Assembly (NCBI RefSeq): GCF_007752535.1
Contig: NZ_CP036426.1
Span: forward strand, 3,534,001 to 3,598,000
DNA length: 64,000 nucleotides
Origin: Tautonia plasticadhaerens
GTDB lineage: Bacteria; Planctomycetota; Planctomycetia; Isosphaerales; Isosphaeraceae
Direction: 5' to 3'
This document shows positions 1 through 64,000 of the stretch, in pieces (position 1 is the first letter of the stretch; every line of letters begins with the position of its first letter). The notes under the pieces were generated by a model that saw nothing but the letters and a program-made list of their open reading frames with translations, did not search any database and was not told the origin of the DNA. A program made the position numbers and the translations under genes.

Positions 1-106
1 GGTCAAAATAATATTGCTTTTCATGATTTGGCTTAGGAATGACTCTCTCATAGTCGGGGTAATTGGCGTCGATGGTCTTGGTGATAAGCTGTGCGTCGAT
101 ATTGTC
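1..106 (-). pseudogene. Sliding-clamp (DnaN-like) gene, 3' part beyond the IS insertion; runs off the window
   Basis: On the minus strand this stretch continues the clamp-like gene at 1588-1933 once the insertion sequence and one target-site copy are removed. It reads IDAQLITKTIDANYPDYERV and onward, which matches the start of the strand after the domain-2 'FTSKLVDGRFPDYRRVLP' segment of E. coli beta clamp. The rest of the gene lies left of base 1, so I cannot say whether the third clamp domain exists. The reading frame is intact across the restored junction, so the gene was probably functional before the insertion. Strictly, this half is now separated from its start codon. Confidence 0.75.
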
Positions 107-1587
107 CTGTACTTTCCGGGGGAATGTATATGTCATGCGGCCAGACTGAGCAGCCTTTCGGCCGTGGCCTGAATTTCCGCCTCGGTAGCCCCCGGGCGTA
201 GAGTCGCACGAATCTCCTCGCCCAGCAGATCGCGACGCCAGGCCCGGCGCTTGTCCGCATGGCTCGGGCGGCGCAGCGTCGAGTCCCACGGCGAGGTCGA
301 GCGGTCCACCAGATCCTCCGCCTCACGGCCCCAGGCCCACGCCTCGGTCATGGTGTAGGTCCACAGGCAGATGTGGAAGGCCCCGACGTTCGCCCGGATG
401 AACCGCACCTGCTGCTGCCCGGCCCCCACGACCTGCTTGCACTCGCGAAATGCGATCTCCAGGCCGAACCGGTCGGCCACGGTCGTCAGGATGTCGGCGA
501 CGCTCGCCTCGGTGTCGGTGCAGAAGTAGGCCCGCCAGCCGGTCGGCTCGTCCACCAGCACCACCCGGATCGCGCCGCCGGCCGGACGCCAGGTCGCCGG
601 GAACGTCTTGTACTTCTTGACCGCGGCAACCCCGTACAGGCTGATTGTCTCGGTGGACCAGCCGCGTCGCTGACCGGCCCGCTTGGCCAGGTCGATCACA
701 TCCGGGCCGTAGGTGCGGGGACGGCCAGGCTTGCCCGCAGGCCGGGGGCCGGGCAGTGACCGCAGGGCCGCGTCCTTTCGGAGCCGGCTGACGACCGTCA
801 TGCCCAGCTCCATCGCCGGCTTGAGGAACTCCCTGCTGGCATAGGCCCCGTCGGCCACCACCCAGATCGGCAACCCCAGGGGCCCCAGCCAGGGCTTGGC
901 CCAACGGAGCAACTCGACGGCCAGCTCCAGCTTGGTGCGGAACTCCGGCCGGTGTTTCGGGTCGATTCCCGGCAGGTCCACCTTCCGGACGTAGAGCCGG
1001 GCCAGCAGCGGCAGGGCAACGACGCCCCACGCCGGGTGGGCCACGAGCAGGGCCAACACGACGAAGACGTGGCCGTAGACGTAGGGCGAGCCGGCCGGGC
1101 CGGGTGTCGGGTTGTGATGCACGCCGGCCCCCTGGACGTGCGGGCCGTACCGCTTCGTCGGGGTGTCGTCCAGGGCGAGGGTCAGCCGCGTGGCGCCCTT
1201 GACCAGGGGCCGGACCACTTCGGTCAGGAGGCGTCGGGCGATGCGATCGGCCCGCTTGCCGGCGGCGGCGACGGCGGTATAGCAGGGGCGGAAGTGGTCG
1301 CTGAGCTTGGCGGCCCGGATCCAGGTCGTGACGGTCCGGCGGCCCCGGGCGAGGACGGCGCCGAGGAACAGCAGGGCGAGCCGGGGTGCGGAGCGGCGGT
1401 CGAGGGCGGCGGCGAGCCACGGGAACCACTGGCACGGGGCGGGCGGTAGAGGCGAGGATGTCATCGGGGGCCGGCTCCGCTCGGGGTCTCTGGCTGGTCC
1501 GGTAACCGCCATCGTCCCGGCCGGACCGGCCCTCATCTACCCTCTGCCCCGGATCGCGCTACGTACATGAAGTCCCGGAAAGTGCAG
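107..1587 (-). mobile_element. Insertion sequence, 1481 bp, inserted in the DnaN-like gene
   Basis: The ends are imperfect terminal inverted repeats: CTGTACTTTCCGGG at 107-120 and its near-complement at 1574-1587 (13 of 14 positions match). The 7-bp sequence TATTGTC directly flanks both ends (100-106 and 1588-1594) and is the target-site duplication. One transposase gene (133-1536, minus) fills the element. The element is much more GC-rich than the gene it interrupts and resembles the host chromosome, so it probably jumped from the host genome into the mobile element. Confidence 0.9.
133..1536 (-). CDS. DDE transposase of the insertion sequence (IS4/IS701-like superfamily)
   Basis: This is a 467-residue protein that cuts and joins the insertion-sequence ends. 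The RNase-H-like acidic triad is visible: D123/D124 in LALDDTPTKRYG, D229 in WVVADGAYAS and E365 in FRECK, followed by a Gln-rich GAGQQQVR segment. The 'E..K...G..QQ' neighbourhood is typical of IS4/IS701-type transposases. It occupies almost the whole 107-1587 element and is bounded by its inverted repeats. The first Met gives 467 residues. A later start at Met25 (MTSSPLPPAP) is possible, because the first 24 residues show no conserved feature. The gene looks intact, so the IS may still be active. Exact family assignment would need a database search. Confidence 0.85.
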   Translation of the reverse strand: MRAGPAGTMAVTGPARDPERSRPPMTSSPLPPAPCQWFPWLAAALDRRSAPRLALLFLGAVLARGRRTVTTWIRAAKLSDHFRPCYTAVAAAGKRADRIARRLLTEVVRPLVKGATRLTLALDDTPTKRYGPHVQGAGVHHNPTPGPAGSPYVYGHVFVVLALLVAHPAWGVVALPLLARLYVRKVDLPGIDPKHRPEFRTKLELAVELLRWAKPWLGPLGLPIWVVADGAYASREFLKPAMELGMTVVSRLRKDAALRSLPGPRPAGKPGRPRTYGPDVIDLAKRAGQRRGWSTETISLYGVAAVKKYKTFPATWRPAGGAIRVVLVDEPTGWRAYFCTDTEASVADILTTVADRFGLEIAFRECKQVVGAGQQQVRFIRANVGAFHICLWTYTMTEAWAWGREAEDLVDRSTSPWDSTLRRPSHADKRRAWRRDLLGEEIRATLRPGATEAEIQATAERLLSLAA

Positions 1588-1933
1588 TATTGTCAAATGT
1601 CAGGCGGTACGGCTTTGCTTCTTCCACTGTCATCGTGACCCGGCCGAAAGCGCATTCCTTGAGCATACTGCAAAGAGCAGCAATGGCTTGACGCGGACAG
1701 ATGGCCGCGAATGCTTCGCCATGCTCGATGGCGCATTTCATGACCGCCTCGTACAAGATATGCCCGTTGGTGGCCACTGCCTTTAGCTGTTTGCCATCGT
1801 ATTTGAAATAGACGCCATTGAGGTAATAGCGGGTTTCATCGTCGCTCATAAATGGGGTTATGACTTTCAGCTGCTCTCTCAGATTCTTTGCCTCGAAAAT
1901 GAAAGTCGGAAACGTCTTCTCGGTCATATACAC
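1588..1933 (-). pseudogene. Sliding-clamp (DnaN-like) gene, 5' part, truncated by the IS
   Basis: It encodes 115 residues before the IS junction. The sequence aligns directly with domain 2 of bacterial beta clamp: ETRYYLNGVYF, KAVATNGHILYEA and AICPRQAIAAL correspond to VRYYLNGMLF, RTVATDGHRLAVC and VIVPRKGVIEL in E. coli. Nothing corresponding to domain 1 precedes it: the gene begins only about 15 residues before the domain-2 region. After the IS the frame continues at 106-1. The read-through product in the present sequence adds nine IS-encoded residues and stops at 1559. A clamp on a mobile element would serve its own replication or lagging-strand synthesis; this is inference. Confidence 0.75.
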
Positions 1934-1974
1934 TCCGCAATTTGCCGGGCTTCATTGCCCATGCGCAGGGAGGA

Positions 1975-1997
1975 CATTAGGGCAGGCCGCCCTAATG
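1975..1997. promoter_or_regulatory. Palindromic operator candidate between divergent genes
   Basis: A perfect 9-bp inverted repeat, CATTAGGGC (1975-1983) and GCCCTAATG (1989-1997) with a 5-bp centre, lies in the 142-bp gap between the minus-strand clamp-like gene and the plus-strand gene at 2076. Position and symmetry fit a repressor site controlling one or both genes. A small transcription hairpin is the alternative. Confidence 0.5.
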
Positions 1998-2075
1998 GTC
2001 AAGCGACAATTGATGTGATCCCGAGGGGTGGCGCGCTCCCGGCCTTTCCGCGATAATGGCCGTGGGAGGTGACGC

Positions 2076-2393
2076 ATGCGGTTCAACAGCTGGTTCGGTG
2101 CTTTTGTCCAAACGCAGCCAATGGCCGAAGGCGGCAGGCTGATCGCCGCGGGGCTGCTCCGGCCTGTCTATGACGGGCGCGATGTAATCGGCGTGGAGTC
2201 GACCGCCGCGCTGGCGGGGTCTTTCGAGCGGCTGCCCGAGATGGAGCGGCTCTATCCGCTGCTGGTCGAGTTCCTGGCATGCTGCCGGTTCGCAGGCTTT
2301 CCGGGCTTCTGCACCGGGGATGCCGGGCAGCAGCTCAGGGCGCTCGGCATGTCGGAGGAAGGGCTGGTGGCGCTCAGGCGGGTGGCGGGGTGA
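2076..2393 (+). CDS. Hypothetical protein, 105 aa
   Basis: I do not recognise a family. The ATG at 2076 is preceded by a good ribosome binding site (GGGAGGTGACGC), which supports expression. The product is a compact soluble protein with no signal peptide or membrane segment, rich in Leu, Ala and Gly, with three Cys residues in its second half. It is transcribed away from the clamp-like gene, and a perfect palindrome lies in the shared intergenic region. Its 3' end overlaps the convergent gene at 2374-2763 by 20 bases, a packing typical of plasmids and phages. Confidence 0.6.
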   Translation: MRFNSWFGAFVQTQPMAEGGRLIAAGLLRPVYDGRDVIGVESTAALAGSFERLPEMERLYPLLVEFLACCRFAGFPGFCTGDAGQQLRALGMSEEGLVALRRVAG

Positions 2394-2763
2394 CTGGGTC
2401 GGCCTTCTTCGCGGCTTCTATCAGCGATTTGAAGGCGGCATGAGTGTCCGGTATTGCCAGATGCCATGCCACGCTCATTTCGTTCGTCCACTGACGCGGA
2501 TCGAGGCATTGGCGGAGCACGTCACGTTCGGCGATGACGCCCTGAAGGAAAGCAGATGAGTTCAGGCAAGCATCTACCGCTTCGTTCTCATCGCCTGGGC
2601 TCATATCGCACGAATCGACCCATTCAATATCGTGCAGCGCCTTGATTACCTTCTGCATGTGCTGCCAGAAAGCTTCGCGCTGCGGCGTGTTCCGCTCGAA
2701 CGGGCTGGATTCAAGATCATACTCGAGCTTCGAGTAGAGGTAATTCATGCTCCCGCCGCTCAT
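2374..2763 (-). CDS. Hypothetical protein, 129 aa, last gene of a coupled operon
   Basis: No family recognised. The product is a soluble, mildly acidic protein with several Trp residues (WQHMQKVIKALHDIEWVD near residues 33-50). I chose the ATG at 2763 because it overlaps the upstream stop codon as ATGA. A second in-frame ATG at 2748 has a better ribosome binding site (GGCGGGAG), so a product shorter by five residues is possible. It is the final member of a five-gene chain (3935 down to 2374) in which every junction is a 4-base stop/start overlap, so the proteins are probably made in coordinated amounts and may act together. Confidence 0.65.
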   Translation of the reverse strand: MSGGSMNYLYSKLEYDLESSPFERNTPQREAFWQHMQKVIKALHDIEWVDSCDMSPGDENEAVDACLNSSAFLQGVIAERDVLRQCLDPRQWTNEMSVAWHLAIPDTHAAFKSLIEAAKKADPVTPPPA

Positions 2764-2933
2764 CGCCCGCGTCCTTCCTGTTGCCGCGTTCCCGGTGCGA
2801 TTCGCGGTCGCTCTGCGTCGATCAAGTCCGCGAACCGCGAATAGGCTTCCCGTTGCGTCATGCGTGGCCGCTCTTCTGGCGACTGGTAGAGCTTGAGCCG
2901 GGGCTGCTGGGTATCGGGCTTCGGGGCGGTCAT
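2760..2933 (-). CDS. Hypothetical small protein, 57 aa
   Basis: A short reading frame (MTAPKPDTQQPRLKLYQSPE at its start) fills exactly the space between its neighbours. Its ATG overlaps the stop of 2930-3154 and its stop overlaps the ATG of 2374-2763, both as ATGA. That exact fit is the main evidence that it is a real gene. The product is basic, rich in Arg, Pro and Gln, with no membrane segment or signal peptide. I recognise no family. A Pro/Arg-rich short protein in a mobile-element operon could bind nucleic acid, but nothing in the sequence proves it. Confidence 0.6.
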   Translation of the reverse strand: MTAPKPDTQQPRLKLYQSPEERPRMTQREAYSRFADLIDAERPRIAPGTRQQEGRGR

Positions 2934-3154
2934 ACAGCGACAACGAACGGCTTGGTTTCGCTCGAAAGCAATCGGCCTGCCTGGCGAGCATGGTCAATGT
3001 ATGCAGTGCATTTCTCGCCCACTCGCGGTGGCCTGTCCACCTCGTAAAAATCCGATACGGCAGTGTACTTGCCCGGCTTAAGTGGCGCTTCGTGCCCCGG
3101 AACATAGCGGTGCTGAAAAAGGTAACCGTCTTCTGTGACTTTCCCGGCGATCAT
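2930..3154 (-). CDS. Hypothetical small protein, 74 aa
   Basis: No family recognised. The sequence is rich in aromatic and beta-prone residues (GYLFQHRYVPGHE, YTAVSDFYEVDRPPRVG) and looks like a small soluble beta-rich domain. The start ATG at 3154 overlaps the stop of the upstream gene 3151-3405 as ATGA, and its own stop overlaps the next start in the same way. This makes it the third member of the coupled chain. It has no signal peptide, Cys cluster or membrane segment that would suggest location or cofactor. Confidence 0.65.
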   Translation of the reverse strand: MIAGKVTEDGYLFQHRYVPGHEAPLKPGKYTAVSDFYEVDRPPRVGEKCTAYIDHARQAGRLLSSETKPFVVAV

Positions 3155-3405
3155 GTATCGATTCCCGTCACAATCCTGCCCTGGATTTTTGCGCTGGCCT
3201 TAATACTCGCCAGCCGCTCTGCTGCGTCCTGATCGGACGTCGCCCAGATATCGAAGGCAAAGTCGGCCAAGCTGCCTTCCGGCCTGCGGTGGGGGTACTT
3301 GAATTCATATTTGAACCAACGAACTCCGTATCCGTCCGTGAACACGCAGTCGGCATCTGTCTGCCGGACTATTCTCTCTTTGGTGAGCTCGACGGCATTA
3401 CTCAC
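3151..3405 (-). CDS. Hypothetical small protein, 84 aa
   Basis: No family recognised. The middle contains a Trp/Tyr/Phe-rich stretch (GVRWFKYEFKYPHRRPEGS) followed by an acidic helix-forming segment (SDQDAAERLASIKASAKI). The ATG at 3405 overlaps the stop of the preceding gene (3402-3935) as ATGA. It is the second gene of the chain and is probably translated by ribosomes finishing the gene before it. It is likely cytoplasmic, as there is no export signal. Confidence 0.65.
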   Translation of the reverse strand: MSNAVELTKERIVRQTDADCVFTDGYGVRWFKYEFKYPHRRPEGSLADFAFDIWATSDQDAAERLASIKASAKIQGRIVTGIDT

Positions 3406-3935
3406 CGCCCGTGCCCTTCTAACCCGCGCGCCTGCTTTACCTCGTCCAGCAGCTTCAGCGCATCGAGGATGTTCTCGCCGGGCGTTTGCTGGCTCGGGTC
3501 GCTATCGCGCTGCCACTGGCGGGCATGGTCACGGAACAAAAAGCCCTGATCCTCCACATGGTCTACCAGGGCGTTCTCGCTATTCCGCGACAATTTGCGG
3601 TTTTCCGCGAACTGCAGCGCCGCCGTGCTTCGCTGGTTGCCATCCTGATCGCGCCACAGCTTTTTGGTGACGCGTATACCGGCGGCGTTGTCGGTCTTGA
3701 CCGGGATGAAGCCCGGCGGCACCTGCCCGAAACGGGGGCGACCCTCTTCTAGCGCCGCTACGAAGCTGCCGGGCTCGAAGGGCACATCAGCCGTAGGCGC
3801 GGGGAGCTGGTGCCCTGCATCCGGCAGGGGATAGCGCTCGGCCAGGATGTCGCCGATGGCGCGGGGTTCTTCGACGGCAACCGCCGGGGATTCGGGCTCT
3901 ACTTTGGATTTCTTCGCTCTCGGCTTCCGTGCCAT
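3402..3935 (-). CDS. Hypothetical protein with a lysine/arginine-rich N-terminus, 177 aa
   Basis: No family recognised. The first 12 residues (MARKPRAKKSKV) are strongly basic, then comes an acidic Ala/Glu/Pro-rich linker. A more structured part from about residue 65 includes GQVPPGFIPVKTDNAAGIR and KLSRNSENALVDH. The basic tail suggests nucleic-acid contact; this is inference. I chose the ATG at 3935 because GGAGG lies seven bases upstream. A longer frame to 3983 lacks such a site. The ribosome binding site falls inside the right arm of a 10-bp stem (3940-3978), so translation of this gene, and through coupling of the four genes after it, may be controlled by RNA folding. Confidence 0.65.
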   Translation of the reverse strand: MARKPRAKKSKVEPESPAVAVEEPRAIGDILAERYPLPDAGHQLPAPTADVPFEPGSFVAALEEGRPRFGQVPPGFIPVKTDNAAGIRVTKKLWRDQDGNQRSTAALQFAENRKLSRNSENALVDHVEDQGFLFRDHARQWQRDSDPSQQTPGENILDALKLLDEVKQARGLEGHGR

Positions 3936-3939
3936 ACCG

Positions 3940-3978
3940 CCTCCATGCGTGGGATTAACAACCATTAGCGCATGGAGG
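3940..3978 (-). promoter_or_regulatory. Hairpin masking the ribosome binding site of the gene at 3402-3935
   Basis: Perfect 10-bp inverted repeat: CCTCCATGCG at 3940-3949 and CGCATGGAGG at 3969-3978. In the minus-strand transcript the downstream arm contains GGAGG, the ribosome binding site of the gene starting at 3935, and it would pair with CCTCC of the upstream arm. The stem sits between two genes of the same operon, so it may attenuate translation or stabilise an mRNA end. Confidence 0.45.
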
Positions 3979-3986
3979 GGCAAGCG

Positions 3987-4661
3987 TCAACTGTCGGATT
4001 CGCCCTTCTTTTTTTTGCCCGCCAGGCCTTCCTTCCGGGCGACATCCTGAGTGAACCGAAAGGGCATCAATTCCAGCAACGTTTTGTAGGAGCCCGACCG
4101 CTTCTTGGTCATGCGGTTCTCCAGCACATATCGCCCATCCCCGTTGCGCGTCGCCATCGCATAGATGACGCACGGCTCGCCGTTCTCTGGATGCCTCAAG
4201 GCTTGATGCCGCTCGCGTAACTCGGCGTTGACCTTCTTCGCCAACTCCTGCTTGCGGGCGTAGTCGGTTGCATCATCGGCGCGGAATATTTCTTGCGCGT
4301 ATTCCAGGAGCCATTGGTAAGACTGCACCGAGTAGTCGAGCCACGAGGTAACCTGGTAGAGCAGGAATGCGGCGGATTGCACTTCCTTCGCTGCCTTGAC
4401 CCGGAAGGCAACCCCTTCTTCCTGCAAAAGCCTCGCCGCCTCCGCCAAGGCGCCGTCCACGGCGTCGTTGGCCGCCTTCAACTCGCGCATTGCATTATAT
4501 ATATGATCTTTGGCTGGGGCGTAACGGACACTCAGTCCGTCGGCCATCGCCCGGAGTTCGGCATTGCTCTTTTCCGTGCCCCGCGAATAGACCGTCGGCA
4601 TGGCTGCCAGGGCGGCGAGCCAGGCCACCTGCTGCTCCGTAGGTTTGTTCTCCTCGGCCAT
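3987..4661 (-). CDS. Hypothetical protein, mostly helical, 224 aa
   Basis: No family recognised. The protein is predicted mainly alpha-helical, with an Ala/Glu-rich segment over residues 60-95 (AKDHIYNAMRELKAANDAV) that could form a coiled coil. An aromatic-rich stretch follows (YQVTSWLDYSVQSYQWLL), and the C-terminal tail is lysine-rich (GLAGKKKKGESDS). It is the first gene of the minus-strand operon, 52 bases upstream of the five-gene coupled chain. It is transcribed divergently from the ParB-like gene, with a 206-bp gap between them where both promoters must lie. The ATG at 4661 is the first in frame after a run of non-coding sequence. Confidence 0.65.
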   Translation of the reverse strand: MAEENKPTEQQVAWLAALAAMPTVYSRGTEKSNAELRAMADGLSVRYAPAKDHIYNAMRELKAANDAVDGALAEAARLLQEEGVAFRVKAAKEVQSAAFLLYQVTSWLDYSVQSYQWLLEYAQEIFRADDATDYARKQELAKKVNAELRERHQALRHPENGEPCVIYAMATRNGDGRYVLENRMTKKRSGSYKTLLELMPFRFTQDVARKEGLAGKKKKGESDS

Positions 4662-4867
4662 CAGTGGAATTTCCCGTAAAACTTCCCGTTTCAGCGCCTT
4701 GAACTTCCGCCGCGATACAGCGTAGAGTAGGTGTGTAAGAAACTTCTATCACAGTCTAGCCCCTGGTAGTGGGTTGGACAAGGGCGAAAGGAGGAAAATC
4801 CCCGCGTCCGCTCTGCGCGCAAATCCAACGCCCGTAATAGCCCGCGTTTCTGACAGGAGTATCTTCC
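4662..4867. promoter_or_regulatory. Divergent promoter region upstream of the ParB-like gene
   Basis: This 206-bp non-coding gap separates two divergent operons, so it should hold promoters for both. A TTGAAC element at about 4702 could be a -35 box for rightward transcription, but no convincing -10 box follows. GGAG eight bases before 4868 is the ribosome binding site of the ParB-like gene. I found no strong palindrome here. Confidence 0.4.
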
Positions 4868-5650
4868 ATGCTCAAGGAACTCGACCCCGCCGATTGCTTC
4901 CCGCCCCACGACAACCGCCCCATCACCGATGAGGATGTGGCCGACCTGGTGGAGGACTACCAGCGAAACGGCCAGCTCCAGCCCGGCATCGTCTGCCCCC
5001 ACCCGGACTTGCCCGGCAAATGGCTCGTCATCGCGGGCGGGCGACGTGGGCATGCCTGTCGGATTGCCCGCATCCTATTCCGTGCCGAGGTGCGCGACAC
5101 GATTCCTTCGCAGGCGGAAATCATCGAAATCCGCGTCGGCGAGAACTCCAAGCGCAAGAATCTCGACGCCTTCCAGCTCTGCAACGACATCACCACCTAC
5201 AAGAAGGAGAAGCGATTCACCACCTGGGCGGAGGCTGGGAAGGCGCTCGGCATCCCGGCCAGCACGCTCAGCTCGATCACCTGTGTCCGGCGCATCCCGC
5301 CGGAACTCCGCCCGAAGACGGAACGGCTCTGCGGCACGGTGGTCAGAACCATCGCCCGGATGCCGACGCGGGCAGACATGGAGGAGCTGATCGCCAAGGC
5401 GTTCGATGAGAACGACCAGCCCATCCCGAAAGACCGGGTGGAGCTGCTGGCCAAGCAGATGAAAGAGGGCAATAAATCGGGCCGGAAGCCCCGCGGGTTC
5501 ACCGTCAAGGATGGGGGCCATGAGGCCGTCATCAAGCCCAAGCCCGGCGTTTCGACGGAAGACATCGCCAAGTGGCTGGAAGGGCTGGCCGCGAAGCTGA
5601 AGGCCAACAAGCACCTGCCGCCGGACGGGTTGAGATTCCTGTTTCCGTGA
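4868..5650 (+). CDS. ParB/Spo0J-like partition or nucleoid protein, 260 aa
   Basis: Members of this family bind a centromere-like DNA site and CTP, slide along DNA and help segregate or regulate the replicon. An N-terminal ParB domain is visible: the D-D-V-DLV-Y-NGQLQPG segment at residues 19-40, the arginine-box equivalent GGRRGHA at 57-63 (canonical GERRxRA) and ENSKRKNLDAF at 92-102 (canonical ENiqRxdL). Residues about 119-141 (AEAGKALGIPASTLSSI) form the helix-turn-helix. The C-terminal 100 residues show no known dimer domain. No ParA-type ATPase is in the window. Two palindromic repeats immediately downstream (5649-5726) are candidate binding sites. The function could be partition or transcriptional control of the element. 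Confidence 0.8.
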   Translation: MLKELDPADCFPPHDNRPITDEDVADLVEDYQRNGQLQPGIVCPHPDLPGKWLVIAGGRRGHACRIARILFRAEVRDTIPSQAEIIEIRVGENSKRKNLDAFQLCNDITTYKKEKRFTTWAEAGKALGIPASTLSSITCVRRIPPELRPKTERLCGTVVRTIARMPTRADMEELIAKAFDENDQPIPKDRVELLAKQMKEGNKSGRKPRGFTVKDGGHEAVIKPKPGVSTEDIAKWLEGLAAKLKANKHLPPDGLRFLFP

Positions 5651-5727
5651 TATTCCCGCTCGGGAACATTTCGTTCCGTAGCGGCTGAATCCAGGCCAGA
5701 TATTCCCGCTCCGGAACATCCTGTTCA
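5649..5727. repeat. Two direct repeats, candidate ParB-binding (centromere-like) sites
   Basis: Two near-identical copies start exactly 50 bp apart, at 5649 and 5699. Each begins GATATTCCCGCTC, continues with GGAACA (after one extra base) and ends in GTTC. The first holds the perfect dyad TTCCCG-CT-CGGGAA (5653-5666) and a second dyad GGAAC-N5-GTTCC. The second copy keeps GAAC-N5-GTTC. They begin at the stop codon of the ParB-like gene and end before the next ribosome binding site. Spacing close to a whole number of helical turns places both on one DNA face. Confidence 0.55.
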
Positions 5728-5783
5728 CCCAACCAAACCCACGCACCGCGCGGGGCCGTAGACGCTCCGCGCCTGGAGGAAAC

Positions 5784-5966
5784 ATGCGACAGCGAATGAC
5801 CAAGCCGCCGACGTACGCGATCCGCTGCGACCATGATGTTTGCGGTTGCATCAGTTACATCGTCGCCATGCCCAGTGATTCGCGCTTCACCTTCACCGAA
5901 ACTACGTCGCTGTTCCGCGAGGAACGGCCGCTCACCGAACCGCCGAAGGATCAGGCGGTTAGCTGA
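5784..5966 (+). CDS. Hypothetical small protein, 60 aa
   Basis: No family recognised. GGAGG sits six bases before the ATG at 5784 (CTGGAGGAAACATG), which supports translation. The product has a C-x4-C-x-C cluster (residues about 15-22, CDHDVCGC), which could hold a metal, followed by an Ile/Val stretch too short for a membrane segment. It is the first gene of the rightward operon that leads to the ATPase at 6216, directly after the candidate ParB sites. Confidence 0.5.
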   Translation: MRQRMTKPPTYAIRCDHDVCGCISYIVAMPSDSRFTFTETTSLFREERPLTEPPKDQAVS

Positions 5967-6087
5967 CGGATAAGTCCAAAATTGGACCCGTTTGAACTCG
6001 TCTGTACCCGAGCCTCGCCTTGCTATCGCGCGGCACGTCCGGCGTGCGCGCACACGTTCCGATCACCCGCAACCGGAGGCAGAAACC

Positions 6088-6219
6088 GTGGACGCATTCC
6101 TGAGCGAGCTCCAGAAGATCCCGCCGGAATACTGGCAGAAGTGGTTCCTCGCGGGATGCGTCGGCCTGCCCCTGGGGGCGCTGATCGCCCATCTCCGCGC
6201 CAAGAGGAGGAATGAGTGA
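6088..6219 (+). CDS. Small single-pass membrane protein, 43 aa
   Basis: The GTG at 6088 is chosen as start because GGAGG lies eight bases before it; the longer upstream frame from 5992 has no such site. The 43-residue product has one membrane segment (WFLAGCVGLPLGALIAHL) followed by a basic tail (RAKRRNE), so the C-terminus should face the cytoplasm. Its stop codon overlaps the GTG of the following ATPase gene (GTGA), which implies translational coupling. Small membrane proteins next to VirD4/TraG-like ATPases often act as membrane partners of the motor; here that is inference from position only. Confidence 0.6.
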   Translation: MDAFLSELQKIPPEYWQKWFLAGCVGLPLGALIAHLRAKRRNE

Positions 6220-7703
6220 GCCAAACCGACATCCTGGTCTACGCCGGCTGCGCCAGCCTAATCGTGACCGGCCTCATCATCCGCATTGGGGAGCGCCGCA
6301 AACAGAAGCAACTACCGGCCAGGGCGTCCCCGTCAGGCCCGGAAGGCTTCACCATCTGCGGCATCCACCTCGGCTGGCCGGACTCCGGCATCGTGGTCAC
6401 CGGCTCCAGCGGCTACGGCAAGACGTTTTTCGCCCGGTCCATCGAAGCGCAGGCGATCAACCAGTGGCTTCCCTGCCTCTTTGCCTGCCCAAAACCTACA
6501 GACGCCAACGAGGTTGATGAGCTATGTCGCCAGCTCAACGCGTCAGACCGATTCGTGCGATTGAAGCCCGGATCGCCTTACCGCATCAACCTGCTCAAGT
6601 ACCTGACCGAGATGCCGGGCGGCTCTTCGCTGCTGGCCGCGCAGTTCCTGGCGCGGCTGAACGACATCGCCAGCCGGGCGGAAGGGACCGGCAACCACGG
6701 CGAAGCGTTCTGGATGACGATGTTCGAGACCGCGCTGGTCAACGCCATCGAGCTGTGCATCCTGGCCACCGGCGAAGCCAGCATGGAGCTGGTGAAGGAT
6801 GCGCTGATCAGCAGCCCCGGCACCCCGGAAGACGCGCTGCCGGCCAAGCTGTTCGGCGGCGACCCGGAGAATTTCACTATCTGCGCCAAGATGATCCTGC
6901 TGGCGCGGGAAAACCAGACGCCCGAAAACCAGAGGAGGGTCAAGCGCGCCACCGAATTCTTCCTCAACGAATTCTCATCCCTTGGCTACAAAGCCCGCGG
7001 CGCCATCATCTCGATGGTGAACGCGATCCTGGGCAGGTTCCTGCTGGAGCCGTTTTACTCGGCGCTCTGCGAGGAATCGACGCTCACGCCCGAAATGATC
7101 GAAGCGGGCAGACTCGTTGTCGCGCTCGATTACGATCTGCTCACCTACGAAACGCCCGGCCGAATGTTCCAGCTCGCCTGGATCATGCTCTACCAGGGCT
7201 ACTGCCTGCGAAGGCCTGCGGCGAACGCGCCGCGCAGTCTCATCGTCAGGGACGAATACGCGTATTTCAGCCACCCGGGCTACGACGCAATCGTGGCCGC
7301 GGTGTCGCGATCGCAACGCGCGCTACACCTGGACCTTTTCCAGGATTTCGACCTCATGGAGCAAACCTACGGGGGAGGCCCCAAGGCCAAGAACGAGGCG
7401 CTCAGCTCCTGGTCGAACCACGGCGTCAAGCTGATGTTTCACCAGAACAACCCGGATTCGGCGGAAGTCCAGAGCCGCCTGACCGGCGACGTCAAGGAGA
7501 TCATGCTGTCCGGCGGCTCCAACGGCCGTGCCAACCGCGAATCCGGCGATTTGCGCGACGGCTGGCTGGGCGTGAACCAGTCGATGCACTGGTCAGAGCA
7601 ATACGCCCGCGCAATTCGCCCCGAGTTCTATTCAACGCTTCCGGTCGGTGTAGCCGTGCTCCACGCCCACGGCGAATTCCAGGTTCTCGACATGAGGGAG
7701 TGA
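6216..7703 (+). CDS. VirD4/TraG-like (FtsK-HerA superfamily) DNA-transport ATPase, 495 aa
   Basis: Coupling ATPases of this type form membrane-anchored hexamers that pump DNA or DNA-protein complexes. Visible features are an N-terminal membrane segment (residues about 7-23), Walker A GSSGYGKT at 63-70, Walker B LIVRDEY at 342-348 with D346/E347, and a following SRSQRALHLDLFQDFDL block. The last corresponds to the sensor region where these ATPases usually read 'ar..g..l.l..Q'. A single membrane segment and about 500 residues fit small VirD4/TraG relatives. The GTG at 6216 overlaps the upstream stop and follows an AGGAGG site. No relaxase, VirB4 or pilus gene is in the window, so it may be conjugative coupling, an unknown secretion system or phage-like packaging. 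Confidence 0.7.
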   Translation: MSQTDILVYAGCASLIVTGLIIRIGERRKQKQLPARASPSGPEGFTICGIHLGWPDSGIVVTGSSGYGKTFFARSIEAQAINQWLPCLFACPKPTDANEVDELCRQLNASDRFVRLKPGSPYRINLLKYLTEMPGGSSLLAAQFLARLNDIASRAEGTGNHGEAFWMTMFETALVNAIELCILATGEASMELVKDALISSPGTPEDALPAKLFGGDPENFTICAKMILLARENQTPENQRRVKRATEFFLNEFSSLGYKARGAIISMVNAILGRFLLEPFYSALCEESTLTPEMIEAGRLVVALDYDLLTYETPGRMFQLAWIMLYQGYCLRRPAANAPRSLIVRDEYAYFSHPGYDAIVAAVSRSQRALHLDLFQDFDLMEQTYGGGPKAKNEALSSWSNHGVKLMFHQNNPDSAEVQSRLTGDVKEIMLSGGSNGRANRESGDLRDGWLGVNQSMHWSEQYARAIRPEFYSTLPVGVAVLHAHGEFQVLDMRE

Positions 7704-7706
7704 CGC

Positions 7707-8273
7707 ATGCCGCAGCAAGAGCAACAACAATCGAACGACCCCTTCCACGGCATCCGGCAGACCGGCAACTTCATCCTCTTCGCCGTCGGCCTGCTGGCCG
7801 GGCCGTATCGGCTCCTGTTCTACCGGCCGGGCAGCATGGGGCCGCGATCCATCGGCTTCCACACCATCGTCGGCGTCATGATCGGCTATCCGCTGGTCGT
7901 GCAGCTGACCGGGCCGCCGATGACGCAGGAAGGGTTCCAGGCGTTCGCCTGGGGAAACATGGCGCTCTACGGGCTGCTGGCGCTGCACTTCCTGGCGGCG
8001 ATGACCAGCAAGGAGCGGCGCCACAGCGAGGAATGCGGCCAACCGCTGGCCAAGGACGACACGAAGGAATTCCTGCTGGCCGGCGTGGCAGGGCTCTGCC
8101 TGCTGCCGCTCTGCCAGGGCATGGCCTGTTTCGTCGGGCTGGGGTGGCTGGCCAGCAAGATCCAGCTCGGCCTCTTCAAGGCGAAGGTCGATCGCGAGGC
8201 GCAGGCCGCCTACGACAGCATGCTGCAGGCCCAGATGCAGCAACGTGCGATGGAACGACTGCGGAGGTGGTGA
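7707..8273 (+). CDS. Polytopic membrane protein of the element operon, 188 aa
   Basis: No family recognised. Four membrane segments can be seen at about residues 18-40 (NFILFAVGLLAGPYRLLFY), 48-68, 82-100 and 122-147 (FLLAGVAGLCLLPLCQGMAC). A cytoplasmic helical tail rich in Gln and Arg follows (AYDSMLQAQMQQRAMERLRR). It starts three bases after the ATPase stop codon, with GAGG in the end of that gene as ribosome binding site. Immediate succession suggests it is a membrane partner of the ATPase, comparable in position to the small membrane subunits of type IV secretion, though I see no sequence similarity to them. Confidence 0.6.
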   Translation: MPQQEQQQSNDPFHGIRQTGNFILFAVGLLAGPYRLLFYRPGSMGPRSIGFHTIVGVMIGYPLVVQLTGPPMTQEGFQAFAWGNMALYGLLALHFLAAMTSKERRHSEECGQPLAKDDTKEFLLAGVAGLCLLPLCQGMACFVGLGWLASKIQLGLFKAKVDREAQAAYDSMLQAQMQQRAMERLRRW

Positions 8274-8366
8274 ATCCGGGGCCGCCACGGATGGCGGCCA
8301 CGTCACTTTCCGGCATCCAGGCGGGCGAGGTAACCGAACACTACCACAACGGGGGAGCAAATCAGC

Positions 8367-8891
8367 ATGCCAGATCACAAACCGTCCGCGTCCGACCGGC
8401 TTACCGAAGCCTTCCGCAATGTCCAGGAGAAGCTCGCCCAGAAAAACCAGGAGCTCAAGGACAATACGCCGCCCCTTCCCAGCGGCCTGAAGGACCTGAA
8501 GGCCGCAGCCGTCAAGGGCATGTACGAACTTGGCGGGCTGTGGACGGGCGACGCCTATCGCGGCGATCTGGGCCTGCTCACCAGCGGTGCCACGCCAAAC
8601 CAAGGGCCTCAGCCGGACGGGCCGCAGCACGGCGTGCACGGCCCGACGGATCAACACGCGCCGGAGCCTTCGCCGGAGCAGCAGGCCGAGCACGTGATCG
8701 AATTCCAGCAGGCCAAGGCGACGCTCGGCAAGCAACGCCAGATCGACAAGGCCATCTCCGACATGACGCCGGAGCAGAAATCCATGGCCGGGAAATTCAT
8801 CGGCACCACCGACCCGCTGAAGACCGCGCAGCAGCGCGGACAGGAGTTCGCGGAGAAGAGCCAGGACAAGGGGCAGTATCGCAGCTTCTAG
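8367..8891 (+). CDS. Hypothetical hydrophilic protein, 174 aa
   Basis: No family recognised. GGGGGAG lies about ten bases before the ATG at 8367. The N-terminal third is a charged amphipathic helix (TEAFRNVQEKLAQKNQELKD), likely a short coiled coil. The middle is a Pro/Gln/His-rich linker (residues 78-110) and the C-terminal part is again helical and Gln/Lys-rich. No export signal or membrane segment is present, so it is probably cytoplasmic and may be an adaptor of the neighbouring ATPase or membrane proteins. The 93 bases before it hold nothing else I recognise. Confidence 0.55.
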   Translation: MPDHKPSASDRLTEAFRNVQEKLAQKNQELKDNTPPLPSGLKDLKAAAVKGMYELGGLWTGDAYRGDLGLLTSGATPNQGPQPDGPQHGVHGPTDQHAPEPSPEQQAEHVIEFQQAKATLGKQRQIDKAISDMTPEQKSMAGKFIGTTDPLKTAQQRGQEFAEKSQDKGQYRSF

Positions 8892-8959
8892 CTCAGCCGA
8901 GGATTCACGCGCCACGGATGGCGTCACCCTCCCCGCTTCGCACCAATGAGGAACAGGCC

Positions 8960-9991
8960 ATGCGTCGGATGATCCGCTGCTTGACGAACAACTGGCACAT
9001 CTGCTTCAGCGTCCTCGCCGCGTCCTGCGGCCTGGGGTTCGTGTGGGTTGTCCAGCCCACCGACTGGATGAAATCGGTCCAGGCCAAGGCGGAACCGGCC
9101 TGGCATTCCGCATCGGGCTTACTCTCCGGCCGTACGGCACGGGTGGACGATGCGCTCGCCCAGGCGGAACGCGAGAGCGCCGCCGCACTCGAGGCACGCA
9201 TTCGGGATCTGGAGGGCTATCTGGAGAGCCGGAAATCCGGTGGCAAGGCCTTCGCCGAAGATATTCTGAGCCTCCAGGCCAAGGCGCGATACGCAGGTAT
9301 CGTCGTGGAGGAAGTGATCGGCGAATTCGCTTCGCTGTTCGATACCGGGCCGAAGGAATATCAGATTCCGCGCGATCCGATCGGCGAGGACGTTGACGCG
9401 GCGTTCGATCGGCATGTACTCAGCGAGGACGAGCTGAGCGAGGCGATCCAGGTGGCGGCGGCCGGTTACATCGACGATCTGCGTTCCATCGAAGCGCGTG
9501 CCCGCGTGGCTGCCCGCGCCCCGGCGGAGCAGATTACCGGCGGTATCTCGGCCGAGGATCTTCCTTCCGGGTCATACGACCGTTACAGCGCGGTGACCGC
9601 AACCGCCCGCATCGCCGAGTTCGACTTCGTGCTGTCGCCGGTGCTGTTCGTGGCGGGCAACAAGCTCGGAGATCTGGCTGCCAGCCCGATCGATTCGGCC
9701 ATCGCCGGGCAGCGATGGACTCCGGGCCAGAAGCGCGCCGCCAGCATCGGCGCGAATATCGGCTCCGACTACGCGGTTGGCAAGGGGATCGATGCCGCCC
9801 TGCACGGCGCCGGGTATACGCCCGAGCAAGACATCGAACGCAGCGTCCATGCCGCGCTGGATGCCATCCGAGCTTCCGTCATCGACGGCGATGCCGCTGG
9901 CGGCGAGTCGGGCCTGCGCGGGCGGCTGCGGAAGCTCCACGACGAGCGCGTGCGGTGGCGGGCGGAAGCGTTCGCCCGGCTGGCGCGCTGA
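8960..9991 (+). CDS. Membrane-anchored helical protein, 343 aa
   Basis: No family recognised. GAGGAAC precedes the ATG at 8960 by suitable spacing. Residues about 13-32 form one membrane segment (WHICFSVLAASCGLGFVWVV). The remaining 310 residues would then lie outside the cytoplasmic membrane. They are rich in Ala, Asp, Glu and Arg with an early coiled-coil-like region (AQAERESAAALEARIRDLEG) and a Gly/Ala-rich, less charged section near residues 220-290. The same reading frame stays open far upstream, but that is a shadow of the genes at 6216-8891. A bitopic helical protein beside a transport ATPase could be a structural part of a membrane channel; this is inference. Confidence 0.6.
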   Translation: MRRMIRCLTNNWHICFSVLAASCGLGFVWVVQPTDWMKSVQAKAEPAWHSASGLLSGRTARVDDALAQAERESAAALEARIRDLEGYLESRKSGGKAFAEDILSLQAKARYAGIVVEEVIGEFASLFDTGPKEYQIPRDPIGEDVDAAFDRHVLSEDELSEAIQVAAAGYIDDLRSIEARARVAARAPAEQITGGISAEDLPSGSYDRYSAVTATARIAEFDFVLSPVLFVAGNKLGDLAASPIDSAIAGQRWTPGQKRAASIGANIGSDYAVGKGIDAALHGAGYTPEQDIERSVHAALDAIRASVIDGDAAGGESGLRGRLRKLHDERVRWRAEAFARLAR

Positions 9992-10031
9992 CACAAAGCC
10001 CATCCCGTTCACCATCCGAGGAGATATTCCC

Positions 10032-10640
10032 ATGAAACGCAGCGCGATGATCCTGTTCGTCTTGGCCACGCTCGCCACCGCCGCGCCGGCCAGGGCAGAT
10101 TTCTGGGGCAAGCTGGTCAAGGAGAGCGGCGAGTTCATCTCGAACAAGCTCGGACGCAGCGCGGACGACGCGGCACGGTTCGCCGCACGGCACGGCGATG
10201 ACGCCGCACGTGGATTCAGCCGCAACGCCGACGATATCGCAGGTGTGGCCGGCGGAACAGCGAGCCACCTGAGCGCCCGCAGCGTGCGACGCCTGGAGGC
10301 GCTCCGCACTTCCGGCCATCCCGGAGCGTCTGGCCTGGCGGGCGTGGTGGAAGCCTATGGCGATCCGGCGATGGATTTCATCTACCGCCACCGCGGCACG
10401 CTGGCCGGAACGGCCGCCCTGACGGCGTTCCTGGCCAATCCGGAACCCTACCTCAACGGCGTGGAGACGCTCGCCGCGCCGCCCCTTACCCGCCTGAGCG
10501 ACGGCGTGGTGTCGGTGTTCGATTCGCTCGGCTGGGTGCTGATCATCCTGTCGTTCGGCGGTGCCGCCGCCGTGTTCCACCACTACAAGCAGAAGCTCCG
10601 CGAGGGGCAGACAACGGAGAAGGAAGGGGTGCATCCGTGA
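10032..10640 (+). CDS. Exported or membrane-anchored protein, 202 aa
   Basis: No family recognised. It begins with a classic signal peptide (MKRSAMILFVLATLATAAPARA, cleavage about residue 22). The mature part has Ala/Asp/Arg-rich helices (NKLGRSADDAARFAARHGDD). A second membrane segment lies near residues 168-187 (GWVLIILSFGGAAAVFHHY), followed by a basic tail. The final topology is therefore a periplasmic domain tethered by its C-terminal helix. The GGAG site and ATG at 10032 are clear. Its stop overlaps the next GTG as GTGA. Confidence 0.65.
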   Translation: MKRSAMILFVLATLATAAPARADFWGKLVKESGEFISNKLGRSADDAARFAARHGDDAARGFSRNADDIAGVAGGTASHLSARSVRRLEALRTSGHPGASGLAGVVEAYGDPAMDFIYRHRGTLAGTAALTAFLANPEPYLNGVETLAAPPLTRLSDGVVSVFDSLGWVLIILSFGGAAAVFHHYKQKLREGQTTEKEGVHP

Positions 10641-10771
10641 TCGAGGCAGCCATCGCCCTGGTGTTGTTCCTGGTGTTCGGCCGGTTCATCCTCGGCCAGG
10701 CCGGGCCGGCGAAGCAACGCATGCTCGAGTCGCGCTGGGAATTCGGCCGGCGCAACGGGGGAGGGTCGTGA
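10637..10771 (+). CDS. Small single-pass membrane protein, 44 aa
   Basis: The frame starts with GTG at 10637, overlapping the previous stop codon as GTGA, and its own stop overlaps the GTG at 10768 in the same way. This double coupling is the main evidence for a real gene. Residues 2-19 form one membrane segment (IEAAIALVLFLVFGRFIL) and the rest is basic (Arg/Lys-rich), so the C-terminus should be cytoplasmic. It is similar in design to the 43-residue protein at 6088-6219, but I see no clear sequence relation. Confidence 0.55.
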   Translation: MIEAAIALVLFLVFGRFILGQAGPAKQRMLESRWEFGRRNGGGS

Positions 10772-10947
10772 ACGAAGAGCGATACGCTCACGCGGTCGCG
10801 GCTGCCGCGCTCATTCTCAACACCATCAGCAGCTCGCCGGGCGCCACCACGCCCGAGCTGATGGGCATCATCGTCTGCATCGTCGAGGAGGCGATCAAAA
10901 CTTATGAACGCAAGCGAAGTTTCTCAGCGGAGCCCTCCGTCAACTGA
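10768..10947 (+). CDS. Hypothetical small protein, 59 aa
   Basis: No family recognised. The GTG at 10768 overlaps the upstream stop, and GGGGGAGGG provides the ribosome binding site. The product is short and mainly helical, with a hydrophobic patch (MGIIVCIVEEAI) that is too short and too interrupted by acids to be a confident membrane segment. The end of the gene overlaps the next start (10904) by 44 bases. Confidence 0.5.
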   Translation: MNEERYAHAVAAAALILNTISSSPGATTPELMGIIVCIVEEAIKTYERKRSFSAEPSVN

Positions 10948-11176
10948 ACGGGCGGAGCTGGTGGCGCGATTCGTCGCCGGCAAGCCGCCGCACATCGTCA
11001 ACCGCGCGCTTTCGCACCGGCTCAGCAGCCGGTGCCTGGAGCTGGTGCGAGAGGCAATCCAGCCGGAGCTCCATTCCACGCTGCACGAAGCGTTCTACGA
11101 GCTGATCTTCGAAGGATTGGAGGAGGTGCGAAATGCTGGTCAACATCAACCAGCCGACCAGCCCGGAGATTCATAA
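10904..11176 (+). CDS. Hypothetical small helical protein, 90 aa; paralogue of the next gene
   Basis: No known family. The central part (residues about 38-76) has the pattern LS-RL--RC--LVREAI--E----EAFYELI-EGLEEV. The next gene product (11133-11318) shares LS-RLA-EC--VVQ--L-EE----QEFYRVI-SGLEEL at the same spacing, so the two are probably tandem paralogues. The start ATG at 10904 lies inside the upstream gene, with GAGGAGG about twelve bases before it. The product should be soluble and helical. A small helical pair of this kind could form a heterodimer; nothing shows its role. Confidence 0.55.
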   Translation: MNASEVSQRSPPSTERAELVARFVAGKPPHIVNRALSHRLSSRCLELVREAIQPELHSTLHEAFYELIFEGLEEVRNAGQHQPADQPGDS

Positions 11177-11318
11177 CCTGAGCATTCGGCTGGCGCGCGA
11201 GTGTCGCTACGTGGTGCAGGGATGCCTGAGGGAAGAGGAGTGGTCACTTTGCGACCAGGAATTTTACCGCGTTATCCGCTCCGGCCTGGAGGAGTTGGCG
11301 AGGAAGGAGAAGCCATGA
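11133..11318 (+). CDS. Hypothetical small helical protein, 61 aa; paralogue of the previous gene
   Basis: The ribosome binding site GGAGGAGG stands directly before the ATG at 11133, inside the 3' end of the previous gene, so the two overlap by 44 bases. The conserved half resembles its neighbour: LSIRLARECRYVV and QEFYRVIRSGLEEL correspond to LSHRLSSRCLELV and EAFYELIFEGLEEV. The stop codon overlaps the next ATG (ATGA at 11315). A short soluble helical protein without known family. Confidence 0.6.
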   Translation: MLVNINQPTSPEIHNLSIRLARECRYVVQGCLREEEWSLCDQEFYRVIRSGLEELARKEKP

Positions 11319-11851
11319 ACGTGTCCGTGCCGGAGCGCGACCCATATTTCGCCGAAGTGTCCCACCTGCTGCTCCCGCTGCTGATCGACTACTACTGCGC
11401 GGCGGAGGAGCTGTTCAATGCCGACGGCGTGTTTCAGCCCGCTGCGAGAGATCATTTCTTCGAGGTCAGGAAGGCGGTGGATCGCGTTACCGCCAACAGA
11501 TCCCTGCCTTCCTACCCCGAACGCATCGACTTGCAGTGCAAGCGCATCGGCAATGACGTGCTCGACGCCTTCCGCCAGGCGATTGCTTCCTCAGATAACT
11601 ACTTCGAGATGCTGAGCCGCATGGAATCGGCGGGGCGTAATGCCGCGTTCGTCACCCTGATGGAGATGGACGCGGCACACCACGACATCGCCCGCCAGCA
11701 GGCCGAAGAGGCAAGGCCCGCTCGCCGGTTCCGATGGCTCAACCTTTTTCGATGGAGGCGCAACCGTGAAGACGCTCATCCCCAGCCTGATCGTCGCCCT
11801 GGCGTGCCTGCCGTTCGGGTGCTCGCCAACGGCGGAACAGCCCAGGACTGA
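11315..11851 (+). CDS. Hypothetical protein, 178 aa
   Basis: No family recognised. The ATG at 11315 overlaps the preceding stop as ATGA and follows AAGGAGAAG. The product is helical (YYCAAEELFNADGVFQPAA, IGNDVLDAFRQAIASSDNYF), with a strongly basic Trp/Arg patch near residue 145 (RFRWLNLFRWRRNRED) that could contact lipid or nucleic acid. The last 28 residues overlap the lipoprotein gene that starts at 11766 in another frame. This long overlap makes the exact 3' end slightly uncertain. Confidence 0.55.
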   Translation: MNVSVPERDPYFAEVSHLLLPLLIDYYCAAEELFNADGVFQPAARDHFFEVRKAVDRVTANRSLPSYPERIDLQCKRIGNDVLDAFRQAIASSDNYFEMLSRMESAGRNAAFVTLMEMDAAHHDIARQQAEEARPARRFRWLNLFRWRRNREDAHPQPDRRPGVPAVRVLANGGTAQD

Positions 11852-11984
11852 ACCCAAGGCGGAACCGACCGCTCCGGCCACTGAATTCAAACTGCCACCG
11901 CTGCCTCCGCCGCAAGTTCCGCAGGCGGTGCCGCCCGGCAACCAGGCGCCGTCCCTTCCCCCGCTGCCGAAGGAGCCGTCATGA
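11766..11984 (+). CDS. Small proline-rich lipoprotein, 72 aa
   Basis: The GTG at 11766 is preceded by GGAGGCGCAACC. The N-terminus is a lipoprotein signal (MKTLIPSLIVALACLPFGCS) with lipobox PFGC and lipidated Cys at about residue 19. The mature part is a short Pro/Glu/Ala-rich chain without a folded domain (LPPLPPPQVPQAVPPG). Small lipoproteins of this size occur in type IV secretion systems as VirB7-like stabilisers, and this operon also holds a VirD4/TraG-like ATPase. Size and context support the comparison but sequence alone does not. The stop overlaps the next ATG. Confidence 0.65.
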   Translation: MKTLIPSLIVALACLPFGCSPTAEQPRTEPKAEPTAPATEFKLPPLPPPQVPQAVPPGNQAPSLPPLPKEPS

Positions 11985-12415
11985 CGGACAAGAAACCTTC
12001 TCCACCCGGCCAGCGTGTGGACTGGCGTGGCGCGGATCTGCGTGGCGTCAGCCTGGCCGGCGTATCGCTCGAAAACGCCGACCTGCGGGCCGCGGATCTG
12101 AGCAACGCCAACCTGAGCAGCATCAACCTCCGTTATGCCGACCTTCGCGGCGCGACGCTCAATGGCGCCAACCTGCAGAACGCCAATCTCTACGGCGCGA
12201 AGATGCAGGGCGTTGAGGCGTTTCAGGCGGACCTGCGCGGAGCCAACCTCCAGATGGCCAACCTGGGCGGCGCGTACCTGGAAGGCGCCATGATGCCCGC
12301 GCCCGCCGCGAAGCTCGGGCTGAAGTCGCCCGATCCGCTGGAGACCGCCCAACGGAAGGCGAAGGAAGCCTTGGCAGAGAAGGGAAAACCCAAGGGGCTG
12401 GAGTTCGGCGGATGA
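11981..12415 (+). CDS. Pentapeptide-repeat protein, 144 aa
   Basis: Residues about 14-100 consist of consecutive A(D/N)Lxx-type pentapeptides (GADLR GVSLA GVSLE NADLR AADLS and so on), which form a right-handed quadrilateral beta helix. Some members of this family mimic DNA and protect gyrase (Qnr, MfpA); most have unknown function. The C-terminal 40 residues are a Lys/Glu-rich helix. The start overlaps the lipoprotein stop as ATGA, and its own stop overlaps the next ATG. On a mobile element a DNA-mimic role against restriction, topoisomerase or partition proteins is conceivable, but unproven. Confidence 0.85.
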   Translation: MTDKKPSPPGQRVDWRGADLRGVSLAGVSLENADLRAADLSNANLSSINLRYADLRGATLNGANLQNANLYGAKMQGVEAFQADLRGANLQMANLGGAYLEGAMMPAPAAKLGLKSPDPLETAQRKAKEALAEKGKPKGLEFGG

Positions 12416-12609
12416 AAACACACATTCGGCACCGCGCCCATCGGCGGGTGAAACACCCCGTCCTCGTCACCGCCGGCATCTGGCTGGCGGTGATCCCCGC
12501 CCTCTGCTTCATCGCCGGGACGCTCCGCCCCATCCCCCTGCTGACGTTTGGGGCGATCAGCGCCATTACCGTCATGATCTGGATGGAAGTCAACGAATGG
12601 AGGGGGTGA
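12412..12609 (+). CDS. Small two-pass membrane protein, 65 aa
   Basis: The first 14 residues are strongly basic (MKTHIRHRAHRRVKH), followed by two hydrophobic segments (VLVTAGIWLAVIPALCFIAG and PLLTFGAISAITVMIWMEV), so both ends should lie in the cytoplasm. The ATG at 12412 overlaps the upstream stop codon. No family recognised. It is the last structural gene of the rightward operon before the excisionase-like gene, five bases downstream. Confidence 0.6.
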   Translation: MKTHIRHRAHRRVKHPVLVTAGIWLAVIPALCFIAGTLRPIPLLTFGAISAITVMIWMEVNEWRG

Positions 12610-12613
12610 GCCT

Positions 12614-12796
12614 ATGGACGTAAAGGAGGCGGCGCGGCGGCTCGAAATCAGCCCGTCGCTCGCCTACAAGCTGGTCCAGGAGGGGCGCTTGCCATGCGTC
12701 CGCATCGGCCAGAAGGGCAGGCGCGGCAAGATCGTGCTCACGGAGGAGCATCTGAAGCAATTCATGAAGGAGCTGGAAGAGGCGCGGGGGCACTAG
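12614..12796 (+). CDS. Excisionase-like helix-turn-helix DNA-binding protein, 60 aa
   Basis: The whole protein is a winged helix-turn-helix of the excisionase/MerR-like class: VKEAARRLEISPSLAYKLVQ is the helix-turn-helix, and LPCVRIGQKGRRGKIVL the wing, with the typical 'G.lp.vriG...' pattern. Such proteins bend DNA at attachment sites and direct the integrase toward excision. GGAGGGGG precedes the ATG at 12614. It converges on the integrase gene, and their last codons overlap by four bases (12793-12796). Because it closes the long rightward operon, excision may be tied to expression of the transport genes. A transcriptional-regulator role is an alternative. Confidence 0.75.
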   Translation: MDVKEAARRLEISPSLAYKLVQEGRLPCVRIGQKGRRGKIVLTEEHLKQFMKELEEARGH

Positions 12797-13827
12797 CCCT
12801 CGCGTTTCTCATTTCCGTCCAGCGCCTCGCGCATCGCTTTGTGGTCGTGGTGGAGATAGGTTTTCATCAACTGCTTCAGGTCGGTGTGCCCGAGCTGGAT
12901 GGCCACGAGCGCCGGATTGAGGCCCTTCTCATTGATGGCCGTTGACGCCCATGCGTGGCGGTGCGAGTACATCCGGTCGCCGTAGGTGATGCCAAGCTTG
13001 TCGCACAGGCGGCGCATCCGAACCCGGAGCGCATCGGCCTGCCACGGCTTGCCGAACTTGTTCGAGAAAATGTGCCCCGCCTTGCGGTCGCCGATGACCC
13101 GCTTCAGCAGCTCGATCATGGCGGTCGAGAGGAACACCGGGCGCTCGTCGATGCCGGTCTTCGCCTTCGTCTTGTTGGGCACCATCAGCACGCCCTTGTC
13201 GAAGTCGCACTTTTCGATCAGCGCTTCCCGCGCCTCGATCGGTCTGCACCCGGTTCCGGCGAGGAAGTGGAGCACGTCGCGGAATTCCGGCGCGGCGGCG
13301 GCGGCCAGCCGCTCCGCGTCCTCCGGCGACATGACATCCTCCCGCCTGCGTGCGAGCGGCATCGTCACCTTGCCCTTGATCGGGTTGGCGGCGATCCAGT
13401 CCTGCCGGGCGCAGTAATTCAAGCACGCATTGACCGTGATGATGAACTGCCGCACGGAGTTGGGTGCCCACGGCTTGCCCTTGAGGAAGTCGGTGACGTG
13501 GTGGGCGCGGAGCCTGGACACTTTCGGATCGCCGGTCGCCCTGGCGAAAGATTCGAGGTAGTCTTTGGCGCGGCGGATGGAGTTGGGGCGGCAATCCTGC
13601 AACGATTCCAGATATTTGGACGTGCAGAAGGAAAGCTTGCGGTCTTCCGGCTCCGCCTGGGCCTGCATCGCGGCGAGGTATTTCTTCTGGATCGCGGGCG
13701 GCGGTTCCTTCGGCTTGACCTTGGGGGGAGAGGTGAAGCGTTCGTCGCGCCCGAGGTTGACCTGCTTGCCGCCGGGAAGCTCGACGAACCAGCTCAGGCG
13801 GTCGGATCGGAACCACGGCTTGTTCAT
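12793..13827 (-). CDS. Tyrosine recombinase (integrase) of the element, 344 aa
   Basis: It catalyses site-specific integration and excision of the element. The N-terminal arm and core-binding region occupy about residues 1-150, the catalytic domain 165-335. Visible catalytic residues are R195 (GTGCRPIEAR), the Lys-rich beta turn near 219-223, R290-H291 in MYSHRHAWAS, H314 in LGHTDL and the nucleophile Y324 in MKTYLHH. The first histidine of the usual HxLRH box is replaced by Y287, a variant also found in other integrases. The gene lies at the right edge of the element, reading inward, about 90 bp from the presumed right attachment site. Length is normal for the family. Confidence 0.9.
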   Translation of the reverse strand: MNKPWFRSDRLSWFVELPGGKQVNLGRDERFTSPPKVKPKEPPPAIQKKYLAAMQAQAEPEDRKLSFCTSKYLESLQDCRPNSIRRAKDYLESFARATGDPKVSRLRAHHVTDFLKGKPWAPNSVRQFIITVNACLNYCARQDWIAANPIKGKVTMPLARRREDVMSPEDAERLAAAAAPEFRDVLHFLAGTGCRPIEAREALIEKCDFDKGVLMVPNKTKAKTGIDERPVFLSTAMIELLKRVIGDRKAGHIFSNKFGKPWQADALRVRMRRLCDKLGITYGDRMYSHRHAWASTAINEKGLNPALVAIQLGHTDLKQLMKTYLHHDHKAMREALDGNEKREG

Positions 13828-13916
13828 GGCGGAGTCCCTGCCAATTCTCTGCCATCGGTCTTTTCGGGGGTGTGCCCCACTGGTTATAGTTTATGAGGCA
13901 GCAGGAGGTTACGTCA

Positions 13917-14012
13917 ATGACGCCAAGCGATGTCCGGTTCCGCTTCTGCAAGAAAGACGAGACCCTCGACGCCGCCCTCGACCGCCTCCGCACCCTCCGG
14001 GCCCTGGCCTGA
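13917..14012 (+). pseudogene. Probable 3' end of a PLP-dependent aminotransferase gene at the right attachment site
   Basis: A short frame ending at 14012 reads SDVRFRFCKKDETLDAALDR and then RLRTLRALA. The block VRFxFxKKDETLDxAxxRL is the usual C-terminus of class I/II aminotransferases. Codon use is host-like, whereas the sequence left of about 13910 belongs to the element. The simplest reading is that the integrase uses the 3' end of an aminotransferase gene as its attachment site and this is the displaced end. The rest of the gene should be at the left junction, outside the window. The exact core is not defined. Confidence 0.55.
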
Positions 14013-14068
14013 TCACATCCCGGAGGGCCGAGGGACGAAGGCAAGCGGCCGAGTCAACGAGACAACGG

Positions 14069-14229
14069 GTGCCACTGGCGGCTTGCCCGCCAGTGCTCCC
14101 GGCCGCCAGACATCTCCGAGCGAGGCGGCTCATCATGGCACGTCACCCACATCGGCAGAGCCGACTTGATACGCGAACCTCGGCGACGCAGACGGACCGG
14201 ATCACTGGCGGGCAAGCCGCCAGTGGCAC
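14069..14229. repeat. Pair of inverted 27-bp palindromic repeats
   Basis: The copy at 14069-14095 starts GTGCCACTGGCGGCTTGC. The copy at 14203-14229 is its exact reverse complement, starting CACTGGCGGGCAAGCCGCC. Each copy is itself nearly palindromic (CACTGGCGG / CCGCCAGTG with a 5-bp loop). The unit looks like a small dispersed or MITE-like element; the second copy interrupts or borders the transposase relic. Confidence 0.7.
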
Positions 14230-14245
14230 CCAGAAGAGACGCCGC

Positions 14246-14386
14246 ACCAGTGCCACCCGCCGCCGGCCGCCGGCCGCTGGTGAGGATGGCCGCGACGAGC
14301 AGGAGGGCGAAGCGTCGGGCGGTCGGCCAAGCGAACGCGTGCAACAATTCGGCCCACAGCAGGGCCGCCTCGGGTGGTAGCATCAT
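14246..14386 (-). pseudogene. Transposase N-terminal relic
   Basis: About 47 residues from the ATG at 14386 (MMLPPEAALLWAELLHAFAW followed by PTARRFALLLVAAILTSGRR) resemble the N-terminus of planctomycete IS4-like transposases. They also resemble residues 38-68 of the intact transposase at 133-1536 (APRLALLFLGAVLARGRR). The frame then loses similarity near the palindromic repeat at 14203-14229. The catalytic part is missing, so this is a dead fragment. Confidence 0.5.
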
Positions 14387-14476
14387 GGAGGGTCCGCCGT
14401 CGGTCGGTGGCCAGGGGTGCGCGTGTAACCCTCAGGTTACCGCCGAGGCGGGCCCGCGAAATCGGGAGCAGTCTAG

Positions 14477-15070
14477 CTAACGCGCGATTTCTACGGTTTT
14501 GAATGCCGCAAGGTAATTGTCGGCATTTTCTGAATTGTTCAGCACATCCAAATCCGTTCCATCCGCAATTTGGTACAAGCCAACCTGAATTTTATACAAT
14601 CCCGGTTCTTCTGGGAGTGGGATCTCGTCGGAGAAGGTAGGAGTATGCGTTCGACCCGACGCAACTTGGAATATCTGGTCTTCATATCGTCTCTCCCAAA
14701 TGGGTACGTCACCCCGGAGGGCATCACCATCATAAATTCGAACTGCCCACATGTAATTCCATTTGGTTTTTTTTGATGAGTCCCACATCGAAGCCTCCGA
14801 GTTCACAAAGGCTATCTCACCTAGCGGATGGATCTTCAACTCTGTTATGCGAGAGGCCGATGCGATGGGAACACCTTCTTGTGGCAGAGTTATATTTTCT
14901 TGAATTTCATACGTAGCAATACTCTGACCGATTAGCGGATCTGGGAGCCGGAGTGCTGGAATAGGAGCGGAACGTTTTGATCCCATTTTTACGTTTGCAT
15001 ACGACACTGAAAACGAAACCATGCCTAATGCGACAAGGCCCAAGACCTTTGCGTTGAAGAGGAATCTCAT
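14477..15070 (-). CDS. Secreted hypothetical protein from an AT-rich island, 197 aa
   Basis: No family recognised. The ATG at 15070 is chosen because GAAGGAG lies just before it; six further upstream residues are possible but lack a site. The protein opens with a signal peptide (MRFLFNAKVLGLVALGMVSF through SVSYA, cleavage near residue 25). The mature chain looks like a single beta-rich domain with alternating hydrophobic strands (WNYMWAVRIYDGDAL, LYKIQVGLYQIADG), similar in style to immunoglobulin-like periplasmic domains. Base composition is far lower in GC than the surrounding chromosome and lower than the mobile element, which points to recent transfer. The neighbour at 15143-15649 shares this composition and design. 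Confidence 0.65.
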   Translation of the reverse strand: MRFLFNAKVLGLVALGMVSFSVSYANVKMGSKRSAPIPALRLPDPLIGQSIATYEIQENITLPQEGVPIASASRITELKIHPLGEIAFVNSEASMWDSSKKTKWNYMWAVRIYDGDALRGDVPIWERRYEDQIFQVASGRTHTPTFSDEIPLPEEPGLYKIQVGLYQIADGTDLDVLNNSENADNYLAAFKTVEIAR

Positions 15071-15142
15071 CGTGAACTCCTTCGGCAAGGTGAAAGGAAT
15101 GGGTTCCGTGCTGGCACATTAAAGGTATTTGTCGATCATCGC

Positions 15143-15649
15143 TCAAAGCTCAATGGTGACACTTGTAGTGTCATCTGGAATAAGGGCCTCGCAACTGTGA
15201 CCGTCAAACCCACTATTTATGGAGCTATACGCTGCCAACGCAACCTTATATGTTTTATTTGCCTGCAAATTAATTGCTCTGGTTATCATGTATCTTGTAT
15301 TGTTGGCAGATCCACAGTTTGCTGGTGTTAATAGAATTGTGCCGGGATTGCCCAGCTCCACGATTTCGTCCCACTCGCCAGTACTGGGATTTAACCTTCC
15401 AAGGGCGAATCTAACGCATACCGCACATGTATCCGACATGGCGGACGCACAATCAAATTTGAGCGACGAGGTTCCCATAAAAGTGTATTTGCCATCCGGT
15501 TGAATCGTTGTAGTTCCACCCAATTCGGATGTAAAAGAAATATTAATAGCCGAGCATCCATAAATCCATTGAGCAATAGATTCATTAAGCGGGATGACTA
15601 AGAACAGAATGGCCATGTAGGTTCGCCATTGAATATTTGCGCATTTCAT
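15143..15649 (-). CDS. Secreted hypothetical protein with several cysteines, AT-rich island, 168 aa
   Basis: No family recognised. It starts at the ATG at 15649 with AGAGGGA upstream. A signal peptide covers about residues 1-28 (hydrophobic MAILFLVIPLNESIAQ). The mature part holds six Cys residues (for example GCSAINIS, DCASAMSDTCAVCVRF, NCGS, SCEAL), which suggests disulfides outside the cytoplasm, and an even beta-strand pattern. It lies upstream of, and on the same strand as, the gene at 14477-15070, separated by 72 bases, so the two may be co-transcribed. Composition again is AT-rich compared with the host. Confidence 0.65.
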   Translation of the reverse strand: MKCANIQWRTYMAILFLVIPLNESIAQWIYGCSAINISFTSELGGTTTIQPDGKYTFMGTSSLKFDCASAMSDTCAVCVRFALGRLNPSTGEWDEIVELGNPGTILLTPANCGSANNTRYMITRAINLQANKTYKVALAAYSSINSGFDGHSCEALIPDDTTSVTIEL

Positions 15650-16079
15650 ACCGCGTCCCTCTTTCCGGGCTGGGTTGATGAGGTGACGACCGCGTGCTGT
15701 GTGCTGCACGACCTACCGACATGACTGGTATCGATTATTTTGCTTGGCTCTAGCAGATTGTGCAAGCTTTTTTCTGCTTGTTACGGATTTTGGGGAGGGA
15801 GTCATGCGTCCAGCGGGTGGTCCGTTATAGTGGGGACCACGGATCAACTTCCTGTCGGTCCTCATCGATCGTGCAACCGCGGGTGGCCCGGACGACGTCC
15901 GCGTCGTCCGGGCGGCGAAGCTGCAGGAGGCTGGAGAGGCAGCCTTGCCCGTTCGATCGGCCGAGCTTGCCGGGCCGCCTCGTGTCGCTTCGCGACCCGG
16001 ACGACGCGGACGTCGTCCGGGCCACCCCTCGACAGGCAACTCTTTCCCTGCGGGACAAGAGTGTCGTATTGTCGCGGGG
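15650..16079. other. Intergenic accessory DNA holding an inverted-repeat element
   Basis: This stretch has no gene I can support. Its right half is the 147-bp inverted-repeat element at 15881-16027; the left part is AT-richer and resembles the preceding island. Confidence 0.6.
15881..16027. repeat. MITE-like inverted-repeat element, copy A
   Basis: 147-bp unit with near-perfect arms of about 40 bp: the left arm begins GGGTGGCCCGGACGACGTCC and the right arm is its complement, ending GACGTCGTCCGGGCCACCC. The interior reads GCAGGAGGCTGGAGAGGCAG and so on. The interior and right arm recur, diverged, at 19798-19950, and arm fragments occur at 18503-18526 and 57005-57060. No protein is encoded. 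Confidence 0.75.
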
Positions 16080-16271
16080 ATGAAGGTCGGCGAAGTCCTG
16101 AAGCGGCTCCATGACGACGGCTGGTACCTCGTCGTCACCCGAGGCGCCCACCGGCAGTACAAGCACCCGAACACGCCGGGCCGGGTCACGGTCTCCGGGA
16201 AGCCGAGCGACGAGGTTCCCCCGGGCACGCTCAACACCATCCTCAAGCAGGCCGGCCTGAAGCCGCAATGA
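16080..16271 (+). CDS. hicA: HicA-family mRNA interferase toxin, 63 aa
   Basis: HicA toxins are small double-stranded RNA-binding-fold proteins that cleave mRNA. The sequence shows the family pattern: MKVGEVLKRLHDDGWYLVVT at the N-terminus, GAHRQYKHP holding the catalytic His position of the usual G(S/T)HHxYxHP motif, then RVTVSGKPSDEVPPGTLNTI and ILKQAGL. Length is normal. The ATG at 16080 is chosen over longer frames that run through the repeat element. Its stop overlaps the hicB ATG (ATGA), so toxin and antitoxin are coupled. The operon starts about 50 bp after the inverted-repeat element. Confidence 0.88.
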   Translation: MKVGEVLKRLHDDGWYLVVTRGAHRQYKHPNTPGRVTVSGKPSDEVPPGTLNTILKQAGLKPQ

Positions 16272-16495
16272 GCCCCTCCATGAAGCGATACGCCATCGTC
16301 ATCGAGAAGGCCGAGTCGAACTACGCCGCCTACGTCCCCGACCTGCCGGGCTGCATCGCCACCGGCGCGACGGTCCAGGAGACCGAGCGGCGGCTCCGAG
16401 AAGCCATCGAGTTGCACGTCGAGGGGATGCGGGAAGATGGCCAAACCATCCCCGACCCGTCCAGCCAGGTCGAATACCTGGAGATCGACGCGTGA
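16268..16495 (+). CDS. hicB: HicB-family antitoxin, 75 aa
   Basis: The protein has the partial RNase H fold of HicB: KRYAIVIEKAESNYAAYVPD, LPGCIATGATVQETERRLRE and AIELHVEGMREDGQTIPDPS are the three signature blocks. It neutralises HicA by blocking its active site. The short form lacks an obvious C-terminal DNA-binding domain, so autoregulation may need another protein. The ATG at 16268 overlaps the hicA stop; starting at Met5 (MKRYAIV) is also possible. The order toxin-antitoxin is usual for hicAB. Confidence 0.88.
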   Translation: MSPSMKRYAIVIEKAESNYAAYVPDLPGCIATGATVQETERRLREAIELHVEGMREDGQTIPDPSSQVEYLEIDA

Positions 16496-16519
16496 CCGCA
16501 CGCCGCGAGGGCGGGTCGG

Positions 16520-17668
16520 TCAGTCGGCCCCTCCCGCCTCCACCCCCATGACGGCGCGGAAGGCGGGCTTGGGGGCGGCGTCTCGGTCGAAGAGCAGGGG
16601 GTACTCGGCGTGCTCCCAGGGGAAGTGGTTCAGCCAGCTCCGGCCGTCGTGCAGGTCCCAGAAGGTGACGCGGGCGATCGTGTCGGCGCGGTCGACGAAG
16701 AGGCGGAACAGCGCGGCGTACTGCTCGGCCTGGCGGTCGAGCAGCTCGGGGGGGCAGCCGTCGGCCAGGGGGTCGGTCCTGGCGATCTCCTCGCGGTGGG
16801 CGCCGCCGTCGGCCCACCAGCGGCCCCGGGGGACGACCCCGAGGTCCAGCTCGGAGACCATCACCTCCAGGCCGAGGGCCTCCAACTCGCCGAGCAGGGC
16901 GGCGATGTCGTCGAGCGGGATCCGATCGAGTTCCCAGTGCCCCTGGATGCCGACGGCCCCCAGCGGCACGCCCTGCGCGCGCAGCTCGCCGAGCAGGCGG
17001 AGCAGCTTCTCACGCTTGCCGGGCAGCTCGACGTTGTAGTCGTTGTAGACGAGCAGGGCGTCGGGGTCGGCCTCGTGGGCGGCGGCGAAGGCCTCGGCGA
17101 TGAACCCGGGGCCGACGATCTCCAGCCAGCTCGACGGCCGGAGGTACGGCTCGCCGTCGTCGAGGGCCTCGTTGACCACGTCCCACGAGGCGACCCTGCC
17201 CCGGTATCGCGAAACGACCGTCCGGATGTGGTCCTTCATGCGACTCAGCACCAGCTCGCGGGAGGCCGGGCCGTCGCCGTCGCGGAAGAACCAGGGGGGC
17301 GTCCGCTCGTCCTTGGCCCAGACGAGCGTGTGGCCGACGACCTGCAGGCCGTGCCCCTGCGCGAAGTCGACCAGGGCGTCGGCCTCGTCGAAGCGGTACT
17401 CCCCCTCGACCGGCTGGATCGCGGTCATCTTCATGCAGTTCTCGGGCGTGACGCCGCCGAACTGGCCCAGGATCAGCCGACGCTCGGCCGGCGAATAGTC
17501 GTCCGGCACCCGCCCCCCCAGCGCCACGCCGACCACGAACCGATCGCCGAACTTCTCCCGCAAGGAGCCCGGCTCGGGCCCGCCCTCCTCGCCGTCGAGG
17601 GCGGCGGCGGGCCGGTCGGCCGTCGCGGCGAGCAGGGAAATCAGGGTGCAAGCAACGCGGAAACTCAT
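16520..17668 (-). CDS. Secreted endo-1,4-beta-xylanase, glycoside hydrolase family 10, 382 aa
   Basis: GH10 enzymes cleave xylan with retention. A signal peptide covers residues 1-23 (MSFRVACTLISLLAATADRP). The TIM barrel follows with the acid/base Glu167 in SWDVVNEALDDG, the nucleophile Glu273 in VMVSELDLG, the substrate-binding VTPENCMKM segment and HTLVWAKDERTPPWF. Length fits a single catalytic domain without a carbohydrate-binding module. The ATG at 17668 begins the signal peptide; the frame is open far upstream, but only as a shadow of other genes. It stands alone, converging with hicAB, and fits the polysaccharide-degrading lifestyle of planctomycetes. Confidence 0.92.
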   Translation of the reverse strand: MSFRVACTLISLLAATADRPAAALDGEEGGPEPGSLREKFGDRFVVGVALGGRVPDDYSPAERRLILGQFGGVTPENCMKMTAIQPVEGEYRFDEADALVDFAQGHGLQVVGHTLVWAKDERTPPWFFRDGDGPASRELVLSRMKDHIRTVVSRYRGRVASWDVVNEALDDGEPYLRPSSWLEIVGPGFIAEAFAAAHEADPDALLVYNDYNVELPGKREKLLRLLGELRAQGVPLGAVGIQGHWELDRIPLDDIAALLGELEALGLEVMVSELDLGVVPRGRWWADGGAHREEIARTDPLADGCPPELLDRQAEQYAALFRLFVDRADTIARVTFWDLHDGRSWLNHFPWEHAEYPLLFDRDAAPKPAFRAVMGVEAGGAD

Positions 17669-17939
17669 GGGAATATCCAATCTGATGGACCAGCAGACCT
17701 CACGCCCCGTACCGCCAGCGTATCGGATCGCGAGAGGGCGGGGCAACCGCCGGTCCCGTCGGCGTCCCCGGATGCGCCCCGGGTCGGCCGGGGGCCATTT
17801 GCGGCGGGAGGGGCGGCCGTGCGAAGGTGTCGTCGGCCGACGGCCGGGCGGATGGGCCTGCCCCGACCGGAGGCCCCGAGCGGGCCGAGATGTGCAGGAC
17901 GCCGCTCGGGATGACTGCGGATCGGGGGGAGGTCGGCCG

Positions 17940-18491
17940 ATGCACCCGGGACTCGCGGCATTGTTCGAGGCCGATCGGCAGGACCACGAGGCCCCGAAGG
18001 TGGCCGGCACGCCGGGGTACGCCGAGATGAGGCGCCGGGACGCCGATCGGCGGGCCCGGGCGGCCGCCATCCTCCGCGACGAGGGGCCGGGCGCGCCGAT
18101 CGACTGGTACCACGCCGCCTGGCTGTTCCACCACGGCGACTCGCCCGAGGAGGCCGAGGCCGCCTCCCGGCTCGCCGCCCGGGCGATGGACGCCGGCCAT
18201 GCCCCGGCCCGGTGGCTCCACGCCGCGGCCACCGACCGCGGCCTCATGTCCAACGGCCTCCCCCAGCGGTTCGGCACCCAGATCGTGCCCGACGGCCGCC
18301 GGTACCGGGTCTGGGACACCGACCCCTCGACGACCGACGAGGAGCGGGCCGCCCTCGACGTCCCCCCGCTGGCCGAGCAGCACCGGAGGGCCGACGAGCA
18401 GACCGCTTCATGTCCGCAGCCCCCGATGGACCTCGCCCCGGCCTGGCTCAAGGACGCGATCGCACGCTGGGAGGGGTCCGGGAGAGCCTGA
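17940..18491 (+). CDS. DUF6624-like hypothetical protein, 183 aa
   Basis: The second half shows a pattern I associate with DUF6624: a TDRGLMSNGLPQRFGTQIVP block (usual 'tDRv...GkpQ.yGTQ') followed by WDTDPSTTDEERAALDVPPL ('i.D...ln.rR..lGl.pl'). The N-terminal half carries the WYHAAWLFHHGDSPEEAEAA helices with closely spaced histidines. The biochemical role of the family is unknown. The protein has no signal peptide. The ATG at 17940 follows a GGGGAGG site. It is isolated, with no obvious operon. Confidence 0.65.
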   Translation: MHPGLAALFEADRQDHEAPKVAGTPGYAEMRRRDADRRARAAAILRDEGPGAPIDWYHAAWLFHHGDSPEEAEAASRLAARAMDAGHAPARWLHAAATDRGLMSNGLPQRFGTQIVPDGRRYRVWDTDPSTTDEERAALDVPPLAEQHRRADEQTASCPQPPMDLAPAWLKDAIARWEGSGRA

Positions 18492-18853
18492 CCCGGCCGG
18501 GATCTCGCGGACGTCGTCCGGGCCACCCGAGGCGCGACCTCGAGGGCCGTTGGGGGCGGTCCGGCTGCCGCTCGTCGCTGGCGGCCCCGGCCGGCGGGCG
18601 ACCGGGGCCGCCCGCCGGCCGCTGTCGCCGCCGATCCACGCCCTACGACGATCATCATGAGCGAATCGGTTACGGGAGGCGAGATGTCGATGGGAGGGCG
18701 ATCGCACGCCGGGGCGAGTGCCCCGGGGCCCGCCCGCGTCGATTCGAGTCGTCCGGGTCGCCCCGGGCGCCCGGGGCGAGGATCCCCTCCTCGGCCTCGG
18801 CGAGTCGGCCTCGCCCGCCTCCCGCGGCCCTCCGGTTCGTTCAGGAGCCGCGT
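18492..18853. other. Intergenic region with a repeat fragment
   Basis: A fragment matching the right arm of the inverted-repeat element (GCGGACGTCGTCCGGGCCAC at about 18503) lies near the left end. I see no gene. The CAGGAG before 18854 is the ribosome binding site of the next gene. Confidence 0.5.
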
Positions 18854-19792
18854 ATGGCCCGTGATCTGACCGCGGAGGCGCAGACGCTGCTCTCCGCACA
18901 CACCGGGTTCCTGTCGGGCCCGGACACGCGATCGCTGGGGGCCCACCTCTCCCAGGTCGCCCTGACCCGGCCCGAGCTGGTCTACAACGTCCTCCTGCAG
19001 ATCGAGTTCCGGGGATATCCGGGGCAAGTCCTGCTGGACACGACGCGGGCGATCGCGGACGCCCTCCACCCGGCCCAGTTGCTGCAGATGGCCCGCACGA
19101 CCCGGGTGGGGAAGATCCTGCTCGTCCGGATGAGCCAGATCCTGAAGACCCCCTCGCTGGCCGACCTGGCCCGGAACTGCAAGGTCTGGGAGGCGTTGAC
19201 CGGCCCCCCCGCGCCGGTCGAGCTGTCCCAGGAGGTGATGGACTTCTACGCCCGCCTGAACGGGCAGGCCGCCCGCGTGGTGACCTTCCGGCCGGAGGTC
19301 CGCTGGGAGCTGCCCCGCAGCGGCCCCGGCTACGAGACCTACAACCGAAACGACCTCAAGCGGGGGACCGACGCCTACGGCTACGACCAGGTCGGCACGA
19401 GGGGGACCGTGGAGGCGGTGCTCCGGCTCGCCCGGGAGTGGCTCCGCGCCCATCCCGACCGGCCGCTCCAGGTCGGCGACATCAGCCGGCCGGGGGGGAT
19501 CGACACGCCCGATCACCTCGGCCACGAGGCCGGCAAGAACGTCGACCTGCGGCCCCTGCGCAAGGACTCCCTGACCGGAGACGGGGCCCGGCTGACCTAC
19601 CGAGATCGGGACGCCTACGACCCGGACCTCACCAGGGAGTTCATCCGGCTCGCGAGGAGGCTGCACCCCGGCCTCTCGGTCCGGTTCAACGACCCCGCCA
19701 TCAGCGGCGACGCCGAGTTCAAGGCGTTCGTCAGGAAGGACGGCGGCGGCGGCAAGGTGCACGACAACCACCTGCACCTGGATTTCCCCTGA
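18854..19792 (+). CDS. MepA-like (peptidase M74) murein endopeptidase domain protein, 312 aa
   Basis: M74 enzymes cut D-Ala-mDAP cross-links in peptidoglycan with zinc. The C-terminal domain (about residues 180-312) has the expected ligands: H224-x6-D231 in LGHEAGKNVD (the MepA pattern is H-x6-D) and the terminal H-x-H motif H306/H308 in HDNHLHLDF. VGDISRPGG before them also fits. The N-terminal 150 residues are a separate helical part I do not recognise. No signal peptide is visible at the ATG (18854, with CAGGAG upstream), which is odd for a wall enzyme. Export may use another route, or the true start may be upstream. Confidence 0.7.
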   Translation: MARDLTAEAQTLLSAHTGFLSGPDTRSLGAHLSQVALTRPELVYNVLLQIEFRGYPGQVLLDTTRAIADALHPAQLLQMARTTRVGKILLVRMSQILKTPSLADLARNCKVWEALTGPPAPVELSQEVMDFYARLNGQAARVVTFRPEVRWELPRSGPGYETYNRNDLKRGTDAYGYDQVGTRGTVEAVLRLAREWLRAHPDRPLQVGDISRPGGIDTPDHLGHEAGKNVDLRPLRKDSLTGDGARLTYRDRDAYDPDLTREFIRLARRLHPGLSVRFNDPAISGDAEFKAFVRKDGGGGKVHDNHLHLDFP

Positions 19793-19797
19793 TCGCG

Positions 19798-19950
19798 GGC
19801 GGCCCGGGCCTCGCCCGCGCCTCCCGGGCGGCGCAGCCGCAGGAGGCCGGGGAGACGCCCTTGCCGGCCCGATCGGCCGGGCGTGCCGGGCCGCCTCTCG
19901 TCGCTGCGCGCCCCGGACGACGCGGACGTCGCCCGGGCCGCCCCGCCGCG
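19798..19950. repeat. MITE-like inverted-repeat element, diverged copy B
   Basis: Starts GCGGGCGGCCCGGGCCTCGC, has the interior GCAGGAGGCCGGGGAGACGC, and ends in GACGCGGACGTCGCCCGGGC. Interior and right arm match copy A at 15881-16027; the left arm is degenerate. It fills most of the gap between the M74-like gene and the S41 peptidase gene. Confidence 0.65.
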
Positions 19951-20022
19951 GGACGTTGATGCTCGCCCGCTGCCCATCTCGCCCCTTCTCAGCCAGGCCC
20001 CCGGGCTGCGAGCCGGGCGGCC

Positions 20023-21405
20023 TCAGCCGCCGGATCGCCCGGCGGCCTGGGAGCGGATCCACTCGACGGCGGCGTCCAGCGCCGGGTCGCCGCCCTGGAG
20101 CAGGGCGTCCCGGGCGGGGGGGGCGGGCTGGTCGGGCTCGACGCCGGAGCCTTCCAGGGCCTCGCCGTCGGCGGAGATGTAGTTGGCGAAGGCGTACTGA
20201 AAGCCGTCGCCGTTGGGCAGCTTCACCACCACCGAGGGCAACGCCGCGCCCGCCGTCCGGGTGCCGAAAATCCGGGCCCGGCCCAGGTCCTGCAGGCCCC
20301 CGGCGAAGATCTCCGAGGTCGAGGCCGAGCAGCCGTCGACCAGCACCGCCACCGGGCCGTCGAAGGTCCGGGGGCGGGGGAAGACGACGAAGTTCAGGTC
20401 CGTGTCCCTCGTCGACATCGTGCCGAGCCGCTGACCGGCCTCGCCGAAGAGCCAGCCGCAGATGCCCATCGCCATCGCGCCGATCCCGCCGGGGTTGCCC
20501 CGCAGGTCGAGCACCAGGCCCGGGGCGTCGAGGTGGCCGGTGATCGCCTCGCCGATCTTCGGGATCAGCCCCGCGGGGTCGAAGAAGGCGCTCCAGTGGA
20601 CGTACGGGATCTCGTCGTCGATCACCCGGGATTCGAAGTAGACCTGCATCGGCGGCAGGTTGCCGAACCGGGCAGTCGTCCCCCGGGGCTTCGCCAGGGT
20701 GATCGTCTTCTCGACGGAGTTCCCGTCGCCGTCCCGGAAGGTGGCGGTGCGCTCCGAGCCGACCGGCCCCCCCAGCCTCCGCTCGACGGCCCGGGAGGCG
20801 TACAGGTCGTACTGGGTCGAGTCCTCGAACGCCTCGACCACCTTCTCCAGGACCGGGCCGACCGGCTTGCCCTCGACCGCCTCGACCACCCAGCCGGGCT
20901 TGATCCCGATCTCCTCGGCGGGCGACCCGGGCTCGACGAGCACCACGAGCGCCTCGCCGTCGACGGCCCGGACGTGCAGCCCGGCCTGGCCGTCGCCGCG
21001 GTCGGTGTCCTCGTCGCCGTCGATCGCGTCGTAGACCGAGCTGGGGATGATGCCGAAGTGCGACTGGTTCAGCCGCTTGATCATCTCCTGCATCGCCCCC
21101 CGGGCCTCGTCCATCGAGCCCGCCTCGGCCACCTTCGGGCGCAGCTCCTCGCGGACGGCCGGCCAGTCGACGCCGTTGAGGTCCGGGTCGAAGTGCTTGT
21201 CCCGGATCGTCTCCCAGACCGCGTCGAACGACTCCAGGTTCAGCCGGACCTGCTCCTCGGAGAGTTTGGCCTCGGCCTTCGCCTTCGCCTCGGTCGCGCC
21301 GGAGGCGGCCTCGACGGCGGGCTCCTGCGCCGTCGCCGCCAGGGTCGGCGCCGCCGCCAGCGTCATCGCGGCGAGCAGGCGGAACGATCGGGTCTTCCAG
21401 CTCAT
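20023..21405 (-). CDS. Secreted S41-family serine peptidase with PDZ domain, 460 aa
   Basis: S41 (C-terminal-processing/tricorn-like) peptidases degrade or trim exported proteins. A signal peptide spans residues 1-26 (LLAAMTLAAAPTLAATAQ). Next come an N-terminal helical domain (SFDAVWETIRDKHFDPDLNG), a PDZ domain near 130-190 (VLVEPGSPAEEIGIKPGW) and the catalytic domain with GLVLDLRGNPGGIGAMA. The nucleophilic Ser lies in VLVDGCSASTSEIFAGGLQD. The motif GTRTAGAALPS replaces the 'GxxTxGK' of classic CtpA, so the general base Lys is missing here; the enzyme may use the Ser/His arrangement of tricorn-type members. It is transcribed divergently from the fusion gene at 21714. Confidence 0.88.
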   Translation of the reverse strand: MSWKTRSFRLLAAMTLAAAPTLAATAQEPAVEAASGATEAKAKAEAKLSEEQVRLNLESFDAVWETIRDKHFDPDLNGVDWPAVREELRPKVAEAGSMDEARGAMQEMIKRLNQSHFGIIPSSVYDAIDGDEDTDRGDGQAGLHVRAVDGEALVVLVEPGSPAEEIGIKPGWVVEAVEGKPVGPVLEKVVEAFEDSTQYDLYASRAVERRLGGPVGSERTATFRDGDGNSVEKTITLAKPRGTTARFGNLPPMQVYFESRVIDDEIPYVHWSAFFDPAGLIPKIGEAITGHLDAPGLVLDLRGNPGGIGAMAMGICGWLFGEAGQRLGTMSTRDTDLNFVVFPRPRTFDGPVAVLVDGCSASTSEIFAGGLQDLGRARIFGTRTAGAALPSVVVKLPNGDGFQYAFANYISADGEALEGSGVEPDQPAPPARDALLQGGDPALDAAVEWIRSQAAGRSGG

Positions 21406-21713
21406 GGGGTTCGGGTCCTTCGCTCGGAGGGATGGGATGCGGGGCGTCCGGGTCCGGACGGTCCATTGTACTTCGCCGGGCCCCGGGAGATCTTCCGCAG
21501 CTCCCGGGGCGGGGCGAATCGAGGGATCTCACGCAGGGCCGCGGGGGCGCGGAGAAGGTGAGGGACCGAGCCGGCGGAACGACGGCCTCCCTCGCGATCA
21601 CCTCCTGCCCCGCGCCCCCGCGGCCCTGCGTGGGATCCGCCCGTCTCGCCCCTCCCGTCCCGATCCGTCATAATCGACGATCACCCTCCCGCCCCGGACC
21701 ACTGGAGCCGCCC
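21406..21713. other. Divergent intergenic region with a 22-bp inverted repeat
   Basis: The gap separates the minus-strand S41 peptidase gene and the plus-strand fusion gene. Apart from the inverted repeat at 21530-21632 I see no gene; promoters of both genes must lie here but none is clear. Confidence 0.5.
21530..21632. repeat. 22-bp perfect inverted repeat with 59-bp loop
   Basis: Arm CACGCAGGGCCGCGGGGGCG (21530-21551, two more bases CG) is perfectly complementary to 21611-21632. The position upstream of two divergent genes does not fit a terminator. It looks like a small dispersed inverted-repeat element similar in design to the one at 15881. Confidence 0.6.
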
Positions 21714-24116
21714 ATGCCTCGCCTCCGATCCGCCCTCCTGCCGCTCCTGCTGCTGATCCCTTCCGCGAGAGGCCAGGAGGCGATCGGCCCCGACGCGCCG
21801 ATGACCGCCGAGGCGGCCGAGGCGCTCGGCGCGTTCCTCGACCGGGAGGTGGAGCGGAAGGGGATCCCGGCCCTCTCGATCGCGCTCGTCTCCGGCGACC
21901 GGGTCGTCTGGGCCCGGGGCTTCGGCGAGGCGAGGCCCGGCGAGCCGGCGACGGCCGAGACGGCCTACCGGGTCGGCTCGGTCTCGAAGCTGTTCACCGA
22001 CCTGGCCGCGATGCAGCTCGTCGAGCGGGGCGAGCTCGACCTCGACGCCCCGATCGCCGACGCCCTCCCCGGGCTGGACATCCCCGGGCCGTTCGAGGCC
22101 CCGATCACGCTCCGGCACCTGATGTCCCACCGCGCCGGGATCGTCCGGGAGCCCCCCGTCGGCCACTACTTCGACCCCTCCGGCCCGACCCTGGCCGAGA
22201 CGGTTTTGAGCCTGGTCCGGACGACCCGGCTGCTGGAGCTGGGCTCGAAGACCAAGTACTCCAACGCCGGCCTCGGCGTCGTCGGCCTGGCCGTCGAGCG
22301 GGCCTCGGGCAGGCCCTTCGCCGAGGTCATCCGATCGGGCCTGCTGGGGCCCCTGGGCATGGCCTCCAGCGACTTCGAGGCGACGCCCGTCGTCGAATCG
22401 AAGCTCGCCGACGCGATCATGTGGACCTACGACGGCCGGACCTTCCCCGCCCCCGACTTCCCCCTCGGCTACGCCCCGGCCGGCGGCCTGATGGCCTCGA
22501 TGCCCGACCTCGGCCGCTTCCTGGTCGCGCTCCTCGACGAGGGCAGGGGCCCCGGCGGCCCGATCGTCGGGCCGGAGACGCTCGAACAGATGCTCGAACC
22601 CCAGTTCGACGACTCCGGCCGGTTCGGCCTCGGCTTCGCCCTGGGGGACTGGAAGGGCCGCCGACGGTTCGGCCACGGCGGGGCCGTCTACGGCTTCGCC
22701 ACCGAGCTGGTCGCCCTGCCCGACGAGCGGCTCGGCGTGGCCGTCTCCGCCTCCCGGGACTGCGTCGACCTCGGCCCGATCGCCGACCTCGCGCTGGAGA
22801 CCCTGCTGGCCCTCGAGGACGGCGAGCCCCTCCCCGAGTTCCCCCGCACCGAACCGCTGCCCGACGGCCTCTCCCGGGAACTCCGGGGCCGGTACGCCCC
22901 CGAGGGGGAGGACGACCGGGTCATCGAGCTGGTCGACGTCGACGGCCGGCTCCTGCTGATGTCCCCCCGGGGCGGGGAGCTTCCGGAGCTGCGGTCCCCC
23001 GCCGAGGGCGACCCGGACACCCTGGTCGTCGACGGCCCGATCGCCTCCCACGGCCCGACGATCGCCCTCGAAGCCGGCGGCGAGGACGACGACGCCAAAT
23101 CCCTCATCGTCGGCGAGACCACCTTCCGCCGCCTGCCCGACGACTCGCCCCCGCCCCCCGCGCCGGAGGAGTGGCTCGGCCTGATCGGCGAGTACGGGTG
23201 GGATCATAACGTCCTGTACATCCTCGAACGCGAGGGGGACCTCTACGCCCTCGTCGAGTGGTTCTACCTCTACCCGCTCGCGCCGACCGACGAGCCCGAC
23301 ACCTTCGCCTTCCCCGACTTCGGCCTCTACCACGACGAGACGCTCGCCTTCGACCGCGACGACTCCGGCCGGGCCTCCCGGGCCGTGCTCGGCGGCAGCG
23401 TGGTGTTCGACCGCCGGCCGATCGACGGCGAGGACGGCTCCACCTTCCGGGTCGACCCGCTCCGCCCCGTCTCCGAGGTCCGGCCCGAGGCCCTCGCCGC
23501 CTCCCCCCCGCACGAAGGCGGCGACCTCCGGGAGCCCGACCTCGTCGACCTCACCGCGCTCGACCCGTCGATCCGGCTCGACGTCCGATACGCCACCGAC
23601 GACAACTTCCTCGGCACCCCGTTCTACACCTCCGCCCGGGCCTTGATGCAGCGTCCCGCCGCCGAGGCCGTCGTCCGGGCCCACCAGGCCCTCGAACCCT
23701 ACGGCCTCGGCCTGCTCGTCCACGACGCCTACCGCCCCTGGTACGTCACCAAGATGTTCTACGACGCCACGCCCCCGGAATCCCGGGGCTTCGTGGCGAA
23801 TCCCCGGAGCGGCTCGAAGCACAACCGGGGCTGCGCCGTCGACCTGACCCTCTGCGACCGAGCCACCGGGGAGCCGATCCGAATGGTCGCCGGCTACGAC
23901 GAGTTCTCCGAACGGGCCGGCGCCTTCTACCCCGGCGGCACCTCCCGGCAGCGTTGGTACCGGGCCCTGCTCCGGGACGCGATGGAGGACCAGGGGTTCG
24001 ACGTCATCGACAACGAATGGTGGCATTTCGATTACAAGGACTGGCGCTCCTACCCCCTGGGCAACCAGCCCTTCGAGGCCATCGACGCCGACCTCGACGC
24101 CCCGCAGCGCCCCTGA
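21714..24116 (+). CDS. Fusion of a serine beta-lactamase-family (S12) domain and a VanX-like D-Ala-D-Ala dipeptidase, 800 aa
   Basis: A signal peptide covers residues 1-20. Residues about 30-370 form a class C beta-lactamase/DD-peptidase fold: nucleophile S89 in SVSK (S-x-x-K), Y182-S-N184 (Y-x-N) and H321-G-G. A beta-rich linker region with two subdomains (about 380-590) follows. Residues about 600-790 are an M15D/VanX domain: VHDAYRPW with the catalytic Arg, the zinc ligands H703 and D710 in SKHNRGCAVD, the catalytic Glu768 and the ligand H771 in NEWWHF. VanX enzymes hydrolyse D-Ala-D-Ala dipeptide, and S12 enzymes act on D-amino-acid peptides or esters. One exported polypeptide with both activities is unusual and suggests D-Ala release from wall precursors or scavenging. 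Confidence 0.88.
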   Translation: MPRLRSALLPLLLLIPSARGQEAIGPDAPMTAEAAEALGAFLDREVERKGIPALSIALVSGDRVVWARGFGEARPGEPATAETAYRVGSVSKLFTDLAAMQLVERGELDLDAPIADALPGLDIPGPFEAPITLRHLMSHRAGIVREPPVGHYFDPSGPTLAETVLSLVRTTRLLELGSKTKYSNAGLGVVGLAVERASGRPFAEVIRSGLLGPLGMASSDFEATPVVESKLADAIMWTYDGRTFPAPDFPLGYAPAGGLMASMPDLGRFLVALLDEGRGPGGPIVGPETLEQMLEPQFDDSGRFGLGFALGDWKGRRRFGHGGAVYGFATELVALPDERLGVAVSASRDCVDLGPIADLALETLLALEDGEPLPEFPRTEPLPDGLSRELRGRYAPEGEDDRVIELVDVDGRLLLMSPRGGELPELRSPAEGDPDTLVVDGPIASHGPTIALEAGGEDDDAKSLIVGETTFRRLPDDSPPPPAPEEWLGLIGEYGWDHNVLYILEREGDLYALVEWFYLYPLAPTDEPDTFAFPDFGLYHDETLAFDRDDSGRASRAVLGGSVVFDRRPIDGEDGSTFRVDPLRPVSEVRPEALAASPPHEGGDLREPDLVDLTALDPSIRLDVRYATDDNFLGTPFYTSARALMQRPAAEAVVRAHQALEPYGLGLLVHDAYRPWYVTKMFYDATPPESRGFVANPRSGSKHNRGCAVDLTLCDRATGEPIRMVAGYDEFSERAGAFYPGGTSRQRWYRALLRDAMEDQGFDVIDNEWWHFDYKDWRSYPLGNQPFEAIDADLDAPQRP

Positions 24117-24139
24117 GCCGCCCTCCGCCCGAGCCCCCT

Positions 24140-24281
24140 CCGACCCTCGCCCCCGTCCTCGGGGGAGAGGGTGGGCGAAGCCCGGGTGAGGGGGGCCGGA
24201 TGAGGAAGGCCCTGTGTCCCGGTCGCCGACCCCTCACCCCAACCCTCTCCCCGCTCGCGGGGAGAGGGAGCAGCCGACCGC
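24140..24281. repeat. REP-like GC-rich repeats upstream of queA
   Basis: Two facing units: CCGACCCTCGCCCCCGTCCT CGGGGGAGAGGG at about 24140 and CCCTCACCCCAACCCTCTCC with CGCGGGGAGAGGGA at about 24232. Related units occur at 28449-28508 and 44600-44665. Each contains a short G/C hairpin. They lie only between genes and look like a dispersed palindromic family. Confidence 0.55.
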
Positions 24282-24308
24282 CCCCAGCAGGCCCGACACC
24301 CTCCCCCC

Positions 24309-25346
24309 ATGCGCACCGAAGACTTCGACTTCCACCTGCCCGACGACCTCATCGCCCAGCACCCGAACGACCGCCGGGATCGGTCCCGGCTGATGGTCGT
24401 CCGCCGGGACACCGGGGCGATCGAGCATCGCGTCTTCGACGAGCTGCCGGGGCTGCTCCGGGCCGGCGACCTGCTGGTCCGGAACGACTCCCGGGTGGTC
24501 CCCGCCCGCTTGCTCGGCCGTCGGGAGGAGACCGGGGGGCGCTGGGAGGGGCTCTACCTCTCCGAGCGGCCGGGGGGCGCCTGGGAGCTGATGGCCCAGA
24601 CCCGGGGACGCCCGCAACCGGGAGAGGCGATCGTCCTCGACGGCGGCCTCCGCCTGGAACTGGTCGAGCGGCTCGGCGGCGGCCACTGGCTCGCCCGGCC
24701 GCTCGACCCGAGGCCCTCGCTGGAGCTGCTCGACGCCTTCGGCCACGTCCCGCTTCCCCCCTACATCTACAGGGACGGGGGCGGAGACGACCCGACCGAC
24801 CGCGAGCGCTACCAGACCGTCTACGCCCGATCCCCCGGCTCGGTCGCCGCGCCGACGGCGGGCCTGCACTTCACCCCCGAGGTCTTCGACCGGCTCGACG
24901 AGCGGGGGGTCGGCGTCGCCGACGTGACCCTCCACGTCGGCCCGGGCACCTTCCGGCCCATCAAGGCCGACCGCATCGAGGACCACCAGCTCCACGCCGA
25001 ATGGGCCGCCCTCACCCCCGACGTGGCCGGCCGGCTGAACTCGGCCCGGCCCTCCGGGGGCCGGGTCGTCGCCGTCGGCACCACCGCGACCCGGGTCCTG
25101 GAGACCTGCGTCGACCCCTCGGGCACCTTCCGCCCCTTCACCGGCCAGACGAGCATCTACCTCCGCCCCGGCGTCCCCGTCCGGGGCGTCGACGCCCTGG
25201 TCACCAACTTCCACCTGCCCCGGAGCAGCCTGCTCGTCCTCGTCTCCGCGCTCGCCGGCGTCGACCTCGTCCGGGAGGCCTACGCCGAGGCCGTCCGCCG
25301 CCGCTACCGCTTCTACAGCTTCGGCGACGCCATGCTGATCCTCTGA
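24309..25346 (+). CDS. queA: S-adenosylmethionine:tRNA ribosyltransferase-isomerase (queuosine synthesis), 345 aa
   Basis: QueA transfers and isomerises the ribosyl part of S-adenosylmethionine onto preQ1-modified tRNA, making epoxyqueuosine at the wobble position of GUN anticodons. The sequence is full length and strongly family-like: DFDFHLPDDLIAQHPNDRRD at the N-terminus, GDLLVRNDSRVVPARLLG, QTVYARSPGSVAAPTAGLHF, LHVGPGTFRPIKADRIEDH and, near the end, DALVTNFHLPRSSLLVLVSA, with FYSFGDAMLIL at the C-terminus. No other queuosine gene is adjacent, so it stands alone between a REP-like region and a bidirectional terminator. Confidence 0.97.
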   Translation: MRTEDFDFHLPDDLIAQHPNDRRDRSRLMVVRRDTGAIEHRVFDELPGLLRAGDLLVRNDSRVVPARLLGRREETGGRWEGLYLSERPGGAWELMAQTRGRPQPGEAIVLDGGLRLELVERLGGGHWLARPLDPRPSLELLDAFGHVPLPPYIYRDGGGDDPTDRERYQTVYARSPGSVAAPTAGLHFTPEVFDRLDERGVGVADVTLHVGPGTFRPIKADRIEDHQLHAEWAALTPDVAGRLNSARPSGGRVVAVGTTATRVLETCVDPSGTFRPFTGQTSIYLRPGVPVRGVDALVTNFHLPRSSLLVLVSALAGVDLVREAYAEAVRRRYRFYSFGDAMLIL

Positions 25347-25441
25347 GCCGAGGCCTCGAGCGATCGCACACGCTTCTTGAGGCCGGGTGGCCGGGGTCCA
25401 GCCAACCCAGGATCACATGAACACAGTCGGCGCACGACGGC

Positions 25442-25473
25442 CCGGCCGGCCGGGGAGATCCCCGGCCGGCCGG
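25442..25473. terminator. Bidirectional hairpin between queA and the DUF1559 gene
   Basis: Fifteen-base perfect arms CCGGCCGGCCGGGGA (25442-25456) and TCCCCGGCCGGCCGG (25459-25473) lie between the convergent genes queA and 25534-26613. There is no T tract, but position and stability fit a shared terminator or transcript end. Confidence 0.5.
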
Positions 25474-25533
25474 AGCCGGCGTTGACATCGGGAGCCCGTG
25501 CATCGGGCCGGATCGGCCCCGGCCCGGTCGGGC

Positions 25534-26613
25534 TCAGAACTGGTCGGCGGAGACGACCTCGCCGCCGGCCCGGGTGGTGATCGCCTGCCAGACGGGGACC
25601 CGGGACCCGGGCACCACGGAGAAGGTCCGGTTGCCGTCGACGTTGTACTGGACGTTGACCGGGTCGGAGGTCGCGGTGTTGATCGCCCAGCTCTCGATCG
25701 TGTCCTTGATGAACCGCACCGAGCCGTCGGCGAAGGCGACGTTGACGCCCCCGGGGTGGTAGCTCGACGGGTTCATGCCGATGGCGTTGACGACCACCGT
25801 CCCGATCGGCTTGTTCTCGGCGTTGGGCGGGTAGTACGACTCGACCAGGGTGTCGAAGTAGTACCCGGAGTTCCACCAGTTGTACTCGGTCAGGTAGGCG
25901 TCGGCCTGGGTCACCCGGCCCGTCCGGCGGAGGAAGTCGGCCCCCTTGGCGTGCGCCCGCTCGGCGAAGATCACGGTGTTGCTCGTGCCGTCCCGGATCG
26001 CGCCGATGGTCACGGCGCTGTGCCCGAAGATCAGGCCGTTCATGTTGGACCGCCGCTGGGCGAAGGTCGAGTCGGGCGTGCGGACCCGGAGGCTCCACAT
26101 CCCCTGCATGCCGCCGTAGCTGGTGAACGACTGCTGGAAGCCCCCCGCGGCGGGCACGCCGTAGGAGGCGGCGTTGATCGCCACGTTGTCGACGTTGTTG
26201 TCGCTCGGGCAGATGAAGGTCCTCACCTGCACGCCGGCGGCGGTGACGTTGGCCGAGACGAGGTAGGACAGGTCCCAGTTGATCGAGTTGTAGATGTTCT
26301 GCTGCTCGACGAACGGGGCGAGCCGCGCGAAGACGCTGTAATTCTCCCGGCCCACGGTGGTCCCCGCCGGGGGCAGCAGCGTGACGTAGCCGGGCGGGAG
26401 CGTCTTGTTGGCGTCCTCGTAGTTCATCGCGGCCAGGGCCAACTGCTTCAGGTTGTTGGTGCACTGGGCGCGCCGGGCGGCCTCCCGGGCCGCCTGGACC
26501 GCGGGCAGGAGCAGGGCGATCAGCACGCCGATGATGGCGATGACGACGAGCAGCTCGATCAGCGTGAAGCCGAGGGCCCGGGCCGGGCCCCGGCCGCTTC
26601 GATGGGTCTTCAA
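25534..26613 (-). CDS. DUF1559 prepilin-like protein with N-terminal methylation motif, 359 aa
   Basis: The N-terminus is a type IV pilin-like signal: a short basic leader, then [20 protein letters not shown] and [17 protein letters not shown], the hallmark of planctomycete DUF1559 proteins. The rest is the DUF1559 domain ([47 protein letters not shown]). These proteins are exported and processed by prepilin peptidase, and are massively expanded in Planctomycetota; their precise role in the envelope is unclear. I chose the TTG at 26613 because GAGAGGA lies nine bases before it and no ATG exists near the leader. The small lipoprotein gene at 26730-26921 precedes it, a common pairing. Confidence 0.9.
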
Positions 26614-26729
26614 GGCAGGAATCCTCTCGGGGTGGAGTTCGGAGGTGAGGTCACAGGGGGGGAGATCGATGGAGAGGGGCCTCCCGGGGGAGGATCGACC
26701 GCCGAGGGGAGGGGGGGCGAGGGTCGGCC

Positions 26730-26921
26730 TCAGCGTTCCCCCGCCTCCAGCACCTCCCGCTGCGCGGCCCCCTCCCCCTCGGCGGGGCCGGAAGGGGCCG
26801 GGGCCGGCGCGTCGGCGACCGGCTCGGAGGAGCAGCCGATCGGCAGGGTCACGATGAAGGTCGCGGCGACGGCCGCGAACGCGGCCCGGCGGGCCAGGGA
26901 CCGGAGGGATGTCGATCGCAT
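26730..26921 (-). CDS. Small lipoprotein next to the DUF1559 gene, 63 aa
   Basis: The frame begins [20 protein letters not shown] and reaches a lipobox at IGC ([11 protein letters not shown], lipidated Cys about residue 30). The mature part is a short Ala/Pro/Glu-rich tail with no folded domain. Small lipoproteins of this type commonly lie directly upstream of DUF1559 genes in planctomycetes and are probably co-transcribed with them. The ATG at 26921 is the first that gives a proper signal peptide. Confidence 0.7.
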
Positions 26922-27228
26922 CGGGTGGTGGTACCCTACCTGGGGAAATGGGGACGGGATGAGGACGAATCGATCGGGCCGACGCCGCGCCCGGCGGGCA
27001 CCCTCGGCCGTCGCCGACTCGCGGGACGATCGCCCCGCCGGGGGCGACGGCCGACGCCCGGCGGGCCGAACGACAACGAATCTCGCATCCATGCTTCACC
27101 AGGGGCACGCCCGCACCAGGGCCGTCCCCGGATCGATTAGACCCGGCCCGCACGCCCCCTGTCCAGCGCAATCCCGGTCCCGTCCTCCCGATCGGGCGCC
27201 GCGGGGGGCCTCCCCGGAGCCCTCCCCG
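26922..27228. other. Divergent intergenic region without recognisable features
   Basis: The gap lies between the small lipoprotein gene (minus) and the DUF2817 gene (plus). I see no gene and no clear promoter box. Frames crossing it lack conserved features. Confidence 0.5.
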
Positions 27229-28365
27229 ATGCGACCGCCCCCCCCGATGCCCGACGCCTTCGACGACGCTCGTCGCCGATTCCGGGCCGCCGCCGAGGAA
27301 GCCGGCGCCCTCCTGCACCGCTGGCCCGTCGGCCCCGAGTCGGACGACCTGGCGATCGAGGCCGCCCGGCTCGGCCCCGAGGACGCCCCGGGCCTGGTGG
27401 TCGTCTCCTCCGGCCTGCACGGGGTGGAAGGCCCGCTCGGCTCGGCGGTGCAGTCGAGCTGGCTGGAAGGGCCGGGCCCTCGGGCGCTCCCCGGGGGGGT
27501 GGCGGTGCTGCTGCTGCACGCGCTCAACCCGTTCGGCTTCCGGCACTCCCGGCGGTTCGACGCCTCGAACGTGGATCTCAACCGCAACTTCCTCCCCCCC
27601 GGCGAGGCCTACCGGGGCCACCCCCCGCTCTACGCCCGACTTGACCCGATGCTCAACCCCCCGGGCCCCCCCGGGCGGCTCGACGCGATCGGCTTCCCGG
27701 CCCGGGCCGCCTGGGCCCAGCTCCGGTTCGGCGCCGAGGCGGTCAAGCAGGCCGTCGCCGGGGGCCAGTACGACTTCCCCCGGGGCCTCTTCTTCGGCGG
27801 GCACGCCCCCTCCGAGGCGTTTCTCCTGCTGGACCGGCACCTCCCCGGCCTGGTCGGGCCGGCCCGGTCGGTCGTCCACCTCGACTTCCACACCGGGCTC
27901 GGCCCCAGGGGCTCCTACGTCCTGCTCGTCGACGGGCCGGCCGACTCCCCCTCCACCGCCCGGCTCTCCCGGGCCTTCGGACCCGACCGGATCGAGTCGC
28001 ACGCCCCCGGCGGCACCTCCTACCACATCCGGGGGAACTTCGGCGTCTGGTGCTCCCGACGGCTCGGCGGCCCCGGCCGGTCCTACGACTACACCTGCGC
28101 CGAGTTCGGCACGTATCCCGGCCCGGTCGTGATCGGCGCCCTCCGGGAGGAGAACAGGGCCCACCACCACTGCCCCCCCGGCTCCCCCGCCTTGCTCCGG
28201 GCCCGGGCCCGGCTCCGGGAGTCCTTCATCCCCGCCGCCCCCCCCTGGCGCTCCTGGGCCCTGGCCGAGGGCCTCGGCCTGGTCGCCCGGGCCGTCTCCC
28301 ACCTCGCCACCGCCCCGGCTCCAGCCGACCCAGCCCCGGATCCGGAATCCGGGCGGATCGGGTGA
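27229..28365 (+). CDS. DUF2817-type zinc carboxypeptidase-like protein (M14 superfamily), 378 aa
   Basis: DUF2817 proteins share the fold and zinc site of M14 carboxypeptidases. Visible motifs are the H-x2-E zinc pair in [17 protein letters not shown] (positions about 64-70), [13 protein letters not shown] (the Arg/Asn substrate-binding segment) and the third ligand His in [21 protein letters not shown] late acidic residue lies in [13 protein letters not shown], near the usual catalytic Glu. No signal peptide is visible, so it probably acts in the cytoplasm on small peptides or peptide-like amides. The ATG at 27229 or 27247 may be the start. It stands alone on the plus strand. Confidence 0.8.
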
Positions 28366-29059
28366 CTGAAACGGCCCCCGGCCTCGATACTACTGTCGGG
28401 GACCCGTCACACCCGACGCCCTCCCCGAGCGGGGAGCAGGCAACCATCTCCGACCCTCGCCCCCGTCTTCGGGGGAGAGGGTGGCCGGAGGCCGGGTGAG
28501 GGGGGATCGGGCGATCCTCGACGCCTCGCATCCGGGCCGAGGTCCCCCCGGGGTCTCGGGAGCCCGGGACGGGAACACCCCGGAGGGATCGACGGAGCGA
28601 ACCCATTTTCTCCCGAAATGTTCTTTCCCAATCAGGACTTACGCCGATCGCCCCGGGCGCACCGGCCGCCGCCCGCCCCGTCCCTTCCCTCTGCATCGGA
28701 CGCGCTTCGCCCGAGCAAAAACGAACCCAACCGCCAGGATGGCGGCTCGCGACGCCGCGTGACGAACAAAGCCACCTGCCGGATTGGCAGCCTTGGTCAC
28801 CACCACGACGGCCCCTCCCGGCCGGGCTTCTCGCCGCCGAGTTCGACGGAGCGAACCCAATTGGATCCCGGATCTCATTCCAGGATAATCACTTGCGCCA
28901 TCGGCCCTCGGCGCACCGGCCGAGACGGGCCGGGGGAGGGCCCCTGGATGCACCCCCGGATGGCCGCACCCGAGGGCAGGGGGCTGATTGCCCACCGGGG
29001 TTCCGGTAAGCTGGGTCGTCCGCCGAAGCTGCATCGAGACGCAACCGAGAGGAGCCTCC
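28366..29059. other. 694-bp gene-free region with several repeats
   Basis: The region carries a REP-like unit (28449-28508), then two direct 77-bp copies (28591-28667 and 28845-28921). The related shorter string CGAACCCAACCGCC lies between the copies, near 28718. The repeats account for about a third of the region. No frame here has recognisable protein features, and the promoter of the tricorn-like gene should be near the right end. Confidence 0.6.
28591..28921. repeat. Two direct copies of a 77-bp repeat, 254 bp apart
   Basis: Both copies open with GACGGAGCGAACCCA (28591 and 28845) and close with GGCGCACCGGCC (ending 28667 and 28921). Both are exactly 77 bp, with a diverged middle that keeps the order CAGGA, CTT, GCC, ATCG. 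The common length with conserved ends indicates a real repeat family rather than chance. Confidence 0.55.
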
Positions 29060-32000
29060 ATGCCGATGCCCCTGGACCCGTCCCCCCGGACGATCGCGGC
29101 GGCGGTCGTCGCCCTCTCCGCCCTCATCCTCGACGTCCCCCCGGCCGTCGCCCAGGGGCCCGGGCCGATCCGGCTGGCCGAGGACCCGGCCGTCTCCCCC
29201 GACGGCGAGACGATCGCCTTCTCCTGGGCCGGCGACCTCTGGTCCGTCCCGGCCGGGGGGGGGACCGCCCGGCGCCTGACCGTCCACCCCGGCCTCGACG
29301 CCGAGCCCGCCTTCTCCCCCGACGGCGAGACGATCGCCTTCGTCGCCGACCGGGGGGAGGGCCGGCAGGTCTACCGGATGCCCGCCGAGGGGGGGGCCCC
29401 GGTCCCCCTGACCGCGCATAGCGAGGGATATCGCCTGGAGGGCTGGTTCCCCGACGGCGAGTCCCTGCTGGTCAACGCCTCCCGGGACCACTTCTGGAGG
29501 CACGCCGAGCGCTTCTTCCGGATCGACGCCGACGAGCGGTCCGCCGACGAACTGCTGTTCGACGCCTACGGCGCCGACGGCTCCCTCTCCCCCGACGGCA
29601 AGCGGCTGCTGTTCACCCGGGAGGGGGTCGCCTGGTGGCGGAAGGGCTACCGGGGGTCGCAGGCGAGCCAGATCTGGGAGGTCGACCTCGACTCGGGGGA
29701 GTACACCCGGCTCCTCGACCCCGAGACCGGCGCCCGATCGCCGCTCTGGAAGCCGGACGGCTCGGGCTTCTACTACGTCGGCGTCCGCGACGGCGCCTTC
29801 AACCTGATCGAGCACGACCCGGGGTCGGGCGAGGACCGGCCCCTGACCCGCTTCGAGGACGACTCGGTCGTCATGCCCGCCCTCTCGAAGGACGGCAAGA
29901 CCCTGGTCTTCCGGCACCTGTTCGACCTCTACCGGATCGACCCCACCGCCGACCGCCCGGGCCCGACGAGGCTGGAGGTCGTCCACGAGGCCGAGGCGAT
30001 GGTCCCCCCGGTGGCCCGGGAGACCCTGGAGCGGGCCGAGGACGTGGCCTTCTCCGACGACGGCCTGGAGCTCGCCTTCATCGCCGGCGGCGACCTCTGG
30101 GTGATGGACACCGTGCTCCGGGAGCCGGTCCGGGTGACCGACACCCCCGAGGAGGAGCGGTCCCCCGCCTTCTCGCCCGACGGCGACTCCATCCTCTTCA
30201 TCAGCGACGCCGAGGGCCAGTGCGACCTCTGGCGGGCCACTCGCGAGGACGCCGACCGGTTCTGGTGGCAGAACGACGGGTTCGACCTGGACCGGGTGAC
30301 CGAGGACGCCGCCGTCGAGTCCCGGCCGCTCTGGAGCCCCGAGGGGTCGAGCGTCGCCTTCGTGAAGGGGAACGGCGACCTCTGGGTCATGGACGCCGAC
30401 GGCTCCGACCCCCGCCTCCTGCTCGAAGGCTGGAGCCCCCCCGAGTACTGCTGGTCCCCCGACGGCCGGTGGATCGCCTTCGCCCGGGACGACGACGAGT
30501 TCAACGCCGACGTCTGGATCCTGCCCCTCGACGGCTCCCGGGAGCCCTCCAACGTCTCCGAGCATCCGTTCAACGACGGCGACCCCGCCTGGTCCCCCGA
30601 CGGCAAGATCCTCGCCTTCGCCGGCGAGCGGGGGTCCGACGGCGAGGTCGACGTCCACTTCGTCTACCTCCGGCGCGAGGACGACGAGCTCGGCCGACGG
30701 GACCGAACCATCGAGGAGGCCATCGAGAAGATCAAGAAGGCCCGGAAGGAGGGCGGCAAGGGGGACGGCAACGGCCCCTCCGCCCCCAAATCCTCGCCCT
30801 TCGAGCCCGACGGCGACGAGCCCGAGGACGAGCCGGCGGAGGACGAGGACGAGGACGACGACGGCAACGAGGAGGAGGACGAGGACGAGACGCCCGTCGT
30901 CGAGATCGACTTCGAGGACCTGCACGAGCGCGTCCGACGGGTCTCGATCCCCGACTCCCGGGAGTCCGGCCTGTTCTGGTCCCCCGACTCCGAGAAACTG
31001 GCCTTCCGGGCCTCGGTCGACGGCCAGGACGGCACCTACACGATCAAGCCCCCCGACGAGCTGGAGCCGAAGCGGCTGACCCCCGAGACGATCGCCGGGG
31101 CCCGGTGGCTGGACGAGGGGAACCAGGTCGTCGGCAGCCTCGGCGGCGTGCCGGCCAGCGTCTCGGGCTCGGGGGGGTCGGTGACCCGATATCCCTTCGC
31201 CGCCCGGCAGGAGTACGACCGACGGGCCAAGTACCGGGCCGCCTTCGACCTGGCCTGGCGGACCATGAGGGATCGCTGGTATGACGAGGCCCTGAACAAC
31301 CGGAACTGGGACGCCATCCGCCGCAAGTACATCGACGTGGCCGCCTCGAGCGCGGATCTCGGCATGTTCTCCCAGGTGGTCCGGCTCATGCTCGGCGAGC
31401 TGAACGGCTCCCACCTCGGCTTCTCCCCGTCGGGCGAGGACGGCATCGAGCCGGTCGAGGGGGACTGGGGCATCGAAACCGCCCACCTCGGCCTCCGGTT
31501 CGACCCCGGGCACGCCGGGCCGGGCCTGGAGGTCCGGGACGTCCTGCCCGGCGGCCCGGCCGACCAGATCCGCTGGAAGATCGAGCCGGGGGAGCTGGTC
31601 GTCCGGATCGACGGCGAGGCCGTCGACCCCGACATGGACCTGACCGCCCTACTCAACGGCCCGCTCGACCGGGACGTCTCGCTGGTCGTCCGGGATACCG
31701 ACGGCGAGGACCGGACCGTCACCCTCCGGCCCATCTCCTTCGGCCAGGCCCGGAGCCTGCTCTACGACAAGTGGGTCGAGGACAACCGGGAGGCGGTCGA
31801 GGAGGCCGGCGACGGCACCCTCGGCTACCTGCACATCCGGGCGATGAACGGCTCCAGCTTCGACCGGTTCCAGGAGGAGCTGTACTCGGCCGCCGCCGGC
31901 AAGGAAGGGCTGGTCATCGACGTCCGGGAGAACGGCGGCGGCTCGACCGCCGACCTGCTGCTCACCGCCCTGACGCAGCCGGCCCACGCCGTCACCGTCC

Positions 32001-32431
32001 CCCGGGGGGGAGGCCCCGGCTATCCCCAGGACCGCAAGGTCTTCGCCTCCTGGACCCGGCCGATCGCGGTCCTCTGCAACCAGAACAGCTTCAGCAACGC
32101 CGAGATCTTCAGCCACGCCGTCAAGACCCTCGGCCGCGGGACGCTCGTCGGCGTCACCACCGCCGGGGGGGTGATCAGCACCGGGGGCACCTCGATCATG
32201 GACGTCGGCTTCCTCCGCCTGCCCTTCCGGGGCTGGTTCGTGATCGGCACCGGGGAGGACATGGAACTCAACGGCGCCGAGCCCGACGTCGAGATCTGGC
32301 CCGAGCCCGGCGAGTGGCCCTCGGGGGAGGACCGCCAGCGCTCCGAGGCGATCGACCGGCTCGAGCAGGCCGTCTCCCGGGCGAAGGACCAAGTGCGACC
32401 CGACCTCCGCAAGGCCAGCGACCGGCGCTGA
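29060..32431 (+). CDS. Secreted tricorn-like protease with beta-propellers and S41 core, 1123 aa
   Basis: Tricorn-type proteases feed peptides through beta-propellers to an S41 active site. A signal peptide covers about residues 1-32. Many TolB/WD40-like blades follow (repeated AFSPDGETIAF, WSPDGRWIAF and ISDAEGQCDLWRA patterns) over about residues 40-650. They are interrupted near 560-620 by a very acidic Asp/Glu-rich insertion. C-terminal parts are a tricorn C1 helical domain (RAAFDLAWRTMRDRWYDEAL), a PDZ domain (VLPGGPADQIRWKIEPGE) and the S41 domain (GLVIDVRENGGGSTADLL) with the nucleophilic Ser in NQNSFSNAEIFSHA. Length is typical. It should act outside the cytoplasm. Confidence 0.92.
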   Translation: MPMPLDPSPRTIAAAVVALSALILDVPPAVAQGPGPIRLAEDPAVSPDGETIAFSWAGDLWSVPAGGGTARRLTVHPGLDAEPAFSPDGETIAFVADRGEGRQVYRMPAEGGAPVPLTAHSEGYRLEGWFPDGESLLVNASRDHFWRHAERFFRIDADERSADELLFDAYGADGSLSPDGKRLLFTREGVAWWRKGYRGSQASQIWEVDLDSGEYTRLLDPETGARSPLWKPDGSGFYYVGVRDGAFNLIEHDPGSGEDRPLTRFEDDSVVMPALSKDGKTLVFRHLFDLYRIDPTADRPGPTRLEVVHEAEAMVPPVARETLERAEDVAFSDDGLELAFIAGGDLWVMDTVLREPVRVTDTPEEERSPAFSPDGDSILFISDAEGQCDLWRATREDADRFWWQNDGFDLDRVTEDAAVESRPLWSPEGSSVAFVKGNGDLWVMDADGSDPRLLLEGWSPPEYCWSPDGRWIAFARDDDEFNADVWILPLDGSREPSNVSEHPFNDGDPAWSPDGKILAFAGERGSDGEVDVHFVYLRREDDELGRRDRTIEEAIEKIKKARKEGGKGDGNGPSAPKSSPFEPDGDEPEDEPAEDEDEDDDGNEEEDEDETPVVEIDFEDLHERVRRVSIPDSRESGLFWSPDSEKLAFRASVDGQDGTYTIKPPDELEPKRLTPETIAGARWLDEGNQVVGSLGGVPASVSGSGGSVTRYPFAARQEYDRRAKYRAAFDLAWRTMRDRWYDEALNNRNWDAIRRKYIDVAASSADLGMFSQVVRLMLGELNGSHLGFSPSGEDGIEPVEGDWGIETAHLGLRFDPGHAGPGLEVRDVLPGGPADQIRWKIEPGELVVRIDGEAVDPDMDLTALLNGPLDRDVSLVVRDTDGEDRTVTLRPISFGQARSLLYDKWVEDNREAVEEAGDGTLGYLHIRAMNGSSFDRFQEELYSAAAGKEGLVIDVRENGGGSTADLLLTALTQPAHAVTVPRGGGPGYPQDRKVFASWTRPIAVLCNQNSFSNAEIFSHAVKTLGRGTLVGVTTAGGVISTGGTSIMDVGFLRLPFRGWFVIGTGEDMELNGAEPDVEIWPEPGEWPSGEDRQRSEAIDRLEQAVSRAKDQVRPDLRKASDRR

Positions 32432-32613
32432 GCTCCCCGGCCGGCCGAATGCCGCCGAAGGAGGCTGGAGGAGCGACGACGAATTTCGGAGGATAGCGAG
32501 GCCCCGGGCCTTCCCCGGCCCGGTCGGCCCCCCCGGCATCCGGCATCCGGCCGTCTCCCGAAGTCTCCTATGACCCGTCCCGCCGCCCGAATCTCCCGAA
32601 AGGCAACGACCCG

Positions 32614-33384
32614 ATGATCGCCAAGATCGGCCCCATGACGCTCCGCCCGACGATCGCCCCGGCCCTGGCCCTGGGGCTGCTCGCCCTCGCCGGCGCCTCC
32701 TCCCCCGCGCAGGACGACCCGCCGAAGGCCGAGGAGCTGCTGTCGAAGTACATCGAGGCCACCGGGGGCGCCGAGGCGTACAAGGCGCTCAGCTCCCGCA
32801 AGGCCACCGGCACGATCGAGTTCGCCGGGGCCGGCCTGAAGGGCTCGCTGGAGCTGATGCAGCAGGCGCCCGACAAGATGAAGACGGTCCTGGAGCTGGA
32901 GGGCGTCGGCACCTTCGTCCAGGGCACCGACGGCACCACCGCCTACGAGATCAACCCCATCAGCGGGGAGCGGACGCTGGAGGGGGCCGAGAAGGCCGCC
33001 TTCCTCCGAGAGGCCGCCTTCTACGCCGACCTGGACTGGCAGGACTACTACACCAAGGCCGAGACCACCGGCACCGAGGAGGTCGAGGGCTCGACGTGCT
33101 TCGTCGTCGAGATGACCCCCAAGGAGGGGGCCCCCGAGACCCGATACTTCGACGCCGACTCCGGCCTGCTGGTCAAGACCAAGCGGGTCGTCCAGACGCC
33201 GATGGGGGAGATCCCCGTCGAGTCGTTCCTGGGAGACTACAAGGAGGTCGACGGCATCACGATGCCGTTCTCGAGCACCGAGAAGCTCGTCGGCCAGGAG
33301 GTCAAGACGACGATCGAGGCGGTCGAACACGGCGTCGACTTCCCCGAAGGGACCTTCGCCGTGCCCGACTCGCTCCAGAAGTGA
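32614..33384 (+). CDS. Exported outer-membrane-lipoprotein-sorting-like protein, 256 aa
   Basis: A signal peptide spans residues 1-32 (MTLRPTIAPALALGLLALAG, ASS-PAQD). The mature part begins with AEELLSKYIEATGGAEAYKA, a helix typical of planctomycete and bacteroidete proteins related to LolA/LolB-fold lipoprotein-sorting domains. Antiparallel strands follow (TKRVVQTPMGEIPVESFLGD, YKEVDGITMPFSSTEKLVGQ). 'Y.evdGi..P......' is common in this group. Its ligand is unknown; a periplasmic lipid or lipoprotein carrier role is inferred from the fold only. Either ATG at 32614 or 32635 may be used. It follows the tricorn-like gene by 182 bp on the same strand. Confidence 0.7.
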   Translation: MIAKIGPMTLRPTIAPALALGLLALAGASSPAQDDPPKAEELLSKYIEATGGAEAYKALSSRKATGTIEFAGAGLKGSLELMQQAPDKMKTVLELEGVGTFVQGTDGTTAYEINPISGERTLEGAEKAAFLREAAFYADLDWQDYYTKAETTGTEEVEGSTCFVVEMTPKEGAPETRYFDADSGLLVKTKRVVQTPMGEIPVESFLGDYKEVDGITMPFSSTEKLVGQEVKTTIEAVEHGVDFPEGTFAVPDSLQK

Positions 33385-33651
33385 GCCGGTGGGCCGGGCC
33401 CCCGACCCGGGCCGATCGGGGGCGGCCCCCGACCCGAGAACCGTCCTCCTCGCCCCACCCCGCCCCCGATCGCCGGGGCGGGGCAGGGGAGGCGGGGCCG
33501 CCCGGCCGACCGCCCGGGCCCCTTCCGTCCCTCCGACATCGCGACCGGCACGGGAGTTGAATGGTCAAGTCCCCGTGCCCCCGCCCGAGGCGCGTGCAGG
33601 GCAGTCCGCCCGGGGTCGGGCGATGTCCGAGGCCGGCAGGAGTGCCCACCA

Positions 33652-34041
33652 ATGACCTTCCGAGAAACCCTGGAGCAGCACCTTCGGGCCCTCAAGGAAC
33701 GCGACCTCGACGCCCTGATCGCCACGCTCCCCGACGACGAGCTGACCCAGATCTCGGCCGACGGCCGCCTCGTCCGATCGGTCGACGAGTTCGTCCGCCG
33801 CCACCGGGACTGGTTCTCCTCCCCCTCCTGGACGCTGGAGACCCGGCTGGAGGAGCTGACCGAGGCCGACGCCCTCGGCCTGGCCGTCGTCCACCTGACC
33901 TGCCGGGACGAGCCCCCCGACGGCGACCGGGTCGTCACCCAGGGCTTCCTGACCCTCGCCTTCGCCCGGCAGGACGACCGCTGGGTCATGTTCCACGACC
34001 AGACCACCCCGACCCGACCCCGGACCGACCCCGCCGGCTGA
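33652..34041 (+). CDS. SnoaL/NTF2-like domain protein, 129 aa
   Basis: The protein fits the small cone-shaped NTF2/SnoaL (DUF4440-like) fold. It has an N-terminal helix FRETLEQHLRALKERDLDAL, the short 'I..d..l' strand region, then VDEFVRRHRDWFSSPSWTLE and alternating strands ending in LTLAFARQDDRWVMFHDQTT. Such proteins serve as small-molecule binders, isomerases or association domains, and the sequence does not tell which. No signal peptide is present. The ATG at 33652 is preceded by AGGAG. It lies 81 bp upstream of rarA on the same strand and could share its transcript. Confidence 0.75.
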   Translation: MTFRETLEQHLRALKERDLDALIATLPDDELTQISADGRLVRSVDEFVRRHRDWFSSPSWTLETRLEELTEADALGLAVVHLTCRDEPPDGDRVVTQGFLTLAFARQDDRWVMFHDQTTPTRPRTDPAG

Positions 34042-34122
34042 CCCGCCCGCCCTCCCGGGGCCTCCCCCGGCGGCCGGGTCGGACCGACCCGACCGTCCGA
34101 ACCGCCCGAGCGAGGCCCGACC

Positions 34123-35484
34123 ATGCCCAGGGAGCAGACGGGGAGCCTCTTCGGCGAGCCCGAGGAGCGGCCCGATCCGGCCGGGCCCCGGCCCGAGACG
34201 CCCCCCAACCCCTCGGCGCCGCTGGCCGACCGGATGAGGCCCCGGTCGCTCGACGAGTTCGTCGGCCAGGAGCACCTGATCGGCCCCGGCAAGCTGCTCC
34301 GGAGGCTGGTCGAGGGGTCCGGCCGGATCCCGTCGATGATCCTCTGGGGCCCCCCCGGCTCGGGCAAGACCACCCTGGCCCGGCTGCTCTCGACCCGGGA
34401 CCGGACCCGGTTCGAGCCGGTCTCGGCCGTGCTCTCCGGCGTGAAGGAGCTGAGGGAGGCGATCGCCCGGGCCCGGGAGGCCCGCCGGCACTTCATCCAC
34501 ACCCTCCTGTTCGTCGACGAGATCCACCGCTTCAACAAGGCCCAGCAGGACGCCCTGCTGCCGAGCGTCGAGGACGGCACCGTCACCCTCGTCGGCGCGA
34601 CCACCGAGAACCCGTCGTTCGAGGTCAACGCCGCGCTGCTCTCCCGGTGCCGGACGGTGGTCCTCCACCCCCTGGACGAGGGGACGATCGCCTCCCTGCT
34701 CCGGAGGGCGTTGGAGGACGGGGAGCGCGGGCTGGCGACGCTGCTCCCCGAGGTGCCCGAGGCCGAGCTGGGCCGGCTGGCCCGGTCCTCCGGGGGGGAC
34801 GTCCGGGTGGCCCTCTCGGCCCTGGAGGCGGCGGTGCTCTCGAGCCCCCCGGGGGAGGACGGCCGGAGGGTCGTCGACGAGGCGACCGTCGTCGAGGCGC
34901 TCGGCCGCTCCCGGTACTCCTACGACAAGGGGGGGGAGGACCACTACAACCTGGCCTCGGCCCTGATCAAGAGCCTGAGGAACTCCGACGCCGACGCCGG
35001 GCTCTACTGGCTGGCCCGCCTGATCGGGGGGGGGGCCGACCCGGTCTTCATCGCCCGGAGGCTCTGCATCCTCGCCTCGGAGGACGTCGGCCTGGCCGAC
35101 CCGATGGCGATGGTCCAGGCGAGCTCGGCGGCCGAGATCACCCGGCTGATCGGCCTGCCCGAGGCGCTCTACCCGCTGGCCCAGGCGACGATCTACCTGG
35201 CCCGGGCCCCCAAATCGGACCTGGTGAAGCGGGCCTACCACGCCGCCTCGGCCGACGCCGACGAGACCGCCCGGGAGCCGGTCCCCCTGCACCTGCGCAA
35301 CGCCGTCACCCCGACGATGAAGGCCGCCGGCTACGGCCGGGGCTACCGGTACGCCCACGACGACCCGGCCGCCCGGGAGGAGATGTCCTGCCTGCCGGAC
35401 CGGCTCCGGGGCCGATCGTACCTCGACGACCCCGGAGCGGGCCCGGGCCCGTCGGGGTCGGCCGAGGAACCGGGCGACCCCTGA
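34123..35484 (+). CDS. rarA: Replication-associated recombination protein RarA (MgsA), 453 aa
   Basis: RarA is a AAA+ clamp-loader-like ATPase that acts at stalled replication forks. The family hallmarks are present: LADRMRPRSLDEFVGQEHLI (residues 34-53), Walker A GPPGSGKT at 76-83, Walker B LFVDEIHRFNKAQQDALLP, and VGATTENPSFEVNAALLSRC with the arginine finger. The C-terminal part holds YDKGGEDHYNLASALIKSLR and SDADAGLYWLARLIGGG, the MgsA_C tetramerisation region. Length is normal. The N-terminal extension of about 30 residues is Pro/Glu-rich and includes a GSLFG-like segment, also common in the family. Confidence 0.97.
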   Translation: MPREQTGSLFGEPEERPDPAGPRPETPPNPSAPLADRMRPRSLDEFVGQEHLIGPGKLLRRLVEGSGRIPSMILWGPPGSGKTTLARLLSTRDRTRFEPVSAVLSGVKELREAIARAREARRHFIHTLLFVDEIHRFNKAQQDALLPSVEDGTVTLVGATTENPSFEVNAALLSRCRTVVLHPLDEGTIASLLRRALEDGERGLATLLPEVPEAELGRLARSSGGDVRVALSALEAAVLSSPPGEDGRRVVDEATVVEALGRSRYSYDKGGEDHYNLASALIKSLRNSDADAGLYWLARLIGGGADPVFIARRLCILASEDVGLADPMAMVQASSAAEITRLIGLPEALYPLAQATIYLARAPKSDLVKRAYHAASADADETAREPVPLHLRNAVTPTMKAAGYGRGYRYAHDDPAAREEMSCLPDRLRGRSYLDDPGAGPGPSGSAEEPGDP

Positions 35485-35685
35485 CCCCGGGCGGCCGGGC
35501 TCCGACGCCCCGGGCCCCCGGGCCCCGGATCGGGACACGCTCGACGCCCCCGCCTCGTTTCGAGGCGTGCCGACGAGTCGGAGGGGCGCCGTCGGAGACG
35601 GGGGCCGGCCCGGGGCCCGGGAGGGCACCGGCGCCCCCCCCGCGACGACGCCACCCCGGGTCGATCCGGCCGGCCGATCTCCGGG

Positions 35686-37578
35686 TCATTCGCCGTCCCC
35701 GGGCCCCGCGCCGATCCCCTCGACGGCGTGCTCGGCCGCCCGGACGACGTAGTTGTTCGGGTCGTCGAGGGCCCCCCGGATGACCTCCTCGGCCGGGGAG
35801 GCGAGGCCGTCGAGCCGGTCGAGGACGTTGATCGCCCGGAGGCGGACCCACTCGTTGTCGCTGCCCATCGCGTCGACCAGGGCGGGCATCGCCTCGTCGA
35901 CCCTCCCCAGCCGGGCGAGGGCGTCGGCGGCGGCCACCCGGACCCAGGGGGCGGGGTCCTCCAGGCTCGATGCCAGCCGATCGGCGACCGGCAGGGCCGA
36001 GTCCCCCCGGATCGCCAGGCCGGTGGCCCCCCACCACCGGACGGCCGGGTCGGGGTCGTCGAGCAGGAGGGCCAGGTCGTCCACGTCCGACGGGTCCCCC
36101 CGGCCGGCCAGGTCGGCCGCCTCGGCGATCCGGCCGATCGGGTAGCACGACGGGTCGGCCCGGACGGCGTCGTAGGGGGCACGCTCGCCGAACCGGGTCC
36201 TCAGGTCCGACTCGGGGAGCAGGCCGAGGTCGACGACCTCCAGTTGCCATCGGCGGTGCTCGGCGCGGAGACGTTCGAGGATCTCCCGGTGCTCGGGGGA
36301 GGAGGCGAGGTTCTCGACCTCGGACGGGTCGAGCCGGGTGTCGTACAGCTCCTCGACGGGCTTGGACAGCGTCATGAAGGCGGCGGCCCCCCCGGTCAAC
36401 TCCCCCGAGTCGGCCAGGCGCTGCCAGTCCCGCATCGTGGGCATCTCGTACATGTAGCTGATGTGTTGGTGGTGGAAGTAGGGCAGGTGCGGCAGGTAGT
36501 TGCGGATGTACGTGTATCGTTTATCCCGGACCATCCGGATCAGGTCGTAGCGCTCGTCCATGCGGTCCCGGAAGCCGAAGACGAGGTCCCGAGGGCCGGC
36601 CTGCGAGTCGCCGAGGAAGGCCGAGCCCTGCATGTGGCCGGGGATCTCCAGGCCGGCGAGGCTGAGGACGGTGGGCGCCAGGTCGACGAAGCTGATCAGC
36701 CGGTCGGTCGTCTCGCCGGGGGAGCCCGGGGAGAGCCGGGCGTACTTCTCGGGGAACCGGACGATGAAGGGGACCCGGGTGCTGGAGTCGTAGAGCCACC
36801 GCTTGCCCCGGGGCATGCCGGCGCCGTGGTCGGAGTAGTAGAAGACGATCGTGTCGTCGAGCAGGCCGTCGGCCTCGAGCTGGTCGAGCAGGGCGCCGAC
36901 CTGGCCGTCCATGTAGGTGATCATATCCGCGTATCGGGCCCAGTCCCGGCGGACGGCGGGGGTGTCGGGGTGGTAGGGGGGGACGGTCGCCCTCGCCGGG
37001 TCGTGGAACATCCCGGGGGAGAAGCCGGCGACCCGCTCCCGGTACTGGTCCTCGGGCAGCCGGATCTGGCTCTCGTGGCTGGTGGTGAAGTTGAAGACGG
37101 CGAAGAAGGGCTGCCCCTCGGCCCGGTCCCGGTAGGTGGCCGTGTCGCTCGACTCGTCCCAGGTCCCTTCCGGGGTCGGCAGGTTGTAGTCGGTCTTGGA
37201 GTTGTTGGTGCAGTAGTAGCCGGCGTCCCGGAGGTACTCGGGGAACATCCGGACCCCCTCGGGCAGCGTCCCCCGGCAGCGCATGTGCTGGGAGCCGATC
37301 GAGGGGGGGTACATGCCGGTGATGATGGTCGACCGGGCGGGGGCGCAGACGCCGATCGTGGCGAAGGCGTGGGTGTACCGGACGCCCTGCGAGGCGAGGC
37401 GGTCGAGGTTCGGCGTCACGGCGTAGGCGTCGCCGAAGCTGCCGAGGTTGGGGCTGATGTCCTCGCAGGTGACCCAGAGGATGTTGGGCCGGTCGGCCGG
37501 GGTCCGGGACGCCCCCAGGCCCGGGGCCGGGAGGGCGGCGAGCAGGATCGGGATGAGGCAGGACGATCGGGGCGTCAT
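35686..37578 (-). CDS. Secreted sulfatase with C-terminal HEAT repeats, 630 aa
   Basis: A sulfatase that removes sulfate esters from polysaccharides or other substrates. The signal peptide ends near residue 24. The active-site Cys78 in CAPARST (C-x-A-x-R) is the residue converted to formylglycine. Metal ligands appear in NILWVTCEDISPNLGSFGD and later in FYYSDHGAGMPRGKRWLYDS. From about residue 505 the chain holds repeated helical units (DPAVRWWGATGLAIRGDSAL, PWVRVAAADALARLGRVDEA, NEWVRLRAINVLDRLDG) that are HEAT-like and probably mediate protein contact. The catalytic part fits the S1 family. No partner sulfatase-maturing enzyme is in the window. Confidence 0.9.
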   Translation of the reverse strand: MTPRSSCLIPILLAALPAPGLGASRTPADRPNILWVTCEDISPNLGSFGDAYAVTPNLDRLASQGVRYTHAFATIGVCAPARSTIITGMYPPSIGSQHMRCRGTLPEGVRMFPEYLRDAGYYCTNNSKTDYNLPTPEGTWDESSDTATYRDRAEGQPFFAVFNFTTSHESQIRLPEDQYRERVAGFSPGMFHDPARATVPPYHPDTPAVRRDWARYADMITYMDGQVGALLDQLEADGLLDDTIVFYYSDHGAGMPRGKRWLYDSSTRVPFIVRFPEKYARLSPGSPGETTDRLISFVDLAPTVLSLAGLEIPGHMQGSAFLGDSQAGPRDLVFGFRDRMDERYDLIRMVRDKRYTYIRNYLPHLPYFHHQHISYMYEMPTMRDWQRLADSGELTGGAAAFMTLSKPVEELYDTRLDPSEVENLASSPEHREILERLRAEHRRWQLEVVDLGLLPESDLRTRFGERAPYDAVRADPSCYPIGRIAEAADLAGRGDPSDVDDLALLLDDPDPAVRWWGATGLAIRGDSALPVADRLASSLEDPAPWVRVAAADALARLGRVDEAMPALVDAMGSDNEWVRLRAINVLDRLDGLASPAEEVIRGALDDPNNYVVRAAEHAVEGIGAGPGDGE

Positions 37579-37841
37579 CGGGTCGGTCCTCGGGGGGCCG
37601 GATCGGGGCGGGTCGGTTCGGGCTTTGCGTGCCTCGCGAGGGGCCGCTCGCGCGAGCTCGACGCCGGGCCCCTCCCCGGGAGCAGGACTATCAGAACGCC
37701 CGGGCCCGGGCAAGGCGCCGCGGGCGTTGCCCGGGGGCCGGGGGGGATATAGATTGGAGTGTCGAGGCGCGACGCGACGGCCATGCCGTGCCCCGCGTCG
37801 CCCTCCCCCCGACCGAACCACCCCCGACCCGGGACACGCCC

Positions 37842-38207
37842 ATGTCCGACCCCGCCGAGCCGCAGTTCGAAGCCGAGGACGTCGACGGCGCCACCGTGGC
37901 CCGGGTCACGGCCCGGGAGATCCGGCACCCCGACGTGGCCGTCGCGCTGGGGGCGCAGCTCCGGGGGCTGGTCGAGGAGCACGGCCGGACCCGGATCGTC
38001 GTCGACCTGCACGACTGCCGGTACCTGAGCAGCACCGGGTTCGGCGCCCTGCTGAACCTGGGGAGGCTGCTGAAGCAGCACGACGGCAAGATGGCGATCT
38101 GCCGGGTCCACCCCGACGTCCGGGTCGGGGCCCGGATCATCGGCATGGAGCAGGTCTGCGCCTTCTTCGACCACGAGTCGGAGGCGATCGCCCACGTCTC
38201 GGCCTGA
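37842..38207 (+). CDS. STAS-domain anti-sigma factor antagonist-like protein, 121 aa
   Basis: The single domain fits SpoIIAA/RsbV-type STAS proteins: strand-helix pattern with IVVDLHDCRYLSSTGFGALL, where the Ser of LSST occupies the phosphorylation site used by anti-sigma kinases, and the following helix LNLGRLLKQHDGKMAICRV. When unphosphorylated, such proteins bind the anti-sigma kinase and free the sigma factor. No kinase or phosphatase gene is nearby, so its partner is encoded elsewhere. The ATG at 37842 is chosen because the domain begins there. Cytoplasmic. Confidence 0.85.
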   Translation: MSDPAEPQFEAEDVDGATVARVTAREIRHPDVAVALGAQLRGLVEEHGRTRIVVDLHDCRYLSSTGFGALLNLGRLLKQHDGKMAICRVHPDVRVGARIIGMEQVCAFFDHESEAIAHVSA

Positions 38208-38300
38208 CCCCCGGGCCGGGCGCCCGGCCGGCCCGACGGCGGTTGACACGCCCCCGGGCCGACTGCACGATGGACGCTCCCACCCCCCGAGGAGCATCCC

Positions 38301-39707
38301 GTGAACCTGCCCCAATCGCATCTCCCTGGCCGCCTCGCCTCGTCGTGGCTGGCGACGGCCCTCGCCCTGTGGGCCTGCCCGGCGGTCGTCGCCCACGACG
38401 GCGAGGGGGACCACGACCACGAGCCCCGGGCCGTCCCCCCGGGCGAGCAGCACGCGCCGTCGGCCATGCCCGACCGGATCATCCTGACCTGGACCGGCGA
38501 CCCCAGCCGCTCCCAGGCCGTCACCTGGCGGACCGACGCCACCGTGCCCCGGGCCGTCGCCCAGATCGCCCCGGCCGACGACGGCCCGGAGTTCGTCGAC
38601 GAGGCGAGGGAGGTCGAGGCGACCACCGAGGCCCTGGACACCGACCTCAACCGGGTCCACTGCCACACCGTCGTCTTCGAGGGCCTGGAGCCGGGCGAGG
38701 ACTACCTCTACCGGGTCGGCGACGGCGTGAACTGGAGCGAGTGGATCCGGTTCAAGACCGCGCTGGACGAGCCGGCCCCGTTCTCGTTCATCTACTTCGG
38801 CGACGCCCAGAACGACCTGAAGGCCCACTGGTCCCGGGTCATCCGCCAGGCCTACTCCGACGCCCCCCAGGCGAAGTTCCTGCTCCACGCCGGGGACCTG
38901 ATCAACCGGGCCGACGCCGACGCCGAGTGGGGGGACTGGTTCCGGGCCGGCGGCTGGGTCAACGCGATGATGCCCACCATCGCCACCCCCGGCAACCACG
39001 AGTACGGCCGGAGCCTGGACGACGGCCGGGCCCTCTCCGGGCACTGGCGCCCCCAGTTCGCCTTCCCCGAGAACGGCCCCGAGGGGCTGGAGGAATCGGC
39101 CTACTCCCTGGACTTCCAGGGCGTCCGGTTCGTCTCGCTCAACTCCAACGAGAAGCAGCAGGAGCAGGCCGACTGGCTCCGGGGGGTGCTCTCCGACAAC
39201 CCCAACCGCTGGACGATCCTCACCTTCCACCACCCGATCTACTCCGCCGCCCGGGGCCGGGACAACGCCGACCTCCGCGCCCTCTGGCAGCCGATCATCG
39301 ACGAGTACGCCGTCGACCTCGTCCTCACCGGGCACGACCACACCTACGCCCGGAGCGGCCTGATCGCGGCCGAGGAGAACCTCCCCGAGGGGGCCCGGGC
39401 CCGGACCGGGGAGGCGGGCACCGTCTACGTCGTCTCGGTCAGCGGGCCGAAGATGTACGACGTCGACCGGGAGGACTGGATGAGGAGGGCCGCCGCCGAC
39501 ACCCAGCTCTACCAGGTCGTCAGCATCGACGGCCCGGTGCTCATCTACCAGGCCCGGACCGCCACCGGGAAGCTCTACGACGCCTTCACCCTCCGCAAGC
39601 AGCCCGACGGCCCCAACCGGCTGATCGACGCCATCCCCGACGAGCCCGAGCGGCTCCGGGCCGAGGAGCCGGCCGAGGACGCCGCCGCCGCCGGCGCCTC
39701 GAACTGA
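38301..39707 (+). CDS. Secreted purple acid phosphatase-like metallophosphoesterase, 468 aa
   Basis: The GTG at 38301 follows GAGGAGCATCCC. After a signal peptide (to about residue 31) and a His/Asp-rich segment (HDGEGDHDHEPR) comes an Fn3-like N-terminal domain (PDRIILTWTGDPSRSQAVTW), typical of purple acid phosphatases. The metallophosphoesterase domain carries the metal motifs GDAQ (about 166), LLHAGDLINR, TPGNHEYG, LTFHHPIYS and VLTGHDHTYAR. Such enzymes hydrolyse phosphate monoesters outside the cytoplasm. The C-terminal 40 residues are a low-complexity acidic tail. A strong hairpin follows at 39780. Confidence 0.9.
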   Translation: MNLPQSHLPGRLASSWLATALALWACPAVVAHDGEGDHDHEPRAVPPGEQHAPSAMPDRIILTWTGDPSRSQAVTWRTDATVPRAVAQIAPADDGPEFVDEAREVEATTEALDTDLNRVHCHTVVFEGLEPGEDYLYRVGDGVNWSEWIRFKTALDEPAPFSFIYFGDAQNDLKAHWSRVIRQAYSDAPQAKFLLHAGDLINRADADAEWGDWFRAGGWVNAMMPTIATPGNHEYGRSLDDGRALSGHWRPQFAFPENGPEGLEESAYSLDFQGVRFVSLNSNEKQQEQADWLRGVLSDNPNRWTILTFHHPIYSAARGRDNADLRALWQPIIDEYAVDLVLTGHDHTYARSGLIAAEENLPEGARARTGEAGTVYVVSVSGPKMYDVDREDWMRRAAADTQLYQVVSIDGPVLIYQARTATGKLYDAFTLRKQPDGPNRLIDAIPDEPERLRAEEPAEDAAAAGASN

Positions 39708-40062
39708 CCGACGGGCCGGCCGGACGCCCCTCCCACCCCGGACGCCCCCGGCACGGCGATTGCTCCTGGAGCGACGCTGCCCGCGCCCGGGGGCCGGACG
39801 GCCCCCGGGCGCGGGCCCCTCGGCCGCCCCGGGGCGTCGACGCCCCTCCCACGGCCTCCCGGCCGGGCCCCGGGGCCCGGCCCCGACGCGACCCGGGCGG
39901 ATCCCCGGGATCCGCCGCCTGCGCCGATCCTCCCGAGCAGGATTGAGGAGATCGGTCGAACCGACCGGATCGGCCGGGCGCCCGAGGCGGCCGGCCGGCC
40001 CGGCCCCTCGACCCGGGCCGATCCGGATCGGCCCGAGACGCCCCCCCGGAGGAATCGACGCC
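39708..40062. other. Intergenic region with a terminator hairpin
   Basis: Only the hairpin at 39780-39815 and the GGAGG ribosome binding site before 40063 are recognisable. No gene seen. Confidence 0.55.
39780..39815 (+). terminator. Strong hairpin after the phosphatase gene
   Basis: Perfect 16-bp arms CCCGCGCCCGGGGGCC (39780-39795) and complement (39800-39815) with a GGAC loop, 73 bp after the phosphatase stop codon. No T tract follows, as often in very GC-rich genomes. Confidence 0.6.
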
Positions 40063-42354
40063 ATGGCGCGAACGAACCGCCCCTCGAACCGCCCGAACCG
40101 CTCGTCCCACGCCCTCGGGGCGACCGTCGCCCTGACCGGGCTGGTCCTCTACCAGGCGGGGGCGATCGACGCCTCGCCCGGCACCCCGGCCCCCCAGGAC
40201 GCACCGGCCCCCGCCTCGGCCGAGGCCGAGATCCCCGTCGCCCCCCCCGACGACCCCCCGGCGTCGGCCGTCGACGCCCCCCCGGCCGACGCCGGGGACG
40301 GCCCATCGGCCGACGCCCCGGAGCCCGCCCCCGTCGACCCCGGGGTCGCCCCGGCCGGGGCCGGGATGGACGAGGCCGAGGTGATCTCCCGCCTGGAGCG
40401 GATCATCCGGGCCAACCGCGAGGAGCTGGAGAAGCAGGAGGCCCTGCTCGACGACGGCCCCGAGTCCGAGTATCGCCGGGCCGAGGGCGAGCTCGGCAAG
40501 CTCGACGACGAGTTCGAGGAGGCCCGGGAGGCGTTGCAGGCCGCCCTCGACGCCGGGGAGGGCGGCCGGGCCGCCGAATTGCAGCAGACGCTCGACGAGC
40601 TGGGCCGCCGCCGGGCCCTGGCCAAGGACCGCTTCGAGCTGGAGATCCGGGAGCGGAAGGCGGCCAACGAGCAGGTCGACATCCTCTCGCAGACCATCGC
40701 CGCCGACGAGCGGCAGCTCCACGAGCTGCTCGGCGAGGAGACCCCCGGCCCTCCTCCCGGGGCCGACGCGGCCCCCGCATCCCCATCCCCGGAGGCCTCG
40801 GGAAGTCCCGCCCCCATCCCCGCCGAGGCCGAGGCCGCCGCCGCCCCCCCCGCCCCGGCGGGCGGGGCGACGGCGGCCCCCCCGGCCCCGAGCCCGGGGA
40901 TCCCCGGGCTGCCGGCCCCGGAGGCCGACGCCACCGGGGCCCAGGCCCAGGCCCAGGACTCGGAGCAGCCCAAGAGCGAGGAGGTCGTCAAGGCCCAGCA
41001 GGAGGTCCAGGCCAAGACCGCCGCCGCCGAGCAGGCCGAGCGGCGGACGCAGTCGCTCGACGAGCGGCTCGGGCTGATCGACCGCAACATCGCCACCATC
41101 CGGGAGCAGCTGGCCACCTCCCAGCGCAAGTACGACAACGCCCGGCAGACCCGGGACCTGCTGGCCTCGGAGTTCCGGGACAAGTCCCTGGCCGACACGC
41201 CCCAGGCCGAGCTGAGGCGGCTCCGCGCCCGGATCGACGAGGCCGAGGACGCCGTCCGGGAGGCCACCGGCGAGGTCCGCGACCGCACCGCCCGGCTGGA
41301 GCAGCTGAGGGACGAACGCGACCTGATCCTCGACGCCCGGGAGGCCGTCTCCCGGGAGGCGGCCTCGGCCCGGGCGGAGCTGCAGTCGGCCCTGGACACC
41401 CTGAAGGTGGCGAGCAACCCGTTCTCCGCCCGGAACGTCTCCCGGTGGGCCTTCACCCGGGGGCCGGGGATCCTGATCATCGTCTTCGGCGCCGCCCTGC
41501 TGATCTGGGTGATCAACCGCCTCGACCGACGCCTGGTCAAGTGGATCGCCGACCGGAGCACCCGGGGCTCGCAGGCCGAGCGCGAGGACCGGGCCGCGAC
41601 GCTGGTCACCGTCTTCCAGAACGCCGCCACGGCGGTCATCGTCATCGGCGCCTCGATCATGACCCTGGACCAGGCGGGCATCCCCATCGCCCCGATCCTC
41701 GGCGGCGCCGCGGTGCTCGGCCTGGCCATCAGCTTCGGCGCCCAGAATCTCGTCTCGGACTTCTTCTACGGCTTCATGATCCTGCTGGAGAACCAGTACA
41801 AGCTCAACGACGTGGTGAAGATCAACGACCACTCCGGCCAGGTCGAGCGGATCACCCTGCGGATGACGGCGCTGCGGGACCTGGAGGGGAACCTGCACTT
41901 CATCCCCAACGGCCAGATCAACGCCGTGATCAACCAGACCCACGGCTGGTCCCGGGCCCTGTTCGACATCGGGGTCGCCTACAAGGAGGACGCCGACCAC
42001 GTGATGGAGGTGATCATGGAGCTGGGCAAGGAGCTGAGGAAGGACCCGAAGTTCCGGATGTTGATCCTGGAAGACCCGACCATGCTCGGCGTCGACGCCT
42101 TCTCGGACTCGGCCGTGATGATCAAGTTCTTCATCAAGACCCGCCCCCTGCAGCAGTGGGCCGTCAAGCGGGAGCTGCTCCGCCGCATGAAGCGGCGGTT
42201 CGACGAGCTGGGCATCGAGATCCCCTTCCCGCACCGGACCGTCTACCACCGTTCCGACGACGAGGGCTTCCGCCACGTCATCGTCGAGGCCGACCGCGGC
42301 CTCGACGGCGGGAACGGCCCGGGCTCGGGCCCGGGGAACGGCTTCTCCCGCTGA
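40063..42354 (+). CDS. MscS-family mechanosensitive channel with long periplasmic coiled-coil domain, 763 aa
   Basis: MscS-type channels release ions under membrane tension. After a signal-like segment (18-37) there is a long Pro/Ala/Asp-rich, low-complexity region. Two coiled-coil blocks follow (about 105-225, EVISRLERIIRANREELEKQ, and 305-455), separated by another Pro/Ala linker. Then come two or three membrane helices (GPGILIIVFGAALLIWVINR; TAVIVIGASIMTL) and the pore segment ILGGAAVLGLAISFGAQNLV with the MscS beta domain (NDVVKINDHSGQVERITLRM, RDLEGNLHFIPNGQI) and the C-terminal cytoplasmic cage. GGAGG precedes the ATG. The large N-terminal part resembles MscK-type extensions, with unusually long linkers. 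Confidence 0.92.
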   Translation: MARTNRPSNRPNRSSHALGATVALTGLVLYQAGAIDASPGTPAPQDAPAPASAEAEIPVAPPDDPPASAVDAPPADAGDGPSADAPEPAPVDPGVAPAGAGMDEAEVISRLERIIRANREELEKQEALLDDGPESEYRRAEGELGKLDDEFEEAREALQAALDAGEGGRAAELQQTLDELGRRRALAKDRFELEIRERKAANEQVDILSQTIAADERQLHELLGEETPGPPPGADAAPASPSPEASGSPAPIPAEAEAAAAPPAPAGGATAAPPAPSPGIPGLPAPEADATGAQAQAQDSEQPKSEEVVKAQQEVQAKTAAAEQAERRTQSLDERLGLIDRNIATIREQLATSQRKYDNARQTRDLLASEFRDKSLADTPQAELRRLRARIDEAEDAVREATGEVRDRTARLEQLRDERDLILDAREAVSREAASARAELQSALDTLKVASNPFSARNVSRWAFTRGPGILIIVFGAALLIWVINRLDRRLVKWIADRSTRGSQAEREDRAATLVTVFQNAATAVIVIGASIMTLDQAGIPIAPILGGAAVLGLAISFGAQNLVSDFFYGFMILLENQYKLNDVVKINDHSGQVERITLRMTALRDLEGNLHFIPNGQINAVINQTHGWSRALFDIGVAYKEDADHVMEVIMELGKELRKDPKFRMLILEDPTMLGVDAFSDSAVMIKFFIKTRPLQQWAVKRELLRRMKRRFDELGIEIPFPHRTVYHRSDDEGFRHVIVEADRGLDGGNGPGSGPGNGFSR

Positions 42355-42370
42355 ATCCGGCCTCCCCACC

Positions 42371-42407
42371 GAGCCGGACCCCCGGGCGGCCGCCCGGGGG
42401 CCGGCTC
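42371..42407. terminator. Bidirectional terminator between MscS and sulfatase genes
   Basis: GAGCCGGACCCCCGGGCG is followed by its near-perfect complement CGCCCGGGGGCCGGCTC (one bulged base). It lies 16 bp after the MscS stop and 29 bp from the stop of the convergent sulfatase gene. Confidence 0.6.
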
Positions 42408-42435
42408 TCCGCCCGATCGACGACGAGATCCGGGA

Positions 42436-43815
42436 TCAGTCCCCCGAGTCGGGGTCGTACCGCGGGTTGGGCCTCGGGGGCTGGGCCCCGACCGACTCCC
42501 GCCAGGAGGCGAGCCGGCCGCGCAGCTCCTCCGCCTTCTCCGGCATCGCCGAGGCCAGGTCGTCCGCCTCGCCGAGGTCCTCGGCCAGGTGGTACAGCTC
42601 GACCCGATCGTCCTCGAAGAACTCGACGAGCTTCCAGTCCCGGGCCCGGATGGCGGAATAGGGGGTGGCGCCCCCGGGGTGGTAGTGCGGGTAGTGCCAG
42701 TACAGGGCGTCCCGGTCGAGCGTGGCGTCGGGGTCCCGGAGCAGGGGGACCAGCGACCGGGCGTCGGGCAGTTCCCCATGCCCGACGGCGCCGGAGACCT
42801 CCAGGGCGGTGGCGAACAGGTCGGTGCTGATGACCGGCTCGTCGCAGGTCGTCCCCGGGGGGACGACCCCCGGCCACCGGGCGATCATCGGCACCCGGAC
42901 GCCCCCCTCGTAGCTCGACCCCTTCCCCTCCCGGAGCGGGTGGTTGTCGGTGACGTCCCGCAGCTCCAGGCCCCCGTTGTCGGAGGTGAAGAGGATCAAG
43001 GTCTGTTCGGCCAGCCCGAGGCGGTCGATCGCCCCCACCACCCGGCCGACGGCCTCGTCCATGCTGTGGACCATCGCCGCGTACACCGGATTGTCATGCC
43101 GCACGCCCGGCGTAATCTTCTCCCGGTAATGCTCGACGAGATCTTCTTTCGCCTGGAGGGGCGTATGAACGGCGTAGTGCGGCAGGTAGAGCAGGAACGG
43201 CCGGTCGGCGTTGGCCTCGATGAACCGGACGGCCTCCTCGGCGAGGCGGTCGGTGAGGGATTCCCCCTCGGGGCCGTCGTCGAGGGTCGGGATCTCGTAG
43301 GGGGAGAAGTAGCTTGGCGGCGACCCCTTGCCATATCCAGCGACGTTCTCGGTGAACCCGTGGTGGTCCGGCCACCGGCCGGGCTCGTCCCCCAGGTGCC
43401 ACTTGCCGACGCTCGCCGAGGCGTACCCGAGCGGCGCCAGGGCCTCGGCCATCGTCACCTCCTCGAGGGGGAGGTACTCCGTCCATTCGGGGGGCCGGAG
43501 CTTGGCCTTCGGCCGGTCGTGGCCGTGGATCCAGTCGGTCAGGTGCAACCGGGCGGGGTACTTGCCGGTCATCACCGCGGCCCGGGTGGGGGAGCAGACG
43601 GTGCAGGCCGCATAGGCGTCGGTAAATCTCATCCCCTCGCTCGCCAGGCGGTCGAGGTTCGGCGTCTCGTACAGGTCGCTGCCGAAGCAGGCCAGGTCGG
43701 TCCAGCCGAGGTCGTCGATGAGGATGACCACCACGTTCGGCGGCCGGTCCCGGGCGTTCGCCGTCGAGGAGCAGAGCAGGGCGAACAGGCAGAGCGTCAG
43801 GATCCGGTGGGTCAT
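42436..43815 (-). CDS. Secreted sulfatase, 459 aa
   Basis: An arylsulfatase-type enzyme with an N-terminal signal peptide (residues 1-22). The formylglycine site is Cys74 in TVCSPTRAAVMTGKYPARLH, the classic C-x-P-x-R. Metal and substrate residues appear in VVVILIDDLGWTDLACFGSD, SVGKWHLGDEP and LILFTSDNGGLELRD, all typical of S1-family sulfatases such as those related to iduronate-2-sulfatase or arylsulfatase A. The C-terminal subdomain with YWHYPHYHPGGATPYSAIRA is intact. It is the second sulfatase in the window and shares only the catalytic core with the one at 35686. Confidence 0.93.
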   Translation of the reverse strand: MTHRILTLCLFALLCSSTANARDRPPNVVVILIDDLGWTDLACFGSDLYETPNLDRLASEGMRFTDAYAACTVCSPTRAAVMTGKYPARLHLTDWIHGHDRPKAKLRPPEWTEYLPLEEVTMAEALAPLGYASASVGKWHLGDEPGRWPDHHGFTENVAGYGKGSPPSYFSPYEIPTLDDGPEGESLTDRLAEEAVRFIEANADRPFLLYLPHYAVHTPLQAKEDLVEHYREKITPGVRHDNPVYAAMVHSMDEAVGRVVGAIDRLGLAEQTLILFTSDNGGLELRDVTDNHPLREGKGSSYEGGVRVPMIARWPGVVPPGTTCDEPVISTDLFATALEVSGAVGHGELPDARSLVPLLRDPDATLDRDALYWHYPHYHPGGATPYSAIRARDWKLVEFFEDDRVELYHLAEDLGEADDLASAMPEKAEELRGRLASWRESVGAQPPRPNPRYDPDSGD

Positions 43816-43881
43816 GGAGCGGGCTCCGAACGGTTGGAGGACTCGGGAGTCCTCCCCGGGAGGAGGGCCCTCGGCGTTTCG

Positions 43882-44568
43882 TCAGGACCGGCCGAGGATG
43901 GAATCGACGACCCAGCATCCCCGGATGTGATTGTGTCTCGAGCGGCAGTGCGAGAGGACCGGGTCGAGGTCGCAGCCCGCGGCCTCGAGGGCATCGCCCA
44001 GGATCGGCATGCGGTCGAAGGCCCGGTCGCGGTCGATCGCGAGGGCCAGCCCGGCCGCCTCGGACGTGATCCAGTTCGGTTCAAAGGTGATCGGGCGGAA
44101 CGGGTTGCCGAACAGGTCGCGGAGGTCTCGGCACTGGCGACGCCGCTCGATCCGGGGGTTGGTGAACGACCGGCACCGTTCGCTGCGGGCCAGGCCGAAC
44201 GTGTTGTCGACCACGTCGAGCAGCCCCGCGTCTCGCCCCTCGGCCTCCGTCCAGCAGGCCCCGGCCACGGCCAGCGAGGCGGACTCCCAACCTCGGAATT
44301 GCCCGGAGGCATCGGTATCCGAGAATTCAACGTATGCCCCGTACGCCACCCGCCGGGCCTCCTGCAACTCCGCGAGGCTGGCCATCCCGTCGGCGAACCG
44401 CTCGGCCGTGTCGAGGGCCGACCGGACGTCATCGTCCGGCAGCAGGTCGAGGAAGCGACGGCAGCAGGCGCAGGCGAACAGCCGCAGCTTCCGATCGCTG
44501 GCCCCCTCCCCGAGGAACTCGAGCATCCTCATCGGTATGGTGCACGACTCCCATTCGGCCTCGGTCAT
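43882..44568 (-). CDS. Planctomycete-type hypothetical protein, 228 aa
   Basis: The sequence matches a family I know from planctomycete genomes: TEAEWESCTIPMRMLEFLGE at the start, SDRKLRLFACACCRRFLDLL, then LRDLFGNPFRPITFEPNWIT, RAFDRMPILGDALEAAGCD and the end HIRGCWVVDSILGRS. These proteins often occur beside TIGR02996-domain proteins and their function is unknown. The CACC cluster could bind metal. I chose the ATG at 44568, with GGAGGG before it; the longer frame to 44595 adds nine unsupported residues. A REP-like repeat lies directly upstream. Confidence 0.75.
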   Translation of the reverse strand: MTEAEWESCTIPMRMLEFLGEGASDRKLRLFACACCRRFLDLLPDDDVRSALDTAERFADGMASLAELQEARRVAYGAYVEFSDTDASGQFRGWESASLAVAGACWTEAEGRDAGLLDVVDNTFGLARSERCRSFTNPRIERRRQCRDLRDLFGNPFRPITFEPNWITSEAAGLALAIDRDRAFDRMPILGDALEAAGCDLDPVLSHCRSRHNHIRGCWVVDSILGRS

Positions 44569-44599
44569 CAGTCGCCCTCCGAGACACCCCCCCACTCCC

Positions 44600-44665
44600 G
44601 TCCGCCTCGCCGGGTCGCCCCCTCATCCCTGCCCTCGGGGGAGAGGCCAGGGGAGAGGGGAGCAA
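44600..44665. repeat. REP-like GC-rich repeat
   Basis: CCCTCATCCCTGCCCTCGGG and GGAGAGGCCAGGGGAGAGGG resemble the units at 24140-24281 and 28449-28508. It lies in the short gap between two minus-strand genes. Confidence 0.5.
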
Positions 44666-44692
44666 TCAGTCGGGCGATCGGACGGGACGGGG

Positions 44693-45277
44693 TCAGGCGG
44701 AGGCGAAGGAGTCGGGCTCGTTGCCGGCCTTCCACTTGATGTTGCAGCCGAGGCTCGGCTTCTGCTCGCCCGACACGTCCCGGCCCGAGAGGACGGCGTC
44801 GACGGCGGCCCTCAGGTCGTCGCCGGAGGGGGGGATGTCGTTGCCGGGCCGGCTGCCGTCGAGTTGACCCCTGTAGACGAGCGTCCGGGAGCGGTCGAAG
44901 ACGTAGAAGTCGGGGGTGCAGGCGGCCTTGTACGCCTTCGCGGCCGACTGGTCCTCGTCGTAGAGGTAGGGGAAGGTGTAGCCGACCTCGGCCTTCTCCC
45001 GGGCCATGTTCTCGGGGGAGTCGTCGGGGTGCGTGGTCACGTCGTTGGAGCTGATGCCGACGACGGCGGCCCCCCGGGACTGCAGCTCCTCGGCCAGGTC
45101 CCGGAAGGCGTGCCGGACGTGCTTCACGTACGGGCAGTGGTTGCAGATGAAGGCCACGACCAGCGCCGGTGCGTCGCCGAAGTCGGCGAGTCGGATGGTC
45201 TTGCCCTCGGTGTCGGGCAGGGCGAAGTCGGGGGCCTCGGTGCCCAGGGGGAGCATGGTCGAGGGGGTCAGGGCCAC
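44693..45277 (-). CDS. Thioredoxin-fold redoxin (AhpC/TSA-like) with CNHCPY motif, 194 aa
   Basis: This family reduces peroxides or disulfides. The thioredoxin fold begins at GTEAPDFALPDTEGKTIRLA. The redox motif C-x2-C lies in FICNHCPYVKHVRHAFRDLA (residues about 45-48), and the cis-Pro region in ACTPDFYVFDRSRTLVYRG. The arrangement, with 'CNHCPYVKH' and a C-terminal 'SLGCNIKWK' block, is that of the widespread redoxin family often annotated as thioredoxin family protein or AhpC/TSA. No signal peptide is seen, so it is probably cytoplasmic. The ATG at 45277 gives the expected length. Confidence 0.92.
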   Translation of the reverse strand: MALTPSTMLPLGTEAPDFALPDTEGKTIRLADFGDAPALVVAFICNHCPYVKHVRHAFRDLAEELQSRGAAVVGISSNDVTTHPDDSPENMAREKAEVGYTFPYLYDEDQSAAKAYKAACTPDFYVFDRSRTLVYRGQLDGSRPGNDIPPSGDDLRAAVDAVLSGRDVSGEQKPSLGCNIKWKAGNEPDSFASA

Positions 45278-45398
45278 GGTGCGTGCTCCTTCGGTGATGG
45301 GCGAGGTCGGGCCGTCCGGGCCCGACGCATCGGGGCATCCCCACCGTAAACCAAAGCCGGGCCCCCCGGTAGGGGTCGCCCTCGCCCCGCCGGGCGGG

Positions 45399-46955
45399 TC
45401 ACTCCGGCCGGAGCAGCGTGCGGAACTCCGAGACCGGCAGGGCCCGCAGCAGGCCCAGCACCAGGAGGTACGCCGAGGCGCCGCCGAGGACGGCGGCCAG
45501 CACGTGCCAGCGGGCCAGCAGCAGGCAGGCCGGCACCATCGCCGCCGAGGCGAGCAGCGGGGCCCCCAGGTGGTGGTGCCAGGCCGGGGCCCGGCCCTCG
45601 ACCCACAGCCGACGGTAGCCGCAGGCCGTCAGCAGCAGGCCGACGACCACCACCGAGGCCGACGCGCCGACCAGGTCGAATTGCAGCCGGAGGGCGGCCG
45701 TCAGCGGGCCGATCACGACCGCCGCCCCCAGCAGCATCCGGACCCCGGCGGCCTCCCGGTTCAGGGCGATCAGCGCCGTCTGGTAGAGGAAGGCCAGCGT
45801 CAGCAGCGGGATCCGCCAGGCGCCGACGGCCAGCAGGACCCCGGCCCCCCGGTAGTCGGGGCCCAGCAGCAGGGCGATCAGCGGCTCGGCCAGCACGGTG
45901 GCGCCCACGGCCATCGGCAGCAGGACGAGCATCAGCACCCGGACCATCCCGTCGAGCGCCTCGCGTCCCTCGGCGGCCGCCCCCCGCCAGGTCCTCGCCA
46001 GCATCGGGAAGACGACCTGCCGGAAGATGATCCCGAAGGTCAGGGCCGCGGTGACGATCCGGTGCGGGGCCCCGTAGAGCCCCACGTCGGCCCACTGGCT
46101 CAACACGCCCACCACCAGCAGGTCGGCCGAGCCGATCACCGCCTGGGAGATCTGGATCAGGTAGACCGGCCGTCCCTTGCGGATGATCGTCCGTAGGGCC
46201 CGGGTGGCCCGCAGGGTGGGCCGGGGCAGGCCGTAGGACCGGACGTAGCAGGCCCAGACCAGGGCGATCCCGACCAGCTCGCCGCCGACCAGGCAGATCG
46301 GCACCCAGACGATCCGGGAGGGGTCGATCACCCAGAGGCCGACCCCGACCGCGTAGATCGCCGTCCGGATCAGCAGCGAGACGGCCACCAGGCCCATCCG
46401 CTCCAGGCCCCGGTAGACGAAGTCGAGCCCGATGGCCGTGGTCAGCAGCAACAGGCCGTAGAGCACCAGGATCCGCCGCTCGGTCGGCTCGGAGAAGCAA
46501 ACCGAGCCCACCACGACCAGCCCGGTCAGCAGCGCCGCGGCCAGGCACCCCCGGATGGCGAGGATGTGGTTGACCAGCGGCCGGATCAGCCGGGGATGCC
46601 GGGCGATCTCCCGGGTGGCGATCACGTCCAGGCCTTCCCGGACGAGCAGGACCAGCCAGAAGACCACGTTGAAGGCGAACTCGACCCGGCCGTAGCCGGC
46701 CCGGCCGAGCCGCTGGGCCAGCGCCAGGGTGACGACGACCGAGAGGGCCCGGCAGGCGACCTCCGCCGCGCTCAGGGCGGCGAAGTTCCAGGCGATCCGC
46801 CGGGAGGACCCCGATCCCCCAGGCCCCTCGGCGGGGGAGGCGCCGGGGGCCGGGATCGGTCCGGGTCCCGGCCCGGGCCCCGGATCGGGGGCCGGCGGCC
46901 GGGGGGCCGATCGGGGCGGTCGGGCGGTCCTCGGCGAGCTCGACGTGCTGGGCAT
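45399..46955 (-). CDS. Polysaccharide flippase (Wzx/MATE-like, MviN superfamily), 518 aa
   Basis: The protein moves lipid-linked sugars or oligosaccharides across the inner membrane. After a Pro/Gly-rich N-terminal tail of about 50 residues there are twelve or more hydrophobic helices, starting with IAWNFAALSAAEVACRALSV and LALAQRLGRAGYGRVEFAFN, which match the first helices of the polysaccharide biosynthesis C superfamily. Later segments such as LYGAPHRIVTAALTFGIIFR fit the same family. No glycosyltransferases flank it, so it is an orphan flippase. The ATG at 46955 is chosen because longer frames are low-complexity; the true start may be nearer the first helix. Confidence 0.88.
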   Translation of the reverse strand: MPSTSSSPRTARPPRSAPRPPAPDPGPGPGPGPIPAPGASPAEGPGGSGSSRRIAWNFAALSAAEVACRALSVVVTLALAQRLGRAGYGRVEFAFNVVFWLVLLVREGLDVIATREIARHPRLIRPLVNHILAIRGCLAAALLTGLVVVGSVCFSEPTERRILVLYGLLLLTTAIGLDFVYRGLERMGLVAVSLLIRTAIYAVGVGLWVIDPSRIVWVPICLVGGELVGIALVWACYVRSYGLPRPTLRATRALRTIIRKGRPVYLIQISQAVIGSADLLVVGVLSQWADVGLYGAPHRIVTAALTFGIIFRQVVFPMLARTWRGAAAEGREALDGMVRVLMLVLLPMAVGATVLAEPLIALLLGPDYRGAGVLLAVGAWRIPLLTLAFLYQTALIALNREAAGVRMLLGAAVVIGPLTAALRLQFDLVGASASVVVVGLLLTACGYRRLWVEGRAPAWHHHLGAPLLASAAMVPACLLLARWHVLAAVLGGASAYLLVLGLLRALPVSEFRTLLRPE

Positions 46956-47302
46956 GCGCGATCGCACTTCCCTGGGAGCCGGGCGGCGGTCGTCCTTGAT
47001 CCGCCCGTCGGGTTCGCCCGCGACCCGAGGAGCCCTCGGGGACGCCTCGTCCTCCCTCCCGATCGCATCGGGTGGGGGGGGAGGCGTCCGGCCCGAGGCG
47101 AGAGACACGGGGCTCGCTCCGTCCGGCAAGGGGGGGCGGGGCCCGGTTCGACTCGTCGAGGGATCGGAGGGCCCCGGGATGCGGTCCGGGCATCCTAGAC
47201 CGGGCCGTGATCACCGTCAATCGAAGGTTCGGCCCGCGGGGGCCCCGGACTTGAACCGGATCGCGGGGAGTCCCGCCCCCCGAGGGCCCCGGGCCGGTCA
47301 CT
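46956..47302. other. Intergenic region without recognisable features
   Basis: The gap lies between the flippase start and the stop of the SIMPL-domain gene. Frames crossing it are Pro/Arg/Gly-rich shadows. The flippase promoter should lie here, but I cannot point to it. Confidence 0.5.
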
Positions 47303-48067
47303 TCACTCCGGCCGGGTCATCTCGAAGAGCACGCCGACCGAGACGGTCAGCTCCTGCTCCCCCGGGGAGACGGGGACCGACTCGGCGGCCATCATCATGG
47401 CCCGGCCCATCATCGGCTGCGGGGGAGGGGGGGCGAAGCCGCTGTTCTCCGTGACCTGAATCGGGGCGCCGAGCACCATGCCGAGCTCTCCGCAGAGCTG
47501 CTCGGCCTTGCGGCGGGCGTCGGCCACGGCCCGCTTGCGGGCCTCGTCCAGCAGCTTCTCCGACTGCTCGACCCGGAAGCCGATGCCGTTCATCTGGTTG
47601 GCCCCGGCGGTCACCACGGCGTCGAGCAGTTCCCCCAGCTTCGCCAGGTCCCGCACCGTGACGCGCACGGAATTGGTGACGCTGTAGCCGATGATCCGGG
47701 GGGTGAACCCCTCCTGGCCTTGCTGGGCCTGCCCCGGCTGGGGGCGGGGGGGCTGGGCGTACCGGGGGCTGAGGTTGACGTTGGTCGTCTGGACGTCCTT
47801 GGCGGCCACCCCCCGGCCCTTGAGCTGCTCGGTGAGCGAGGCCATCGCCTGGTTGCCCTGGGAGAGGGCCTCGCGGGCGGTCTGGGCCTCGGCCACGACG
47901 CCGACGTTGATGTCGGCCACGTCCGGGGCCGCCGAGATCTTCCCCTGGCCGGAGACCGACAGGGTCCTGCGGTCGCTCATCCCGTCCTCCTGGGCCGAGG
48001 CGGCCAGGGTCATGCCGAGCAGGGCGAAGGCCATCGCCATCGCCGGGATCGTCGTCTCCGAGTGCAT
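47303..48067 (-). CDS. SIMPL (DUF541) domain exported protein, 254 aa
   Basis: A signal peptide ends near residue 25 (MAMAFALLGMTLAASA-QED). The mature domain has the SIMPL pattern: RTLSVSGQGKISAAPDVADI near the start, TLSVSGxGxxxxxPD, then NQAMASLTEQLKGRGVAAKD, VQTTNVNLSPRYA, IIGYSVTNSVRVTVRDLAKL and KRAVADARRKAEQLCGELGM. These proteins, sometimes called oxidative-stress defence proteins (YggE), form periplasmic oligomers of unclear function. A Gly/Pro/Gln-rich loop (residues about 105-120) is unusual. The ATG at 48067 follows a GGAGG site. Confidence 0.92.
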   Translation of the reverse strand: MHSETTIPAMAMAFALLGMTLAASAQEDGMSDRRTLSVSGQGKISAAPDVADINVGVVAEAQTAREALSQGNQAMASLTEQLKGRGVAAKDVQTTNVNLSPRYAQPPRPQPGQAQQGQEGFTPRIIGYSVTNSVRVTVRDLAKLGELLDAVVTAGANQMNGIGFRVEQSEKLLDEARKRAVADARRKAEQLCGELGMVLGAPIQVTENSGFAPPPPQPMMGRAMMMAAESVPVSPGEQELTVSVGVLFEMTRPE

Positions 48068-48180
48068 CGTAACCGTTCCTCCCTGGGAATGAGTCGACCG
48101 GACCGGATCCGATCGGAATCGGCCCGCCCCCGGCGACACGGCCGGGCCCGATTCCTCCCCGATCCCGGCCGGCCGGCCGA

Positions 48181-49362
48181 TCAGCCCTCGCCCCGGTGCC
48201 GGATCCGGTCCAGCGTGACCGCGGCGATGATGATGACGCCGATGATGACGTCCTGGGTCGGGTTGGGCAGGCCCGCGTGGACGCTGCCGTTGTTGAGCAC
48301 CGACATGATCAGCACCCCGATCAGGGTGCCGAGCACCTTCCCCTCCCCCCCCGAGAGGCTGCCGCCGCCGATGACCACCGCGGCGATCACCTGCAGCTCC
48401 AGCCCCTCGGCCGTGGTCGGGTCCCCGGTGCCGCCGAGGTAGGTGAACTGCATCACCCCGGCCAGGCCGGTCAGGAGCCCGGCGATCCCGAAGACCGCCA
48501 GCTTGATCCCCGGGACGTCCAGGCCGCAGAGCCGGGCCGTCGCCTCGTTCGAGCCGACGGCGTAGGCGTGGCGGCCGAGCAGGCCGTACCGCAAGACCAG
48601 GGCCGTCAGCACGCTCAGGGCCAGCAAGATCCAGACCCCCGGCGCCAGGCGGGCGAATTCCCGGGCCGCCGCCCCCAGGGGGCCCGGGAGCGCCCCGAGC
48701 GCCTGCTCGACCCCGGCGGGCGGGGCGGCGTCGGTGGCCAGCAGGCCCTTGAACCAGGGGGCCTTCTCCCCCTCGTCGATGTAGACCGACGTGCTGCCGG
48801 CCGACCACTTCGCCAGCCCCCGGAACACCTTCATCGTCCCCAGGGTGACGATGAACGGCACGACCCCCAGCCGGGTGATCAGCCCGCCGTTGACCAGCCC
48901 GCAGATCCCCCCCAGCAGCACCCCGCCCACCATCGCCGCCGGCAGCGGCACCGCCGGCACGGCGATCGACTCCCCCAGCACCCTCCGGGGCAGGTCTCCC
49001 CCCAGCGCCGAGGGCAGGGCGGGCACCGGTAGCTCGAAGCCGCCGACCATCGACGCCGAGGCCACCGTCACCAGGGCGACCATCGAGCCGACCGACAGGT
49101 CGATGCCGCCGACGATCATGATCAGGGTCATGCCCAGCGCCGCCGTGCCGACGATCACCGACTGCACGGCGATCGTCCGCCAGTTGTAGGCGGTCATGAA
49201 GGCGCCGGAGTCCCTCGTCAGCCAGGCGAAGAGCAGGACGATCAGCACGAGGCCCAGGAACGGCGCGAGCAGCGTCCAGGCCCATCCCAGGGTCCCCCGG
49301 ATCCTCGACGGCCGGCCGACGGCCGCCTCCACCTTCGGTTGCCCCTCGATCGCCACCGGCAC
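48181..49362 (-). CDS. Orphan sugar-type ABC transporter permease (RbsC/XylH family), 393 aa
   Basis: The permease forms the membrane channel of a carbohydrate ABC importer. It has about ten hydrophobic segments and the family signatures VIVGTAALGMTLIMIVGGID, LSVGSMVALVTVASA, LGVVPFIVTLGTMKVFRGLA and, near the end, AAVVIGGGSLSGGEGKVLGT followed by LIGVLIMSVLNNG. A loop of about 70 residues before the sixth helix (KAPWFKGLLATDAAPPAGVE) is longer than in RbsC. No ATP-binding or sugar-binding gene is adjacent, although such subunits are usually in the same operon; here the neighbours are unrelated. Confidence 0.92.
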   Translation of the reverse strand: MPVAIEGQPKVEAAVGRPSRIRGTLGWAWTLLAPFLGLVLIVLLFAWLTRDSGAFMTAYNWRTIAVQSVIVGTAALGMTLIMIVGGIDLSVGSMVALVTVASASMVGGFELPVPALPSALGGDLPRRVLGESIAVPAVPLPAAMVGGVLLGGICGLVNGGLITRLGVVPFIVTLGTMKVFRGLAKWSAGSTSVYIDEGEKAPWFKGLLATDAAPPAGVEQALGALPGPLGAAAREFARLAPGVWILLALSVLTALVLRYGLLGRHAYAVGSNEATARLCGLDVPGIKLAVFGIAGLLTGLAGVMQFTYLGGTGDPTTAEGLELQVIAAVVIGGGSLSGGEGKVLGTLIGVLIMSVLNNGSVHAGLPNPTQDVIIGVIIIAAVTLDRIRHRGEG

Positions 49363-49748
49363 CCCTCCGAGAACGGGTCGGATCGCCCCCCGCGAAGGGC
49401 CACATTCTAAATCAGGCCCCCGGCCGTCGCCACCGCCCCGGCCCGGCTCGTCCCATCCCCCGGAAGCCGGGGCGTTCGTCCTCCGGATCGGCCGGCCGAC
49501 GGGCTATCGGCCCGACTGGTTGACAATATCGCGGAGGACTGCCAATAAGGAACTCGTTAGCGATGTCGCTCGCGAGGGGCGACCGTGCGGGGTCGAGGCG
49601 GCCCTGCCCCAGGGTGTCCTCTCCTTGCGATCAGGACCTTTGCATTCCGGCCCCGAGGGGACCGGGTCGCTTACCCGAGATCGCCTCGCGGACGTAGGGT
49701 GTACCGATCGCCCGAGGCGCCATGACGCGCAACGTGGAGGAACGATCG
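49363..49748. other. Intergenic region with a promoter candidate for the PEP-CTERM gene
   Basis: TTGACA at 49520-49525, with AATAAG 18 bp downstream, could be a promoter for the gene at 49749. The surrounding bases are AT-richer than the rest of the region. I see no gene here. The permease (minus) must also be transcribed from the left part. Confidence 0.4.
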
Positions 49749-50933
49749 ATGGTTCTGCGTAAGCTGTCCGTCCTCATGACCGCGGCTTTGCCCTTGGCTC
49801 TGGCCGATCCACCAGCCTCCTCAGCCGCCGAGATTACACTCATCGCCGACTCCGACGGGCCCTTGATCAGTTTCTCCCATGCTTCGATCAACGCCTCCGG
49901 CACCGTCGCCTTCGCGGCCTTCCGAAACACCGGCTTCCCGTTTAGTGACCGGGGCGTCTACGCCGGCAGCGGGGGGACGCTCACGACGATCGCCGACTCC
50001 GACGGGCCCTTCAAAGCGCTATTTAGCCCTGTGATCAACGCCTCCGGCACCGTCGCCTTCGCGGCCCTCCGAGACGACGGCGGTCGGGGCGTCTACACCG
50101 GCAGCGGGGGGGCGCTCACGACGATCGCCGACTCCGACGGGCCCTTTCAATTTTTTATAGACACTCCTGCGATCAACGCCTCCGGCACCGTCGCCTTCGT
50201 GGGCTTCCGCGATGATGGTGTCTTGGGGATCTACACCGGTAGCGGGGGGCCGCTGACGACGATCACCGACTCCGACGGCCCCTTCGAGGACTACAACCGC
50301 ATTGCGATCAACGCCTCCGGCACCGTCGCCTTCAACGGCAACCGCGACGACGAAGGCCTAGGTATCTACTCGGGCAGCGGCGGCGCGATCACCACGATCG
50401 CTGACACCGACGGCCCCTTCGGGGGATTCGGCTACCCTACGATCAACGACTCCGGCACGGTCGCGTTCACCGCCCAGCGAAACGCCGCCGGCGACTTCGG
50501 CCAGGGAATCTATTTCGGAAGCGGGGGGACGCTCACGACGCTCGTCGAGTCCGACGGACCTTTCGACGGCTTCGGCCCTACCGCGATCAACAATTTTGGC
50601 ACGATCGTCTTCGAGTCCATCCTCGATGACGGCAGACACGGCATCTTCACCGTCAGCGATGGGATCGCTTACAAGCTCATCATCTCGGGTGACGAACTGT
50701 TCGGCTCGACCGTCACTGCCCTCCAATTCAGCCAGTTCGGCCTCGCCGACGATGGCACCATCGCATTCATCGCCTTTCTGGCTGATGGCCGCGATGCGGT
50801 CGTCCGAGGCAATTTCGACCCGGTCCCGGTGAATTCGATTCTGATCCCCGAGCCGTCCAGCTTCGCACTGATGGTAGTCGGACTATTCGGTCCGGCAGCA
50901 TTCGCCGTCGCCCAACATCGACGCCAACGGTAA
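49749..50933 (+). CDS. PEP-CTERM secreted protein with about seven internal repeats, 394 aa
   Basis: After a signal peptide (about residues 1-27) the chain consists of about 45-residue repeats, each with TTIADSDGPF, AINASGTVAF and GIYTGSGG segments. Five or six are clear, and a seventh is degenerate (LAADDGTIAF-like). Seven such units fit a beta-propeller built from repeats known in DUF7453-like secreted proteins; this fold is inference. The C-terminus is a PEP-CTERM sorting signal: IPEPSSFALMVVGLFGPAAF then a basic tail. Sorting by an exosortase puts it in the envelope or biofilm matrix. I chose the ATG at 49749 (GGAGGAAC before it) over 49722. Codon use is less GC-rich than in the neighbours. 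Confidence 0.88.
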   Translation: MVLRKLSVLMTAALPLALADPPASSAAEITLIADSDGPLISFSHASINASGTVAFAAFRNTGFPFSDRGVYAGSGGTLTTIADSDGPFKALFSPVINASGTVAFAALRDDGGRGVYTGSGGALTTIADSDGPFQFFIDTPAINASGTVAFVGFRDDGVLGIYTGSGGPLTTITDSDGPFEDYNRIAINASGTVAFNGNRDDEGLGIYSGSGGAITTIADTDGPFGGFGYPTINDSGTVAFTAQRNAAGDFGQGIYFGSGGTLTTLVESDGPFDGFGPTAINNFGTIVFESILDDGRHGIFTVSDGIAYKLIISGDELFGSTVTALQFSQFGLADDGTIAFIAFLADGRDAVVRGNFDPVPVNSILIPEPSSFALMVVGLFGPAAFAVAQHRRQR

Positions 50934-51039
50934 TCCCCCGACGTCATGCCGGTGTGCCAGGGGTCATCCCGGGCGCAGATGTCGGCGCCGTCGCCGGGTG
51001 GCCCGGACACCTCGAGCGGTGAAGGCGTCCGACAATTCA

Positions 51040-51350
51040 GAGCAGATCAAGTATCCAATTGACCCCGGCGTCATCATGGCCCTTGATCCTGTCGTAGGTC
51101 GGCAGGATCTGGTACAGGAGCAATGCGGCAAGCACCTGAGTGAAGTTGTTCCCCAGGCCGGCGTGCCAGACGTGCTCGTCCAACACGAACAGCGCCGGGA
51201 ACCGCCCGGAGAACGGCTCGACCGTCTTGCCCCGCCGCCCCGAGACAACGCCCGGCCGAACGCCGTCTCGTAGAACCGCCGCCGCTCCGCCCGGTGCTCC
51301 CGCCGCAGACGCCGCCGGCGGATCTCCTTGTCGTCCGGGCCACTCTGGCG
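51040..51350 (-). pseudogene. Transposase C-terminal relic, frameshifted
   Basis: In one frame the minus strand reads EIRRRRLRREHRAERRRFYE; a frameshift later it reads RGKTVEPFSGRFPALFVLDE, HVWHAGLGNNFTQVLAALLL and YQILPTYDRIKGHDDAGVNW. The last part fits the C-terminal end of planctomycete transposases, with the Glu of KTVEPF as a possible catalytic residue. The shifted frame and missing N-terminal part show it is dead. Confidence 0.55.
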
Positions 51351-51358
51351 CGAGAAAA

Positions 51359-51398
51359 CGCCCGATGCCGGATCCGATCGAGGATCCGGCATCGGGCG
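51359..51398 (-). terminator. Intrinsic terminator of the Gfo/Idh/MocA gene
   Basis: Seventeen-base perfect arms CGCCCGATGCCGGATCC (51359-51375) and complement (51382-51398) around a 6-base loop. On the minus strand the stem is followed by TTTT, and it lies 42 bp after the stop codon at 51441. Confidence 0.8.
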
Positions 51399-51440
51399 TC
51401 GGTCGGTCGGGGATCATCGGCCATTGCCAACTGCGAGAGA

Positions 51441-52805
51441 TCAGAACTCTCGGTCCCGGAGGCGGCCCGGCTCGGGCTGCGGGTAGATGCCGCTGGCGAG
51501 CAGTTGCAGCGGGGCGGGGGAGTCCATGGTGAACGAGTCGACCTCGGGGGCGAACTCGTGCTCATGATTGAGCATTTCGTCGAAGGTGACGACCCGGCCG
51601 GTGTGGGCGGCCATCCGGCCCATCGCGGTGACGAGGGACGCCTCGGCGCCCCGCCTGACCTCGTTCCAGGGCTCGTCGTTGCGGATGGCGGAGATGAGGT
51701 GGTCCCACTCCAGCTGGTACGGGTTCGGCTCGGGCTGGGGGAAGGCCCAGGTCGGCTCGCCCTGGTCGATCCGCTGGTCGGGGTAGATCCGGCACTTGGC
51801 CGGGGTGTGGCTGCTGGTCGAGATCACCGCCGAGCCCTTCGTGCCGTGGGCGTAGCTGGCGAACTCCTGGTGGCACCGGGGGACGTTCCGGGTGTAGACG
51901 AACAGCTTGGTGCCGTCGTCGAAGGTGTACTCGATCGAGTAGTTGTCGAAGTTCTGGTCGACCTTGTCCCCGCGGTAGAGGCGGGCGCCCTGGGCCTGGG
52001 CGGTGACCGGCCAGGCGTCCTTCATCCAGCAGGATTCGTCGATGTTGTGGATCATGTAGTCCATGATCACGCCGCCGCTGGCCCACATGAAGCCGTGGAA
52101 GTTGCGGATCTGGTAGAGCAGCTCGCTCATGTCGCCGTCGTTCGGGCCGATCAGCCCGCCGCCGCCGACCTGCCGGTAGGAGCGCAGGGTGTGCAGGTCG
52201 CCGATCTCGCCGTCCTTGATCCGCTGGTGCAGCTCCTTGCGGGCGTCGCAGTGGCGGCACATCAGGCCGACGCCCACCTTCAGGTTCTTCTCCTTCGCCC
52301 GCTCCCCCAGCTCGATCATCCGCCGGGTGGTCGGGCCGTCGACCGTGACCGGCTTCTCCATGAAGGTGTTGATCCCCTTCTCGATCGCGTACTGGAACAT
52401 CGGCCACCGGAAGGCCGGCGGCGTGGTGAAGATGACCACGTCGCCGGGGTCGAGGCAGTCGATCGCCTCCCGGTAGCCGTCGAAGCCGATGAACCGGCGC
52501 TCCTCGGGCACGTCCATCTGGCTGGAGAACTTCTCCTCCAGGTACGTGACGCTGCCGTCCATCTTGTCCTGGAAGACGTCGGCCATGGCCACCAGCTTGA
52601 TCGGCCCGTTCTCGACGGAGAGGGCATTGGCCGCCGCGCCGGTGCCCCGGCCCCCGCAGCCGACCAGCGCCACCTTGATCGTGTTCTGCTCCCCCGCGTG
52701 CACCGGGGGCACGTACACGCCGGCCAGGGCCGAGGCGGCCGAGACGGCGCCGGCCTGCTTCATGAACGACCGTCGGGACGACCCTTGCGCGTTGGAAGGC
52801 GTCAT
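51441..52805 (-). CDS. Gfo/Idh/MocA-family oxidoreductase with Tat signal, 454 aa
   Basis: The N-terminus is a twin-arginine signal (SSRRSFMKQAGAVSAASALA), so the enzyme is exported folded with its cofactor. The Rossmann domain begins at TIKVALVGCGGRGTGAAANA, and EKPVTVDGPTTRRMIELGER carries the conserved EKP motif with the catalytic Lys. The C-terminal half holds GGVIMDYMIHNIDESCWMKD and the beta-sheet substrate domain. Such planctomycete proteins usually oxidise or rearrange sugars or sugar acids with NAD(P); the substrate cannot be told. The ATG at 52805 starts the signal. It is followed by a strong intrinsic terminator. Confidence 0.92.
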   Translation of the reverse strand: MTPSNAQGSSRRSFMKQAGAVSAASALAGVYVPPVHAGEQNTIKVALVGCGGRGTGAAANALSVENGPIKLVAMADVFQDKMDGSVTYLEEKFSSQMDVPEERRFIGFDGYREAIDCLDPGDVVIFTTPPAFRWPMFQYAIEKGINTFMEKPVTVDGPTTRRMIELGERAKEKNLKVGVGLMCRHCDARKELHQRIKDGEIGDLHTLRSYRQVGGGGLIGPNDGDMSELLYQIRNFHGFMWASGGVIMDYMIHNIDESCWMKDAWPVTAQAQGARLYRGDKVDQNFDNYSIEYTFDDGTKLFVYTRNVPRCHQEFASYAHGTKGSAVISTSSHTPAKCRIYPDQRIDQGEPTWAFPQPEPNPYQLEWDHLISAIRNDEPWNEVRRGAEASLVTAMGRMAAHTGRVVTFDEMLNHEHEFAPEVDSFTMDSPAPLQLLASGIYPQPEPGRLRDREF

Positions 52806-53235
52806 CGGGGGGCTCCTCTTCCGGATCGATTGGATTGGATGGGATCCGCCCCGGCCGATCGCCGTCTCGGGGGCCCGGAGCGGGGCGGGCCGCCATCGGC
52901 GATCGGTGCAAAGGCGGGGAGTTCTCGGGCACCAGGCCAGGCCGGGACCCCTCCCGACCTCCTTCCCCCGGCCGCGCCCGGCCTCTCGCCGAACGCCCCG
53001 GGCCATCCTCCATGCTAACGCGCCGGAATCGGTGTCGATACCATGAAGCCCGACGGCTCGCGGACCACCCCCCGGCCCGGGCCGGGGGGCACGCTTGGGG
53101 CGGGTCGGGGCGGGGCGGGGGATGGGACCGACCTCGTTCGGCGTCCGCCTGCCGGGACGGCGCATCCCGCCCCCGGATCGCGAACCCAGGCATGCCGGGC
53201 CGGCAAAACCGCCCCCGATCGCACCAACCCGCTCC
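52806..53235. other. Intergenic region without recognisable features
   Basis: 430 bp between two minus-strand genes. It is very GC-rich with no conserved frame; the promoter of the oxidoreductase should be here. No strong repeat seen. Confidence 0.5.
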
Positions 53236-53532
53236 CTAGACGAGGGGTCCCCTCCTCGACGTTGGTACGGCGTCGTTCGAGCAACGAGCCGGGGTCCCGG
53301 CGTCGACTCGGGGGCGCGCGAGGGTCGGCTCCGGGTCGGTCAGGACTTCATAGAGGTCCTCCCCCAGGCGGTTCACCGGGATGCATTCTTCCGTCTGGTA
53401 GGTGAGCACGCTCGGGGCCCGGCCCGCCCCGTCGACCGCATCCGGCTCCTCGTAGGAGCTGTACTCCAGGATGACGAACTCCCGCCCGTCGTCGCCGACG
53501 GCAAGGATCCTCTGCGTCTGCTTCGTTTCCAT
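53236..53532 (-). CDS. Small hypothetical protein, 98 aa (longer start possible)
   Basis: From the ATG at 53532 the product starts METKQTQRILAVGDDGREFV and continues ILEYSSYEEPDAV, then TYQTEECIPVNRLGEDLYEV. This resembles short planctomycete or proteobacterial proteins of unknown function with an 'R....d..G.ef.v.EY' strand pair and 'vnrlgdd.fEv' end. The upstream sequence is open in the same frame to a second ATG near 53751 and contains a Trp-rich stretch (VMWWTRAEWERLP), so a 171-residue protein is an alternative. The last 30 residues are unconserved. No signal peptide. Confidence 0.55.
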   Translation of the reverse strand: METKQTQRILAVGDDGREFVILEYSSYEEPDAVDGAGRAPSVLTYQTEECIPVNRLGEDLYEVLTDPEPTLARPRVDAGTPARCSNDAVPTSRRGPLV

Positions 53533-53810
53533 GGCGTTTCTCACGAGAGCCGGGTCGGCCGGGCCCCCCGTGGGGACCGGCCGACGCGGATGCCGGCCGT
53601 CCGGCCGTCGTCCCCGGGGGGCCGTAATGGGCACCTCCACCAGCCGGACCCAGCCGTCCCCGAAGGGGAGGGCGTCCGGGGGCCGACGGCCGGCCGGCAG
53701 CCGCTCCCATTCCGCTCGCGTCCACCACATCACCGCCCGATGCCGATGCATGGTCGTCCCCCATCCGCGGCCACTCCGGCCCCCCGACGCCCGGCCGGGA
53801 GGCACGAAAT

Positions 53811-55793
53811 TCAGTCCCCTCCCGGCCCCGACGCCGACCGGTCGCCGCCCGCCCCGGCCGAGATCAGCGCGAGCAAGGCGTCATGGTCGAGCGGCTTGAC
53901 CAGGTGGTGGTCGATGCCCACCTCCCGCGACCGGCGGCGGTCCTCGTCCTGGCCGTAGCCGGAGACGGCGACGAGGATCGCCCCCTCACAACACCCCTCC
54001 CGCCGGAGCCGGGAGGCGACCTCGTGGCCGTCCATGCCGGGCAGCCCGATGTCCAGCAGGACGAACTCGGGCCGGGTCTCCCTCGCCGCCCCGAGGGCCT
54101 CGTCCCCGTCGTGGGCCACCGTCACGTCGTGACCGGCGAGCCTCAGGAGCCTCTCCAGCGACCGGGCGGCGTCCGCGTTGTCATCGACGACGAGGACCCT
54201 GGCCCCCGGGTGGGCCGCCCTCGACGGGCCCGCCGACGGGGGCCGCACCTCGACGGGCCCCGTCGCCGCCGGCAACCGCACGACGAATTCGCTGCCCCGG
54301 CCCGGCCCTTCGCTCGCCGCGTCGATCGTGCCGCCGTGCAGCTCGACGAGCCGCTTCACCACCGCCAGCCCGACCCCGAGGCCCCCCTCCGAGCGGCCCG
54401 GCGAGTTGTCCCCCTGGGCGAAGAGCTCGAACAGCTCGGAGAGCTGCTCGGGAGGGATGCCGAAGCCCCCGTCCTTCACGCGGACGACGAGCTGGCCCGC
54501 CTCGACGCGGCCCGAGAGCCGGATGTGCCCCCCGTCCTCGCTGTACTTGGCCGCGTTGGTCAGCAGGTTCACCACCACCTGCTCCAGGCGGGTCGGGTCC
54601 ACCTTCGCCCAGAGCGTCCCCCGGTCGAGGTCGAGCTCCAGCGTGTGGTTCCGCTCCTCGACGAGGGCCGCGACCGTGGCGGCGGCACTCTCCAGGATGG
54701 GCGTCACCTCCAGCGTGTCGCGTCGCAGCCGGATCTTGCCGCGGGCGATGCGGGAGACGTCCAGCAGGTCGTCGATGAGCCGCGACAGGTGCCGCTGCTG
54801 CCGCGAGATGACCCCCAGCGACCAGGCGAGGTCCTCCCCGGCGTCGGACCTCTCGGCCAGCCGGACCGCGTTGCCGATGGCCGCCAGCGGGTTCCGCAGC
54901 TCGTGGGAGAGCATGGCGAGGAACTCGTCCTTGCGTTCGGCCTCGCCGCGGAGCTCCTGGTCGGCCCTCGCGTTCGCGATGGCGACGGCCGCGAGCCGCG
55001 CGAGCTGCACGAGGACGGCCTCGTCGTCCTCGGTGAACTCGCCCTCGACCTTGTCCCAGAGCTGGAGCAGCCCGATGCCCTTGCCGTCCCGGTCGACGAG
55101 CGGGACGACGAGCCAGCCGTTGGGGGTCGGGCGGCCTTCCCCGACCAGGCGGGAGGGGCGGGACCTCGGGTCGGCGTCCAGCTCGGCCCTGGTGAGGCGC
55201 GCGGGCCGGTCCGTCGCGTCGAGGGTCGCGAAGGGCAGCAGGCCGTCCCCGTCCAGGGGGCCCCAGTCGCGGGGCGGATCTTCGGCGGTGGAGGCGACGA
55301 CGATGAGCCGGTTGTGCCTCGGGTTTCCCCCCACGCTCATCGCGGCCCCGCGGGCGCCGATGAGGTCCCTGGCCCCTTCCGCCGCCGCCCTCATGAGCGG
55401 ATCCGCGTCGCGTTCGGAGAGGATGCGCGCGACCAGGGCGACGAGGTCCCGGGGCGGTCGGGCCCGGGGCGGCGTCATCCCGGCGGCGGGACACGCGGCC
55501 CCGTCGCCGTCGTGGAATCGGGCCGCGACCAGCTCGGCCAACGCCGCGAGGGCCGCCTCGGCGTCGGGCCCGCGGGCCTCCAGCTCCAGGCGGGTGCCGC
55601 ACCCCGCGGCGAGCGTCGCCAGGTCCAGGATGCTCTTGCCGTCGACCGCCCGGCCGTCGAGATGGACCCGGACCTCGGCCTCGAACCGCCGGGCCGTGCC
55701 GACGAACAGGTCCGCGGGCCTGAGGTGCAGTCCGAGCGGGTTGAGGATCACGACCGGGCGGCGGGCGACGGGCACGCCATCGACTTCCAGCAT
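53811..55793 (-). CDS. HPr-GAF-histidine kinase-receiver hybrid sensor kinase, 660 aa
   Basis: Residues about 10-93 are an HPr (PTS phosphocarrier) domain: NPLGLHLRPADLF with the phosphorylatable His23 (consensus GLHARPA), then VDGKSILDLATLAAGCGTRL with Ser54 at the regulatory Ser46 position, ending in a normal HPr C-terminal helix. Residues about 112-280 fit a GAF sensor (GWLVVPLVDRDGKGIGLLQL). The kinase core has H297 in FLAMLSHELRNPLAAI, the N box NLLTNAAKY (409-417) and the G boxes GFGIPPEQL and GLGVGLAVVKRLVELHGG. A receiver domain follows (530-645), with Asp581 in LLDIGLPGMDG and Lys633. No membrane segment is visible, so it is a cytoplasmic hybrid kinase. The Crp/Fnr regulator gene stands divergent, 418 bp away. 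Confidence 0.92.
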   Translation of the reverse strand: MLEVDGVPVARRPVVILNPLGLHLRPADLFVGTARRFEAEVRVHLDGRAVDGKSILDLATLAAGCGTRLELEARGPDAEAALAALAELVAARFHDGDGAACPAAGMTPPRARPPRDLVALVARILSERDADPLMRAAAEGARDLIGARGAAMSVGGNPRHNRLIVVASTAEDPPRDWGPLDGDGLLPFATLDATDRPARLTRAELDADPRSRPSRLVGEGRPTPNGWLVVPLVDRDGKGIGLLQLWDKVEGEFTEDDEAVLVQLARLAAVAIANARADQELRGEAERKDEFLAMLSHELRNPLAAIGNAVRLAERSDAGEDLAWSLGVISRQQRHLSRLIDDLLDVSRIARGKIRLRRDTLEVTPILESAAATVAALVEERNHTLELDLDRGTLWAKVDPTRLEQVVVNLLTNAAKYSEDGGHIRLSGRVEAGQLVVRVKDGGFGIPPEQLSELFELFAQGDNSPGRSEGGLGVGLAVVKRLVELHGGTIDAASEGPGRGSEFVVRLPAATGPVEVRPPSAGPSRAAHPGARVLVVDDNADAARSLERLLRLAGHDVTVAHDGDEALGAARETRPEFVLLDIGLPGMDGHEVASRLRREGCCEGAILVAVSGYGQDEDRRRSREVGIDHHLVKPLDHDALLALISAGAGGDRSASGPGGD

Positions 55794-56211
55794 TCACCAC
55801 GCTCCGATGAGGGGCTTTCGAGCGGCAGGACGCTCGCCGGCCCACGGCCATGCCGCCACCCGACCTCCTCTGTACCGCAGGGCTTGCCGGCGACGGCGGC
55901 GTGTCGCCGGGCGGGCCCCCACGCGATGCGTGGGGTCGCGAGACAACCCATCGTCACGGTCGACGACATCCCGTTCAGCTAGGAACCGTACAGACCGCAG
56001 GGTTTTTTTCCCGTATCATGAAAAATCCCGGACTTCGGCCACGCCCGCCACGCGACGGGCCGGTTGCCCGTCGCGTGGCGGGCGTGGCCGCCATTTGAAA
56101 TCATATTCCTTTATGGGAACAGTCACCTTTTCGACATCGGCTGGCCGCCTCGGCGTCGGGCCCGTGCCATCGGTGGCCCTCTCCCGAGGGACGAACCGGC
56201 AGGACTGACCG
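55794..56211. other. Divergent intergenic region with a 25-bp palindrome
   Basis: The gap holds the perfect inverted repeat at 56036-56090 and AT-rich flanks (TTTTTTTCCC at about 56003, ATTTGAAATCATAT after 56092). It should contain the promoters of the hybrid kinase (minus) and the Crp-like regulator (plus). Confidence 0.5.
56036..56090. repeat. Perfect inverted repeat with 25-bp arms and 5-bp loop
   Basis: Left arm 56036-56060 (CGGCCACGCCCGCCACGCGA, then CGGGC), loop CGGTT, right arm 56066-56090 exactly complementary. The AT-rich flanks contrast sharply with the arms. It lies between divergent promoters, where a terminator is not expected. It could be an inserted palindromic element or an RNA leader of the regulator gene. 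Confidence 0.75.
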
Positions 56212-56931
56212 ATGTCGAAGCCACCGACCCCCGCGGATGGGCCGCGAAACCGCCTCCTGGCCCGCCTCCCCCGGGACGAATACCGCCGCCTGCTCCCCCT
56301 CCTCCAGCCCGTCACGCTCAAGGTCGACCAGGTCCTCTACGAGCCCCGCGGGCCCATCGACTACGCCTATTTCCCGAGCGGGGCCGCCCTCTCGGCCCTG
56401 ACCGTCATGCGGGACGGCAACGCCATCGAGGTGGCGACCATCGGCAACGAGGGGCTGGTCGGCCACGACGGCTTCGGCGGCAAGACCTCGCCCCACCGCG
56501 TGGTCGTCCAGGTCGCGGACGGGGCCGACCGCATCGCGTCGCGGGCCTTGCACGAGGAGTCGGCCAGGGACGGCCCGCTCAAGGACCTCCTCTCGGCCTA
56601 CCGCATCGCCTTCATGGTCCAGGTGTCGCAGTCGGTGGCCTGCAACGGCCTGCATCGGCTGGAGCAGCGGTGCTGCCGGTGGCTGCTGATGACCCGCGAC
56701 CGCGTCGGCTCGGACGACCTGAGGCTGTCGCATGAGTTCCTGGCGATGATGCTGGGTGCCCGGCGGGCGAGCGTCACCGAGGCCCTCCGGCCGCTCCAGG
56801 AGGCGGGGCTGGTCAAGTCGCACCGGGGCCGCATCACCATCCTCGACGTGGAGGCCATGGAGGACCGCTCGTGCGAGTGCTACGCCGTCGTGCGGGACGA
56901 GTACGACCGCCTCCTCGGCGACCCGCGTTGA
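56212..56931 (+). CDS. Crp/Fnr-family transcriptional regulator, 239 aa
   Basis: The N-terminal half is a cyclic-nucleotide-binding-like beta barrel (VTLKVDQVLYEPRGPIDYAY, GNAIEVATIGNEGLVGHDGF). A dimerisation helix follows (SQSVACNGLHRLEQRCCRWL) and a C-terminal Crp-type helix-turn-helix (LRLSHEFLAMMLGARRASVT, EALRPLQEAGLVKSHRGRIT). The Cys residues near 146-156 (CCRWLL) are not arranged as an Fnr Fe-S site. The effector is unknown: the Arg that contacts cAMP in Crp is not evident. It stands divergent from the HPr-containing hybrid kinase, which suggests a shared carbon or redox circuit; this is inference. Cytoplasmic. Confidence 0.9.
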   Translation: MSKPPTPADGPRNRLLARLPRDEYRRLLPLLQPVTLKVDQVLYEPRGPIDYAYFPSGAALSALTVMRDGNAIEVATIGNEGLVGHDGFGGKTSPHRVVVQVADGADRIASRALHEESARDGPLKDLLSAYRIAFMVQVSQSVACNGLHRLEQRCCRWLLMTRDRVGSDDLRLSHEFLAMMLGARRASVTEALRPLQEAGLVKSHRGRITILDVEAMEDRSCECYAVVRDEYDRLLGDPR

Positions 56932-57267
56932 CGCCCGGCCCGGGGACCCCCGCGGCCCGCCCCGTCGTCGAGGGCGGGCCGCCGGGATTGCCGGGGATCA
57001 TCCCCCTGATCCGCGGGTGGCCTGGACACCGTCCGCGGTGTCCGGGCGGCGAAGCCGCGAGAGGCTCTTGATCGGCCATCCGTCGCCGATGACCAGGGGT
57101 GGTCTTCCCGGGGGCCTCCTGTGCCTTCGGCCGCCGGCGGCCGGCGGCCGGCGTGGTTGGAATCCACGCATCGGGGCGGACCTCGGCCGACTTCCCGGCC
57201 CGGCCATCCTCGGGATAGGATGATCTACGTGGTTGAGCGAGGGCAAGGCGCCCCTGATTTCGGGAGC
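56932..57267. other. Intergenic region with repeat fragment
   Basis: At 57005-57060 lies a shortened relative of the inverted-repeat element (GGGTGGCCTGGACACCGTCC, then GGTGTCCGGGCGGCGAAGCC). A short palindrome CCGCCGGCGGCCGGCGG is at about 57132. No gene seen. Confidence 0.5.
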
Positions 57268-57591
57268 ATGACGATGCAACTGCCCGAATTCCTGCACGAG
57301 CAAGACGGAGAGGTCCGACTTGCCGGCCATCGGATCAGCCTGTCTCACCTGCTCGTGTTCTACCGGGAGGGCTATTCCGCGGAGATGCTCCGCGAGCAGT
57401 TTCCCACCCTGCCGATGGCCCTGATCCACAAGGCCCTCGGCTATTACTGGGAGCACCAAGGCGTGCTCGACGACGAGTCGGCCCGCGTCCAGGATCGGCT
57501 CGAGGCCGCCAGAGCCTCCCGAGGACGCCTGGACCTCGCCGCCCTCCGGGCCCGGCTCGTCGAGCGGTCGGCCAATCCGGCATCGGATTGA
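57268..57591 (+). CDS. DUF433 family protein, probable antitoxin, 107 aa
   Basis: DUF433 proteins are small VapB-like or winged-helix DNA-binding proteins that pair with PIN-like toxins. The core is present: RLAGHRISLSHLLVFYREGY (usual 'i.GtRi.v..ll......G.s') and SAEMLREQFPTLPMALIHKA followed by LGYYWEHQGVLDD. The ATG at 57268 is preceded by GGGAGC. The three-base gap to the next gene, which encodes a DUF5615-like protein, makes a typical toxin-antitoxin pair. The C-terminal 30 residues are an Arg/Ala-rich helix that could clamp the toxin. Confidence 0.82.
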   Translation: MTMQLPEFLHEQDGEVRLAGHRISLSHLLVFYREGYSAEMLREQFPTLPMALIHKALGYYWEHQGVLDDESARVQDRLEAARASRGRLDLAALRARLVERSANPASD

Positions 57592-57594
57592 CAG

Positions 57595-57963
57595 ATGAAG
57601 ATCCGGTTCGTGCTGGACGAGAACGTGCGTGGCCCCCTCTGGCGGGCGATCCTCCGCCACAACGCCTCGGGCGGACTGCCGATCGACGCCACTCGCGTCG
57701 GCGAGCCGCCCGACCTTCCCCTGGGCTGTTCGGATGAGATCCTGCTGGAATGGTGCGAACGAGAGGGCCGGATCCTGGTCAGCCTCGACCAGGAAACCTT
57801 GCCCGTGCACCTCGCCGACCGGCTGGCCGTCGGAAAAAACTCCCCGGGCATCTTCTTGATCCGGCCGAACGCCTCGCTCCGAGGCGTGCTCGATGCGCTG
57901 GTCCTGGTCGCCCATGCCGGCGACCCGGTCGACTCTCGCGACCAGGTCGTCTCTATCCCCTGA
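57595..57963 (+). CDS. DUF5615 PIN-like protein, probable toxin, 122 aa
   Basis: The protein starts with KIRFVLDENVRGPLWRAILR, the acidic 'FLlDENv' start of DUF5615 PIN-like nucleases, and continues with DATRVGEPPDLPLGCSDEIL and LEWCEREGRILVSLDQETLP. The latter holds the second acidic site ('v.s.D.df'). The acids D8, E9, D47 and D77 could coordinate the metal. As in other pairs, the DUF433 gene lies immediately upstream. The C-terminus is a long strand-helix segment (GIFLIRPNASLRGVLDALVL). Cleavage of RNA is inferred from the fold. Confidence 0.8.
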   Translation: MKIRFVLDENVRGPLWRAILRHNASGGLPIDATRVGEPPDLPLGCSDEILLEWCEREGRILVSLDQETLPVHLADRLAVGKNSPGIFLIRPNASLRGVLDALVLVAHAGDPVDSRDQVVSIP

Positions 57964-58012
57964 TCGGCCGAGGCCCCGCCCCGGGGCGAGTCGCGGCCCC
58001 CGTCCCGGCCGC

Positions 58013-58459
58013 TCAGTCCCCCTCGACGTGGTCCTGCTCGATGTCCTCGATCCGATGCTCCAGGGTGCGGCGGATGCCTTCCTCGTCCTTGAGGCGGCGG
58101 GCGAGCAGCTCGACGCGGTCGTCGGGGGTGTCGGGGGGCAGGAGGATCCAGCAGGGGTCGTCGGGGTCCAGCGCCTCGACCCGGCCGGAGGACGTGATGC
58201 AGATGGGGGCGTGGCGGCACTCCTGGTGCCTGTAGTGCCAGCCGAGGCGTTCCATCAGGGTCGGGTCGGGGTGGACGGGGCGCGGGTCGTCGCTGGTGTA
58301 GTGGTGGACCACCTGCGACTGGATCGCGACGACCGGCATCGTCTCGTGGGCGAGGCCGTCCGGGCCCCCCTCGCCCGACCCGTCCCGGACCGCCAGGACG
58401 CGGAGGCCGGCGGGGGCGGGGATGTCGGGATGGACGAGGCGGAGGGCGTAACGCTCCAT
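58013..58459 (-). CDS. Hypothetical protein, 148 aa
   Basis: No family recognised. From the ATG at 58459 the protein reads MERYALRLVHPDIPAPAGLR with a middle rich in His, Cys and Trp (MERLGWHYRHQECRHAPICI), so metal binding is possible. The C-terminal 35 residues form an acidic, heptad-like helix (DRVELLARRLKDEEGIRRTL) that could be a coiled coil. No signal peptide or membrane segment. It precedes, in transcription order, no other minus-strand gene within 50 bp. The longer frame to 58780 is a shadow of the DUF1080 gene. Confidence 0.55.
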   Translation of the reverse strand: MERYALRLVHPDIPAPAGLRVLAVRDGSGEGGPDGLAHETMPVVAIQSQVVHHYTSDDPRPVHPDPTLMERLGWHYRHQECRHAPICITSSGRVEALDPDDPCWILLPPDTPDDRVELLARRLKDEEGIRRTLEHRIEDIEQDHVEGD

Positions 58460-58533
58460 GGCGGACCTCCCGGGCTGGGAGACGGCCGGGCCGATCGGGG
58501 GACCGACGACGCCCCCCGACGCCCGACCCGGGC

Positions 58534-59301
58534 TCAGCGGTCCAGCGGCCGGACCCGGACGGATCGGAAGGCCACCGGGCCGTGGTCGGCCTGCAGGAAG
58601 AGCGGACCGGTCGCCCGCTCGGCCTTGGTCCGCCAGGCGTGCCCGGTGGGGTAGGGGACCTCCAGGTCCTCGTGGATGAGCCGGCCGTTCAGCTCGGCCC
58701 GCTCGACCCGGGCGTTCGCCACCTTCTCGCCCGAGTCGTCGAACCGGGGGGCCCGGAAGGTCGCCCGCAGCACCTGCCACTCGCCGGGGGCCTTGGAGGC
58801 GTTCACCATCGGCGGGAACCCCTCGTCGATGTGGTGGTAGCGCGGCAGGAGTTCGGCCCGGGGGTAGACGCCGCCGTTGCCGGTGGCGTCGATCTCCTCG
58901 CCGAAGCTGTCGTACATCTGGATCTCATACAACCCGACGAACTTCACCCCGGCGTTGGAGCCCTCCGGCAGCATGTACTCGATCTCGACCTCGACGTCGC
59001 CGAACTCCTCCACCGTGTCCAGGTTCCGGGTCCTCCCCGGCGGGTCGTTGATCATCACGCCCGAGCCCGGCTCCGAGGCCAGGTGCCTGGGGTCCTCGGG
59101 GTCGAGCCTCGAGGAGCCGACGACCCGCCAGTCGCCGTGGGGCTCCCGGAACGCCTCCAGCCCGGCCCCGGGGCCGAACAGCGTGATCCAGCCGCCTTCA
59201 TCCGCCTTCGCGTCCGTCCCGGCCCGGGCCGGGGGGGCGGCCACCGGGGCGATCAGGGCGGTGGACAGCGCCGCGGCGGCGATCACTCGGGCTCGTCGCA
59301 T
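58534..59301 (-). CDS. DUF1080 (3-keto-disaccharide hydrolase domain) secreted protein, 255 aa
   Basis: A signal peptide ends near residue 27. The mature part is a concanavalin-like beta sandwich of the DUF1080 family: EGGWITLFGPGAGLEAFREP (usual 'GW..LF.G..l..W'), FGDVEVEIEYMLPEGSNAGV, KFVGLYEIQMYDSFGEEIDA and, at the end, ATGPLFLQADHGPVAFRSVR. Some members hydrolyse 3-keto-disaccharides produced by sugar dehydrogenases; most are uncharacterised. It is often found with Gfo/Idh/MocA oxidoreductases in planctomycetes, and one is encoded 6 kb away. The ATG at 59301 begins the signal. Confidence 0.9.
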   Translation of the reverse strand: MRRARVIAAAALSTALIAPVAAPPARAGTDAKADEGGWITLFGPGAGLEAFREPHGDWRVVGSSRLDPEDPRHLASEPGSGVMINDPPGRTRNLDTVEEFGDVEVEIEYMLPEGSNAGVKFVGLYEIQMYDSFGEEIDATGNGGVYPRAELLPRYHHIDEGFPPMVNASKAPGEWQVLRATFRAPRFDDSGEKVANARVERAELNGRLIHEDLEVPYPTGHAWRTKAERATGPLFLQADHGPVAFRSVRVRPLDR

Positions 59302-59451
59302 GACTCGGGGCTCGCTCGGGGACGTGGCGAGGGGGGGCGGGCGGGACGGGCTCCTCGTCCGCCGATCCCCCGATGGTACGGGGCCCCTCGGCCCGATTGC
59401 AACCGGCTGGCCCGGCCCCGGGGCTCCCGGCCGGTCTCGGGGCCGATCGGG

Positions 59452-59919
59452 TCAGGCCGGGGCCGGCTCCCGGGCCGGGGCCCCGCCCCGCCCCGCCGGG
59501 AAGTCGCAGAGCGGGACGCTCTCGGTCGGCTCGGCCAGCACCTCGGCCATCGTCGTCCGCCGGAAGGCGTCCTCGACCCCGGCCAGCGCGTCGTCCAGCC
59601 TCCGGTGCAGCGGGCAGAGCCGCTCCCCGTGCGAGGCCAGCCCCAACGGGCAGGTCGTGATCCGGCAGATCGGGTCCACCGCGTTGACCACCTCCAGCAC
59701 CGTCAGCTCCTCCGGCCGCTTCACCAGCGCGATCCCCCCGCCCACCCCCCGCTGCGACCTCACGATCCCCGCCCGCTTGAGCCCCTGCAAGACCTTCGAC
59801 AGGTACGGCGCCGGCACCTTCGTCGCCCGGGCGATCTGCCCCGTCGTCCTCGCCTCCGGCGACCGGTCCGCCAGGTGCGCCACCGCCCTCAACGCATACT
59901 CCACCGTCTGCGAGAACAT
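59452..59919 (-). CDS. Rrf2-family transcriptional regulator with three conserved-type cysteines, 155 aa
   Basis: Rrf2 proteins (IscR, NsrR, RsrR) bind DNA as dimers and often carry an Fe-S cluster. The winged helix starts MFSQTVEYALRAVAHLADRS, with TTGQIARATKVPAPYLSKVL as the recognition helix region and GIVRSQRGVGGGIALVKRPE as the wing. The possible cluster ligands are C85, C90 and C102 (ICRITTCPLGLASHGERLCP). This spacing is wider between the second and third than in NsrR or IscR. It stands divergent from a heme protein and a protoglobin, so a role in sensing nitric oxide, oxygen or redox state is likely. A good dyad lies in the shared intergenic region. Confidence 0.92.
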   Translation of the reverse strand: MFSQTVEYALRAVAHLADRSPEARTTGQIARATKVPAPYLSKVLQGLKRAGIVRSQRGVGGGIALVKRPEELTVLEVVNAVDPICRITTCPLGLASHGERLCPLHRRLDDALAGVEDAFRRTTMAEVLAEPTESVPLCDFPAGRGGAPAREPAPA

Positions 59920-59956
59920 GGGTCGAGCCCCCAACCCTGCCTTCGGCGCGTTTCCC

Positions 59957-60027
59957 GATATCAGACCTTGAACTCCATTATAGCCACCGGTACAGTGGGG
60001 CGACGATATCGGACTCATCTGTCCGAT
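59957..60027 (+). promoter_or_regulatory. Promoter and Rrf2 operator candidate upstream of the heme/globin operon
   Basis: A -35-like TTGAAC (59968-59973) and a -10-like TACAGT (59991-59996), spaced by 17 bp, read toward the DUF3365 gene. Just downstream is the perfect dyad ATCGGAC-TCATCT-GTCCGAT (60008-60027), which lies over or just after the expected transcription start. A related half-site GATATCAGAC sits at 59957-59966. An Rrf2 dimer bound there would block transcription. The site resembles IscR type 1 boxes in outline. Confidence 0.55.
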
Positions 60028-60072
60028 TTGGATTTCTCTCCCGAATCCGAAGCTGCACGAGGAGCGGACCCG

Positions 60073-60603
60073 ATGACGACGACCCGACGCCCGACCCTGC
60101 TGGCCTGGATCGGCGGCCTGCTGGCCTCGGCGGCCCTGCTGACGACGATGGTCGCCCGACCCACCTCGGCCGACGAAGGCGGGGAGGGTGACGACCCGGC
60201 GCTCGACCGGGCCCGGGCCGAGGTGAAGATGCTCGACGCCCTGTACAAGACGGCGGTCGTCTCGATCACCGAGCGCTACCAGCGCGGCCAGCCGGCGATC
60301 ATGGTCGCCAAGGACGTCTTCGGGGCGATGGACGAGCTGGGCCACCACTCGGCCCGCCTGGTCGACGCCTCCCAGGCCCCGCTCGGCGAGCAGACCAGCC
60401 CCGAGACCGACTTCGAGAGGCGGGCCGCCGAGGCCATGCGGCGCGGCGAGTCCTACGTCGAGGAGGTCGCCGGGGAGGGCCCCGACCGTCGCCTGCTGGC
60501 GGCGACCGTCGTGCCCGCCGTCCACCGCCGCTGCGCCTCCTGCCACGGCGTCGAGGAGGGGGATCTCCTCGGCTTCATCCGCTACGAACTGCCGATCCGC
60601 TGA
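60073..60603 (+). CDS. DUF3365 (Tll0287-like) c-type heme protein, exported, 176 aa
   Basis: DUF3365 proteins are small heme-binding domains of the periplasm, proposed as redox sensors. The protein has a signal peptide (about residues 1-33, LLAWIGGLLASAALLTTMVA). A helical domain with QRGQPAIMVAKDVFGAMDEL follows. The c-type heme motif C154-A-S-C157-H158 lies in VHRRCASCHGVEEGDL. Thus a heme should be attached covalently after export. The Rrf2 gene is divergent, and the protoglobin gene follows 72 bp downstream on the same strand, which suggests a joint redox or gas response. The ATG at 60073 follows GAGGAGCGGACCCG. Confidence 0.9.
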   Translation: MTTTRRPTLLAWIGGLLASAALLTTMVARPTSADEGGEGDDPALDRARAEVKMLDALYKTAVVSITERYQRGQPAIMVAKDVFGAMDELGHHSARLVDASQAPLGEQTSPETDFERRAAEAMRRGESYVEEVAGEGPDRRLLAATVVPAVHRRCASCHGVEEGDLLGFIRYELPIR

Positions 60604-60675
60604 CCCGACCCGACCCGACCCGCCCCCCCCGGACCCGGGCCGATCCGGCCCGGACATGCGACGAGGAGCATCATC

Positions 60676-61314
60676 ATGAGTTCCCACATCGACGAGTCGA
60701 GGCTGGAGCTGGACCTGGGCTATCGTTTCTCCTACCTGGCCGGGTTCATCGGCTTCGGCGAGGCCGACGTCCGGGCGATCCACGCCTCGGCCGCGGCGCT
60801 GGCCACGAGGGTCCGGGGGTTGGTCGACGCGGTCTACGAGAAGCTCTTCTCCCTCGACGCGACCAAGCGGCATTTCCTCCGCCGCCAGCACGGCTACGAC
60901 GGGGAGCTGCCGCGGGACATGGGGTCGCTCGGGGTCGACCATCCCATGATCCGGTTCCGGAAGCAGCACCTGGCCATGTACCTCTCCAGGCTCGTCACCC
61001 AGCCGTACGACGCCCGGATGGTCGGCTACCTCGATTTCGTCGGCAAGATGCACACCCCCCGCGCCGGCAACCCCGAGCTGGACGTGCCCCTGGTGCAGAT
61101 GAACGCCCTGATGGGCTTCGTCTCCGACGCCTTGACGGCGACGATCCTCGACCTGGGGCTCGACCGGGAGGCCGAGGTCGCCACGCTCCGGGCCTTCAAC
61201 AAGCTGCTCTGGATCCAGAACGACCTGATCACCCGGCACTACCAGGCCGACCCCCCGGGCCCCGAATCCCCCCGGGCCGAGGGCCGGGGCCGGGTCGTCG
61301 CGATGACCAACTGA
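60676..61314 (+). CDS. Protoglobin-like heme sensor/oxygen-binding protein, 212 aa
   Basis: Protoglobins are single-domain heme proteins that bind O2, CO or NO. The fold is recognisable by the N-terminal extension YRFSYLAGFIGFGEADVRAI, the helix VRGLVDAVYEKLFSLDATKR, and the proximal His98 in FRKQHLAMYLSRLVTQPYDA. The helices VGKMHTPRAGNPELDVPLVQ and MNALMGFVSDALTATILDLG complete the domain. The short basic C-terminal tail has no output domain, so it is a stand-alone globin and not a sensor kinase. GAGGAG precedes the ATG. Its operon with the c-type heme protein and the divergent Rrf2 gene suggests nitric oxide or oxygen management. Confidence 0.88.
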   Translation: MSSHIDESRLELDLGYRFSYLAGFIGFGEADVRAIHASAAALATRVRGLVDAVYEKLFSLDATKRHFLRRQHGYDGELPRDMGSLGVDHPMIRFRKQHLAMYLSRLVTQPYDARMVGYLDFVGKMHTPRAGNPELDVPLVQMNALMGFVSDALTATILDLGLDREAEVATLRAFNKLLWIQNDLITRHYQADPPGPESPRAEGRGRVVAMTN

Positions 61315-61391
61315 TCGCCCCCGGGGCGACGACGACGGGGCTCCCCCACCCCCGGCCGATCCGCCGGGGCTCCGGGGACGCCGCATCGGGC

Positions 61392-61430
61392 GGGGGCCGC
61401 CCGGCCGGGTCGGAAGGCCGGGCGGCCCCC
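61392..61430 (+). terminator. Terminator-like hairpin after the protoglobin gene
   Basis: Perfect 15-bp arms GGGGGCCGCCCGGCC (61392-61406) and complement (61416-61430) with a 9-base loop, 77 bp after the protoglobin stop. It is followed by GGTTGCATTCT, with no long T tract. Confidence 0.65.
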
Positions 61431-61560
61431 GGTTGCATTCTCATCGGCGAAGGTTTAAGTAGAAGGGCGGGGAGTCGCCCCCGAGAGGTCCCTGCCGGGA
61501 TCTCCCCGACGCGACGGGTCGTTGGTCCCGGGCCCGAACCCTTCTAACCAGGTCTGTGCG

Positions 61561-61911
61561 ATGAGCCATCCCGAGCCCTCCGCCTCCATCGGGCCCGAGC
61601 CCGTCGCCCCGCAGCGGACGCAGGAGGTCATCGCCACCCTGAACGTCGCGGCCGCCGAGCTGGTGAGCCGGATCGTCCGGGCCGAGCGGGACGTCCACGA
61701 CCAGCGCAACGCCGCCTTCCGGGCCATGAACCAGGCCGCCCTGCTCAGCGACGACGTCCAGCGGCTCCGGGTCGCCCTGGTCACCGCCCATCGCCTGATC
61801 GAGGCCGCCCAGGAGCTCAGCCCCTCGGGCCCCCTCAGGGAGGAACTCACCCGGGGCATCGCCCTCCTCGAAGACGTCCTGGCCGATTCCTCCGCTTCCC
61901 GGGAGTGTTGA
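61561..61911 (+). CDS. Hypothetical helical protein, 116 aa
   Basis: No family recognised. The ATG at 61561 begins MSHPEPSASIGPEPVAPQRT, a flexible N-terminus. From residue 22 the chain is strongly helical with regular hydrophobic spacing (EVIATLNVAAAELVSRIVRA; LLSDDVQRLRVALVTAHRLI; LREELTRGIALLEDVLADSS), so it could form a helical bundle or coiled coil. It lacks an export signal. It stands alone between the globin operon and the amidase gene. An AACCAGG before the start is a weak ribosome binding site. Confidence 0.55.
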   Translation: MSHPEPSASIGPEPVAPQRTQEVIATLNVAAAELVSRIVRAERDVHDQRNAAFRAMNQAALLSDDVQRLRVALVTAHRLIEAAQELSPSGPLREELTRGIALLEDVLADSSASREC

Positions 61912-62084
61912 GCCCCCTCGCTCGGGGCAGGGGCCCCGAGATCGGCGGTGCCGATCGGCCGGGATCCTGGGAGAATGACGGGGGCCGCGCCCGAGCCGGC
62001 CCGACCGATCGCCCCCCCTCACGCCTCCGATCGGCGATCGCCGAGGGGGGATTCCTCGACGAGCCTCCCCGAGAGCCGACGCCG

Positions 62085-63176
62085 ATGAGCCATCCCCAGC
62101 CCCCCGCACCCCGCCGCTCCCGGGCCCCGATGCGGCCGATCCCCTCTCACTCGCTGTCCGCCCTGCTGCTGACGGCCTCGACGCTCTGCCCGCCCGCGAC
62201 CGGCCAGGAGCCGGCCCCGCCGAGGCCCGGCGAGCGGCTCGAACGCCGGGGGGACGAGATCGTCGTCTGCGGCCAGCTCGTCCACTCGACCGCCCCCGTC
62301 GTCCTCTGGACCGACCCCGGCGGCTACGACGCTTACCGCGTCGAGCGCCGGTTCGTCCCCCTCGACCAGGCCGGATGGCGGGATTCCCAGGCCGCCGGGC
62401 TCCGCTCCCCGGTCCGATTCGGCCTCCGCTCCAACGGGCTGACGCCCGAGCAGCTCGAGCAGGTCCGGGGGGGCGGCTGGAGCCTCCCGCTGTTGCAGGA
62501 GGTGGTCGACCAGTTCGTCATCCACTACGACGTCTGCGGCACGAGCCAAGCCTGCTTCAAGGTCCTGCACGACCTCCGGGGCCTGAGCGTCCACTTCATG
62601 CTCGACGTCGACGGCACGATCTACCAGACGATGGACCTGAAGGAGTCCGCCTACCACGCCACGATCGCCAACCAGCGCTCCATCGGCATCGAGATCGCCA
62701 ACATGGGCGCCTACCCCCCCGGGAACGCCGAGGCCCTCGACCGCTGGTACGACGAGGGACCCGACGGCGGCACCCGACTCACGATCCCCGGCGGCCCCGA
62801 GGCCAACGGCGTCCGAGATCTCTCCGCCAGCCTCCGCCCCTCCCGGGACGAGCCCGTCGTCGGCACCGTCCGGGGCACCGAGCTGGTCCAGTACGACCTC
62901 ACGCCCGAGCAGTACGACTCCCTCACCCGGCTCACCGCCACCCTCTGCACCGTTTTCCCGAAGCTCGAGTGCGACTACCCCCGGGATCCCTCCGGCACGC
63001 TCATCACCGACACCCTCCCCCGGGATGACTGGGAGTCCTACCAGGGCATCCTCGGCCACTACCACGTCCAGACCAACAAGGTCGACCCCGGCCCCGCCTT
63101 CCAGTGGGACGCCGTCATCGAAGGCGCCCGCGCCCTCATGGGCCTGGGATCGGGCGAGCCCGCGATCCGAGACTGA
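62085..63176 (+). CDS. Exported N-acetylmuramoyl-L-alanine amidase (amidase_2/PGRP-like), 363 aa
   Basis: The enzyme should cut the amide between MurNAc and L-Ala in peptidoglycan. The ATG at 62085 begins a long signal region (SLSALLLTASTLCPPATGQE, cleavage near residue 40). The catalytic domain starts at about residue 140: QFVIHYDVCGTSQACFKVLH contains the first zinc His, and LSVHFMLDVDGTIYQTMDLK and SAYHATIANQRSIGIEIANM the following core residues. The last His and the acid lie in GILGHYHVQTNKVDPGPAFQ. The insert of about 60 residues between these segments is larger than usual. Along with the MepA-like and VanX-like proteins it points to an active peptidoglycan cycle. Confidence 0.88.
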   Translation: MSHPQPPAPRRSRAPMRPIPSHSLSALLLTASTLCPPATGQEPAPPRPGERLERRGDEIVVCGQLVHSTAPVVLWTDPGGYDAYRVERRFVPLDQAGWRDSQAAGLRSPVRFGLRSNGLTPEQLEQVRGGGWSLPLLQEVVDQFVIHYDVCGTSQACFKVLHDLRGLSVHFMLDVDGTIYQTMDLKESAYHATIANQRSIGIEIANMGAYPPGNAEALDRWYDEGPDGGTRLTIPGGPEANGVRDLSASLRPSRDEPVVGTVRGTELVQYDLTPEQYDSLTRLTATLCTVFPKLECDYPRDPSGTLITDTLPRDDWESYQGILGHYHVQTNKVDPGPAFQWDAVIEGARALMGLGSGEPAIRD

Positions 63177-63525
63177 TGACCAGGGTGCCCGCCATCGCAC
63201 CGACTCCCCCGCCTCGGACGGGCGAACGCGGATCCCATGTTGAGGAAGGAAACGACGGGCGGAACCGCCTCCATCGGGGATCTCGACGGAAGCGGCCCCG
63301 CCCATCGTTTACGACTTCCACGACCAGGGAGCGCGGCGCCGACCAATTAACCCGGGAACGGACCGGGTGCCGGACCGGGCATCACGTCTCCTTGAACGCC
63401 CGGTGGCGTCCCGGAGCGGGCCCGAACCGTTGCCCCAGGGAACCGGCGGACCAACTTGGAACTCGCCCGCTGACCTCCCCGACTCGGCCCTCGATCGGTG
63501 GACCCGGGGGGCGCAACGGCGGACA
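63177..63525. other. Intergenic region before the rRNA operon end
   Basis: 392 bp lie between the amidase stop and the 5S rRNA gene; this entry covers the part before the terminator. I see no gene here. Reading frames lack protein-like composition. Confidence 0.6.
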
Positions 63526-63553
63526 CCCCGCATCAACGCAGGTTGATGCGGGG
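63526..63553 (-). terminator. rRNA operon terminator
   Basis: Perfect 12-bp arms CCCCGCATCAAC (63526-63537) and GTTGATGCGGGG (63542-63553) with a GCAG loop, 15 bp beyond the 3' end of 5S rRNA on the minus strand. Confidence 0.75.
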
Positions 63554-63568
63554 CGTCGCGGTGTGGGA

Positions 63569-63675
63569 CCCGGCGATGACCGACTTTCGCGCCGGAGCAC
63601 TATCATGGGCCCCGCGAGCTTAACGGCCGTGTTCGGGATGGGAACGGGTGTGGCCTCGCGGGTGTGGTCGCCGGG
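63569..63675 (-). rRNA. rrf: 5S ribosomal RNA
   Basis: On the minus strand the conserved 5S core is unmistakable: CCCGTTCCCATCCCGAACAC then GGCCGTTAAGCTC, with the loop TAGTGCTCC further on. The 5' end CCCGGCGA and 3' end TCGCCGGG form helix I, which sets the ends at 63675 and 63569 (107 nt). It follows the 3' end of 23S rRNA by about 246 bases, so both belong to one operon. The last bases may differ by one or two. Confidence 0.92.
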
Positions 63676-63921
63676 GAGGCGGCCGTCGCGTCGACTGCGA
63701 GACGCGGCGGCCGCGTGGGCCCTGCAGGCCGCCCCGACCCGGGGGGTGGGGGACGCAACAATCAATCAGGTCGCGGAGAACTGTCGACCAGGGGACGCGG
63801 ACCCGTCGGGATGCGTCGGGGTCGACGCGTCGGGGTCGTGCGGTGAAACGCGGGGGTGTTGCGCGATTGGGCCACGCCGGGCCCGCCCGGTCGCCGCGTG
63901 GGGCGGCGGGGGCGGGTCGGG
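63676..63921 (-). other. 23S-5S spacer
   Basis: About 246 bp between the 3' end of 23S and the 5' end of 5S rRNA. It contains short GC-rich direct repeats (GACGCGTCGGGGTCG-like), but I see no tRNA. Confidence 0.55.
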
Positions 63922-64000
63922 GTGGTCAAGCCGCTCGGCTCTTAGGACCGGTCGGCTGCGGCGGTCGCCCGCCGTGCACTCCCGGCCTATCGACCTGGTG
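63922..64000 (-). rRNA. rrl: 23S ribosomal RNA, 3' end (partial)
   Basis: The minus strand reads CACCAGGTCGATAGGCCGGG at the window edge and continues with GACCGGTCCTAAGAGCCGAG and CGGCTTGACCACC. These match the conserved 3' end of bacterial 23S rRNA (GGTCGATAGGC, ACCGGTACTAAT-like, GGCTTGACC). The gene continues beyond base 64000. The precise 3' end is uncertain by a few bases. Confidence 0.85.

Follow-up and report, generated by a model that had tools for sequence, protein, structure and literature searches.

An HPr phosphocarrier domain joined in frame to a GAF-containing hybrid histidine kinase in Tautonia plasticadhaerens

Can the phosphotransferase system (PTS) inform a sensor kinase from within the same polypeptide? 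The question is raised by a gene of the planctomycete Tautonia plasticadhaerens (Isosphaeraceae), located in a 64,000-nucleotide stretch of contig NZ_CP036426.1 (the window), in which an HPr phosphocarrier domain precedes a GAF domain, a histidine kinase, and a receiver. An initial annotation, made from the sequence and its reading frames, had proposed that the phosphorylation state of this HPr, set by the PTS or by HPr kinase, could feed directly into two-component signaling. Examined further, the HPr-kinase fusion is real and unusual, and we consider here which of the proposed inputs would be available to it.

In the assembly, the fusion occupies a single reading frame (Table 1). All five Pfam domains of the 660-aa protein score above their own cut-offs, with PTS-HPr reaching 88 bits against a cut-off of 23 and matching profile positions 3–80 of 81. 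Motif positions place the active-site His23 and Arg25 (GLHxRPA) in the fused HPr, and Ser54, His297, Asp581, and Lys633 are likewise all in place; the HisKA His, the HATPase_c domain, and the receiver Asp and Lys together define a hybrid histidine kinase. The initial annotation had described a complete HPr (His23, Ser54) fused in frame to an intact kinase and receiver (H297, D581, K633) and had suggested a domain search. Residue positions, the unbroken frame, and Pfam, with a significant PF00381 match alongside GAF, HisKA, HATPase, and REC, all agree with that description. When the fused HPr was compared with the PDB, 32 distinct sequences matched at E ≤0.001 (best 2.2e-14, 3le1), every one named HPr, HPr-related, Crh, NPr, or histidine-containing protein/phosphocarrier. 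For the whole fusion protein, none of the 60 matches listed, of 81, had a best stretch covering both HPr and kinase. Third-position GC stays at 0.88–1.0 in 32/32 overlapping 40-codon windows along the gene, HPr-GAF junction included, and at 0.88–0.93 in the two windows centered on the linker. This signature is unbroken and no stop occurs, so nothing points to a frameshift or a gene boundary, and the alternatives of a sequencing error or two separate genes were set aside for want of any sign of them.

Table 1. Features of the fusion gene and its surroundings (window coordinates).
Feature	Coordinates	Strand	Evidence
Whole gene, HPr-GAF-HisKA-HATPase-REC, 660 aa	53811..55793	(-)	ORF, Pfam, third-position GC
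HPr domain, residues 12-90; His23 codon 55725-55727	55524..55760	(-)	Pfam PF00381 4e-25, motif positions, PDB HPr matches
Linker, residues 91-127, contains Met106, mostly low-confidence in model	55413..55523	(-)	Sequence, AlphaFold2
GAF domain, residues 128-273	54975..55412	(-)	Pfam GAF_2 6.6e-11
HisKA dimerization/phosphoacceptor domain, residues 288-351, His297	54741..54932	(-)	Pfam 4.4e-16, motif position
HATPase_c catalytic domain, residues 399-510	54264..54599	(-)	Pfam 1.1e-27
Receiver domain Response_reg, residues 533-644, Asp581, Lys633	53862..54197	(-)	Pfam 9.8e-22, motif positions
Upstream region U, 76% match beside the C3 HPr gene	55835..55995	(-)	DNA comparison
Start of small ORF X1, within ORF 53236-53805, 76% DNA identity beside the C3 HPr gene	53577..53786	(-)	DNA comparison
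Crp/Fnr-type regulator, HTH_Crp_2	56212..56931	(+), divergent from fusion gene	Pfam

In an AlphaFold2 model built on a thin alignment of 15 rows, residues 7–90 have their strands and helices in the order expected of an HPr. Mean pLDDT is 85–97 in the first nine blocks; confidence is low at residues 97–134 and across most of the GAF domain, and the whole-model pTM is 0.48. An internal start at Met106 may yield an additional, kinase-only product. The Pfam partners of the fused HPr are limited to GAF, histidine kinase, and receiver domains, so that the protein falls outside the multiphosphoryl transfer proteins (FruB/FPr and DhaM-type EIIA-HPr-EI). HPr is one domain of a fusion in those proteins too, as described in the available part of PMC2405797, but there PTS domains are joined to each other and not to two-component domains.

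The kinase core has evident relatives. A search of 45 family genomes with the GAF-HK-REC portion found matches at E ≤1e-100 in 35, and the closest near-full-length relatives are 62% (G011), 59% (G029), 59% (G043), and 53% (G008) identical. These belong with the hybrid PAS-GAF-HisKA-HATPase-REC kinases of the same family, to which the core is 53–62% identical over nearly its full GAF-HK-REC length. The difference lies in front: DUF4118 and PAS in G011 and G008, PAS in G029, and a further GAF-HisKA-HATPase-REC-PAS stretch in G043, with no HPr in the frames of any of these four. A core tree of 25 rows (22 different) places the fusion core in a clade (99/99) with G011, G029, G008, a kinase of G031, and another kinase encoded in the same genome as the fusion, the latter two both carrying PAS; the fusion core adjoins G011 (82/94), and G043 lies outside the clade. 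Since PAS-type modules stand there in relatives of the core, HPr is, by domain order, in the input slot held by PAS-type sensory modules in the closest relatives.

The HPr portion has its nearest relative within the same genome, an HPr encoded on contig C3 (support 97/92; the tree of 84 rows has few columns and an unsettled bootstrap). Contig C3 (140,537 bases) is probably a plasmid, and its HPr locus has the upstream region and a neighboring small ORF in common with the fusion locus but has no kinase. Three DNA blocks are common to the two loci: the HPr coding sequence (271 bases, 85%), the upstream region (165 bases, 76%), and the start of the small ORF (212 bases, 76%). Region U has its sole other genome match, among the best 40 of 120 first-look candidates scored, adjoining the C3 HPr gene; small ORF X1 gave no Pfam match. 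The blocks run upstream-small ORF-HPr on C3 and upstream-HPr-GAF-HK-REC-small ORF at the fusion locus, and from this difference in order it follows that a rearranged duplicate without the kinase exists. In a plasmid collection, nothing closely matched the DNA of the C3 locus, and none of its best 5000 records, from which records of the own genome may be excluded, covers 80% of the fusion protein.

Comparison of the two HPr sequences over 88 codons gave a dN/dS of 0.45 (NG86; bootstrap 0.23–0.92, with an upper bound near 1 and a value not assignable to the fusion branch alone), and YN00 gave dN 0.130 and dS 0.522. On these pairwise estimates, the fused HPr coding sequence shows constraint relative to the C3 copy. 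Sister branch lengths are 0.14 for the fused HPr versus 0.27 for the C3 HPr. The differences between the two are concentrated in residues 9–39 (13/31 versus 6/57 in residues 40–96; Fisher p 0.001, with the cut chosen post hoc), a segment that includes the active-site loop and helix 1. This is presumably the side of HPr that faces EI and EIIA. Given the divergence, recognition of the fused HPr by EI is not assured.

The divergent Crp/Fnr-type gene upstream, which the initial annotation took to strengthen a carbon-signaling role, adds little to that case. Its product has no cNMP-binding Pfam match, and no homologue of it was found in the other HPr and kinase loci compared (L011–L142) or in the initial 20 kb of contig C3, where the duplicate of this locus lies, so it does not bolster carbon signaling and was set aside as a partner; it is probably not part of the fusion-kinase system. 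Between it and the fusion gene lies a 55-base inverted repeat (56036–56090; 25-base arms, 5-base loop) that folds far better than shuffled sequences (z -10.25). An Rfam scan of 53000–57500 returned nothing. Farther on, adjacent DUF433 and DUF5615 genes (57121–57591 and 57595–57963, both (+); DUF5615 just below cut-off) form a pair that we take to resemble toxin-antitoxin modules.

Which PTS proteins could act on the fused HPr depends on the genome, a 9.4 Mb assembly of six contigs. A profile search of the contigs found six HPr domains, two EIIA_2 domains, and two enzyme I matches, both in full-length frames with all three PEP-utilizer domains (N-terminal, mobile, and PEP-binding). One HPr lies within an EIIA-HPr-EI cluster (L011), the second EI gene is elsewhere (L016), and the second EIIA occurs as an HTH_17-EIIA fusion (L017 4629–5393 (-)). 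Whether the genome encodes ptsI had been raised as a check on the initial proposal, and two enzyme I genes answer it in the proposal's favor. The HPr-kinase route fared less well. HprK was not found with PF07475 or TIGR00679 at E 0.1, on controls that were imperfect: PF07475 was positive in 3/14 known genomes and missed Bacillus subtilis, while TIGR00679 at the loose limit of E 0.1 was positive in 7/14, B. subtilis included, and above cut-off in only 1/14. With no HprK gene detected, the Ser54 route was dropped. The framing of HPr as a carrier toward sugar transporters likewise loses ground: PF02378, the one EIIC family covered, has no match in this genome, and planctomycetes have been described as lacking PTS transporters in the part of PMC2405797 available. 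Because EI genes are present and neither HprK nor a PF02378 EIIC was detected, EI fed by PEP would be a plausible input on His23. Judged by its gene content, the PTS of this genome appears to be of the regulatory type reported from planctomycetes. It resembles the PTS(Ntr)/EI-R chain (EI-HPr/NPr-EIIA(Ntr)) in having an ordinary-family HPr, EI and EIIA_2 genes, and no PF02378 EIIC, but the carrier of that chain is free, whereas here HPr and a sensor kinase form a single polypeptide.

To place the fusion among its relatives, PF00381 was searched in 45 family genomes, its own included, giving 84 matches in 44 genomes; an order-level search returned the same set, and a locus contained within another (L033 inside L060) was dropped as a duplicate before counting. 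Forty-four of the 84 HPr domains lie beside EIIA or EI, 34 have no recognized neighbor (a weak label for L019–L047, where the context window was ~1.5 kb per side and less at contig ends), and 3 have a kinase in the stretch examined. The remaining three are two receiver-HPr fusions and the HPr-kinase fusion at 53811–55793, which was found in no other of the 45 family genomes, the same-genus G040–G042 included. The active His is kept in 80/84 domains and the Arg in 83/84, and all three HPr domains joined to two-component domains keep the His. Four unfused paralogues from four genomes of one genus (L055, L067, L108, and L110) carry R, G, G, and K in place of the His and retain Arg and Ser. The sole HPr without the Arg (L059) is in a pts cluster.

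Kinases neighbor 3/37 unfused, non-pts HPr genes, no clear excess over a rough expectation (an estimate, not a formal test) from the 61–221 first-look kinase candidates per genome concerned, and genomic neighborhood was therefore dropped as evidence of HPr-kinase coupling. In one case (L086 3783–6179 (+), G027), a receiver-PAS-kinase-receiver gene begins 87 bases after a same-strand HPr gene, by its assumed start; the other two are convergent (L062) or ~1.3 kb away (L106). A Pfam scan of 10/37 of these frames, chosen mainly for length, found HPr and no further fused domain.

Beyond the family, HPr occurs in at least 381/397 genomes of the class. Nineteen non-family genomes with two HPr domains, picked by eye, were searched again; of 38 matches, the strongest 30 were inspected, and in 0/30 is HPr joined to a kinase or receiver. 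One of the 30 (L162, G047, same class) is an EIIA-man-HPr-EI multiphosphoryl transfer protein. In five non-family single-HPr genomes with long frames, HPr lies beside EI and EIIA in 5/5. A named-genome scan for HPr with GAF, based on few peptide patterns, gave 15 loci whose match extends at most over residues 1–116, that is, HPr and linker. In the literature covered, to which most subscription journals do not belong, no title or abstract opening concerns an HPr-histidine kinase or HPr-receiver fusion.

The reading that we favor, at about even confidence, is that phosphorylation of the HPr domain by PEP and EI tunes the hybrid kinase, with HPr serving as its input module. Once charged by PEP, enzyme I would phosphorylate His23, and the ratio of P-HPr to HPr would track PEP/pyruvate as well as the demand from EIIA-type partners. 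The state of HPr would then change His297 autophosphorylation and transfer to Asp581, through the linker and GAF domain or through docked EI or EIIA, and the output would pass onward via a phosphotransfer protein or response regulator. Such a kinase may read the energy and carbon state of the cell directly. Intact key residues, full-length EI genes (one of them in the EIIA-HPr-EI cluster), EIIA genes, the PAS-slot position, constraint on HPr together with its shorter sister branch, the active His kept in all three HPr domains joined to two-component domains, the independent receiver-HPr join, and the precedent of KdpD and PhoR regulation by the PTS protein PtsN argue for this reading; the single instance, the Met106 start, the dN/dS bound near 1, the divergence in residues 9–39, and the lack of a clear kinase excess beside unfused HPr genes (3/37) weigh against it.

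The same single instance, one among 84 HPr domains and 45 family genomes, also fits a recent fusion without coupling, in which the GAF domain drives the kinase, with perhaps an additional start at Met106, and HPr is a passenger or a tethered phosphocarrier. The low-confidence linker with Met106 inside it suits this explanation, as does a junction close to where the related C3 HPr ends naturally. We nevertheless regard it as somewhat unlikely: the frame has no stop or break and an unbroken coding signature, the HPr shows constraint and has diverged less than its sister on C3, and, besides GAF, Pfam recognizes no input module that would be left to the kinase.

Alternatively, HPr could be a docking module that brings EI or EIIA(Ntr)-type proteins, with the partner, rather than phospho-His23, setting kinase activity. 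PTS proteins are known to inform histidine kinases: PtsN directly regulates KdpD and PhoR according to the accessible part of PMC13104625, acting on KdpD by direct interaction (with the transmitter domain, per a title cited there), and the PtsN-KdpD link also appears in the accessible part of PMC6978683. In those cases EIIA(Ntr) binds in trans, whereas here HPr would act in cis. The EIIA-HPr-EI cluster and the HTH_17-EIIA protein of the genome would offer candidate partners, but any such partner is as yet hypothetical, and His23 and Arg25, needless for pure docking, are both kept; docking by itself appears unlikely.

HPr has been joined to two-component domains elsewhere in the family. The initial annotation called for a search for the same architecture in other planctomycetes; the HPr-kinase order did not recur in the family, and what did appear is a related join, receiver-HPr, in two genomes of another genus (G001 and G002; L060 3035–3790 (+) and L053 13062–13874 (-)), absent from G003, the third genome of that genus searched. 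Each receiver-HPr gene is preceded on the same strand by genes for a HisKA_3 kinase and a LuxR-type regulator. As in the HPr-kinase fusion, the active sites (receiver Asp and Lys, HPr His) are intact, but the receiver comes first and no kinase is present. In the HPr tree, a branch (97/89; short alignment, rough support) separates the receiver-HPr domains from the fused HPr, and, because the domain order also differs, the receiver-HPr fusions, whether they arose in one event or two, would represent a join independent of the HPr-kinase fusion. A broader reading, speculative and distinctly unlikely on present evidence, is that HPr has multiplied in Isosphaeraceae into a family of plug-in modules, connecting the PTS, driven by PEP, with two-component networks in cis as a kinase input here and a receiver tail in two relatives, perhaps with direct exchange between His~P and receiver Asp.

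Least probable is an HPt-like phosphorelay in which His23 exchanges phosphate with a receiver Asp (D581 or another) and so joins the PTS and two-component pools: a hybrid kinase ending in a receiver usually requires a phosphotransfer domain, and the two receiver-HPr relatives keep both sites, but the HPr fold differs from the HPt fold and we know of no case of HPr-to-receiver phosphate transfer. A further point against it comes from Bacillus cereus, where the HPr-like gene bc1009 shares a cluster with sensor-kinase and response-regulator genes (rsbK/rsbY) but encodes a separate protein, and where its deletion left expression of sigB and the cluster unaffected, as stated in the available part of PMC9912610. 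The same case counsels caution about the favored reading as well.

If the favored reading is correct and PEP-driven phosphorylation of HPr is coupled to the kinase, the fusion has consequences beyond this gene. PTS control of sensor kinases operates in trans in the literature covered (PtsN on KdpD and PhoR; available part of PMC13104625), and coupling would move such control from trans to cis. A kinase with a built-in phosphocarrier would make the PTS-kinase link testable in one purified protein, and it would hint at what a PTS without transporters does in planctomycetes.
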